35,999 nucleotides of DNA, from assembly GCA_001787205.1 (NCBI GenBank), contig MFWB01000012.1, forward strand, positions 44,172-80,170, written 5' to 3'. The stretch is from Candidatus Nomurabacteria bacterium RIFOXYB1_FULL_39_16 (GTDB taxonomy: Bacteria; Patescibacteriota; Minisyncoccia; Phycocordibacterales; UBA9973). Below the pieces are notes generated by a model that made no database searches, was not told the origin of the DNA, and worked only from the letters and a program-made list of their open reading frames with translations. Below, piece after piece: positions 1 to 35,999 of this stretch. Position numbers and translations under genes: made by a program. The first letter of the stretch is position 1. Every line of letters begins with the position of its first letter.

Positions 1-1
1 C

Positions 2-439
2 CCTTTGGGTCGCAATTTTTTAACCCGAGGAGTCGCCTCCGGCTTGAATTGCACCATGGACGAAGCGAACTCCCTCATTTCTCTTTTTAAAGATGGACAC
101 GCGGAAAAGAGAGTAGCCAAAAAGCTCACCTTGATTATGAAAGAGCTTCAGAAGAAGTGGCTCGAAAAATTCCAAGAATCGTTGGCTAATCTTTCTCACG
201 ATATTTCTATTCCATCCACTATTTATATCGCGATAGATAAAGATTTGGCGGATTTTTTCTCCGAAACGATTAAAAGCGAGCAATTTAGCCAATACACTCT
301 GGCGGAATCAAAATTTGAGGTTGTTTTTTTAAGTACGGAACTACTTCATGGCATAGCCACCTTTAAAGAGCCGATAATCCGTGAGCCATTTCTCATCATT
401 GATTCCATTTACATTAACCGCTTTTTAATTGAAACATAA
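2..439 (+). CDS. Actin-like ATPase, PilM/FtsA type, C-terminal part (5' truncated)
   Basis: The reading frame is open back to the window edge, so only the last 146 codons are seen and the true start lies upstream. The stretch GRNFLTRGVASGLNCTMDEAN resembles the segment of PilM/FtsA-type actin-like ATPases in which a Gly-rich loop is followed by a Thr-Arg pair and an amphipathic helix. Proteins of this fold assemble on the inner face of the membrane in type IV pilus or division complexes. The stop is 2 bases before the next gene, a membrane protein, which fits a shared operon. The ATP-binding motifs would lie in the missing part, so the family call is tentative; only the position and frame are certain. 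Confidence 0.5.
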   Translation, partial: PLGRNFLTRGVASGLNCTMDEANSLISLFKDGHAEKRVAKKLTLIMKELQKKWLEKFQESLANLSHDISIPSTIYIAIDKDLADFFSETIKSEQFSQYTLAESKFEVVFLSTELLHGIATFKEPIIREPFLIIDSIYINRFLIET

Positions 440-441
440 AT

Positions 442-1737
442 ATGCCTAAATACCTTTTTGAAGATATGGTAAGGAACAAACGTCTCAAGCAAGGGGCGGG
501 GAAAGAAATTCGGGAAGAAAAAAAAGAACCGGAACCCAAAAAAGAACCTATCTCAGAGATAATATACAAAGTGTCGGAAACAAAAGAGGCTAGAGTTATT
601 TATTCTAAAAGCAGGGGAAGATATATGCTCTGGACTATTGCGGGTATTTCCATAACTTTTTTTCTCTTTGCGCTTTCCTTTTTATTTTCAAACGCAGAAA
701 TTGTGGTGGATCCCAAGACAAGAGAAGTGGTTTTAAATGAAAATTTATCCGCTAACTTAAACTCAAACAGTGGTTTGCCTTTTAACCTGGTAGTTTTTGA
801 CGACACAGAAAGTAAAACCATAAAAGCAACAGGAGAAAAAGATGTGGCTGAAAAAGCAGTGGGTACCGTTATAATTTACAATACTTTCAGCTCCGCCCCT
901 CAGACACTCAGTATAGATACAAGGCTGGAAGGTTCCAACGGTAAGATGTATAAGACAGAAACGAAGACTGTAGTGCCGGGGATGAAAAAGGGAAGTACTA
1001 CTCCCGGTTCGGTTGAAGTGAAGATTTATGCGGCAGAGGCCGGGGAGGAATACAATAGCGTTCCGCTTGATTTTAAGATTTTTGGATTCAAGGGCACACC
1101 GAAATATTCCAAGTTCTACGGCAGGTCTAAGACGGGGACACAGATAACAGGTGGGTTTAAAGGTAGGGTTCCTTCTGTTTCAGAAGAGGAGAAAACAGTC
1201 GCTATGACCGAAATGGAAACAACTCTAAAAGCGAAACTACTTAAAAAGGTAGCTACGCCCGGGTTTGTTTTGTTTAAAGATGCGGTGTTTTTCAATATAG
1301 GTGATGCAGATATTCCATCTGCTACTCTGGAAAACAATCTTGCGACTATTACGCTTAAAGGCACAATTCACGGTATTTTATTTAATGAAGAAAAACTAAC
1401 CAAGAAGATAGCGGAGGATAATATTGAGGAATATGATGGTGCCGAAGTTTATATTCCGAATATCAAAGATTTAGTCTTTACCCCCGGCAACAATCTTACC
1501 TTTGAAGATTTAAAAAGTATAAATTTCAATTTGTCTGGTCCAGTGAAAATTGTCTCCAGGTTGGATGAAGATAAATTCACCACCGACCTTCTCGGTATAT
1601 CAAAAAAGAATTTTATTCAAATCTTGTCTCAATATCCAAATATTGAATCTGCTATCTTAAAACTAAGGTTCCCATGGATGCAATCCATCCCAGACGAAGC
1701 GGAAAATATAAAAGTCATTGTAAATTATCCAAAGTAA
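442..1737 (+). CDS. Single-pass membrane protein, baseplate-J-like extracytoplasmic part
   Basis: A 431-residue protein with a charged Lys/Glu-rich cytoplasmic N-terminus (residues 1-60), one hydrophobic segment near residues 62-84 and a long extracytoplasmic part rich in beta-forming sequence. The block around residues 136-215 (GTVIIYNTFSSAPQTL, then VVPG, then AEAGEEYN and GFKGTPKY) is of the type labelled baseplate J-like in Patescibacteria, as far as I recall. It starts 2 bases after an actin-like ATPase gene, the arrangement expected if a cytoplasmic ATPase works with a bitopic envelope protein. No catalytic motif is visible. A role in a surface appendage or envelope complex is inference. 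Confidence 0.55.
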   Translation: MPKYLFEDMVRNKRLKQGAGKEIREEKKEPEPKKEPISEIIYKVSETKEARVIYSKSRGRYMLWTIAGISITFFLFALSFLFSNAEIVVDPKTREVVLNENLSANLNSNSGLPFNLVVFDDTESKTIKATGEKDVAEKAVGTVIIYNTFSSAPQTLSIDTRLEGSNGKMYKTETKTVVPGMKKGSTTPGSVEVKIYAAEAGEEYNSVPLDFKIFGFKGTPKYSKFYGRSKTGTQITGGFKGRVPSVSEEEKTVAMTEMETTLKAKLLKKVATPGFVLFKDAVFFNIGDADIPSATLENNLATITLKGTIHGILFNEEKLTKKIAEDNIEEYDGAEVYIPNIKDLVFTPGNNLTFEDLKSINFNLSGPVKIVSRLDEDKFTTDLLGISKKNFIQILSQYPNIESAILKLRFPWMQSIPDEAENIKVIVNYPK

Positions 1738-1741
1738 CCCC

Positions 1742-1770
1742 TTGACGTCGTTGGGTAATTTTATTATAGT
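1742..1770 (+). promoter_or_regulatory. Promoter of infA
   Basis: TTGACG at 1742-1747 and TATAGT at 1765-1770 are separated by 17 bases, close to the sigma-70 consensus. A second TATAGT follows at 1771-1776. The ATG of infA is at 1785, so the predicted transcript carries at most about 8 untranslated bases, with no Shine-Dalgarno sequence. Confidence 0.7.
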
Positions 1771-1784
1771 TATAGTACATATAC

Positions 1785-2030
1785 ATGAGTGATTCAAAAA
1801 ATGAAAAAATTGTGACGGCCAGAGGAGTTGTTACCGAAGCGTTGCCTTCTACTTTATTCCGAGTGAAAATGAAAGACAGTAATGCAGAAAATGGGGAGGA
1901 TGAGAAAGAAATTCTGGCGTATCTGGGAGGTAAAATGCGTATGCATAGAATCAAGGTTTTAATAGGAGATTCGGTGGAGGTCGTGCTCGATTCTTATGGT
2001 GGCAAAGGTAGAATAGTAAAAAGGTTGTAA
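1785..2030 (+). CDS. infA: Translation initiation factor IF-1
   Basis: An 81-residue S1/OB-fold protein. It shows the IF-1 pattern: an N-terminal strand ending in GVVTEALPSTLFRV, the central ILAYLGGKMRMHRIKVLIGD block and the C-terminal GKGRIVKR. IF-1 binds the 30S A site and helps IF-2 and IF-3 during initiation. It is slightly longer than the usual 72 residues because of an acidic insert (DSNAENGEDE, about residues 33-42). It leads the ribosomal cluster, as in many bacteria, but secY, adk and map, which often precede infA, are replaced here by envelope genes. Its own promoter lies directly upstream and probably gives a nearly leaderless mRNA. Confidence 0.95.
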   Translation: MSDSKNEKIVTARGVVTEALPSTLFRVKMKDSNAENGEDEKEILAYLGGKMRMHRIKVLIGDSVEVVLDSYGGKGRIVKRL

Positions 2031-2050
2031 TTTTTTTGATAATGGTGTAT

Positions 2051-2056
2051 TATACT
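2051..2056 (+). promoter_or_regulatory. Likely -10 box for the rpmJ-rpsI operon
   Basis: TATACT at 2051-2056 lies 20 bases after the infA stop in an AT-rich gap of about 130 bases (2031-2163). No good -35 is visible at 17 bases. If used, it gives a leader of about 100 bases before rpmJ, which holds a weak AAGG/CCTT hairpin near 2096-2109. The leader could carry ribosomal-protein feedback control, but no known motif is recognised. Confidence 0.4.
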
Positions 2057-2163
2057 CAGTACGGTTTGTAAAAGGTTATAACGCTGAAAAAATAAGGGTT
2101 TTTCCTTGTTTTTCTTCTGTTATGTAGTCTTTTTGAACAAAAGAGTGTGAAAAGAAATTTTTT

Positions 2164-2274
2164 ATGAAAATAAAATCATCCGTAAAAAAAATTTGTGATA
2201 ATTGTAAAATGGTCAGACGAGCCAGGCATTTAAGAATAATTTGTACTAACCCTAAACACAAACAAAAACAATAA
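2164..2274 (+). CDS. rpmJ: Ribosomal protein bL36
   Basis: A 36-residue Arg/Lys-rich protein starting [19 protein letters not shown] and ending NPKHKQKQ. It has the zinc-binding set of the C+ form of L36: C11, C14, C27 and H32. It binds 23S rRNA in the large subunit. It sits between infA and rpsM, its standard place, with 3 bases to rpsM. The gene is short and easily missed, but position, length and zinc ligands make the call firm. No Shine-Dalgarno is present, only T-rich sequence before the ATG. Confidence 0.95.
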
Positions 2275-2277
2275 TTT

Positions 2278-2658
2278 ATGAGAATTCTAGGAATCACAGT
2301 ACCAAACGAAAAAAGACTTGAGATTGGCTTGACCTGTCTGTATGGTATAGGCATTTCGTCTGCCCGCAAGATCTTGGACCAAGTCGGCATTGACCGCGGA
2401 AAGAAAGCCAAGGATTTAACTCCAGATGAGGAAAACAAAATTCGTCTTCTTGTGGAGAAAATTCCGATTGAAGGAAATTTGAAACGAGAAACAGCCGCTA
2501 ACATAAAAAGATTGAAAGATATTAAAAGTTACAGAGGTGTCCGTCATATGAAGAGATTGCCTGTTCGCGGACAGCGCACCAAGACAAATTCCAGAACGGT
2601 AAGGGGTAACGTCAGAAAGACGATGGCCTCAGGTAAGAGAAAGGAAAGCAAGACATAA
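2278..2658 (+). CDS. rpsM: Ribosomal protein uS13
   Basis: A 126-residue protein with the uS13 hallmarks: an N-terminal MRILGITVPNEKRLEIGLTCLYGIG helix-two-turn-helix start, and the C-terminal SYRGVRHMKRLPVRGQRTKTNSRT block that binds the 16S rRNA head and contacts P-site tRNA. The start is the ATG after TAATTT; no Shine-Dalgarno is seen. Second gene of the alpha-type operon, 4 bases from rpsK. The tail is basic, as usual. Confidence 0.97.
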   Translation: MRILGITVPNEKRLEIGLTCLYGIGISSARKILDQVGIDRGKKAKDLTPDEENKIRLLVEKIPIEGNLKRETAANIKRLKDIKSYRGVRHMKRLPVRGQRTKTNSRTVRGNVRKTMASGKRKESKT

Positions 2659-2662
2659 TTTT

Positions 2663-3115
2663 ATGGCAAAGACCAAAACAACAACTGAAGAAGAGAAAAA
2701 AGTGGAAGGAGCACCGGAAGAGATGACAGGAGAAGAAAAAAAGGCTCCATCCAAGACACCAAAGAAGAAAATAGTCTCAGGTGTTTTGCACGTTGAAGCG
2801 ACCTTCAATAATACGAAAGTTCTTTTTTCAGACAAAATAGGCAACACCTTGTTCTGGGGAAGTGCTGGTGCAATGGGTTTCAGAGGAGCTAAAAAGGGAA
2901 CCCCGTTTGCCGCTTCCAAGGTGGGTGATGTGATTGGCGGTAAGGCTGCAGCCCTAGGGGTGAAAGATGCGGATGTGGTCATTCTGGGAGTCGGTTCTGG
3001 ACGCGAACCCGCAGTCAGAGCATTTATGGCTCATGGCATTGAAGTCACTTCCATATTAGACGCTACACCGGTGCCTCACAACGGACCGAAGGCCAAGAAG
3101 CCAAGAAGAGTATAA
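2663..3115 (+). CDS. rpsK: Ribosomal protein uS11
   Basis: A 150-residue protein whose core from about residue 38 (VSGVLHVEATFNNTKVLFSD) to the C-terminal HNGPKAKKPRRV is typical uS11 of the 30S platform. The HNG site, where isoaspartate forms in other bacteria, is kept. The first 35 residues are a low-complexity Lys/Glu/Thr extension. An internal start within the extension cannot be excluded, but the ATG at 2663 is 4 bases after rpsM, as expected for this operon. Confidence 0.96.
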   Translation: MAKTKTTTEEEKKVEGAPEEMTGEEKKAPSKTPKKKIVSGVLHVEATFNNTKVLFSDKIGNTLFWGSAGAMGFRGAKKGTPFAASKVGDVIGGKAAALGVKDADVVILGVGSGREPAVRAFMAHGIEVTSILDATPVPHNGPKAKKPRRV

Positions 3116-3120
3116 AGATA

Positions 3121-3152
3121 AATTACGAATTAAAAATTACGAATTACGAATT
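3121..3152 (+). repeat. Overlapping AATTACGAATT repeats
   Basis: The 11-mer AATTACGAATT occurs three times in the rpsK-rpsD gap, at 3121-3131, 3135-3145 and 3142-3152, the last two overlapping. Each unit is an AATT-ACG-AATT near-palindrome. The gap is otherwise empty. No promoter or rRNA-like structure is recognised. Confidence 0.8.
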
Positions 3153-3157
3153 CAAGT

Positions 3158-3760
3158 ATGATAAGTAAACCAAAATTTAAAATTTGCAGAAGGTTGGGTC
3201 CAGGAGTTTATGACAAATGTCAGACTTCCAAGTTTGCCGCAGCTTCCACCAAGACTCTACCGGGAGGAAAGAGACCGAAAGCTCCCACTGAGTACGGAGC
3301 TCAACTCATAGAAAAGCAGAAGACACGTTTTTCATACGGGATATCGGAACGTCAACTATCCAACTACGTCAAGAAAGTTTCTCATATCAAGGGCGCAGGC
3401 ACCGCGGAAAAATTATATGAAAATCTTGAATCTCGCCTCGATAACGCCGTTTATAGAATGGGGCTCGGGGTAAGCAGGCGCGCCACCAGACAAATGGTTT
3501 CTCATGGACATTTTATTGTGAATAATCACAGAGTGACTATCCCTTCTTACGAACTAAAGACTGGAGATGTTGTGAAAATCCGCGAGGGAAGTAAAGTCAA
3601 GAAAATTTTCGCTAATTTGGCGGACAGGTTGAAAGACTACAGTGCTCCGACTTGGGTGGCGTTTGATTTGAATACTATGGAAGGGCGCATTTTAGCCAAA
3701 CCAAAAAACATTGAAACATTTTTAGACCTTAACGCCGTACTTGAATTTTACAGCCGTTAA
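3158..3760 (+). CDS. rpsD: Ribosomal protein uS4
   Basis: A 200-residue uS4: an N-terminal region without a zinc-cluster set of cysteines, the conserved EKQKTRFSYGISERQLSNYVKK segment around residues 52-73, and an S4 RNA-binding domain (about residues 93-155, RLDNAVYRMGLGVSRRATRQMVSHGHFIVN). It is an early 16S-binding assembly protein and in other bacteria represses this operon. It lies between rpsK and rpoA, as in most bacteria. The start ATG follows a small repeat array and lacks a Shine-Dalgarno. Confidence 0.96.
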   Translation: MISKPKFKICRRLGPGVYDKCQTSKFAAASTKTLPGGKRPKAPTEYGAQLIEKQKTRFSYGISERQLSNYVKKVSHIKGAGTAEKLYENLESRLDNAVYRMGLGVSRRATRQMVSHGHFIVNNHRVTIPSYELKTGDVVKIREGSKVKKIFANLADRLKDYSAPTWVAFDLNTMEGRILAKPKNIETFLDLNAVLEFYSR

Positions 3761-3808
3761 ATTTACTTGTTTGTATTATTAAAATTAAAAGCTAACTTTT
3801 TTAAAATT

Positions 3809-4783
3809 ATGCCTGAATATAAAATAATTATGCCTTCCAAGCCTCGTGTAGTTGAGGAAAACGGCAATAAAGGAGTATTTGAAATAGACGGCCTATACCC
3901 TGGATACGGGCACACTCTCGGCAACAGTCTAAGAAGAATAATTCTTTCTTCTTTACCTGGAGCGAGCGTCACTTCTATTAAGATTGACGGTGTTTCGCAT
4001 GAATTTCAGACAATGGATGGCATTAAAGAAGACGTAATTGTAATGATTTTAAATCTGAAGAAAACTCGTTTCAAAATGATATCCGACGAACCACAGACAG
4101 TAACTCTTTCCATTAAAGGACCGAAGGAAATCTTGGCGGGAGACATCAAGACCGGAGGACAAGTGGAAATATTGAATCCAGAGCTTCATATTGCTGAAGT
4201 TACCGGCAAGGTAAATTTAAATATAGAAATGAAGATTGAGAAGGGTCTGGGCTTCATCGCGAAAGAAGTTTTCCAAAAAGAAAAAGTGGATGTCGGTACT
4301 ATTGCGGTGGATGCGATCTTTACTCCGATTCGCCGAGTGGCTTATGAAGTTGAAAATATGCGCGTTGGCGATAAGACCAACCACAACCGTCTCCGAATTT
4401 CTATTGAAACCGATGGCACCCTCACTCCTCGTGAAGCATTGTCTCGCTCTATTGAAATTATGATCAACCAGCTGAAAGCTATTGTTGATTTTAAAGAACC
4501 GGAAGAAGAAATAAAGATAAGTAAAAAAGTTTCCAAGGAAGAAGAAGAGGAAAAAGACGAGAAGAAGGGGGAAGACTTCGCGGATGTGTTAAAGACTCGC
4601 ACAGACAGTCTGGACCTCTCCACCAGGACATTGAATGCTTTGACTTCCGCCAACATCAGAACTCTGGGAGGACTTGCTCGCAAGAAAAGAGAAGATTTAC
4701 TTGAGGTAGAGGGTATCGGTGAAAAAGGAATTACAGAAATTAAAAAAGTTTTGAATAAATTTGGCCTGAATTTAAAAGAGTAA
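3809..4783 (+). CDS. rpoA: RNA polymerase alpha subunit
   Basis: A 324-residue alpha subunit. The N-terminal domain has the dimerisation and assembly motif GYGHTLGNSLRRIILSSLPG and the later NHNRLRISIETDGTLTPREAL block. An acidic linker of Glu/Lys/Asp (about residues 230-253) leads to an alpha-CTD with helix-hairpin-helix elements (LSTRTLNALTSANIRTLGGL, LLEVEGIGEKGITEIKK). The open frame extends up to a TTG at 3767, but the ATG at 3809 matches the usual family start (MPEYKIIMPSKPR) and is preferred. It sits between rpsD and rplQ as expected. Confidence 0.96.
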   Translation: MPEYKIIMPSKPRVVEENGNKGVFEIDGLYPGYGHTLGNSLRRIILSSLPGASVTSIKIDGVSHEFQTMDGIKEDVIVMILNLKKTRFKMISDEPQTVTLSIKGPKEILAGDIKTGGQVEILNPELHIAEVTGKVNLNIEMKIEKGLGFIAKEVFQKEKVDVGTIAVDAIFTPIRRVAYEVENMRVGDKTNHNRLRISIETDGTLTPREALSRSIEIMINQLKAIVDFKEPEEEIKISKKVSKEEEEEKDEKKGEDFADVLKTRTDSLDLSTRTLNALTSANIRTLGGLARKKREDLLEVEGIGEKGITEIKKVLNKFGLNLKE

Positions 4784-4807
4784 TTATGCATTTGAAAGAA
4801 TAATTTT

Positions 4808-5161
4808 ATGCGACACCACAACAATACAAGAAAATTCGGCAGAGACAAGACCCAAAAGCGCGCATTGCTTAATTCATTAGCGCTCAACTTGATAGTGCGT
4901 GAAAAAATCAAGACCACCGAACCGAAAGCTAAAGAGTTGCGACCTTTCATAGAAAAGCTGGTCACTCGCGCTAAAAAGAATGATTTGGCTACTCGCAGAA
5001 CCATCATCGCTAAACTATCCAGTAGTAATAAGGGAGTAAAAAAGCTTTTTGAAGTTCTGGCGCCCAAATACGCTGACAAAAAGGGGGGATATACCAGAGT
5101 TTTGAAATTGGGAGCCCGAAAGTCGGACGGCGCCAAGATGGCGATTATAGAATTTGTTTAA
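4808..5161 (+). CDS. rplQ: Ribosomal protein bL17
   Basis: A 117-residue bL17 beginning MRHHNNTRKFGRDKTQKRALLNSLALNLI, the typical basic N-terminus, with the KELRPFIEKLVTRAKKND helix and the C-terminal GGYTRVLKLGARKSDGAKMAIIEFV strand. It is a large-subunit protein near the exit tunnel. It follows rpoA by 24 bases. The spacer ends AATAATTTTATG, the AT-rich, Shine-Dalgarno-free start seen across this operon. Confidence 0.97.
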   Translation: MRHHNNTRKFGRDKTQKRALLNSLALNLIVREKIKTTEPKAKELRPFIEKLVTRAKKNDLATRRTIIAKLSSSNKGVKKLFEVLAPKYADKKGGYTRVLKLGARKSDGAKMAIIEFV

Positions 5162-5180
5162 TTTTCAATAATAGTTTAGT

Positions 5181-5558
5181 ATGAAAAACGCAATGAAAAA
5201 AACAGAAGTAAAAGAAATGAAAACGATAGACGCAAGCGGAATGGCGCTCGGTAGGGTGGCAAGTACTGTGGCTATGTCCTTGATGGGTAAGACCAAGGCG
5301 ACTTTTGAACGCAACAAGTATTCCGGTTTCCCAGTGAAAGTCATCAATGCTTCCAAGCTTCGCATCACAGCCAAGAAATTAGATGAAATTTTCCATACTA
5401 GATATTCAGGAATGAGAGGCGGACTTCGTGTCTTAAAAGGCACAGAAACGGCGGAGAAAAAGGGTTTAAAAGAATTAATCAAGCTCGCGACATTTCAGAT
5501 GCTTCCGGATAACAAATTACGCAGAGTGATGATGAAACATTTAACAATTGAAGACTAG
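5181..5558 (+). CDS. rplM: Ribosomal protein uL13
   Basis: A 125-residue uL13, shorter than the roughly 142 residues of E. coli L13. Recognisable parts are IDASGMALGRVASTVAMSLMGK, FPVKVINASKLRITAKK and RYSGMRGGLRVLKG (the family HSGYPGG-like loop in a changed form). It binds 23S rRNA early in 50S assembly. It is followed by rpsI, its almost universal partner. Two extra Met codons near the start leave the exact N-terminus open by up to 12 residues. Confidence 0.93.
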   Translation: MKNAMKKTEVKEMKTIDASGMALGRVASTVAMSLMGKTKATFERNKYSGFPVKVINASKLRITAKKLDEIFHTRYSGMRGGLRVLKGTETAEKKGLKELIKLATFQMLPDNKLRRVMMKHLTIED

Positions 5559-5584
5559 CGCCAAGCGTAATTTTACTAAATTAT

Positions 5585-6025
5585 ATGGATAAAGACAAAA
5601 AAGAAGTACAGACAAAAGATAAATACATAGAAGCGATTGGAAGACGTAAAACTTCCACAGCTAGAGTGCGTATCAAGCAGTCCGCGAAGACTCATTTTAT
5701 TGTAAACGACAAAGAGGCGAAAGAATTTTTCAAAACAGAAGTAGAACGCCGTTTGATACTGGATCCAATAATGAAAGGTATTCCGGCGAGCGGGACCAAG
5801 TCCGATACGAAATGGAGTGTGGAAGCGCATGTTTCGGGTGGAGGATTTCATTCCCAAGCTGAAGCGGTTCGCCATGGATTGGCTAGAGCTCTTATCTTGT
5901 CAGACATAGCTTTACGTGGAAGTATGAAGACTTTAGGATATCTAAAACGTGACCCAAGAGCAAAAGAACGAAGAAAATTCGGTCTCAAGAAAGCAAGGAA
6001 GGCACCACAATGGTCCAAACGTTAA
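5585..6025 (+). CDS. rpsI: Ribosomal protein uS9
   Basis: A 146-residue uS9: YIEAIGRRKTSTARVRI near the N-terminus, GGGFHSQAEAVRHGLARALI in the middle and the C-terminal RERRKFGLKKARKAPQWSKR, whose final Lys-Arg tail reaches the P-site tRNA. The N-terminus carries an extra Asp/Lys-rich stretch of about 13 residues. Last gene of the ribosomal operon, closed by a strong hairpin terminator. Confidence 0.97.
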   Translation: MDKDKKEVQTKDKYIEAIGRRKTSTARVRIKQSAKTHFIVNDKEAKEFFKTEVERRLILDPIMKGIPASGTKSDTKWSVEAHVSGGGFHSQAEAVRHGLARALILSDIALRGSMKTLGYLKRDPRAKERRKFGLKKARKAPQWSKR

Positions 6026-6033
6026 AAAACTAG

Positions 6034-6065
6034 AAAAATACCCCTTGAAAATAGGGGTATTTTTT
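6034..6065 (+). terminator. Terminator of the ribosomal operon
   Basis: A perfect 11-bp stem (AAAAATACCCC at 6034-6044 with GGGGTATTTTT at 6054-6064) around a 9-base loop, with the 3' arm ending in a T run. It lies 9 bases after the rpsI stop. The loop also contains the -35 box of the grpE promoter. Confidence 0.9.
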
Positions 6066-6073
6066 GTTAGTAT
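6045..6073 (+). promoter_or_regulatory. Promoter of grpE, extended -10
   Basis: TTGAAA (6045-6050), a 17-base spacer, and TAGTAT (6068-6073) preceded by TGT, making an extended -10. The grpE ATG is at 6080, only 6 bases on, so transcription should begin at or next to the start codon. The -35 box lies in the loop of the preceding terminator. Confidence 0.7.
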
Positions 6074-6079
6074 GGATAT

Positions 6080-6700
6080 ATGAGCGATGAAGAAGAAAAG
6101 AAAGATATTGAAAACAAACCCCTCGAGGCTGCTCGGGGTGATTCTGCTGAATCAGAAGCAGAAGTTCTTGAATTTGAATTTAACGAAGACGGGGAAGAGG
6201 ATTTGAAGAAAACTCTAAAAAAATTCAGGGCTGATTTAAAGCAGTTAAAGAAAGAAAAAGAAGAATACCTTACCGGTTGGCAGAAAGAGCGGGCAGACTT
6301 TGCCAATTATCGCAAACAAGAAGAAGAAAGGAGGGCAAACTTTTCGGAAAGTGTGCGAGAGCGAATTCTCACTCGTTTTTTAACAGTCGTTGATAGTTTC
6401 AATATGGCCTTTGCGAACAAAGAAGCTTGGGAAAAAGTTGATGCTAATTGGCGCAGAGGAGTGGAGTATATTTATTCCCAGATGAATACAATTTTTGAAG
6501 AATACGGGGTGAAGCCTGTCGGAGAAGAAGGAGAAATCTTTGACCCAAATATTCATCAATCCATAGAAATGATAGAAACTGACAAAAAAGAACAAGATCA
6601 CAAAGTGGCGAAAGTAATTCAAAAAGGATATAAACTAGGCGAACGCATTATGCGTCCCGCTCGAGTTAACGTGTATGAATACAAAGAATCCGCCAACTAG
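6080..6700 (+). CDS. grpE: Nucleotide exchange factor GrpE
   Basis: A 206-residue GrpE: a long acidic disordered N-terminus (about 1-45), a coiled coil (about 46-95, including LTGWQKERADFANYRKQEEE) and a C-terminal beta domain with the family signature near VKPVGEEGEIFDPNIHQSIEM and IQKGYKLGERIMRPARVNV. GrpE drives ADP release from DnaK, which is encoded at 11113 and separated by inserted genes. The start of a Cys-rich gene overlaps its 3' end by 26 bases. The N-terminus contains short palindromes at 6121-6140 and 6142-6155 that may be a decayed inserted element. Confidence 0.96.
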   Translation: MSDEEEKKDIENKPLEAARGDSAESEAEVLEFEFNEDGEEDLKKTLKKFRADLKQLKKEKEEYLTGWQKERADFANYRKQEEERRANFSESVRERILTRFLTVVDSFNMAFANKEAWEKVDANWRRGVEYIYSQMNTIFEEYGVKPVGEEGEIFDPNIHQSIEMIETDKKEQDHKVAKVIQKGYKLGERIMRPARVNVYEYKESAN

Positions 6701-8333
6701 AGTCTGTGAACACTGTCAACAAAACTTCACAATATCAGATGAAGAGCTAGCTTTGTATAAAAAAGTCGGTTTAAAAGTTCCTGGGTTGTGTTGTGAATGT
6801 CGGTGGAAAAAATATCTTTCGTTTGCTCCTTTTGGTAAATTTAGAAAAGGAAAATCTGATCTCTCGGGGGAAAATTTTATTACAGTTTTACCAGTCAATG
6901 CTCGTTTCCCGATCTATGCTTCTCACGAATGGTGGGGAGACGGCTGGGATCCAATATCTTTTGGACAGGAGTATAATTCGCAAAAATCGTTTTTTACACA
7001 GTTGAAAGAATTACAGGAAAAGGTTCCTCGTCCACACCAAGGTGGCAAAAATAACTTTAACTGTGACTGGTGTGAGGATGTATGGGAGTCAAAAAATTGC
7101 TATTTATCAAGAGCCCTTTTTAAATGTGAAAATCTTAGTTATGGTTACCGAGTTTTAACAAGTAAAGATTCTTTTGATTTAGTTTACTGTTTTGATCTTC
7201 AGAGGTCTTATAATTGTCTTTTTTGCCACAATTCTTTTAATTTAAATTTTTCCGAAAATTCCAAAGATTGTGTTGATTCTAACTTTCTTTTTGATTGTCG
7301 CAATTGCCAAAATTGTACTATGAGCTGGAATCTTAGGAATAAACGTTATTGTATAAGAAATGTGCAATATACTAAAGAAGAGTATGAAAAAGAACTGGCA
7401 AAGTTTAATTTTGGTTCATACAAAAATATAGTTATATTAAAGGAAGAATTTAAAAGAATTTTAAAAAATGAAGCAGTTCATCGAGAAAATTTTAATATTA
7501 AAACTACTAATTCTACAGGGAATTATATGACTAATTGCGACAAATGCATAAATGTTTTTTCCTGGGAAAATTCGCAAAATTGTCAGAATTGTATAAGGGG
7601 TTTAAACTCTAAAGATTCTATTGATCAAGCTTTTACCTGGAATACTGAAAATTCTGGCAATAACGGAACTGTCGATGGTGGTTACCAAATAAAACACTCC
7701 GCGCATTCTGTGGGTAGGTATTCTGAGTATATAGATAACTGTCTTGAGGTAGAATATTGTTTTGGGTGTGTTGGTTTAAGAAAAAAGAAATATTGTATTT
7801 TAAACAAACAATACACAAAAGAAGAATATGAAAAATTGAAAGCAAAAATTGTTTTAGATATGGGGGAAGAATATGGAGAATTTTTTCCATATTCTATGGG
7901 TATTTGCGACTATAATTTTTCGGCAAGTATACTTTATTTTCCCCAAACAACTAAAGAAGAAATATTGAGGGAAGGTGGCTATTGGTCCGAAGAGGATTTT
8001 TCTTCTGAAGATGGAATTTCATCTCTAGAACTCCCCGATGCAATTAAGGACACTGATTTGGGTATTTGTAATCAGGCCTTGATTTGCCCACAAACTCATT
8101 ATAGATTTAATATCTCACAATCAGAATTTGAATTTCATAAAAACAATAATTTTGCTTTGCCACGCGAACATTTTGACAGGAGAATGTTAGAACCCGCGCG
8201 CAAGATGGTAGTATCAAAAAGTTATCCATATAAATGTTTTTATTGTCAAAAGGATATTGAGGCGTATTATTTACCGGAATGGCATTATCAAAAAATAGCC
8301 TGTGAGGAATGCTATAAACAAAATATTGCCTAA
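6675..8333 (+). CDS. Cys-rich zinc-ribbon/solenoid protein, paralog 1
   Basis: Function unknown. A 552-residue protein, one of four related ones in the window. It has an N-terminal ribbon (C11, C14, C40, C42 region), a linker with WWGDGWDPISFGQEY, then two modules rich in Asn-Cys and Ser-Lys-Asp-Cys steps that look like short beta-solenoid turns. Each module is closed by a related motif: YCIRNVQYTKEEYEKE from residue 225 and YCILNKQYTKEEYEKL from residue 373. A further domain has EEYGEFFPYS and FPQTTKEE. The C-terminal ribbon is C521-x2-C524, C543-x2-C546. The second N-terminal ribbon present in paralog 2 has lost its cysteines. No signal peptide or membrane segment is seen, so it is probably cytoplasmic. 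Its start lies inside the end of grpE, suggesting coupled translation. Confidence 0.85.
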   Translation: MNTKNPPTRVCEHCQQNFTISDEELALYKKVGLKVPGLCCECRWKKYLSFAPFGKFRKGKSDLSGENFITVLPVNARFPIYASHEWWGDGWDPISFGQEYNSQKSFFTQLKELQEKVPRPHQGGKNNFNCDWCEDVWESKNCYLSRALFKCENLSYGYRVLTSKDSFDLVYCFDLQRSYNCLFCHNSFNLNFSENSKDCVDSNFLFDCRNCQNCTMSWNLRNKRYCIRNVQYTKEEYEKELAKFNFGSYKNIVILKEEFKRILKNEAVHRENFNIKTTNSTGNYMTNCDKCINVFSWENSQNCQNCIRGLNSKDSIDQAFTWNTENSGNNGTVDGGYQIKHSAHSVGRYSEYIDNCLEVEYCFGCVGLRKKKYCILNKQYTKEEYEKLKAKIVLDMGEEYGEFFPYSMGICDYNFSASILYFPQTTKEEILREGGYWSEEDFSSEDGISSLELPDAIKDTDLGICNQALICPQTHYRFNISQSEFEFHKNNNFALPREHFDRRMLEPARKMVVSKSYPYKCFYCQKDIEAYYLPEWHYQKIACEECYKQNIA

Positions 8334-8373
8334 TACATATATCAGCGATAGCGTAAATATGTAAATTAAAATT

Positions 8374-10095
8374 ATGGAGTATAAACAAGAAACAAAAAAC
8401 TGCCAGAATTGCAAACAAGACTTTACGATAGAGCCGGATGATTTTAATTTTTACGAAAAAATAAAAGTCCCCCCACCTACTTTTTGTCCTGAGTGTAGAT
8501 TTCAAAGAAGAATGGTCTGGCGCAACGAAAGAACTCTTTTTAAAAGAAAATGTGATTTATGTCAGAAAAATATTATTGCTATGTATCGTGAATCCGTGCC
8601 CTTTCCGGTGTATTGTCGGGAGTGCTGGTATGGAGACGGATGGGATGCGACATCTTTCGGCAGAGAATACGATTTTAATAAAACATTTTTTGAACAGTAT
8701 AAGGAACTAATGGATCTAGTACCACGTTTCGCTATTTGGCATAGAGATGCAATTAATTGTCCATATTCAAACTTAGTACGGGAGTCAAAAAATGTTTATC
8801 TTTCAGCTTCAATACTTGGTTCAGAAAATGTTTTTTACTCTAAAACTATTGATAATTCCTTTAATGTTTTTGATAGTTATAATCTCAAAAATTCTCATGA
8901 ATGCTATGAAAACATAGACAGCGACAGAAATTACAATTCACAGTATCTTTTTTTATCCCGAAACTGTGTTGATTGTTGTTATTTGATTGATTGTACCAAT
9001 TGCAGTAATTGTTTTATGTCTTCCAATTTACGCAACAAGCAATTTTATGTAAGGAACAAGAGATACACAAAGGAGGGCTATTTAAAAGAAATAGAGAAGC
9101 TTAATCTTGGCAGTAAAATTATACGAAGTAATCTTATAGATGAATTCCAAACTCTGCGTGCAAACACAATTTATCGCTATGCGGATATCACCCAATCTAA
9201 CAACTCTACGGGAAATGAACTTACAAACACCAAAAATTGTAAAAAATGTTTTAGTGTTTATGATGCCGAAAATTTAAAATACTGCCATCGCTTTTTAAAA
9301 GCAAAAGATTGTTTTGACTCTGACCATGGGGGAATCAATACTGAACTTTTATATGAATGTAACACAGGAGCCAGGAATGATTATAATGTTAAATTTTCTT
9401 ATTCTCCAATAGATCAAGTCAGAGACGTAGACTACACGGATTCTTGCATGTCATCGAAAAATCTTTTTGGATGTGTTGGGATGAAAAATCAAGAAAATGT
9501 AATTTTAAACAAAGTTTATTCAAAAGAAGAATTTGAGATACTACGAGAGCAAATTATAAAACAAATGGATGATGCGCCATTTATAGACAAAGCGGGCAGA
9601 GTTTATAGATATGGAGAATTTTTTCCAATTGAGCTTTCTCCCTGGGCTTATAATGAAACCCTTTCCCAGGAATTCTTTCCTCTCTCTAAAGAGGAAGTAG
9701 AAAAAAACGGTTATTCTTGGTGTGTTCCGGAAGTAAAAAATTTTGAAATTACAATTCAAGCCGAAAACATAAAGGATAATATAGATGAAGTAGACGAAGG
9801 TATCCTGAAAGAAGTTTTGGGATGCGCTCATAAAGGCAAATGTGATCATCAGTGCAGTGTTGCTTTTCGCATCACTGAAACCGAATTTAAATTTTATAAA
9901 AAACACAATATCCCCATACCTGATAAATGCGCAAATTGTAGATACGGAGAGCGTTTTATGCAGGTACCTCTGCCCAGGCTCTACAAACGTCAGTGTATGA
10001 AAAAGGGTTGCTCTAATGAGTTTGAGACTCCTTATGCTTCAGACAGACCCGAAATAATCTATTGTGAGAGGTGTTATCAGCAGGAAATATATTAG
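8374..10095 (+). CDS. Cys-rich zinc-ribbon/solenoid protein, paralog 2
   Basis: Function unknown; 573 residues. This is the copy with the fullest set of metal ligands: ribbon 1 (C10, C13, C38, C41), ribbon 2 (C60, C63, C81, C84), then the conserved WYGDGWDATSFGREYDFNKTFF linker. Two Cys/Asn-rich modules are closed by FYVRNKRYTKEGYLKE (from about residue 224) and NVILNKVYSKEEFEIL (from 375, where the usual YC is replaced). They are followed by YRYGEFFPIELS, an ILKEVLGC segment and CANCRYGER, and the C-terminal ribbon ends YCERCYQQEIY. It lies 40 bases after paralog 1, so the two form a tandem pair. The N-terminal codons are close to paralog 4 at the DNA level. Cytoplasmic location is inferred from the lack of a signal. 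Confidence 0.85.
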   Translation: MEYKQETKNCQNCKQDFTIEPDDFNFYEKIKVPPPTFCPECRFQRRMVWRNERTLFKRKCDLCQKNIIAMYRESVPFPVYCRECWYGDGWDATSFGREYDFNKTFFEQYKELMDLVPRFAIWHRDAINCPYSNLVRESKNVYLSASILGSENVFYSKTIDNSFNVFDSYNLKNSHECYENIDSDRNYNSQYLFLSRNCVDCCYLIDCTNCSNCFMSSNLRNKQFYVRNKRYTKEGYLKEIEKLNLGSKIIRSNLIDEFQTLRANTIYRYADITQSNNSTGNELTNTKNCKKCFSVYDAENLKYCHRFLKAKDCFDSDHGGINTELLYECNTGARNDYNVKFSYSPIDQVRDVDYTDSCMSSKNLFGCVGMKNQENVILNKVYSKEEFEILREQIIKQMDDAPFIDKAGRVYRYGEFFPIELSPWAYNETLSQEFFPLSKEEVEKNGYSWCVPEVKNFEITIQAENIKDNIDEVDEGILKEVLGCAHKGKCDHQCSVAFRITETEFKFYKKHNIPIPDKCANCRYGERFMQVPLPRLYKRQCMKKGCSNEFETPYASDRPEIIYCERCYQQEIY

Positions 10096-10104
10096 TTATC
10101 CACA
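10096..10104 (+). promoter_or_regulatory. Perfect DnaA-box sequence TTATCCACA
   Basis: The consensus 9-mer lies directly after the stop codon of the second Cys-rich gene in the 91-base gap before cutA. It stands alone: no cluster of boxes, AT-rich unwinding region or dnaA gene is nearby. An imperfect hairpin (CCCGTAC with GTATGGG) follows. It may be a stray match or a titration or regulatory site. Confidence 0.4.
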
Positions 10105-10133
10105 CCCGTACTCCCGGGGTATGGGAAGAGGAA

Positions 10134-10139
10134 TATAAT
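10134..10139 (+). promoter_or_regulatory. Possible -10 box for cutA
   Basis: TATAAT at 10134-10139 in the gap before cutA. No clear -35 is seen and the leader would be about 40 bases, longer than at most starts in this window. Confidence 0.4.
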
Positions 10140-10186
10140 ATAAGCAAAGGTCGGACTATTGTGATTTAGGTAACATCTCTATTTTT

Positions 10187-10492
10187 ATGGTATTCATTCA
10201 CACAACTTGTGCCACCGTAAAAGAAGCGGAAACGCTGGGGAAACTCATTATTGATAATAAAATGGGCGCGTGCGTGCATTCTTGGCCAATCAAGTCCATG
10301 TATAAGTGGGAGGGGGAGCTGAAGGCAACTGAGGAGGTGATGATAGTTATCGTTACTTTTGAATCCAAACTGGAAGATGTAAATGACTTGATTTCCAAAC
10401 ATCATAGCTACTCCACTCCTATGATTGCCGGCGTGGATATTCGCAGGATTAACAGGTCCTATAAAGAATGGATGACGCAAAATATTTCCTAG
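10187..10492 (+). CDS. cutA: CutA-like divalent cation tolerance protein
   Basis: A 101-residue protein with the CutA1 pattern: MVFIHTTCATVKEAETLGKLII at the N-terminus, MGACVHSWPIKSMYKWEGELKATEEVMIVIVT in the centre and HSYSTPMIAGVDI near the C-terminus. CutA1 proteins are small trimeric ferredoxin-like proteins linked to copper tolerance; the precise role is unsettled even in model species. It is convergent with the PaaX-like regulator, whose stop is 15 bases away. No U-tract hairpin is seen between them. Confidence 0.85.
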   Translation: MVFIHTTCATVKEAETLGKLIIDNKMGACVHSWPIKSMYKWEGELKATEEVMIVIVTFESKLEDVNDLISKHHSYSTPMIAGVDIRRINRSYKEWMTQNIS

Positions 10493-10506
10493 CGGTTTTC
10501 GTTTTT

Positions 10507-11025
10507 TTATTTTCCGAAAGTTTCAAACAAAACTTTCTTGGTTTCGTCGTCTATGAATTCCGTGACGATAATCATCATCTCGGTGGTGAGGCCCAAATCC
10601 TTTTTTATATTCATAAATAAATTTTCAAAAGGAAAGGGAGAAATCCAAGCAGAATTTTTCAGACACACGAAGCCGGCTTTTTTCAGAAGGTAGCGCAGAC
10701 TTTCGCGTTCGCTTTTTCTATTCTCCGGAAGGTCCAGGAGAATAATTCTCCAAAGTCCATCCCAAGAAGTGGGGACTAAAGCATCTTCGCCTTCAAGACG
10801 TAAAGCATTTAGTTTGGATTTTCCTTCTTTGGTGATGCGTACGAATTTTCGACTGGAAGAATTGAACATTTCAGCGCATCCAGAATCTATGAGATTTTTT
10901 ATAGAACGAGTTATGGCATAAGAAGCCCTGGAGTCGCTCTCATCTTTAAAAGATTCAAGTGGAATAGCCGGTTTGTCTCCTAATATTTTCAGTATTTTAT
11001 TAGAATATTTGGATTTGCTTGACAT
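10507..11025 (-). CDS. PaaX/Cas2-like winged-helix regulator
   Basis: A 172-residue protein. Residues 1-80 look like a winged helix (repeat of Ser/Ala/Ile helices, then a basic wing FNSSSRKFVRITKEGK). Residues about 88-172 (WDGLWRIILLDLPENRKSERESLRYLLKKAGFVCLKNSAWISPF) match the Cas2-like ferredoxin fold at the C-terminus of PaaX-type repressors. Because no CRISPR array or cas gene is present and the DNA-binding half is fused on, a transcriptional role is preferred to Cas2 nuclease. It is divergent from dnaK and their promoters overlap, so dnaK and its own gene are natural candidate targets (inference). Confidence 0.75.
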   Translation of the reverse strand: MSSKSKYSNKILKILGDKPAIPLESFKDESDSRASYAITRSIKNLIDSGCAEMFNSSSRKFVRITKEGKSKLNALRLEGEDALVPTSWDGLWRIILLDLPENRKSERESLRYLLKKAGFVCLKNSAWISPFPFENLFMNIKKDLGLTTEMMIIVTEFIDDETKKVLFETFGK

Positions 11026-11048
11026 AGATATATATTATCATATATACT
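11019..11048 (+). promoter_or_regulatory. Promoter of dnaK
   Basis: A perfect TTGACA (11019-11024) with TATACT (11043-11048) at 18-base spacing. The -35 box lies over the first codons of the divergent regulator gene. The leader to the preferred dnaK start is about 58 bases. No CIRCE element is present. Confidence 0.7.
11032..11040 (-). promoter_or_regulatory. Extended -10 of the PaaX-like gene
   Basis: On the minus strand TGATAATAT lies exactly 6 bases before the ATG at 11025, the same motif and spacing as before trpS. It overlaps the dnaK promoter spacer, so the two promoters probably exclude each other. Confidence 0.6.
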
Positions 11049-11112
11049 ACTTTTATACAAATAATTAGTGGTCGCGAAATATAAGTTAAATTATAAAATA
11101 ATCATAAATCAT

Positions 11113-13008
11113 ATGAGTAAAATAATAGGTATAGATTTAGGTACGACAAATTCGGCAGTAGCTATAATTGAAGGTGGTGCTCCGAAAATTGTAGAGAACG
11201 TAGAAGGTAATCGTACGACTCCTTCAGTCGTAGCTGTGGCGAAAAATGGCGATAGAATCGTCGGTCTTCTAGGCAAGAGACAAGCGGTGACAAATCCCGA
11301 AAATACCGTTTATGGCATCAAGCGTTTTATGGGGCACAATTTTGACGACCCGGAAGTGCAAAAAGATTTAAAGAATGCTTCTTTTAAAATACAAAAATCT
11401 ACTAACGGTGGAGTAGAGATAAAAATCGGAGACAAGTGGATGCGTCCGGAAGAAATTTCCGCGATGATTCTGTCAAAAATAAAATCAGACGTGGAAGCCA
11501 AGCTCGGGGAAAAAATTACTGAAGCGGTGATCACCGTGCCGGCGTATTTCAACGATGCGCAAAGAAAAGCCACAAAGGATGCGGGACAAATTGCCGGGCT
11601 GGATGTGAAGCGTATCATCAATGAACCGACGGCTGCGGCGCTTGCTTATGGATTTAATAAAAAGAAAAATGAAAAAATTGTGGTTTACGATTTCGGTGGC
11701 GGAACCTTTGACGTGTCTGTGCTTGAAATAGGTGATGATGTCATAGAAGTGAAGTCTACCGATGGCGACAGCCACCTGGGTGGACGTGATATTGACCACA
11801 AGATTATTAATTGGATAGCTGAAGAATTCAAGAAAACTTCCGGCGTGGATGTGCGTGGAGATAAGCTTGCCTTGCAACGCTTGGATGAGGCGGCAGAAAA
11901 AGCAAAGATAGAGCTTTCTACCGCTGTTGAAAGTGAAATCAATATTCCTTTCATTACTTCTACCACAGAGGGTCCTCAGCACTTACTCCTTAAAATGACT
12001 CGCGCTCAATTGGAATCAATTGCTGACGAATACATCACCCGTTCTATTGAAATCACCAAACGCGCCATGGCTGCTTCCGGTTTCAAGATGGAAGATATGA
12101 ATGAAATAATAATGGTCGGAGGACAAACCAGAATGCCGAAAATTGTTGAGGAAGTGAAAAAAGTCTTCGGCAAGACTCCAAACCTCTCCATTAACCCAGA
12201 TGAAGTTGTAGCTCTCGGTGCTGCCGTGCAGGCTGGAGTTCTTCAAGGAGATGTGCGTGATGTTCTCCTCCTGGACGTTATTCCTCTATCTCTCGGTATT
12301 GAGACGTTGGGAGGAGTAGCAACAAAATTAATTGAACGCAATACCACTATTCCATCAAATAAATCCCAAGTATTTTCTACCGCTGCGGACAATCAAACTT
12401 CTGTGGAAATCCATATCGTGCAAGGAGAGCGTCCGATGGCATCCGATAACAAATCGCTCGGACGATTTATTCTGGACGGTGTTCCACCAGCTCCTCGCGG
12501 GATGCCACAGATTGAGGTTGCCTTTGATGTGGACGTTAATGGTATCTTGAACGTGACAGCAAAAGATAAGGCTTCCGGCAAGACTCAGTCCATCAGGATT
12601 GAAGCAAGTTCAGGATTGAAAGAAGAAGATATAAAGAAAATGCAAGCGGATGCCGAACTGCATGCGGAAGAAGACAAGAAGAAAAAAGAAGTGGTGGATG
12701 TGAAAAACACCGCTGAAATGATTATTTATACCGCGGAAAAAGCGTTGAAAGACAATGAAGCGAAAATTCCGGCGGAATTGAAAGATAGCGTAAATGCGAA
12801 AATAACCGCGCTTCGTGGCGTAAAAGACGGCACTGACGGGGAAGCAATCAAAAAGGCGACCGAAGAGCTTTCTTCTGAAATGTCCAAGATTGGTGAGGCT
12901 CTAAACAAAGCCGGTGCCGAAACCCCTCCAGCTTCTACTCCGGAAGAACAAAACGAAGAAGTAAAAGAAGCAGAAATTAAAAAAGAAGGAGAAGAACCAA
13001 AAGCCTAG
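11113..13008 (+). CDS. dnaK: Chaperone DnaK (Hsp70)
   Basis: A 631-residue Hsp70: [17 protein letters not shown] (phosphate loop 1), [51 protein letters not shown], then the linker [19 protein letters not shown], the beta substrate-binding domain and a helical lid. The tail ends in an acidic Glu/Lys stretch rather than a classical EEVD-like end. The frame is open up to a GTG at 11068, but the ATG at 11113 gives the universal family start and is preferred. It works with GrpE (6080) and DnaJ (18564). A strong terminator follows. Confidence 0.97.
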
Positions 13009-13017
13009 TTTTTCACT

Positions 13018-13041
13018 AAAAAGCCCTAAATAGGGCTTTTT
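13018..13041 (+). terminator. Terminator of dnaK
   Basis: A perfect 10-bp stem AAAAAGCCCT (13018-13027) with AGGGCTTTTT (13032-13041) and a 4-base loop, placed 9 bases after the dnaK stop. Confidence 0.9.
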
Positions 13042-13056
13042 AGTTTAATAATTCTC

Positions 13057-13065
13057 TGGTATAAT
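13057..13065 (+). promoter_or_regulatory. Extended -10 of the first ATPase gene
   Basis: TGG followed by a perfect TATAAT (13060-13065), with 8 bases to the ATG at 13074. The -35 region is a poor match, as is common with an extended -10. A leaderless or nearly leaderless mRNA is predicted. Confidence 0.65.
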
Positions 13066-13073
13066 TTATCCGT

Positions 13074-15203
13074 ATGGAACTTCCAGAAATACCCGTAAAT
13101 AAAGACATTACTTATCTTGGACTCACTACCTATAGAGACAAGAACCAGCTTTTTGGCATCAAGCGTAAAGACAGGCGCCAACATGTTTATATTCTCGGAA
13201 AGTCTGGTACCGGTAAATCTGTGCTGATGTTCAATATGATTATTCAGAACATCCAGAACGGCGAAGGGGTCTGTATGGTTGACCCGCACGGAGAAAACGT
13301 GGAAGCTGTCTTGTCCGCCATTCCTCCACACCGAATGAAAGATGTGATTTATTTCAATCCCGCCGATGCTGATTACCATATTGGTTTCAATGTGCTGGAG
13401 CTCGTGGACCCGCAATACAAACATCTCGTGGCGTCAGGACTGATGGGCATCTTTACGAAAATCTGGGCGAACGCTTGGAGCGCCCGCATGGAATATATTT
13501 TAAACAACACCATCCTTGCGTTGCTTGATACTCCCGGCACCACGCTTCTCGGAATTCCGAGAATGCTAGTGGACAAAGATTATCGTCAGAAAATAATTTC
13601 TAATTTGAAAGATCCCGTTATCAAGGCCTTCTGGGTTCACGAATATGAGGCTTGGCAGGATAAATTCCGAAACGAAGCCATCGCCCCGATTCAAAACAAA
13701 GTCGGACAATTTCTCTCCACCTCTATCATCCGAAATGTCGTTGGTCAATCTAAGAGTACCATCAATATTTTTGATATGATGAACGACGGGAAAATTTTCT
13801 TGGTGAATGTTTCTAAAGGGCGCATCGGAGAAGACAACTCGGGGCTCTTGGGGGGAATGATTATTACGAAAATTCAGCTTGCTGCGATGGAGCGTGTGCG
13901 TATTCCAGAAGATCACCGAAGAGACTTCTATCTCTATGTGGACGAATTCCAAAATTTCGTGACGGATGCTTTCGCCGGGATTCTGTCCGAGGCTCGTAAA
14001 TACAGATTGAATCTCACTGTGGCGCACCAATACACCGCCCAGCTGGTGGTGGACAAGAGCTCTGCCGTGCGTGACGCTGTTTTCGGCAACGTCGGAACGA
14101 TGATAGTTTTCCGAGTCGGCTCCGATGACGCGGATTTCTTGGAAAAAGAATTTGACCCGGAATTTACTCCGCAAGACATAGTCAACTTGCCGAACTATAA
14201 AGTTTATATGAAATTGATGATAGATGGTGTTACTTCTAGACCATTTTCCGCAAAGACGCTTCCACAAATGGTAAAGTCTGGTGATAGAAAAATAGAAGAG
14301 GAAGTCATAAAGATTTCTCGAGAACTTTATTGCAGACCGAGGGGAGTTGTAGAGAGGGAAATCAATGAGTGGAGCGAAATGTCCTTGGGGGGTAGTGAGT
14401 ACTCTTCTTCTGGGGGTGGAGGAAACCTGGAAAAATTCCCGATTATTTGTTCGCTTTGCGGACTGGAGAAGACTGTGCCTTTCAAGCCGGAACCGGGCAG
14501 GCCGGCGTATTGTAAAGAATGCATCGCTAAAATAAAATCCGGAGAAGTAAAAGTGGAGAAAAAAGGAAAGGACCAGATAGCCTATGATGAATCCAAATTT
14601 TATAAACCTCTGGCAGACCTCGGGATAGAATTTGAACAAAAAGACAGAGGGAAAGTGGAAGAAGAAAACAGGTCTCCCGAAAGAGGAGCGAGTGATTTTG
14701 CGGAAGTGGGCAAGACTGTTCCTCCAATACAAAAGCCACCTATTCCGGCAAGTAAACCAAGTGTTTTCGGAGCTATTAAAAAAGTATTTACCAAACCTAT
14801 TCACACGAGCGAAAATAAAACAAAAGAGAATTTAGCACTCAAAGAGGTTCTGAACAAATCTCTACCGGACAGACAGGTAAGTCCCGAAGTAAAACCAGTC
14901 TCGACACCGATCTCGGCCCCTGTCTCCTTGGATTCTTTAAAAAACAAAGAAGCTTCGCCCATAGGTCTACAGCCGAGGGAGATTAAAAAACCTATTCATT
15001 CCAGCGGGGATCGAGCAGCTACTGCTGAAGATATGAATAAATTGAAAGATTTGATTGCAGAAAAAACTACCACCCCGGCTAAAGCCACCCCTCCTTCACA
15101 AGGAGGGGAAGAAACTTCTCAAAATAAAGCAAAAGCTTCGCCCGTAGACGGGCTACAGCCGAGGGAAGTGCCAGAAGATGTATTGAAGAAAATTTTAGAA
15201 TAA
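13074..15203 (+). CDS. VirD4/TraG-like ATPase with C-terminal zinc ribbon
   Basis: A 709-residue ATPase of the conjugation-type, FtsK/HerA-like class. Walker A is GKSGTGKS (residues 42-49), followed by MVDPHGENVEAVL. Walker B is in DFYLYVDEFQNFV (about 284-296), and SEARKYRLNLTVAHQ is the conserved sensor-like block. Unlike VirD4 it has no membrane segment. A zinc ribbon C459-x2-C462-x17-C480-x2-C483 follows, then a Pro/Lys-rich disordered tail that contains several in-frame palindromic DNA elements. Such ATPases move DNA or protein in type IV secretion or pilus-related systems; the substrate here is unknown. The next gene, a Cys-rich paralog, begins at the base after its stop codon, and a related ATPase follows that. 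Confidence 0.85.
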   Translation: MELPEIPVNKDITYLGLTTYRDKNQLFGIKRKDRRQHVYILGKSGTGKSVLMFNMIIQNIQNGEGVCMVDPHGENVEAVLSAIPPHRMKDVIYFNPADADYHIGFNVLELVDPQYKHLVASGLMGIFTKIWANAWSARMEYILNNTILALLDTPGTTLLGIPRMLVDKDYRQKIISNLKDPVIKAFWVHEYEAWQDKFRNEAIAPIQNKVGQFLSTSIIRNVVGQSKSTINIFDMMNDGKIFLVNVSKGRIGEDNSGLLGGMIITKIQLAAMERVRIPEDHRRDFYLYVDEFQNFVTDAFAGILSEARKYRLNLTVAHQYTAQLVVDKSSAVRDAVFGNVGTMIVFRVGSDDADFLEKEFDPEFTPQDIVNLPNYKVYMKLMIDGVTSRPFSAKTLPQMVKSGDRKIEEEVIKISRELYCRPRGVVEREINEWSEMSLGGSEYSSSGGGGNLEKFPIICSLCGLEKTVPFKPEPGRPAYCKECIAKIKSGEVKVEKKGKDQIAYDESKFYKPLADLGIEFEQKDRGKVEEENRSPERGASDFAEVGKTVPPIQKPPIPASKPSVFGAIKKVFTKPIHTSENKTKENLALKEVLNKSLPDRQVSPEVKPVSTPISAPVSLDSLKNKEASPIGLQPREIKKPIHSSGDRAATAEDMNKLKDLIAEKTTTPAKATPPSQGGEETSQNKAKASPVDGLQPREVPEDVLKKILE
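14950..14980 (+). repeat. Small dispersed element, copy a (in-frame)
   Basis: Nearly the same sequence as 15134-15166 (both contain AGCTTCGCCC and CTACAGCCGAGGGA), but 3 bases shorter so the frame is kept. Encodes ASPIGLQPRE within the disordered tail of the ATPase. Confidence 0.65.
15088..15108 (+). repeat. In-frame palindrome in the ATPase tail
   Basis: A perfect inverted repeat, CCCCTCCTT (15088-15096) and AAGGAGGGG (15100-15108), with a 3-base loop, encoding a PPSQGGE segment. It lies between the two copies of the AGCTTCGCCC element. Confidence 0.7.
15134..15166 (+). repeat. Small dispersed element, copy b (in-frame)
   Basis: Longer copy of the element at 14950-14980. It includes the perfect palindrome GCCCGTAGACGGGC and encodes ASPVDGLQPRE, 15 codons before the end of the ATPase gene. 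Confidence 0.65.
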
Positions 15204-16952
15204 ATGGAAGTTAAAACACCAAAAACTGACGCCTTGATTAATGAAATTTTAGAAAATCTCGTTCCACACGAGCGTACTTGTAAGTGGAAAGGGGAGCACT
15301 CATATTGTGAAGGAAAATTTGAAATAACAGAAGAAGATATTACTTTTTTAAAGATGCTTCGTGTGCCGACTCCAAATTATTGCCCAACTTGTAGACGGAT
15401 GAGGCGTCTTGTTCATATGAATATGATTCGTCTTTTTAAAATACCTTGTAAGGCGCCAAATCATAATGAAAGTATGATTTCTATTTTGCCCGAAGAATGC
15501 CCTTTCCCCGTATATGATTATTTATATTTTATTTCTGATGAATTTGACCCATTTTCTTTTGGAGTTAAGTATGAGGAAGGAATGGACCCCATGGAAACAC
15601 TTTTTAATTTACGTAAAAAGTTTCCAATGCCCTCTTTTTTAAATCGTGGTCTTTCAAGTATAAATAGTGACTATTCAAACGGGGGAAAAGACAACAAAAA
15701 TTGTTATTACGCGATGGCTTGTTATAAAGCGGAGGACGTCTGGTATTCCAGCATGGTAAACAGAAGCAGGAGCATTATGGATTCTAATGATATAGAAGAT
15801 TCTGAGTTGTTGTACGGGGGTTTATCTTCAGATCATATTTATAAATCTTCCTTTATTTATTTTTCTAATAATTGCACGGATAGTTTTCTTCTTTTTGATT
15901 GTAAAAATTGTGATAGCTGTTTCGGATGTATCAATCTACGCAACAAAAAATACTGTGTTTGGAATGAACAATTATCAAAAGAAGACTACGAAACTTTTAT
16001 TGAATCCATAAATCCCATATCAATAAAATCGCTAGCGCTTTATAAAGAAAAATTTTGGAATGTTGTCGCTAGTTTGCCAATGAATGCTTCCCATAATGTC
16101 GGATCAGAAAACGCAGTGGGTGTTCATATAATGCGCAGTCGCAATGTGTTTGACATTGGGGACTCAGACAATAGTGAACATATAAGGCACGCAGACGGAG
16201 CTATGTCTCACAAAGATTCTATGGATTTTCTTTTTTCCGGAGGAAATTCCAGTAAACTTTATGGAACTATAAATATTGGCTCACAATCGAGCGGGGTAAG
16301 GTTTTCTGTATCTTCTAAATTTTGTGTTGATTGTGAGTTTGTGTTTAATTCCAAGAATCTTACAAATTGTTTTATGTGTTTTGGGTTACAGGACAAATCA
16401 TATTGTATTTTAAATGTACAATATCAACCCGAAGAATATTTTGAGATTGTCGATAAAATAAAATTTGAAATGATAAAAAAGGGGGAATATGAAGATCCGC
16501 TCGGTCTTGAATTTTCCGCACAGGCCTATAATTTTTCCATGGCGCAAATCGCTTATCCTTTAAACAATGCTGAGATAATAAAATTGGGTGGTTATGTTGC
16601 CAAAGAATCTGAAACCAATGTTGGTGACACTGAAAAATTAACAGTGAATGAATTGCCAGAGACCATTACGGAAGCAACTGATGAGATATTAAAGAAGGCT
16701 ATATGTTGTGAAGTCACGGGGCGTCCGTTTAGGATTGTCAGTTCAGAATTGGAATTTTATAGAAGAATGAAATTACCATTACCGACTCTACACCCATCTT
16801 ATCGTATGGAAACACTGTTTCAACTAATTCATATAGGGAAGAAATATGAGACTACTTGTGTTAAATGCGGTAAAGCTATAAATTCTATTTTTGACCCCAG
16901 GTCAAATTTCATTCTGTATTGTGAAAAGTGTTATCAGCAGGAAGTTTACTAA
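15204..16952 (+). CDS. Cys-rich zinc-ribbon/solenoid protein, paralog 3
   Basis: Function unknown; 582 residues. The most divergent of the four copies. The N-terminal ribbon is C26-x8-C35 with C60-x2-C63 and is preceded by about 25 extra residues. The second ribbon keeps only a C82 and C99 pair. Two modules with repeated Asn-Cys and Asp-Ser steps are closed by YCVWNEQLSKEDYETF (from residue 250) and YCILNVQYQPEEYFEI (from residue 400). The C-terminal ribbon is C552-x2-C555, C573-x2-C576, ending YCEKCYQQEVY. The spacing between the two closing motifs, 150 residues, is the same as in the other copies. It starts at the base after the stop of one secretion-type ATPase and is followed by the promoter of a second, which suggests a functional link but does not prove one. 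Confidence 0.85.
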   Translation: MEVKTPKTDALINEILENLVPHERTCKWKGEHSYCEGKFEITEEDITFLKMLRVPTPNYCPTCRRMRRLVHMNMIRLFKIPCKAPNHNESMISILPEECPFPVYDYLYFISDEFDPFSFGVKYEEGMDPMETLFNLRKKFPMPSFLNRGLSSINSDYSNGGKDNKNCYYAMACYKAEDVWYSSMVNRSRSIMDSNDIEDSELLYGGLSSDHIYKSSFIYFSNNCTDSFLLFDCKNCDSCFGCINLRNKKYCVWNEQLSKEDYETFIESINPISIKSLALYKEKFWNVVASLPMNASHNVGSENAVGVHIMRSRNVFDIGDSDNSEHIRHADGAMSHKDSMDFLFSGGNSSKLYGTINIGSQSSGVRFSVSSKFCVDCEFVFNSKNLTNCFMCFGLQDKSYCILNVQYQPEEYFEIVDKIKFEMIKKGEYEDPLGLEFSAQAYNFSMAQIAYPLNNAEIIKLGGYVAKESETNVGDTEKLTVNELPETITEATDEILKKAICCEVTGRPFRIVSSELEFYRRMKLPLPTLHPSYRMETLFQLIHIGKKYETTCVKCGKAINSIFDPRSNFILYCEKCYQQEVY

Positions 16953-16958
16953 ATTTTG

Positions 16959-16967
16959 TGCTAAAAT
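16959..16967 (+). promoter_or_regulatory. Extended -10 of the second ATPase gene
   Basis: TGC followed by TAAAAT (16962-16967), 9 bases before the ATG at 16977 and starting 7 bases after the stop of the third Cys-rich gene. The same 9-mer occurs before aspS. Confidence 0.6.
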
Positions 16968-16976
16968 ATCCAATAT

Positions 16977-18515
16977 ATGCCTAAACCGAATCGAGTACAA
17001 ATAATCAAATACGCTCCGCCACCGCCAGAATTGCCTGTATTCGGTAAGGTGAAGCCCGAAGAGGTTTCTTTCATTGGACGGACGAATTATGTGGCTTCAT
17101 TGGAGGAGAAAAAGTTTGTTTTCGGCATTAAGCGCATAGACCGCCGAAGGCATTTATACATCATCGGGAAGTCCGGCGTAGGGAAAAGCAAACTGCTTGA
17201 ACTTTTTATGCGTCAAGATATATCTTATGGTCACGGAATTTGTCTGATTGACCCGCACGGCGATGAGATAGAAGCAATTTTAAAATTCATCCCGAAAGAG
17301 CGCATTGAGGATGTCTGTATTATTGACCCTACGGATTTGGACTATCCGGCTTCTTTCAATCCACTGGCTAATGTTGACCCGTTGTTTAAATTCCAATTGA
17401 CTCAAGGCTTGATAGAAGTTTTCCAAAAGCAGTTCGGGGCGAATTGGACTCCTCGTTTGGAGCACGTTTTTCGCTTTACTTGTCTGGCGCTTCTGGACTA
17501 TCCGCATGCCACGATGCGCGGAATGATTTCAATGTTGACGGACAGAAATTATAGGCAGAAGGTTGTGGAATACATCACGGATGATATGGTGAAAAGATTC
17601 TTCGCTATTGAGTTCGCCGACTGGTCCGAGAAATTTGATACGGACGCTATCATCCCGCTCGTAAACAAGCTGGGGCAATTTCTCTCCGATCCGTTGCTCC
17701 GAAATATCTTCGGGCAAAAACAAAACAAAATAGACATCAGTGAGTTGATGAATCAGCAGAAAATTATTTTAATAAATCTGTCCAAGGGTCGTCTCGGAGA
17801 GGAGAACTCCTCTTTCTTGGGGTCAATGTTTTTAACAAAGATAAAACAAGCGGGAATGGAGCGCGCCGCTATACCGGAGAAAGACCGCAAAGACTTTTAT
17901 TTGTACGTAGATGAGTTCCAAAATGTCGTTACCCAAACCTTTGAAAATATTTTATCGGAGGCCAGAAAGTATGCTTTGAACTTGACCATTGCTCATCAGT
18001 ACGTCGGGCAGATTTTACCGAAAGTTCACCAGGCCGTGCTTGGTAACTGCGGAAGCGTTATCACTTTCCGTATTGGGGGTGAAGATGCGGTAAAAATGAA
18101 ACCGGAATTCGCGCCGGTCTTTGACGTGAAAGATATGATTAACCTGGCAGTGACCGAATTTTTCGTCAAAATGACCATTGATGGAGAATCTTATGACCCA
18201 TTTTCAGCTGAAACTTTGCGGGTGCTTCCACCGACTCATCCTTCATATAGAGATGAGATTATAGAAGCCTCCCGCAGGAAATATTCAATACCGAAAGATG
18301 ATGCCGCGAAGCTTATTGCCGAAGAAGAAGCGACAATAATAAGAAGCGCGGAAGAAAAGGCAATAATAGAAGGAAGGGCAAAGAGGCTTGGTCGCAAGAT
18401 TGAACCTGAAGAAAAAGAAGGAGGAAATGAAGAGGGTGATGAAAATAAGGCAGAGGAAATAGAAGAAAAAGATCCAAAAAAGAAAACTTCACAAGAAGCC
18501 GAACCCATGATATAA
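16977..18515 (+). CDS. VirD4/TraG-like ATPase, second paralog
   Basis: A 512-residue paralog of the ATPase at 13074, with the same order of motifs: FGIKRIDRRRHLYIIGKSGVGKS (Walker A, residues 64-71), LIDPHGDEIEAIL, Walker B in KDFYLYVDEFQNVV and SEARKYALNLTIAHQYVGQ. The N-terminus has a short Pro-rich segment (APPPPELP). The zinc ribbon of the first ATPase is absent and the C-terminus is instead a Glu/Lys-rich tail. No membrane segment is seen. With two such genes around a Cys-rich gene, a hetero-oligomeric or alternative-substrate motor is possible (inference). It is followed by dnaJ after 48 bases that contain several CTAGG motifs and no terminator. Confidence 0.85.
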   Translation: MPKPNRVQIIKYAPPPPELPVFGKVKPEEVSFIGRTNYVASLEEKKFVFGIKRIDRRRHLYIIGKSGVGKSKLLELFMRQDISYGHGICLIDPHGDEIEAILKFIPKERIEDVCIIDPTDLDYPASFNPLANVDPLFKFQLTQGLIEVFQKQFGANWTPRLEHVFRFTCLALLDYPHATMRGMISMLTDRNYRQKVVEYITDDMVKRFFAIEFADWSEKFDTDAIIPLVNKLGQFLSDPLLRNIFGQKQNKIDISELMNQQKIILINLSKGRLGEENSSFLGSMFLTKIKQAGMERAAIPEKDRKDFYLYVDEFQNVVTQTFENILSEARKYALNLTIAHQYVGQILPKVHQAVLGNCGSVITFRIGGEDAVKMKPEFAPVFDVKDMINLAVTEFFVKMTIDGESYDPFSAETLRVLPPTHPSYRDEIIEASRRKYSIPKDDAAKLIAEEEATIIRSAEEKAIIEGRAKRLGRKIEPEEKEGGNEEGDENKAEEIEEKDPKKKTSQEAEPMI

Positions 18516-18563
18516 AAGATACAGGCTCTAGGAAACTAGGCCCTAGGCATTAGTTAAATTAAT

Positions 18564-19220
18564 ATGCAAAAAGATTATTACAATATATTAGGTGTAAATA
18601 AAGGTGCTTCTAAAGAAGAAATTAAGAAGGCTTTTTATAAGTTAGCGCACAAGCATCATCCTGATAAAAAGGGAGGCAATGAAGCCACATTTAAACAAGT
18701 AAACGAAGCTTATCAAGTGCTCTCTGACGACGCCAAACGTTCTAAATACGACCAATACGGCGCCGGCTTTGAAAATATGGGTCAACAGCAAGGTGGGTAC
18801 GGGCGAGGCTTTGGTGGCTTTGAAGGATTTGATTTTAGTGGGTTTCAAAATGGTGGAGCGGAATTTGACTTTGGGAATCTCAATGATATTTTTAGTGATT
18901 TCTTCGGCGGGGGAATGGGTGGCTTTCGAACGACACGAACACCTCGTGGACGAAATATGCAAACGGAAATAAATATTTCCATGGTAGATTCTATTTTAGG
19001 AGTGGAGAAAAAAATGATATTGGGCGGACATAAAGAAATAACAATCAAAATTCCCGCCGGAATTCAAAATGGTCAGACTCTTAAAATGACCGGGTATGGT
19101 GAAGAAATTAAAAATGGTAAACCGGGAGATTTGCTTATAAGAGTAAATGTAAAATTTACCCACAAAATTTCCCCAAAAGCCCGCGAGCTTCTAGAACAGC
19201 TCAAAAAAGAGGGGATATAA
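18564..19220 (+). CDS. dnaJ: Short DnaJ-type co-chaperone without zinc finger
   Basis: A 218-residue J-protein. The J domain (1-70) has the essential HPD within [10 protein letters not shown], and a Gly/Phe-rich region (about 73-120) follows. Then comes one beta substrate-binding domain with [34 protein letters not shown]. The CxxCxGxG zinc-finger repeats and the C-terminal dimerisation part of full DnaJ (about 375 residues) are missing. It should stimulate DnaK ATPase through the HPD motif; the loss of the zinc finger suggests a class B-like co-chaperone. No Shine-Dalgarno and no clear promoter are seen; it may be co-transcribed with the ATPase gene. Confidence 0.88.
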
Positions 19221-19222
19221 GG

Positions 19223-19245
19223 TTACAGGTATCGGATACCTGTAA
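19223..19245 (+). promoter_or_regulatory. Perfect palindrome before the membrane protein gene
   Basis: TTACAGGTATC (19223-19233) and GATACCTGTAA (19235-19245) form an 11-bp perfect inverted repeat around one base. It begins 2 bases after the dnaJ stop and ends 9 bases before the next ATG. No T run follows, so an operator or processing hairpin is more likely than a terminator. It overlaps a possible -10 (TAATAA, 19243-19248). Confidence 0.55.
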
Positions 19246-19254
19246 TAAAACATC

Positions 19255-19854
19255 ATGTTACCTGAAAAAATAATTTATATTACGGTCATCATAAGCTTAA
19301 TAGGTTATTTGGTGATGTTTAAAGACATCTTTAGGGGAAAAACTAAGCCTAATCTTGTGTCTTGGTTTCTTTGGATGTTGGGGCCTTTTATTGGTGTATT
19401 TTTTCAACTTAAGGCGGGAGCTGGGCTTTCGGTGATTCCAGTTTTTTTGGCTGGCTTTGGTCCATTGATTGTCATAATTGTGTCTATTTTTAATAAAAAA
19501 GCATATTGGAAAATTACCAAGCTCGATGTTTTTTGTGGAATATTTGCACTCATTGCTTTAATTCTTTATATTTTTACTCACAATTTGGGTATATCTATTA
19601 TGTTTGCGATTTTAGGTGATGGATTCGCGGCAATCCCCACATTGGTAAAGTCTTGGAATTTTCCAGATACTGAAACAGCTGTAGTATATTTGCCGGGCGT
19701 CATAAGTAATATTCTTGGATTGTTAATAATAAAAGATTGGATTTTTACTATTTACTCTTTCAGTTTTTATTTTATATTTGTAAACTTAGCAATAATATTA
19801 TGTATCTATCGCAAGAAGATATTAAATATGCTATATTTCAGAAATGACCAATAA
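19255..19854 (+). CDS. Multi-pass membrane protein, possibly PQ-loop/SWEET-like
   Basis: A 199-residue protein with six or seven hydrophobic segments. The N-terminal GYLVMFKDIFRGKTKPNLVSWFLW and the second-half FAAIPTLVKSWNFPDTETAVVYLPG occupy matching positions in two three-helix halves, with a Pro in each. This is reminiscent of PQ-loop/SemiSWEET transporters, although the canonical PQ pair is not present. Substrate unknown. It overlaps the amidase gene by 11 bases, so the products may be made together; a polyamine or precursor carrier role would suit the next two genes but is speculation. Confidence 0.6.
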   Translation: MLPEKIIYITVIISLIGYLVMFKDIFRGKTKPNLVSWFLWMLGPFIGVFFQLKAGAGLSVIPVFLAGFGPLIVIIVSIFNKKAYWKITKLDVFCGIFALIALILYIFTHNLGISIMFAILGDGFAAIPTLVKSWNFPDTETAVVYLPGVISNILGLLIIKDWIFTIYSFSFYFIFVNLAIILCIYRKKILNMLYFRNDQ

Positions 19855-20707
19855 AACGAAAAACAAATTTGTTACAATTGCTGCGATTCAGAATTCTGTT
19901 TCGCCCGATTTGAAAGCTAACTTGGTAAAAACAGCAAAGTTGGTGGAACAGGCTGCAAAGAAGGGCGCCCAGGTTATTTGTCTGCAAGAACTCTATAGGA
20001 CCATATATTTTCCGCAGTATAAGAATGCGAAGAAAGGTGATTTTTCAGAAACAATCCCAGGCGAGTCTACGAGGGTTTTTTCTGTAATCGCCAAAAAATA
20101 TAAGGCAGTGATTATTGTGCCAATTTTTGAAAAAGATGAAACAGGGCATTTTCATAACTCTGCAGTGGTGATAAATACTGATGGGAAACTAATGCCGACT
20201 TACAGAAAGATTCATATCCCGCAAGACCCTCTTTTTTACGAGAAAAATTATTTTGAAGATGGTAATGGTGGATATAAAATATATAAAACAAAATATGGTA
20301 CATTTGCTGTTTTGATATGTTATGACCAATGGTTCCCCGAGGCGGCTCGTGCAGTAAAGCTTGCCGGAGCGGACGTCGTCTTTTATCCGACCGCAATAGG
20401 AACTATTGTCGGAGAAAAACAAAAAGAAGGGGACTGGCATAATGCTTGGGAGACGATTATGCGTGGGCATGCTGTTGCTAATAGTCTATACGTCGTGGCT
20501 GTAAACCGCGTAGGTAAAGAAGATAAATTGAATTTCTGGGGGCAATCTTTTATTTGCGATGCTTTCGGTAAAATAATTAAAAAAGCGGGAAAATTGAAGG
20601 ATGAAGTTCTAATTTCTAAAGTTGATTTATCTAACAACAAAGTCATTGAAGAAGAATGGGGTTTTATGAGAAATCGTCGTACAGATACCTATAAAAAACT
20701 TTTATGA
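19844..20707 (+). CDS. aguB: N-carbamoylputrescine amidase
   Basis: A 287-residue nitrilase-superfamily enzyme with the full catalytic set: Glu49 in CLQELYR, Lys122 in YRKIHIPQDP and Cys159 in LICYDQWFPEAAR. The segment YEKNYFEDGNGGYKIYKTKYG and the C-terminal RRTDTYKKL match the N-carbamoylputrescine amidase branch. It would hydrolyse N-carbamoylputrescine to putrescine, CO2 and ammonia. The TGA stop overlaps the ATG of the agmatine deiminase gene by 4 bases, a tight operon that supports the pathway call. Confidence 0.92.
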   Translation: MTNKTKNKFVTIAAIQNSVSPDLKANLVKTAKLVEQAAKKGAQVICLQELYRTIYFPQYKNAKKGDFSETIPGESTRVFSVIAKKYKAVIIVPIFEKDETGHFHNSAVVINTDGKLMPTYRKIHIPQDPLFYEKNYFEDGNGGYKIYKTKYGTFAVLICYDQWFPEAARAVKLAGADVVFYPTAIGTIVGEKQKEGDWHNAWETIMRGHAVANSLYVVAVNRVGKEDKLNFWGQSFICDAFGKIIKKAGKLKDEVLISKVDLSNNKVIEEEWGFMRNRRTDTYKKLL

Positions 20708-21702
20708 TGCCGGGAGAATGGGAACAACACAAGGCGACCTGGCTCGCGTGGCCAAATGATGACGACTTTTTCCAAGGCAAAATGGAAAAAGTAAAAGGCG
20801 TATATTTAAAAATAATTCTTGCGCTTCATAAGGACGAGATAATAAAGATCCTGGTTCTAAACCAGAACATAGAAGACGAAGTACGTAATATATTACGTAA
20901 TAGTAATGTTGATGTTTCTAAAATCGTTTTTTACCAAACGGAATATGTGGATGTGTGGATACGAGACTATGGTCCGACCTTCATAAAAAATGCGGGAAAT
21001 TTAAAATGGATAAAATGGAATTATGATGGATATGGCGGCAAGTTCCCAGAACTTTTCCCGGATAATGAGGTTTTTAATAATTTAAAAAAAGAAGTTTCTG
21101 GTGAAAAAATAGATATAGATATTGCTATGGAGGGCGGAGCAATAGACAGTAATGGGCAAGGTGTTGTTTTGACCACAGAAGAATGCTTGGCGCTTAATCG
21201 TAATAAAGACAAGTCAAAAATTGAAACAGAAGAAATTCTTAAAAATAGTTTAGGCGCCAAAAGGGTAATTTGGCTCAAGAAGGGAATCTTTAATGACCAT
21301 ACGGACGGGCATGTAGACGAAGTGGCGCGATTTATAAATCCGAATAAAATTTTGCTTGCGTATGAAGAAAATATAACAGATGAAAATTACGAAAGGCTGA
21401 AAGAAAATTTGGAAATTCTAGAAGAGTCCACTGATCAAAACGGAAATAAATTTGAAATAATTAAACTGCCGATGCCTCACATGAAGTACGATGATGACAA
21501 AAAGGCTCCGGTTTCTTACGCGAATTTCTATATTGGCAACAGAACAGTTTTAGTTTCTCTATTTAATGATGAAAATGATGAAAAAGCTATTTCAATAATA
21601 AAATCTTGTTTCCCCGACAGGGAAGTTGTCGGAATAGATTGTACGGATCTTATATATGGAGGAGGAGCTCTTCACTGTATCACTCAACAAGAACCCGAAT
21701 AA
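20704..21702 (+). CDS. aguA: Agmatine deiminase
   Basis: A 332-residue enzyme of the peptidyl-arginine-deiminase (PAD_porph) family: MPGEWEQHKATWLAWP at the N-terminus, VWIRDYGPTF, MEGGAIDSNG, the catalytic His region NDHTDGHVDEVARF and the nucleophile Cys325 in GGGALHCITQQ. It converts agmatine to N-carbamoylputrescine and ammonia, the substrate of the enzyme encoded just upstream. It overlaps that gene by 4 bases. The stop is 3 bases from the convergent cysS stop, with no GC-rich terminator between them. Confidence 0.93.
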   Translation: MMPGEWEQHKATWLAWPNDDDFFQGKMEKVKGVYLKIILALHKDEIIKILVLNQNIEDEVRNILRNSNVDVSKIVFYQTEYVDVWIRDYGPTFIKNAGNLKWIKWNYDGYGGKFPELFPDNEVFNNLKKEVSGEKIDIDIAMEGGAIDSNGQGVVLTTEECLALNRNKDKSKIETEEILKNSLGAKRVIWLKKGIFNDHTDGHVDEVARFINPNKILLAYEENITDENYERLKENLEILEESTDQNGNKFEIIKLPMPHMKYDDDKKAPVSYANFYIGNRTVLVSLFNDENDEKAISIIKSCFPDREVVGIDCTDLIYGGGALHCITQQEPE

Positions 21703-21705
21703 AAT

Positions 21706-23103
21706 TTAAATTTTATTAATCTTTTGCCCCTCCGAAGTATCTTTCACTTCATAGCCCAAGGAATTTATTTTATCTCGCAATTCATCGGACTTTTGGAAAT
21801 CTTTATTTTTACGAGCTTCTTCGCGTTCATCTTTTAGTTTTAAAATTTCTGTGGGGATTATTTCTTCTTTCAAGTTTTCAAAACCGAGTCCTAGTATTTT
21901 ATCAAAGTCCAAGATTGTCGCTTTTTTGTCGGCATCTGACATATTTTCGTCTTTGACGACATCCCAGAGAAGGGAAAGGGCTCGGGGGGTATCCAGGTCG
22001 TCTTCCATGTATTCTTTGAACTTATTTTGGTATTCCTGGTGCGCTTGTCCAGTGTCGTTTCCTAAGCCTAAATAAAGCCCATAAAGGCGTTTTAAGGCTG
22101 TTTCTGCCCCTTCTAGTGCCTCATAGTTAAAGTTCATTTTAGTCCTATAGTGGCCCATTAAAAGCCAAAAACGATAGGCCAGGGGATTAATGCCTTTTTC
22201 TATTAAGGTGCGTAAGGTTATGAATTCATCTCCTGATTTTGCCATTTTTGCCCCACCCATATCAATATGTTCATTATGCATCCAGATACGCACGAATGGT
22301 TTTTTGCCGGTAGCACATTCTGATTGAGCAATTTCATTTGTATGGTGTACCGGGATATGATCAATGCCTCCGGTGTGAATATCAAACTGTTCACCTAAAT
22401 ATTTTATACTCATCGCTGAGCATTCTATATGCCAACCAGGGAATCCTTTGCCGAGTTTTGTTTCATAACCTAAACCGTCTTTATCGGCAAATTTCCAAAG
22501 CACAAAGTCTGCTTGATTTTTTTTCTCTTTATTTTCTCCAATCCTTGATTCGGTATTTTCCTCAGAACCAGTTTTCCTTCCGGATAATTTCCAATAATCT
22601 GGAAATTTTGCTATTTCAAAATAAATTCCATCGCTTGTTTTGTACGCGAAATCTTTCTCTAAAAGTTTTTGAATTATTTCTACATCTTCCTTAATGTTGT
22701 CACTTGCATAATCTATAATGTTGGGACTTTTTATATTCATTGCCACCATATCTTCCATAAATTTTTCAGTATAAAAAACAGCTAGTTCCTTCATCCCCTC
22801 TATTGTGTAAGGTTTACCTTCGCGTTTCAAACCTTTTACCATCTTATCTTCTCCATCATCTGCGTCGCTTGTAAGGTGTCCCACATCCGTAAGATTCATT
22901 ACCCGATTTACTTTATATCCTTCATATTCTAAAGTTTTTTGTAGAATGTCAGCAAAGACGTAAGCCCTTAAGTTTCCGATGTGCGCATAATTGTACACCG
23001 TCGGACCGCAGGAATAGAACCCAACGTTGGGCGGATTGATTGGAACAAAGATTTCTTTTTCCCGAGTAAGGGTATTATAAAATTTGATTTTGCTTGAATT
23101 CAT
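21706..23103 (-). CDS. cysS: Cysteinyl-tRNA synthetase
   Basis: A 465-residue class I synthetase. It has the zinc-site Cys32 in YSCGPTVYNYAHIGNLR, with the HIGN signature at 41-44, the WHIECSAMS and GGIDHIPVHHTNEIAQSE blocks, and the KMSKS loop as KMAKS (in GGAKMAKSGDEF). It charges tRNA-Cys. The start lies inside the end of the AI-2E gene (29-base overlap), so it is probably translated from that mRNA. The length is normal for the family. Confidence 0.95.
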   Translation of the reverse strand: MNSSKIKFYNTLTREKEIFVPINPPNVGFYSCGPTVYNYAHIGNLRAYVFADILQKTLEYEGYKVNRVMNLTDVGHLTSDADDGEDKMVKGLKREGKPYTIEGMKELAVFYTEKFMEDMVAMNIKSPNIIDYASDNIKEDVEIIQKLLEKDFAYKTSDGIYFEIAKFPDYWKLSGRKTGSEENTESRIGENKEKKNQADFVLWKFADKDGLGYETKLGKGFPGWHIECSAMSIKYLGEQFDIHTGGIDHIPVHHTNEIAQSECATGKKPFVRIWMHNEHIDMGGAKMAKSGDEFITLRTLIEKGINPLAYRFWLLMGHYRTKMNFNYEALEGAETALKRLYGLYLGLGNDTGQAHQEYQNKFKEYMEDDLDTPRALSLLWDVVKDENMSDADKKATILDFDKILGLGFENLKEEIIPTEILKLKDEREEARKNKDFQKSDELRDKINSLGYEVKDTSEGQKINKI

Positions 23104-24100
23104 TTCTGTATATTGAGATTAATGTATAGAGCAAGCTGACAGTAAGTGGTCCCATCAAGATACCCGCCGGACCCAAGAGGGAAATTCCCCCCAAAACTGA
23201 AAACAAAATTAGAAGCGGGGGGATGTTTGTTTTTCCACCAACTACCAATGGAGTCAAGAAATTATCAATTGTTCCCACTACGATTACCGCCCAAATCAGA
23301 AGGCCAATGGCTGAAGGAATATTTCCAGTTACAAAGAGAAAAATAATGGATGGTACGGACACGAAAGCGGTGCCGAAAGTCGGAATCAAAGAACAAATGG
23401 CGGCCACCACACCCCAAAGAGCGGGGTTGGGTACATTAAAGAACCAAAGTCCAAAGCCCATCAAAATACCCTGGATTAAGGCGATAAAAAGAGATCCCTT
23501 TACCACGCTGTTTACAGCTACAGTTAATCTTGAAATGATTTTTTCATCATCTTTATCGGAAAGCGGGGACAATATCACTACGGCTCTCTTCCATCTCTCT
23601 CCATCTTTCAAAAAATAGAAAATTATGAACAGCATTAGCATAAAAGAGAAGAAAGCTGAAACGACTGTACTGAATACATTGGCTACGTTGCTTGAAATGT
23701 ACGAGATAAAACTAGACACCTTCTCATTGATGTCAAAAGTCACTCCGGAAGGCAGAAATTTGTTTACAGTATTTCCTATAGAGTCCATAAATGGTCCAGC
23801 GTTTCCGGCATTGTTTAAGACAGAGAGGTAGGCATCTTGGCTTTGGTTGAAAACGATGACCCCAATGCCTAAAATCGGCCCACAAAGCACGATGGTAAAG
23901 AGGAGAATAGTGATAGTGGCGGACAGCCAGCTCGGTAAGCGCTTTCTATTCAGCCACGCATATATCGGATAAAGCACGATGGAGAAAGAAGCTCCCAATA
24001 CAAGCACGACCCAAAAGGGCTGAAAAATAAAAAAGGTGAAAACGAAGGTTAAAAATAATAGCCCAAAGAAAAAATACTTCTCTATAGTTTTTGATTGCAT
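23075..24100 (-). CDS. AI-2E family permease
   Basis: A membrane protein of about 341 residues from the preferred start at 24100 (MQSKTIEKYFF). It has about eight hydrophobic segments and the family pattern: two N-terminal helices, a long soluble stretch (about residues 85-150), FFLKDGERW, a GSLFIALIQGILMGFGLWFF helix, PALWGVVAAICSLIPTFGTAFVSVPS and the C-terminal GGISLLGPAGILMGPL. The family includes TqsA-like exporters and Na+/H+ antiporters; the substrate cannot be told from sequence. The frame is open to 24178, but an extended -10 lies 6 bases before 24100, which decides the start. Confidence 0.88.
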   Translation of the reverse strand: MQSKTIEKYFFFGLLFLTFVFTFFIFQPFWVVLVLGASFSIVLYPIYAWLNRKRLPSWLSATITILLFTIVLCGPILGIGVIVFNQSQDAYLSVLNNAGNAGPFMDSIGNTVNKFLPSGVTFDINEKVSSFISYISSNVANVFSTVVSAFFSFMLMLFIIFYFLKDGERWKRAVVILSPLSDKDDEKIISRLTVAVNSVVKGSLFIALIQGILMGFGLWFFNVPNPALWGVVAAICSLIPTFGTAFVSVPSIIFLFVTGNIPSAIGLLIWAVIVVGTIDNFLTPLVVGGKTNIPPLLILFSVLGGISLLGPAGILMGPLTVSLLYTLISIYRNEFKQNQIL

Positions 24101-24106
24101 AGTGGA

Positions 24107-24115
24107 ATTATAGCA
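24107..24115 (-). promoter_or_regulatory. Extended -10 of the AI-2E/cysS operon
   Basis: On the minus strand TGC plus a perfect TATAAT lies 6 bases before the ATG at 24100. This supports the shorter start for the permease and a leaderless transcript. Confidence 0.65.
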
Positions 24116-24164
24116 GAAATTATGGCCTGTACCAAGCCTAGGGTTGCCTTTTTGCAAAATATCG

Positions 24165-24170
24165 TATAAT
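24165..24170 (+). promoter_or_regulatory. -10 box of rplU
   Basis: A perfect TATAAT, 10 bases before the rplU ATG. TTGCCT at 24144-24149 is a weak -35 candidate with short (15-base) spacing. Confidence 0.6.
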
Positions 24171-24180
24171 ATAGACAAAT

Positions 24181-24516
24181 ATGAAGAAAGAGGAATTTGC
24201 AGTTATAGCAACGGGCGGAAAGCAATATAAAGTCTCCGAGGGAGGCCTTGTTTCTGTTGAGAAAATAAAGACCACAGGAGTTGAATACAAAAAAGGGGAT
24301 AAAATATCCTTTGACAAAGTTCTACTTGTAGATGACGGTAAAGACACGACTATCGGCACACCATATATCAAGGGAGCGAAAGTTGACGCGGAAATCGTAG
24401 AAATCGGCCGCGCTCGCAAGGTTATGGTTGTAAAGTATAAACAAAAGTCCCGCTACCTGAAACGCAACGGCCACCGTCAGCCATTTTTCAAAGTAAAAAT
24501 CACTTCTATAAAATAA
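24181..24516 (+). CDS. rplU: Ribosomal protein bL21
   Basis: A 111-residue bL21: FAVIATGGKQYKVSEGGLVSVEK at the N-terminus, a YKKGDKISFDKVLLVDDG strand pair and the basic C-terminus KVMVVKYKQKSRYLKRNGHRQPFFKVKI. It binds 23S rRNA in the large subunit. The usual partner rpmA (bL27) does not follow: a terminator comes directly after, so bL27 must be elsewhere or absent. Confidence 0.96.
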   Translation: MKKEEFAVIATGGKQYKVSEGGLVSVEKIKTTGVEYKKGDKISFDKVLLVDDGKDTTIGTPYIKGAKVDAEIVEIGRARKVMVVKYKQKSRYLKRNGHRQPFFKVKITSIK

Positions 24517-24524
24517 AAAGCTCT

Positions 24525-24557
24525 TAAAAACCACCGAAAGGTGGTTTTTTGTTTTTA
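24525..24557. terminator. Bidirectional terminator between rplU and recR
   Basis: AAAAACCACC (24526-24535), loop GAAA, and GGTGGTTTTT (24540-24549), followed by GTTTTT. A-runs on one side and T-runs on the other let it serve both rplU (plus) and recR (minus). Confidence 0.9.
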
Positions 24558-24559
24558 AA

Positions 24560-25204
24560 CTACTGTCTATTTTTTAGCGCGTTTTTGAGAGTGTCGTTGT
24601 CGGAATATTCTAACTCTGTGCCGGTGGAGAGGCCTTTACCCAAAGAAGATATTTTTATTTCTAATTTTTCTGTGAGCTCTTTTAATTGTTCGCGGACATA
24701 TTGGTCTGTATGATCACCTTGGGGGCTGATACTAAAAGCTAAAATTATTTCTTGTAAATTGTTTTCTTTGAACCCCTGAGGTCTTGCCTCAGTGGTTGAA
24801 GTTTTTATTTTTTGTTTTAATTCCTCAATACGTACTCTACTTTTTGTATTTTTTTCAACGACAGGTACCAGTCCACCTAAAATAAAATATTTTCCATGAT
24901 AAACCCTGCTTTTTTGTATACTCTCTAAATCAGAATCTTTTTCCACTATCATCAAGGTGGAGGAATCAATATTTTTATCCCCACATATATTACAAATCTT
25001 TTCTTTATTATTTGTCATTATAAAAAATCTAAAGCACTCTTTGCACTGGGTCACTTCTTTTTTTAATTCCAAAACAAGTTCGGATAGATTTTGCGCGTAA
25101 GATGGATTTCTAGCCATTAAAAAATAGACAAAACGCTTGGCTTGTCTTTCTCCGATACCCGGGAACTCTTTAAAGATTTCAGTCAGTTTATCTATGGTGT
25201 CCAT
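24560..25204 (-). CDS. recR: Recombination mediator RecR
   Basis: A 214-residue RecR: an N-terminal helix-hairpin-helix (IFKEFPGIGERQAKRFVYFL), a four-Cys zinc finger (CKECFRFF and ICNICGD), and a Toprim domain with STLMIVEKDSDLESIQKS, YFILGGLVPVVEK and FSISPQGDHTDQYVREQL. With RecF/RecO it loads RecA at gaps. The Toprim domain has an extra stretch of about 12 residues around TTEARPQGFKEN, encoded by a palindromic DNA element, between the EEL helix and the EIILAFS strand. It is 5 bases downstream of dnaB on the same strand. Confidence 0.95.
   Translation of the reverse strand: MDTIDKLTEIFKEFPGIGERQAKRFVYFLMARNPSYAQNLSELVLELKKEVTQCKECFRFFIMTNNKEKICNICGDKNIDSSTLMIVEKDSDLESIQKSRVYHGKYFILGGLVPVVEKNTKSRVRIEELKQKIKTSTTEARPQGFKENNLQEIILAFSISPQGDHTDQYVREQLKELTEKLEIKISSLGKGLSTGTELEYSDNDTLKNALKNRQ
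24773..24795 (-). repeat. Palindromic element inside recR
   Basis: CTGAGG (24776-24781) and CCTCAG (24787-24792) form a hairpin with a 5-base loop, extended by CC/GG pairs after one mismatch. It encodes part of TTEARPQGF, an extra segment in the RecR Toprim domain at about residues 137-144. Confidence 0.55.
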
Positions 25205-25209
25205 ATTAT

Positions 25210-26616
25210 TTAGAATTCGTCTAAATCACCACTAGCCTTTGATGGAGCGAATTCGCTGATGTTGCTCTTTTCAAGGTTTAAGAAGGTTGTGGTCTTTTCG
25301 TCAAAGTAAAGTTCCACTTTTCCAACTGGACCATTGCGGTGTTTTTCAATCAAAATTTCTGCGATATTTGTTTTCTCCGATTCGTCTTTACCTTTATCTT
25401 CGCGATGAATGAACATCACCACATCCGCGTCTTGTTCAATAGAGCCGGAGTCTCGGAGGTCTGAGAGACGAGGCTTACCACCACGAGACTCTACTGCACG
25501 GTTAAGCTGGGATAGGGCAAGTACAGGTACATCTAATTCTTTTGCTAGGGCTTTGAGCGATCTAGAAATTTCTGTAACCTGGTTTACCATAGAATCATAA
25601 TTTTTAGAGGTGGTCATAAGCTGTAAGTAGTCAACGATTATAAAATCAAGACTTTTTTCCGCTTTTATCCTGCGCGCAAGAGCTTTCATGCGGACGATTG
25701 AATTTCCCGGTGTATCATCAATGTAAATTTTAGCTTTTGCGAGTTTACCCAATGAATCACGTAATTGTGAAAATTCTCTATCAGAGGAGAGATTTCCTGT
25801 ACGCAAATTCCAGGCATTTACACGTGACTCTGCTGAGAGCATCCTATCTACGAGTTGCTGAGAAGACATTTCCAGAGAAAATATCAAAATCGATTTTTCA
25901 TGTATGACTCCAGCCATACGCGCCATATCTAGTGCGAGAGTGGTTTTACCCATACTTGGTCTTGCTGCTAGAATTATTAGGTCAGATTTTTGTAAGCCGG
26001 AAAGCATAGTATCTAAATCTTTGAAACCAGTCGGCAGTCCGCGGAGCATTCCTTTGTTCTCGTGCAACTTTTCCAATCGTTCATAAGCCTCGGGCAGGGC
26101 ATCCTTCAAGTTTACAAATTTCTGATTTTTCGGAGAGGAGACGACGCTGAAAATTTTCTTCTCTGCCATATCCAAGATGTCGTCCATATGATCGTCGCCT
26201 TCTTCAAAAGCGAGTTCGGAAACATAATCGGCCGCTTCAATCAAACTTCGGAGAACATATTTTTTCTGTACAATGTCGGCGTAGTGTTTAACATTGGCGG
26301 AAGAGGGGACTACGTTTACGATTTCTGCCAGGTACTGGTTGCCTCCGACCGCCTCAAGGAGTTTCTGTTCACTTAATTTAGTAGAAAGGGAGAGCATATC
26401 TATCGGTTCGTTTTTCACCGATAGGTCAAGCATCGCTTGGAAAATTTTCTTATTCTTTTCCACATAAAAAGAATCAGACGTTATCATATCTTCCACCTCG
26501 TGCATAGCGTCTTTGCGGAGCATTAGGGAGCCGAGAACCGCTTGTTCGGAAGGGATGCTTTGCGGTGGAATACGTACATTGTTGTTCTTTACACTATTTT
26601 TCCCGGCTTTTATCAT
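25210..26616 (-). CDS. dnaB: Replicative DNA helicase DnaB
   Basis: A 468-residue DnaB: an N-terminal helical domain (IPPQSIPSEQAVLGSLML) and a RecA-like domain with Walker A in LAARPSMGKTTLALDMAR, FSLEMSSQQLVDRML, Walker B in DFIIVDYLQLM, the QVTEISRSLKALAKELDVPVLALSQLNR motif and SGSIEQDADVVMFIHRE. It unwinds DNA ahead of the replisome. No intein is present. It is first in a two-gene minus-strand operon with recR and has an extended -10 directly before the start. Confidence 0.97.
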   Translation of the reverse strand: MIKAGKNSVKNNNVRIPPQSIPSEQAVLGSLMLRKDAMHEVEDMITSDSFYVEKNKKIFQAMLDLSVKNEPIDMLSLSTKLSEQKLLEAVGGNQYLAEIVNVVPSSANVKHYADIVQKKYVLRSLIEAADYVSELAFEEGDDHMDDILDMAEKKIFSVVSSPKNQKFVNLKDALPEAYERLEKLHENKGMLRGLPTGFKDLDTMLSGLQKSDLIILAARPSMGKTTLALDMARMAGVIHEKSILIFSLEMSSQQLVDRMLSAESRVNAWNLRTGNLSSDREFSQLRDSLGKLAKAKIYIDDTPGNSIVRMKALARRIKAEKSLDFIIVDYLQLMTTSKNYDSMVNQVTEISRSLKALAKELDVPVLALSQLNRAVESRGGKPRLSDLRDSGSIEQDADVVMFIHREDKGKDESEKTNIAEILIEKHRNGPVGKVELYFDEKTTTFLNLEKSNISEFAPSKASGDLDEF

Positions 26617-26622
26617 GAGGTC

Positions 26623-26631
26623 ATTCTAGCA
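26623..26631 (-). promoter_or_regulatory. Extended -10 of dnaB
   Basis: Minus-strand TGC plus TAGAAT lies exactly 6 bases before the dnaB ATG at 26616, matching the pattern at grpE, aspS and the AI-2E gene. Confidence 0.6.
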
Positions 26632-26714
26632 CGATAGAAAAATTATCAAAGCTCGAAAGTGGGTTAAGGTGTTACTAAAATGTTAATAAATACCTGTGCT
26701 GAAAGATTGAAGTA

Positions 26715-26723
26715 TGATAATAT
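26715..26723 (+). promoter_or_regulatory. Extended -10 of trpS
   Basis: TGATAATAT lies 6 bases before the trpS ATG, the same 9-mer and spacing as before the PaaX-like gene. Confidence 0.6.
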
Positions 26724-26729
26724 TAAAGT

Positions 26730-27701
26730 ATGTCAAAAAAGGTATTTTCCAAAGTGTTTCTTTCGGGGGTTCAACCTTCTGGGAAACCCCATATAGGGAA
26801 TTATTTCGGGGCGATGAAGCAGTTTGTAGATTTACAAAATGAACACGAAGGCTATGTTTTTATAGCTGATTATCATGCTTTGCATTCTCTCAGAAACCCC
26901 AAAGAAATGAATGCAAACATAAAAAGCATTTTGCTCGATTATTTGGCTATCGGGCTCGATCCAGAGAAAGTGACTTTTTTCAAACAAAGTGATGTTTCTG
27001 AACACACTGAACTTGCCTGGATTTTTGATACTGTTACCACTATGCCTTTTTTGATGCGTGCGCATGCTTTCAAAGATGCGCAAGCTAAGAATAAAGAAAT
27101 AGATGTCGGCACCTTTAATTATCCTGTACTGATGGCGGCCGATATTCTGATGTATGGTCCAGATATGGTGCCGGTAGGAGCTGACCAAAAGCAACACGTG
27201 GAGATAGCTCGCGATATAGCCGAAAAATTCAATAATGTTTATGGACAGGGAGATCAGATCTTCAAATTGCCAGAGCCGATGATACTGAAAGATATGGCAA
27301 TAGTTCCTGGCACAGACGGCAGAAAGATGAGCAAGAGCTACAACAACACCATTCCGCTTTTCGCCGAATATGAAGAAATAAAAAAGTGCGTGATGAGCAT
27401 AGTGACTGACTCCAGTGGGGGAATACCACAAAATGTGTATGCTATACATAAACTTTTCCGCAGTGAAGATGAATTAAAGAAAATTTATGAAGAAAAATCA
27501 GGTAAATATAAAGAGCTGAAGGAAATGCTCGTAGAAGACATAGAGAAATTCATTGCTCCGCTCCGAGAAAAGAGAAAAGAATTTGAGAAAGATATCCCGG
27601 GGGCGTTAGCCATTCTGAAGGCCGGAGGTGAAAAAGCGAAAAAAATCGCAGGAGCAAAAATGGAAGAAGTGAGAGAAAAAATTGGGGTGAATGTTTATTA
27701 G
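26730..27701 (+). CDS. trpS: Tryptophanyl-tRNA synthetase
   Basis: A 323-residue class I synthetase: SGVQPSGKPHIGNYFGA with HIGN at residues 21-24, the YPVLMAADILMYGPDMVPVGADQKQHVE tryptophan-binding block, and a perfect KMSKS in GRKMSKSYNN. Length is typical for bacterial TrpRS. It forms Trp-tRNA in the cytosol. It is divergent from dnaB with about 110 bases between the two starts. Confidence 0.96.
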   Translation: MSKKVFSKVFLSGVQPSGKPHIGNYFGAMKQFVDLQNEHEGYVFIADYHALHSLRNPKEMNANIKSILLDYLAIGLDPEKVTFFKQSDVSEHTELAWIFDTVTTMPFLMRAHAFKDAQAKNKEIDVGTFNYPVLMAADILMYGPDMVPVGADQKQHVEIARDIAEKFNNVYGQGDQIFKLPEPMILKDMAIVPGTDGRKMSKSYNNTIPLFAEYEEIKKCVMSIVTDSSGGIPQNVYAIHKLFRSEDELKKIYEEKSGKYKELKEMLVEDIEKFIAPLREKRKEFEKDIPGALAILKAGGEKAKKIAGAKMEEVREKIGVNVY

Positions 27702-27704
27702 AAA

Positions 27705-27732
27705 TTGTCTTTTTAAAATTATGGGTTATACT
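27705..27732 (+). promoter_or_regulatory. Promoter of the structured leader
   Basis: TTGTCT (27705-27710) and TATACT (27727-27732) at 16-base spacing, just after trpS. Predicted start is near 27739, leaving an untranslated leader of about 155 bases, the longest in the window. Confidence 0.5.
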
Positions 27733-27738
27733 ATTCTC

Positions 27739-27893
27739 GTGAACAAAAATACACAGCAAAGCAAATATATTAAGTTTTTCTTCTTTAGCCACAACTTGGA
27801 AGGCTGATATTTGCGCTGTAAAAACTACTAAAAAACTTACAACTCAAATACCAACCTTCCAAGGTTGGTATTTTGTTCTTTGGAGGAAGAAAA
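27739..27893 (+). promoter_or_regulatory. Structured leader with competing hairpins (attenuator-like)
   Basis: A long stem pairs ACAGC (27753-27757) and GCAAATAT (27761-27768), with an AAA bulge between them, with ATATTTGCGCTGT (27807-27819). Its loop contains TTGGAAGG (27796-27803), which is exactly complementary to CCTTCCAA (27855-27862) in the following terminator-like hairpin. The two structures cannot both form. A Shine-Dalgarno (GGAGG, 27882-27886) and a small ORF follow. No known riboswitch class is recognised. Confidence 0.5.
27848..27875 (+). terminator. Terminator-like hairpin in the leader
   Basis: A perfect 11-bp stem, ATACCAACCTT (27848-27858) with AAGGTTGGTAT (27861-27871), followed by TTTG and further T-rich bases. 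It stands between the predicted promoter and the small ORF, so it could act as a conditional terminator. Confidence 0.65.
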
Positions 27894-28094
27894 ATGGGAA
27901 AGAGGAGAGTTCTCAGCTGTGGTTCTCACAAGAAGGTAAGGCGTCTTGGGCCGAGGAAGAAGTCTACCTTCAAATGTCCTGACTGTGGAATGTCGGTATA
28001 CAGAGACGCAAACTTACTCTCCGAGAAGAAGTGTGCCCCAGCCAAACTTCGTCGTCGGGAGAGGTACTACTTCGGTGAAGCAAGACACCCCTAG
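27894..28094 (+). CDS. Small basic zinc-ribbon-like protein, unknown function
   Basis: A 66-residue, strongly basic protein (many Arg/Lys) with C9, H12, C28-x2-C31 and C47. The segment TFKCPDCGMSVYRDANLL resembles the zinc ribbon at the end of TnpB/OrfB-type proteins, but nothing else of that family is present. I do not recognise the gene. The ATG at 27894 is chosen over the upstream TTG at 27873 because GGAGG stands 7 bases before it, the only well-placed Shine-Dalgarno in the window. The coding sequence is visibly richer in G+C than its neighbours. Flanking hairpins make it a self-contained unit with its own leader and terminator; recent acquisition is possible. Confidence 0.5.
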   Translation: MGKRRVLSCGSHKKVRRLGPRKKSTFKCPDCGMSVYRDANLLSEKKCAPAKLRRRERYYFGEARHP

Positions 28095-28100
28095 CAACGC

Positions 28101-28117
28101 GCTCGGCGTATCCGAGC
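28101..28117 (+). other. Short GC-rich hairpin
   Basis: GCTCGG (28101-28106) and CCGAGC (28112-28117) with a 5-base loop, between the small ORF and its terminator. Confidence 0.5.
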
Positions 28118-28121
28118 AACT

Positions 28122-28161
28122 GGCGGCCGTTCCCTTGGATGGGACCGGTCGCCATTTTTTT
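28122..28161 (+). terminator. Terminator after the small ORF
   Basis: GGCGGCCGTTCCC (28122-28134) pairs with GGGACCGGTCGCC (28141-28153), allowing two G-U pairs, around a 6-base loop, then A and seven Ts. This is a strong intrinsic terminator; it ends just before the aspS promoter. Confidence 0.85.
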
Positions 28162-28168
28162 ATATTTA

Positions 28169-28177
28169 TGCTAAAAT
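28169..28177 (+). promoter_or_regulatory. Extended -10 of aspS
   Basis: TGC plus TAAAAT, 6 bases before the aspS ATG; identical to the 9-mer before the second ATPase gene. Confidence 0.65.
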
Positions 28178-28183
28178 ATTTTT

Positions 28184-29533
28184 ATGAAAAATCGTATTTA
28201 TATTAAAGATTTAAAAGATCACATTGGTAAAGAAGTTGTTGTCGCCGGTTGGGTAGATGTCAGACGCGACCAGGGGAAAATGGCATTTTTTGATATGCGC
28301 GACATGACGGGTAAAGTGCAAGCGGTGGCCTTGCCGAACCACACAGATGTTATAGAAAAATCAAAAGAGGTAAGACTTGAGTGGGTGTTAAAAATTACCG
28401 GATTGGTAAACAAGCGACCGGAAAGAAATATCAAAGCTGGAGTTTTAAACGGAGAAATAGAACTTGAAATTTTAAATATTGAAATACTGAGCGAAGCTCT
28501 TCCGCTTCCCTTTGATATGTCTTTGGACGGATACAACCTTGAGCTGACCACGGAGCTTGATAATAGAGCCATTGTTTTAAGACAACCTAAAGTGCAGGCT
28601 GTATTCAAAGTGCAAGAAACAGTGATTGATTCCTTCCGAGAATTTATGAAAAAGAATATGTTCTTTGAATTTCAGGCACCCGCTATCACTCCGGCCACCG
28701 CGGAAGGCGGAGCAGAAGTTTTCCAAGTGGATTATTTCGGCAAGAAAGCATACCTAACTCAATCACCTCAGCTTTACAAACAAATTGTAATGTCCGCTTT
28801 TGAAAGATGTTTTTCTGTAAACAAAGTTTTCCGTGCCGAACCGTCTTCCACCACGAGACATCTGACGGAAATAGTTTCCCTTGATGCCGAGATGGGATTT
28901 ATTGATTCATGGATGGATGTACGTGATATGGCAGAAGAAACAGTAAGATACATACTCAAACAAGTTGAAGCAAAAAATTCCGAGCACTTGAAAACACTAA
29001 ACGCAACCTTGCCGGTAATGATAGACAAGACGCCGACTTTATCTCTCCGAGAAATTCAACAGAAAATTTTTGAAAAATACGGTCGGGATGTTCGCGGTGA
29101 GAAAGATACAAATCCGGAAGATGAAAGGCAGATTTGTGAGATAATCAAAGAAGAAACAGGTTCCGACTTTGTGTTCGTTTATGGATACCCAACCCGAAAG
29201 AAACCATTTTATATTTATCCAAACCCGGAAGAGCCCGAATACAACGAAGGGATGGATCTTTTGTGTAGGGGGGTTGAATGGCTTTCCGGAGGAAGAAGAA
29301 TTAACGACTACAAACAACTTACAGAACATGTTGAACTTTGGAAAATGGACCCAAGTAAAGTTAAAATGTTTCTTGAGGCGTTTAAATACGGAGTTCCGCC
29401 TGAAGGAGGCTTTGCTTTCGGGGCAGAGCGTATAACTATGCAACTTCTTGGATTAAAAAATATTCGTGAAGCCTCAATGTTCCCGCGCGATATGAACAGA
29501 ATTGATGAAAAATTGAATAGTGACGGATATTAA
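28184..29533 (+). CDS. aspS: Aspartyl-tRNA synthetase, archaeal-type (short form)
   Basis: A 449-residue class IIb synthetase. An N-terminal OB anticodon domain (VVVAGWVDVRRDQGKMAFFDMRD) is followed by the catalytic core with ITPATAEGGAEVFQVDYFGKKAYLTQSPQLYKQ, FRAEPSSTTRHLTEIVSLDAEMGF and the C-terminal motif 3 block EGGFAFGAERITMQLLGLKNIREASMFPRD. The roughly 130-residue insertion of ordinary bacterial AspRS (about 590 residues) is absent, so this is the archaeal/eukaryal architecture. Such enzymes are often non-discriminating and also make Asp-tRNA-Asn for GatCAB, but no gat genes lie here. Confidence 0.9.
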   Translation: MKNRIYIKDLKDHIGKEVVVAGWVDVRRDQGKMAFFDMRDMTGKVQAVALPNHTDVIEKSKEVRLEWVLKITGLVNKRPERNIKAGVLNGEIELEILNIEILSEALPLPFDMSLDGYNLELTTELDNRAIVLRQPKVQAVFKVQETVIDSFREFMKKNMFFEFQAPAITPATAEGGAEVFQVDYFGKKAYLTQSPQLYKQIVMSAFERCFSVNKVFRAEPSSTTRHLTEIVSLDAEMGFIDSWMDVRDMAEETVRYILKQVEAKNSEHLKTLNATLPVMIDKTPTLSLREIQQKIFEKYGRDVRGEKDTNPEDERQICEIIKEETGSDFVFVYGYPTRKKPFYIYPNPEEPEYNEGMDLLCRGVEWLSGGRRINDYKQLTEHVELWKMDPSKVKMFLEAFKYGVPPEGGFAFGAERITMQLLGLKNIREASMFPRDMNRIDEKLNSDGY

Positions 29534-29538
29534 TTTTA

Positions 29539-29868
29539 ATGAACCACATAATTTCTGGTAGGGTGATGAGGGGCGATGGGTATGGTGGGAAGCTTGGATT
29601 TCCTACTGTAAATCTTGAACTGGAGAAAGAAGAAATTCTGCCGGCGGGGGTTTATGCTGGTATAGTAATTTTAGAAGATAAAGAATACCGAGCCGGAATC
29701 GCGGTTGACCAAAATAATAAAATAGATGCGCATCTTTTAGGATACAGTGGGGACGCTTATGGGAAAAAAGTAATTTTTAAAATAAATAAATTTTTAAGAG
29801 AGTATAGAAAGTTTGATACTGAAGAAGAATTAATTTCTCAAATTAAAAAAGATTTAGACAAATGTTAA
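29539..29868 (+). CDS. Stand-alone riboflavin kinase
   Basis: A 109-residue protein equal to the C-terminal flavokinase domain of RibF: HIISGRVMRGDGYGGKLGFPTVNLEL (nucleotide/riboflavin loop with the GFPTVN signature), LPAGVYAGIVI, and the C-terminal GKKVIFKINKFLREYRKFDTEEELISQIKKD. It would phosphorylate riboflavin to FMN. The N-terminal FAD-synthetase half of bacterial RibF is missing. At the position of the conserved catalytic Glu the sequence reads KIDAHLLGY, an Asp in place of Glu, so activity is uncertain. It starts 5 bases after aspS and overlaps the EamA gene by 7 bases. Confidence 0.85.
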   Translation: MNHIISGRVMRGDGYGGKLGFPTVNLELEKEEILPAGVYAGIVILEDKEYRAGIAVDQNNKIDAHLLGYSGDAYGKKVIFKINKFLREYRKFDTEEELISQIKKDLDKC

Positions 29869-30842
29869 ATACAGCGTTAAAAAATTATACCGGATCTATC
29901 TTGATAATCATTGCGGCGTTGTTGTGGGCCTTCGACGGGCTCATCCGCCAACATCTTTACACTCTTCCGCCCATAATCATAATTTTCTTTGAGCATTTAA
30001 TCGGTTTGATTATTCTAGCTCCGTTCGTTCTTCGCTATGTACTTAGGACCAAACTTGCCTCACGTGAATGGTGGCTTATTGTTTTAGTGTCAGCCTTAAG
30101 TGGTCTGTTGGGCACACTTTGGTTTACCACAGCGCTCGGCAAGGTGCATTTCATTTCTATTTCAGTGGTATTTCTTTTACAGAAACTCCAGCCCCTCTTC
30201 GCCATTTCTTCGGCTCGTGTTTTTTTGAAAGAAAAATTAGACAGTAGATATATAAAATGGGCTTTACTTGCAGTTGTTTCCGCGTATTTTGTGACTTTTC
30301 CGAATGGTGTAGTAAATTTACAAACAGGCGAGGGGACAATCATCGCAGCTCTTTACGCTCTCGGCGCAGCCTTTGCTTGGGGCTCGTCTACCACGTTCTC
30401 AAAGATGCTTTTAGGAAAAGTGGACCCCGTTAGAGACCGCGAGGGCTCGCAGCGGCCCCCTGTCTCTAATGGGGTGGATTTCAAAGTTAGCACTTTTTAT
30501 AGATTTTTGTTTACGGTATTAATTTCTTTGCCGGTGTTGCTACTGTTTGGTTCCGGTGCCAATGCTGGCTTTATTGTTCCGACTCTTTCGCAACTTGGTT
30601 TCTTGTTGGTTATCGCTTTATCTACCGGTATGGTTGCGCTCCTTATTTATTACAAAGGACTCGCGAAAACCCCGGTGCACATTTCCACCATTTTAGAATT
30701 AACTTTTCCGTTTATTGCCATTTTGTTGGATTTTGTCGTTAACCACACAGTTTTATCTGTTTCTCAGTGGATAGCGGCATTTGTTCTGGTATTTGCGATT
30801 TATAAAATAGCCCGATTGCGCGAGGACATAGCAGGTATATAA
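29862..30842 (+). CDS. EamA/DMT-family transporter
   Basis: A 326-residue membrane protein with ten predicted helices in two five-helix halves, typical of the drug/metabolite transporter superfamily. The first half includes ILIIIAALLWAFDGLIRQ and LLGTLWFTTALGKVHFISISVVFLLQKLQPLFAI; the second begins ALYALGAAFAWGSSTTFSKMLLG. Substrate unknown. Between KMLLGK and VDFKVSTFYRFLF, in a loop, 18 extra residues (about 187-204) are encoded by a palindromic element flanked by GTGGA repeats. Removing it restores a normal loop. Confidence 0.88.
   Translation: MLNTALKNYTGSILIIIAALLWAFDGLIRQHLYTLPPIIIIFFEHLIGLIILAPFVLRYVLRTKLASREWWLIVLVSALSGLLGTLWFTTALGKVHFISISVVFLLQKLQPLFAISSARVFLKEKLDSRYIKWALLAVVSAYFVTFPNGVVNLQTGEGTIIAALYALGAAFAWGSSTTFSKMLLGKVDPVRDREGSQRPPVSNGVDFKVSTFYRFLFTVLISLPVLLLFGSGANAGFIVPTLSQLGFLLVIALSTGMVALLIYYKGLAKTPVHISTILELTFPFIAILLDFVVNHTVLSVSQWIAAFVLVFAIYKIARLREDIAGI
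30420..30478 (+). mobile_element. Palindromic in-frame insertion element in the EamA gene
   Basis: GTGGA occurs at 30420-30424 and again at 30474-30478, exactly 54 bases (18 codons) apart. The inserted part starts CCCCGTTAGAGAC and ends GTCTCTAATGGGG, an inverted repeat with one G-T mismatch, and contains an inner GCGAGGGCTCGC palindrome. The duplicated VD at the protein level and the kept reading frame point to insertion with a short target duplication. Confidence 0.7.
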
Positions 30843-30843
30843 T
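30838..30843 (+). promoter_or_regulatory. -10 box of the pterin dehydratase gene
   Basis: A perfect TATAAT overlaps the stop of the EamA gene and lies 8 bases before the ATG at 30852; no clear -35 is seen. Confidence 0.5.
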
Positions 30844-30851
30844 ATGACTTT

Positions 30852-31214
30852 ATGAAAGATAACTTACTAAACAAAAAATGTGTTCCATGCGAAGGGGGTG
30901 CAAAGCCTCTAAATCACGAAGAAATTGTGGTATATATGGAACAAATAGTTGACTGGACATTGGTTGAGGGGCAAAATTCCAATGTGCGGGAGTCCGGCTT
31001 GGGCGCAAAAATTTCCAGAGAATACAAATTCAAAGATTTCATCGGGGCGATAAATTTTGTGAACAATGTAGCCGAAATAGCCGAAGGAGAAGGCCATCAC
31101 CCAGACATAAAAATAAATTATAATAAAGTAATATTGGAGCTTTCCACTCATGCCGTAGGCGGACTTTCAGAAAATGATTTTATTTTAGCAGCTAAAATAG
31201 ACGCGCGAAATTAA
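30852..31214 (+). CDS. 4a-hydroxytetrahydrobiopterin dehydratase (PCD/DCoH)
   Basis: A 120-residue pterin-4a-carbinolamine dehydratase. The C-terminal half has the active-site motif EGHHPDIKINYNKVILELSTHAVGGLSENDFILAAKID. The N-terminal half has the CVPCEGGAKPLNHEEI start common in bacterial members. The usual role is recycling a hydroxylated pterin after aromatic amino acid hydroxylation, but no hydroxylase is visible in the window, so a side role in pterin or folate chemistry is possible. Followed by pepA after one base. Confidence 0.9.
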   Translation: MKDNLLNKKCVPCEGGAKPLNHEEIVVYMEQIVDWTLVEGQNSNVRESGLGAKISREYKFKDFIGAINFVNNVAEIAEGEGHHPDIKINYNKVILELSTHAVGGLSENDFILAAKIDARN

Positions 31215-31215
31215 C

Positions 31216-32604
31216 ATGAAAATAACTTTTAAGAACAACACAAAAGACTTACCAAGAGAGACTCTTTTTATCTCGGTTGGAGCCAAAAATGAGGATGAAG
31301 TTATAAAAGAGAGTGGGGTTAAAACTCTCTATTTGAAATGTGACAAAACGGAAAAGATGAGTTTAAGAAAACTATTTTTGCTCGTGCGCAAGATGGTCAT
31401 AATGGGCAAGAGCGCAAAGGTGGAGAAAATAGCTTTCAACTTTGATGATTTTAAATTTAGGAATTTTAAGCTCACAGACACAGAGCTCGGGGAGATTATC
31501 GGCTCTCAGCTTGATTTCGCAAACTATGAATTTAATAAATATAAGACTCCGCCAAAAGAAGGCTTCCCCCTCATTAAAGAAATTTTTATTTTAGGGGCAT
31601 CTAAGGAAACACAGAAAGCAATTTTGAAAGGGAACATTGTCGCCGACGAGGTCAACAAAACTCGTTCGCTTTCCAATATGCCCGGCGGAGATATGACGCC
31701 TTCAATTTTAGCTGCCAAGGCGAAAGAAGCGGTGAAGGGTCTGCCTGTCGTGGTCACAGTGTTGGGTGAGAAAGAAATGGAGAAACAGAAGATGTTGGCG
31801 ATAACTTCCGTCGGGCGGGGCTCGGAAGAAGAATCAAAATTTATAATTATGAAATATGAAGGTGGAAAAAAGGGAGGAAGACCGATGGTGCTCGTCGGCA
31901 AGGGTGTGACTTTTGACACTGGAGGAATTAACCTTAAACCAAGCAACAGTCTGCTTGGAATGAATATGGATATGTCGGGAGGAGCAGCCGTGATTCATAC
32001 TATTGCCCTGGCCGCAAAAATGAAATTAAAGAAAAATATAATCGGGCTCATTCCGTCTGTAGAGAATATGGCTTCGGGGAAAAGTTACAGACCCGGGGAT
32101 GTTATTCGTTCTATGTCCGGTCAGACGATTGAAGTGTTGAACACCGATGCCGAAGGGCGTGTAATTTTAGCGGATGCTTTGACTTATGCGCAAAAATATA
32201 ATCCGGAGGTGGTGGTTGATGTGGCGACTTTGACCGGCGCGGCTATGGTTGCCTTGGGCGAGAGAGCGTCGGCTATTTTTACCGATGATGATAAACTGGC
32301 GGAAATGATTGAAAAGGTGGGAGAGAAAACAGGGGATTATGTCTGGCGTTTGCCAATGTGGGAAGAGTACGAGAATGAAATAAAGGGGTCTGTCGGAGAC
32401 TTTACTAACGTCCATAACAAAGATTCTCGTTACGGTGGAGCTATCTACGGAGCGATTTTCCTGCATCAATTCATCAAAGGCTATAGATGGGTACATATAG
32501 ACATGGCTCCTCGTATGGTCGCAATGGCAGGTGAAAACCTGGGAGGGGGCGCCACAGGCTCTCCAGTAAGGCTTCTGTATAAGTTTATTGAAGAATATAA
32601 ATAA
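31216..32604 (+). CDS. pepA: Leucyl aminopeptidase (M17 family)
   Basis: A 462-residue M17 metallopeptidase. The C-terminal catalytic domain shows both signature metal-binding blocks: LVGKGVTFDTGGINLKPS and EVLNTDAEGRVILADALTYAQ. The NTDAEGRVIL octapeptide-type signature is complete. GYRWVHIDMAP and GGGATGSPVRLL close the fold. It removes N-terminal residues from peptides in the cytosol, usually as a hexamer with two metal ions. It starts one base after the pterin dehydratase gene, and scpA begins directly at its stop. Confidence 0.95.
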   Translation: MKITFKNNTKDLPRETLFISVGAKNEDEVIKESGVKTLYLKCDKTEKMSLRKLFLLVRKMVIMGKSAKVEKIAFNFDDFKFRNFKLTDTELGEIIGSQLDFANYEFNKYKTPPKEGFPLIKEIFILGASKETQKAILKGNIVADEVNKTRSLSNMPGGDMTPSILAAKAKEAVKGLPVVVTVLGEKEMEKQKMLAITSVGRGSEEESKFIIMKYEGGKKGGRPMVLVGKGVTFDTGGINLKPSNSLLGMNMDMSGGAAVIHTIALAAKMKLKKNIIGLIPSVENMASGKSYRPGDVIRSMSGQTIEVLNTDAEGRVILADALTYAQKYNPEVVVDVATLTGAAMVALGERASAIFTDDDKLAEMIEKVGEKTGDYVWRLPMWEEYENEIKGSVGDFTNVHNKDSRYGGAIYGAIFLHQFIKGYRWVHIDMAPRMVAMAGENLGGGATGSPVRLLYKFIEEYK

Positions 32605-33357
32605 ATGGAGAAGGATACTTATCAAATAAAAACATCTGGTTTTGAGGGGCCGTTCGGTCTGCTTTTGAGTTTGGTGGAAAAGCGGAAGCTCTTTATCAAC
32701 GACGTATCGCTTGCGCAAGTGACCGAAGATTACTTGGAATATATAAATAAACTGGGTGGTTTGCCTCCATCCGAAATTTCCAGTTTTGTTCTGGTGGCTT
32801 CTACTCTGCTTTTAATTAAATCAAAATCACTCTTGCCAAACTTGGACCTTACCTCCGAAGAAGAGGGAGACATTCGTGATTTAGAAGAAAGGTTGCGTTT
32901 GTATGAAATTTTCACAAAACTCGGCGGAAAAGTAAAAAATACTTTTGGTAAGAAAATAATCTTCGCTCCGTTAGAGAGAAAGAACGACGTTTTGGTATTT
33001 CTGCCGGATGACCAAATCACCAGAGAATCTATGATGACCTTCGCTCGGAATACGCTTGATGGAATGCCGAAAAAGGTATTTTTGCCGAATGTGGAAGTAA
33101 AAACAGTGATAAGTATTGAAGAAATGATAGATAAATTGACCGAAAGGATACAGAATTCACTCAAAATGAATTTCAAAGATTTGCACGGACACAACGGTAG
33201 TATCACCACGCGCGAAGAAAAAGTGGTTGTTATTGTGGGATTTCTTGCTATGCTAGAACTTGTGAGGCAGGGGATGATAGATGCTATGCAGGAAAATGAT
33301 GGAGGGGATATTTTAATAGAAAAGACCGAAGTAATTATAAAAAACAATGAACAATAA
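32605..33357 (+). CDS. scpA: Segregation and condensation protein ScpA
   Basis: A 250-residue kleisin: N-terminal YQIKTSGFEGPFGLLLSLVEKRKLFINDVSLAQVTEDYLEYI, the FVLVASTLLLIKSKSLLP segment and a C-terminal winged helix with VVIVGFLAMLELVRQGMIDAMQ. It bridges SMC heads in the condensin complex. It starts directly at the pepA stop and overlaps scpB by 11 bases. No smc gene is in the window. Confidence 0.94.
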   Translation: MEKDTYQIKTSGFEGPFGLLLSLVEKRKLFINDVSLAQVTEDYLEYINKLGGLPPSEISSFVLVASTLLLIKSKSLLPNLDLTSEEEGDIRDLEERLRLYEIFTKLGGKVKNTFGKKIIFAPLERKNDVLVFLPDDQITRESMMTFARNTLDGMPKKVFLPNVEVKTVISIEEMIDKLTERIQNSLKMNFKDLHGHNGSITTREEKVVVIVGFLAMLELVRQGMIDAMQENDGGDILIEKTEVIIKNNEQ

Positions 33358-33910
33358 TTTAGAACAGAAAATTGAAGCAATACTCTTTTTTAAGGGCGAA
33401 CCTATTTCTAGAAAAAAACTCTCAGAAGTTTTGGGAGTCGGACAAATAGAAATAAACGAAGGAATAGAAAAACTCAAAGAAAATTTGCAGAATAGGGGAA
33501 TAGTGCTTGTTGAAAATGATAATGATATTACTTTAGGCACCGCGCCGGAGCTTTCCAAGCTTATTGAAAATTTACAAAAAGAAGAATTAAATAAAGAACT
33601 TTCAAAAGCTGCTTTAGAGACATTATCCATCATTCTTTATAAAAATGGCGTGAGTCGAGCCGAGATTGACTATATCCGAGGGGTAAACTCTAGCTTTACT
33701 CTGCGCGCGTTGTCCATCCGCGGATTGATAGAAAAAACCACAGACTCGAAAGACAACAGACGTTTTATCTACAATCCAAGCTTTGAATTATTGTCTTATA
33801 TGGGAGTGAAATCCACGGCAGAATTGCCGGACTGGGAAGAGGTAAATAATTCTGTAAATGTAGCGGTAAAAAATATGGAAGCGGAAAAGAGAGAAGGAGA
33901 TGGAATATAA
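33347..33910 (+). CDS. scpB: Segregation and condensation protein ScpB
   Basis: A 187-residue ScpB with two winged helices: LEQKIEAILFFKGEPISRKKLSEVLGV at the N-terminus and LSKAALETLSIILYKNGVSRAEIDYIRGVNSSFTLRALSIRGLIEK in the second. It dimerises and binds the ScpA middle region in the SMC complex. Its last 11 bases overlap the start of the fourth Cys-rich gene. Confidence 0.95.
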   Translation: MNNNLEQKIEAILFFKGEPISRKKLSEVLGVGQIEINEGIEKLKENLQNRGIVLVENDNDITLGTAPELSKLIENLQKEELNKELSKAALETLSIILYKNGVSRAEIDYIRGVNSSFTLRALSIRGLIEKTTDSKDNRRFIYNPSFELLSYMGVKSTAELPDWEEVNNSVNVAVKNMEAEKREGDGI

Positions 33911-35666
33911 AAGTGAAAATAAAATATGTCAAAATTGCAAACAAGACTTCACCATAGAGCCGGAAGATTTTAATTTTTATGAAAAGATAAAGGTTCCTTC
34001 GCCCACGTTCTGTCCGCTTTGTCGTGCACAAAGGAGGCTTGTTTTCAGAAATGAAAGAAAGCTTTTTAAAGTTAAAGATGCTTTTACGGGGGAAAGTATT
34101 TTTTCTACTTACCCACAAGAAAGCGGAAAAAAAATTATTACCAGAGAAGAATGGTTTGGGGATGATTGGGATGCCATGGAATACGGGCAAGATTATGATT
34201 TCTCCAGTTCTTTTTTGAAACAATTTTTTGAACTCGAAAAACAAATACCCATGTATGGTTTGAATGCAAAAATGATGTCAAATAGTCCATATTCTGCGAA
34301 TGCTACTAATTTGAAAAATTGCTACCTTTGTTTTAGTTCGAATAATTCACAAGATTGTATGTATAGTAGCGCTATAGATTTTAGTAAAGATTGTGTAGAT
34401 AATTCTCATGTAAATCACTCTGAAAGATCTTACGAAAATTTTTGGTTACAGAATTGTTACCAGTGCCATTTTTCTATTAGGTCTATGGAATCGAGAAATT
34501 TGTGGTTCTGTCGGGGCTGTGTGGGGTGCAATGATTGTTTTGGAAGTGCAAATTTGAGAAAGGCATCTTATTGTATTTTTAATAAACAATATACGAAAGA
34601 AGAATATAAAAAGGAAATTAAAAAATTAAATCTAGACACTATTTCTGGACTAAAGGAAGCAAGAGAAAAAGCTAGAGCCTTTTGGTATACTCAACCCGCT
34701 AAATACCACCAAGGTTTAAAGAACTTAGATTGCACGGGTTCTTATGTAACTCATAGTAAAAATGTAAACGATAGTTATTTAATTAGAGAAAGTGAAAATC
34801 TACGATATTGTCAGTATTTACAAGTTCCAGAAAGTAAAGATTGTTATGACATAAATAATTGGGGAGCAAATACAGAACTTGGCTATGAGACAATGGAATG
34901 TGGTGATAATTCTTATAATAATAAATTTTCCAGAAATTGTTGGCCTGCTTGTAAAAACCTTGAGTACTGTATGCATATGTTTAGCTCGTCTGATTGTTTT
35001 GGTTGTGTTGGACTTAAGAAAAAGCAGTATTGCATTTTAAATAAACAATACACAAAAGAAGAATATTATGATTTGGTAAAAAAAATTAAGGAACATATGG
35101 ATGAGATGCCTTATGTTGATTCACAAGGACTCATTTATAAATATGGAGAATTCTTCCCGATAGAATTTTCCCAACTTGGGTATAATAATACTGTTGCAAT
35201 TCAACATTTTCCCTTAACAGAAAAAGAAGCAAAAGAAAAAGGGTATTTATGGATAAATATACCCCATGGTGAATACAAAATAACTATAAAAGTTGGGAAA
35301 TTACCAGATTCAATTTTTGATGTTACAGACAATATTTTAAAAGAAGTCATAGAATGTGAAAATTGTAAAAAAGCCTATAAAATTTTAGAAAATGAACTGA
35401 TTTTTTTAAAAAAAGAAAAACTTCCTTTACCGACAATGTGTTATGACTGTAGGTACGAGAGAAGGATTAGTGACAGATTAAAAATTCAATTGTACAAAAG
35501 ATATTGTATGTGTAACGGAGAAAAAGATGTTACTGGAATTTATAAAAATACAGTAAAACACATACACGGAGATGAACCATGTGGTGAAGAATTTAAAACC
35601 GGTTATCCACCCGAACATCCAGAAATAGTCTACTGCGAAAAGTGTTATCAGCAGGAGGTGTATTAG
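33900..35666 (+). CDS. Cys-rich zinc-ribbon/solenoid protein, paralog 4
   Basis: Function unknown; 588 residues, closest to paralog 2. It has an N-terminal ribbon (C10, C13, C38, C41) with the shared FTIEPEDFNFYEKIKVPSPTF core. Ribbon 2 has lost its cysteines but keeps the surrounding pattern up to EEWFGDDWDAMEYGQDYDF. Two Cys/Asn-rich modules are closed by YCIFNKQYTKEEYKKE (from residue 224) and YCILNKQYTKEEYYDL (from residue 377). Then come YKYGEFFPIEFSQLGYNNTV, ILKEVIECENCKKAYKI, a MCYDCRYERR ribbon half and a C-terminal ribbon ending YCEKCYQQEVY. The start lies within the end of scpB; AAGGAG touches the ATG, too close to act as a Shine-Dalgarno. The coding sequence looks more AT-rich than scpA/scpB. 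Confidence 0.85.
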   Translation: MEYKSENKICQNCKQDFTIEPEDFNFYEKIKVPSPTFCPLCRAQRRLVFRNERKLFKVKDAFTGESIFSTYPQESGKKIITREEWFGDDWDAMEYGQDYDFSSSFLKQFFELEKQIPMYGLNAKMMSNSPYSANATNLKNCYLCFSSNNSQDCMYSSAIDFSKDCVDNSHVNHSERSYENFWLQNCYQCHFSIRSMESRNLWFCRGCVGCNDCFGSANLRKASYCIFNKQYTKEEYKKEIKKLNLDTISGLKEAREKARAFWYTQPAKYHQGLKNLDCTGSYVTHSKNVNDSYLIRESENLRYCQYLQVPESKDCYDINNWGANTELGYETMECGDNSYNNKFSRNCWPACKNLEYCMHMFSSSDCFGCVGLKKKQYCILNKQYTKEEYYDLVKKIKEHMDEMPYVDSQGLIYKYGEFFPIEFSQLGYNNTVAIQHFPLTEKEAKEKGYLWINIPHGEYKITIKVGKLPDSIFDVTDNILKEVIECENCKKAYKILENELIFLKKEKLPLPTMCYDCRYERRISDRLKIQLYKRYCMCNGEKDVTGIYKNTVKHIHGDEPCGEEFKTGYPPEHPEIVYCEKCYQQEVY

Positions 35667-35704
35667 GTACTAAATTCTGCTATCGCAGAAAATGATACCT
35701 TTTA
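35665..35704. terminator. Hairpin between paralog 4 and the carboxypeptidase gene
   Basis: TTCTGC (35675-35680) pairs with GCAGAA (35685-35690), and AGGTA (35665-35669) with TACCT (35696-35700) beyond an internal loop; TTTT follows. It lies between convergent genes and may serve both. Confidence 0.6.
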
Positions 35705-35710
35705 GGGACT

Positions 35711-35999
35711 TTAAAGACACTCTTGATTGATGCCGAGGACGTAGTTGTTTATCAAATCTTGCTCGAGCGCATTTTCATCTCCTAAAAACCCACTAATGTC
35801 TTCTTTTTGAATCAGATTTATATATTTTTGTGTTAAGTTTCTAGCAATGGGTAAATAAGACCAGTGCCATTTCTCTTCGTTGTAACCCGTAGGTCTGTCG
35901 GGGCCTTTCGCATTGTACGGCTGGCAAAAGCCGAAGAGGGGAGCATTCTTATTCAGCCATTCGTATACCAAAGCACCCTTGGGGGTCTTGAAATATTCC
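35711..35999 (-). CDS. VanY-type D-Ala-D-Ala carboxypeptidase, C-terminal part (5' truncated)
   Basis: The frame is open to the window edge, so the start is outside. The visible part reads EYFKTPKGALVYEWLNKNAPLFGFCQPYN and then GYNEEKWHWSYLP. The EKWHW motif holds the zinc-ligand His and neighbours of the VanY/LdcB peptidase active site. These enzymes trim D-alanine from peptidoglycan peptides outside the membrane. The N-terminal SxHxxGxAxD zinc motif and any signal peptide lie beyond the window. Convergent with the fourth Cys-rich gene. Confidence 0.85.
   Translation of the reverse strand, partial: EYFKTPKGALVYEWLNKNAPLFGFCQPYNAKGPDRPTGYNEEKWHWSYLPIARNLTQKYINLIQKEDISGFLGDENALEQDLINNYVLGINQECL

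Follow-up and report, generated by a model that had tools for sequence, protein, structure and literature searches.

The window analysed here, a stretch of 35,999 nucleotides of a Candidatus Nomurabacteria genome, contains a gene for a transporter of the EamA/DMT family (match to Pfam EamA, PF00892, with E 2.6e-27), and within the reading frame of this gene lies a GC-rich palindromic element (Table 1). The pentanucleotide GTGGA occurs at 30420-30424 and again at 30474-30478, and the unit 30425-30478 is 54 nt long. The host protein reads VD-PVRDREGSQRPPVSNG-VD at this place, with 18 additional residues, where PVRDREGSQRPPVSNG is the translation of the 50-nt element itself. The arms are 13 bp long with one G/T mismatch, which would be a G.U pair in RNA; the right arm, one mismatch away from the left arm, has AACGGG in most copies of the family described below. 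A sequence-only reading of this DNA had reported the direct repeats, the 54-base unit, the inverted repeats, the preserved frame and the 18 added residues, and all of them are present as reported.

Table 1. Positions of the EamA gene and of the parts of the element inserted in it
Feature	Position	Strand	Evidence
EamA/DMT-family transporter gene, 326 aa, host of the insertion	29862..30842	+	open reading frame; Pfam EamA PF00892; 23 orthologues
Left copy of target duplication, TGGA, in V-D codons	30421..30424	+	sequence; empty sites of orthologues; 4-bp rule of the family
Palindromic element, 50 nt, 13-bp arms and GC-rich inner hairpin	30425..30474	+	sequence; fold z; cores in other genomes
Left terminal inverted repeat, CCCCGTTAGAGAC	30425..30437	+	sequence; arm common to the class-wide family
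Right terminal inverted repeat, GTCTCTAATGGGG	30462..30474	+	sequence; family copies
Right copy of target duplication, TGGA	30475..30478	+	sequence

The G+C content of the element is 70%, compared with 43% for the EamA gene. Its hairpin folds with z = -3.4 as DNA and -4.1 as RNA, and none of 200 dinucleotide shuffles was equally stable; the stem is thus well beyond chance. In an AlphaFold model built from a 24-sequence alignment, helices span residues 156-184 and 207-229 and pLDDT falls below 50 for residues 187-202, so that the insert is predicted to occupy a disordered loop between helices 6 and 7; a loop is also where the sequence-only reading had placed it. The same reading took GTGGA for the flanking direct repeat. 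This repeat is indeed present, but the outer G of its right-hand copy is the terminal base of the element, paired with C at 30425, and the statistics of the family (see below) fix the actual target duplication at 4 bp, TGGA, not at 5 bp. Elsewhere in the window (7269-10098, 15885-16951, 33900-35669) are related genes for Cys-rich proteins with internal repeats (units of ~76 nt; families D1-D9).

State of the insertion site in EamA orthologues

Orthologues of the EamA gene, 23 in all, were found in Nomurabacteria and in neighbouring CPR lineages. The sequence-only reading had proposed to look among them for an empty site, and this is what 22 of the 23 have: their proteins read GK-VDFKV or similar without the additional residues, many of the sites read AAAGTGGATTTCAAA or AAAGTGGACTTCAAA, and the flanks of the window element, joined without it, give the same sequence. 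All orthologues carrying the residues would have refuted that reading, and they do not carry them.

The remaining orthologue (locus L003, genome G017) is filled, with a different element at exactly the same TGGA. Its outer arms and TGGA duplication are as in the window; its 69-nt core is unrelated. In a gene tree from which the inserts were left out, and in which most branches are weak, the window gene and the L003 gene are joined in 0% of 200 bootstrap trees. We accordingly rejected one inherited insertion common to both genes, on the unrelated cores and on this tree, weakly resolved as it is. Judging from the sequences, either the site may have been filled twice, or an old copy common to both may have had its core replaced. 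Similarly, orthologues carrying different groups of Rickettsia palindromic elements (RPEs) at one locus have been described (PMC3767692). Viral contigs were also searched, and had neither a relative of EamA nor a copy of the element.

A class-wide family with common ends

Copies of the family have the ends Y-CCCGTTAGA(A/G)... and ...TCTAACGGG-R, around a variable core of ~30-50 nt that mostly forms one or two inner hairpins. In a class-wide sample searched with a flank-free pattern, perfect arms CCCGTTAGA...TCTAACGGG were found in 111 of 383 genomes, belonging to 96 genera; the same pattern reversed, used as a control, had no matches in the 383 genomes. The largest numbers of exact copies per genome are 20 (G538), 17 (G560) and 13 (G587). 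All genomes are draft assemblies, many of them from metagenomes. Recognition relied on exact arms and passes over mutated ones, so that the counts are lower bounds. Many genomes have a single exact copy, few for an element that is active, and this counts against mobility.

The core of the window element is single in its own genome, and the other copies that the sequence-only reading proposed to look for are found elsewhere, with related copies in more than 100 genomes and near-identical cores at L057, L061, L121 and L124. Within the genus, copies lie in genes for LeuRS (a tandem pair), a Sua5/YciO-like protein, ribosomal protein L25 and, in two genomes, a D-Ala ligase-like protein; in the order, other families have cores of 48 nt that are nearly identical. 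G562 and G587 each have near-identical or identical copies at several separate places, and G624 (L295) has three identical 100-nt copies within 1.6 kb. At L283 (G589:C6:42300-43000) one palindromic element is nested inside another.

We collected 182 distinct copies with their flanks. The searches in the genus and the order required TGG on the right and were left out of the flank statistics, which use only the 137 copies from flank-free searches (loci L157 onward). Of these 137, 71 have four bases exactly duplicated at the target (shuffled mean 7.5, maximum 15), compared with 0-3 copies at shifted alignments. All 71 duplications read YNNR, as do 23.6% of nearby tetranucleotides; the first base is T in 82% and C in 18%. 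TTGA/TCAA, TTCA/TGAA and TTTA/TAAA are common sites, and TGGA, the one used in the window, is a minor one. The base before CCCG is complementary to the base after CGGG in 133 of 137 copies, nearly always as C/G or T/A. A duplication of 5 bp was rejected, as the fifth base agrees only about half the time; a 2-bp duplication with longer ends was rejected as well, there being no case in which the middle bases are equal and the first unequal. Counting against mobility, about half of the 137 copies have no exact duplication. It was never seen in a subfamily with CTTG[TC] on the left (L166, L171, L201, L204, L210, L220), in which GGGACTTGTCCC would fold as a hairpin by itself.

Copies inside genes and at start codons

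About half of the GC-rich copies (64 of 129) lie within open reading frames. Where a long open frame extends to either side (36 copies), the reading is PVR...SNG in 31, PLE...TG in five and the third frame, closed by stops in both arms, in none. The length is a multiple of three in 36 of 36 copies in open frames, a result partly forced by the selection of copies, and in 27 of 65 outside them; we set this aside as proof of adaptation, as counting long frames selects for such lengths. Homology shows the host genes to be real: alignments with their homologues stop at the insert and begin again beyond it. SecA of G830 aligns to 1tf2 at residues 2-267 and 290-435, with the insert at 268-290 unmatched; ArgRS of G587 aligns to 3fnr at 109-251 and 318-596, and the gap contains two different elements. 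Homologues of both proteins lack the insert. Pfam domains spanning inserts include L25, SecA_SW, Pyr_redox_2, GNAT, SMC_N, G6PD_N and a glycosyltransferase, and more copies are found in LeuRS, the GyrA C-terminal domain, FtsK, GH1 and YchF proteins. The suggestion that the element is adapted to insert in genes is thus borne out only in part: half of the GC-rich copies do lie in frames, but the other half lie outside, and retention in frame is largely to be expected from selection against disrupted genes.

Two other peculiarities of synthetases were observed in genome G021. LeuRS at L055 has a NUDIX domain at residues 190-285, with the editing domain on one side and the remainder of the catalytic part on the other, and the N-terminus of AspRS at L138 (contig C15) has an extra DTHSTGSGQEE compared with its relatives, possibly from a second family of in-frame repeats.

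AT-rich hairpins with the same arms, mostly 56-67 nt long (longer variants exist), sit behind a TATAAT-like box and end exactly at a start codon (L049, L060-L089, L127-L156; for example G000:C12:36325-36399). All 21 parsed loci run directly into a frame of at least 61 codons. A covariance model places such leaders in 26 of 31 genus genomes, with up to 66 in one genome and 11 in that of the window; Rfam has no match for them. Genes following them include those for S14, L19, S21 and S9, typA, gatC, the AspRS gene and dnaA. ATGGA flanks one subgroup on either side, a duplicated start codon; a second subgroup has ACTTG to the left, together with an RNA-only G.U pair. Duplications of ATGAA or ATGGA arise at start codons because ATG followed by a purine supplies YNNR sites (TGRA, TGGA). 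The loop contains GGG in 18 of 20 hairpins, where 2 are expected, and this GGG could pair with the left arm in place of the start-codon arm. Among AspRS genes adjoining EamA, only that of L013 has the leader hairpin, and the others look leaderless; in the window (28184) and in L002-L024, a -10-like box lies ~7-10 nt before the AspRS start codon.

The sequences suggest, short of proof, that AT-rich insertions can act as expression switches. A wider proposal, possible but on present evidence somewhat doubtful, would join both classes in one mobile family: GC-rich copies would add peptides to essential proteins, and AT-rich copies, landing at leaderless start codons and duplicating them, would install a leader in which the CCCGUUAG arm has two alternative partners, an inner CUAGCGGG and the start-codon arm: a transposable expression switch moved by an enzyme outside the DDE_Tnp_1 and Y1 families.

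Probable mode of movement and relation to known systems

Dispersed near-identical copies, exact empty sites, a duplication of fixed length and a symmetric target are the marks of insertion, by cutting or by copying, at a staggered break, as practised by DNA transposons. The dispersed copies, the empty sites and the fixed-length duplication with its symmetric preference lead us to infer this kind of insertion for the family, and the window hairpin is very probably one copy of a family of tiny mobile DNA elements spread through many CPR genomes. The sequence-only reading had called it a miniature mobile element, and the empty sites in EamA, the relatives in other genomes and the target duplication of the family all speak for that. 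A recombinase of the host, or one borne by phage, would recognise the ends in trans and cut the target with a 4-bp stagger; copies breaking genes would be lost, and those in harmless loops would stay. The window copy, landing at TGGA within the V-D codons, would have lengthened EamA by 54 nt, or 18 residues. It counts against mobility that no transposase could be tied to the family: DDE_Tnp_1 (PF01609) was found in none of 16 carrier genomes, with search controls that worked. An autonomous copy, that is, a long arm pair with a transposase frame, was present neither in G684 and G589, the two genomes with complete lists of arm positions, nor in L282; a 715-bp candidate at G589:C6:25245-25960 was rejected, being two separate elements with no transposase frame between them.

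A different mover would be a RAYT, a transposase of the Y1 HUH type, pasting a hairpin with a fixed tetranucleotide, as in REP/REPIN elements, beside a target tetranucleotide without duplicating it. The hairpin architecture fits, Y1_Tnp genes of this kind are present in 32 of 40 genus genomes (six in that of the window), and every one of the first copies had TGGA or TGGG as its right flank, resembling a tag. That tag is an artefact of the TGG required by the first search patterns, so a fixed GTGGA/TGGA was rejected: in flank-free searches the tetranucleotide varies (TTGA, TTCA, TTTA, CTCG, TGCG, CATG and others). HUH chemistry is not known to duplicate its target, and such insertion would not produce the duplication on both sides of 71 of 137 copies. 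Linkage to RAYT genes was also rejected, as 29 of 30 Y1 loci have no full family ends within 1.5 kb; one has them, and two others have weak single-arm matches. We regard movement by RAYT as improbable. The hairpin might instead have expanded locally in EamA, through slippage during replication or a switch of template. Palindromes bounded by short direct repeats are classic slippage products and can also be lost precisely, and tandem and nested copies do occur (LeuRS in L055; L283). The same arms and cores, however, recur in unrelated genes and families, a spread that local slippage cannot yield; dispersal refutes this origin, to which we give practically no credence, and slippage may account at most for loss and tandem duplication.

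The arms could, finally, belong primarily to an RNA hairpin of 5' leaders, a cis-regulatory element of which the coding copies are stray descendants. In its favour are the 21 of 21 parsed AT-rich loci that end at start codons, the RNA-only G.U pair kept in 13 of these 21, the loop GGG as a possible partner of the CCCG arm, and the up to 66 covariance-model matches per genome in the genus. The GC-rich class, on the other hand, has Watson-Crick arms and YNNR duplications at sites unrelated to start codons, and only one of the 19 orthologous AspRS leaders read has the hairpin, so the leaders, too, look inserted. Taken as an origin for the whole family it is rather unlikely, and a leader function is more the role of one branch than an alternative to mobility.

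On the best reading, that of mobility, the family consists of non-autonomous, MITE-like coding palindromes, which work in the manner of RPEs without being counted among them. It apparently has not been described: no account of such elements in CPR bacteria was found in the open-access journal papers searched, and Rfam has no match at the element in the window or in its relatives at the gathering or a relaxed threshold. MITEs have in common with it terminal inverted repeats, a short duplication of fixed length, dispersed copies and no coding capacity. The conserved repeats YCCCGTTAGA / TCTAACGGGR in 111 of 383 genomes, the 4-bp duplication and the empty sites in relatives (EamA orthologues, homologues of SecA and ArgRS) make up all the defining marks of MITEs except a known parent element; no parent insertion sequence was found, DDE_Tnp_1 being absent from the carriers examined. 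The family also differs from MITEs in being smaller than usual and in having conserved arms around fast-changing cores. REP/REPIN elements with RAYT (PMC2817692, PMC3116915) are likewise short dispersed hairpins, and the genus does have Y1 transposases. The CPR family nevertheless falls outside that group, as its flanking tetranucleotide is duplicated and varies in place of a constant tag, its copies are frequent within genes, and full ends accompany only the single RAYT locus mentioned above. The GC clusters and double-hairpin elements of fungal mitochondria are tiny, GC-rich, mobile and sometimes located within coding sequence. Compared by anatomy only, these single or double hairpins resemble the CPR family, but they belong to another domain of life and have other ends.

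RPEs are small palindromic repeats of ~100-150 bp, found between genes and, in frame, inside unrelated housekeeping genes that stay intact (PMC10969869, PMC3767692; Ogata et al. 2000/2002, summarised there). The parallel with them drawn by the sequence-only reading holds as far as behaviour goes: here, too, palindromes are inserted in frame within protein-coding genes. The CPR copies are mostly shorter (46-77 bp), occur in Nomurabacteria/Patescibacteria and not in Rickettsiales, have a YNNR 4-bp duplication and strict YCCCGTTAGA ends, and have relatives that form 5'-leader hairpins. In-frame coding palindromes have so far been regarded as peculiar to Rickettsia; the same phenomenon would now appear independently, and class-wide, in the essential proteins of streamlined CPR genomes, in a family whose ends are clear, whose duplication has an exact length and whose targets follow a strict rule. 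The movement of such elements and their tolerance by proteins become testable, with the end sequence as bait for the enzyme and with many natural insertions at hand. Annotation and structure prediction of CPR proteins should recognise PVR...SNG peptides as insertions, and CPR gene regulation is concerned through the relatives that form the 5' leaders of many genes. Likened by what they do, RPEs are the closest relatives of the CPR family.
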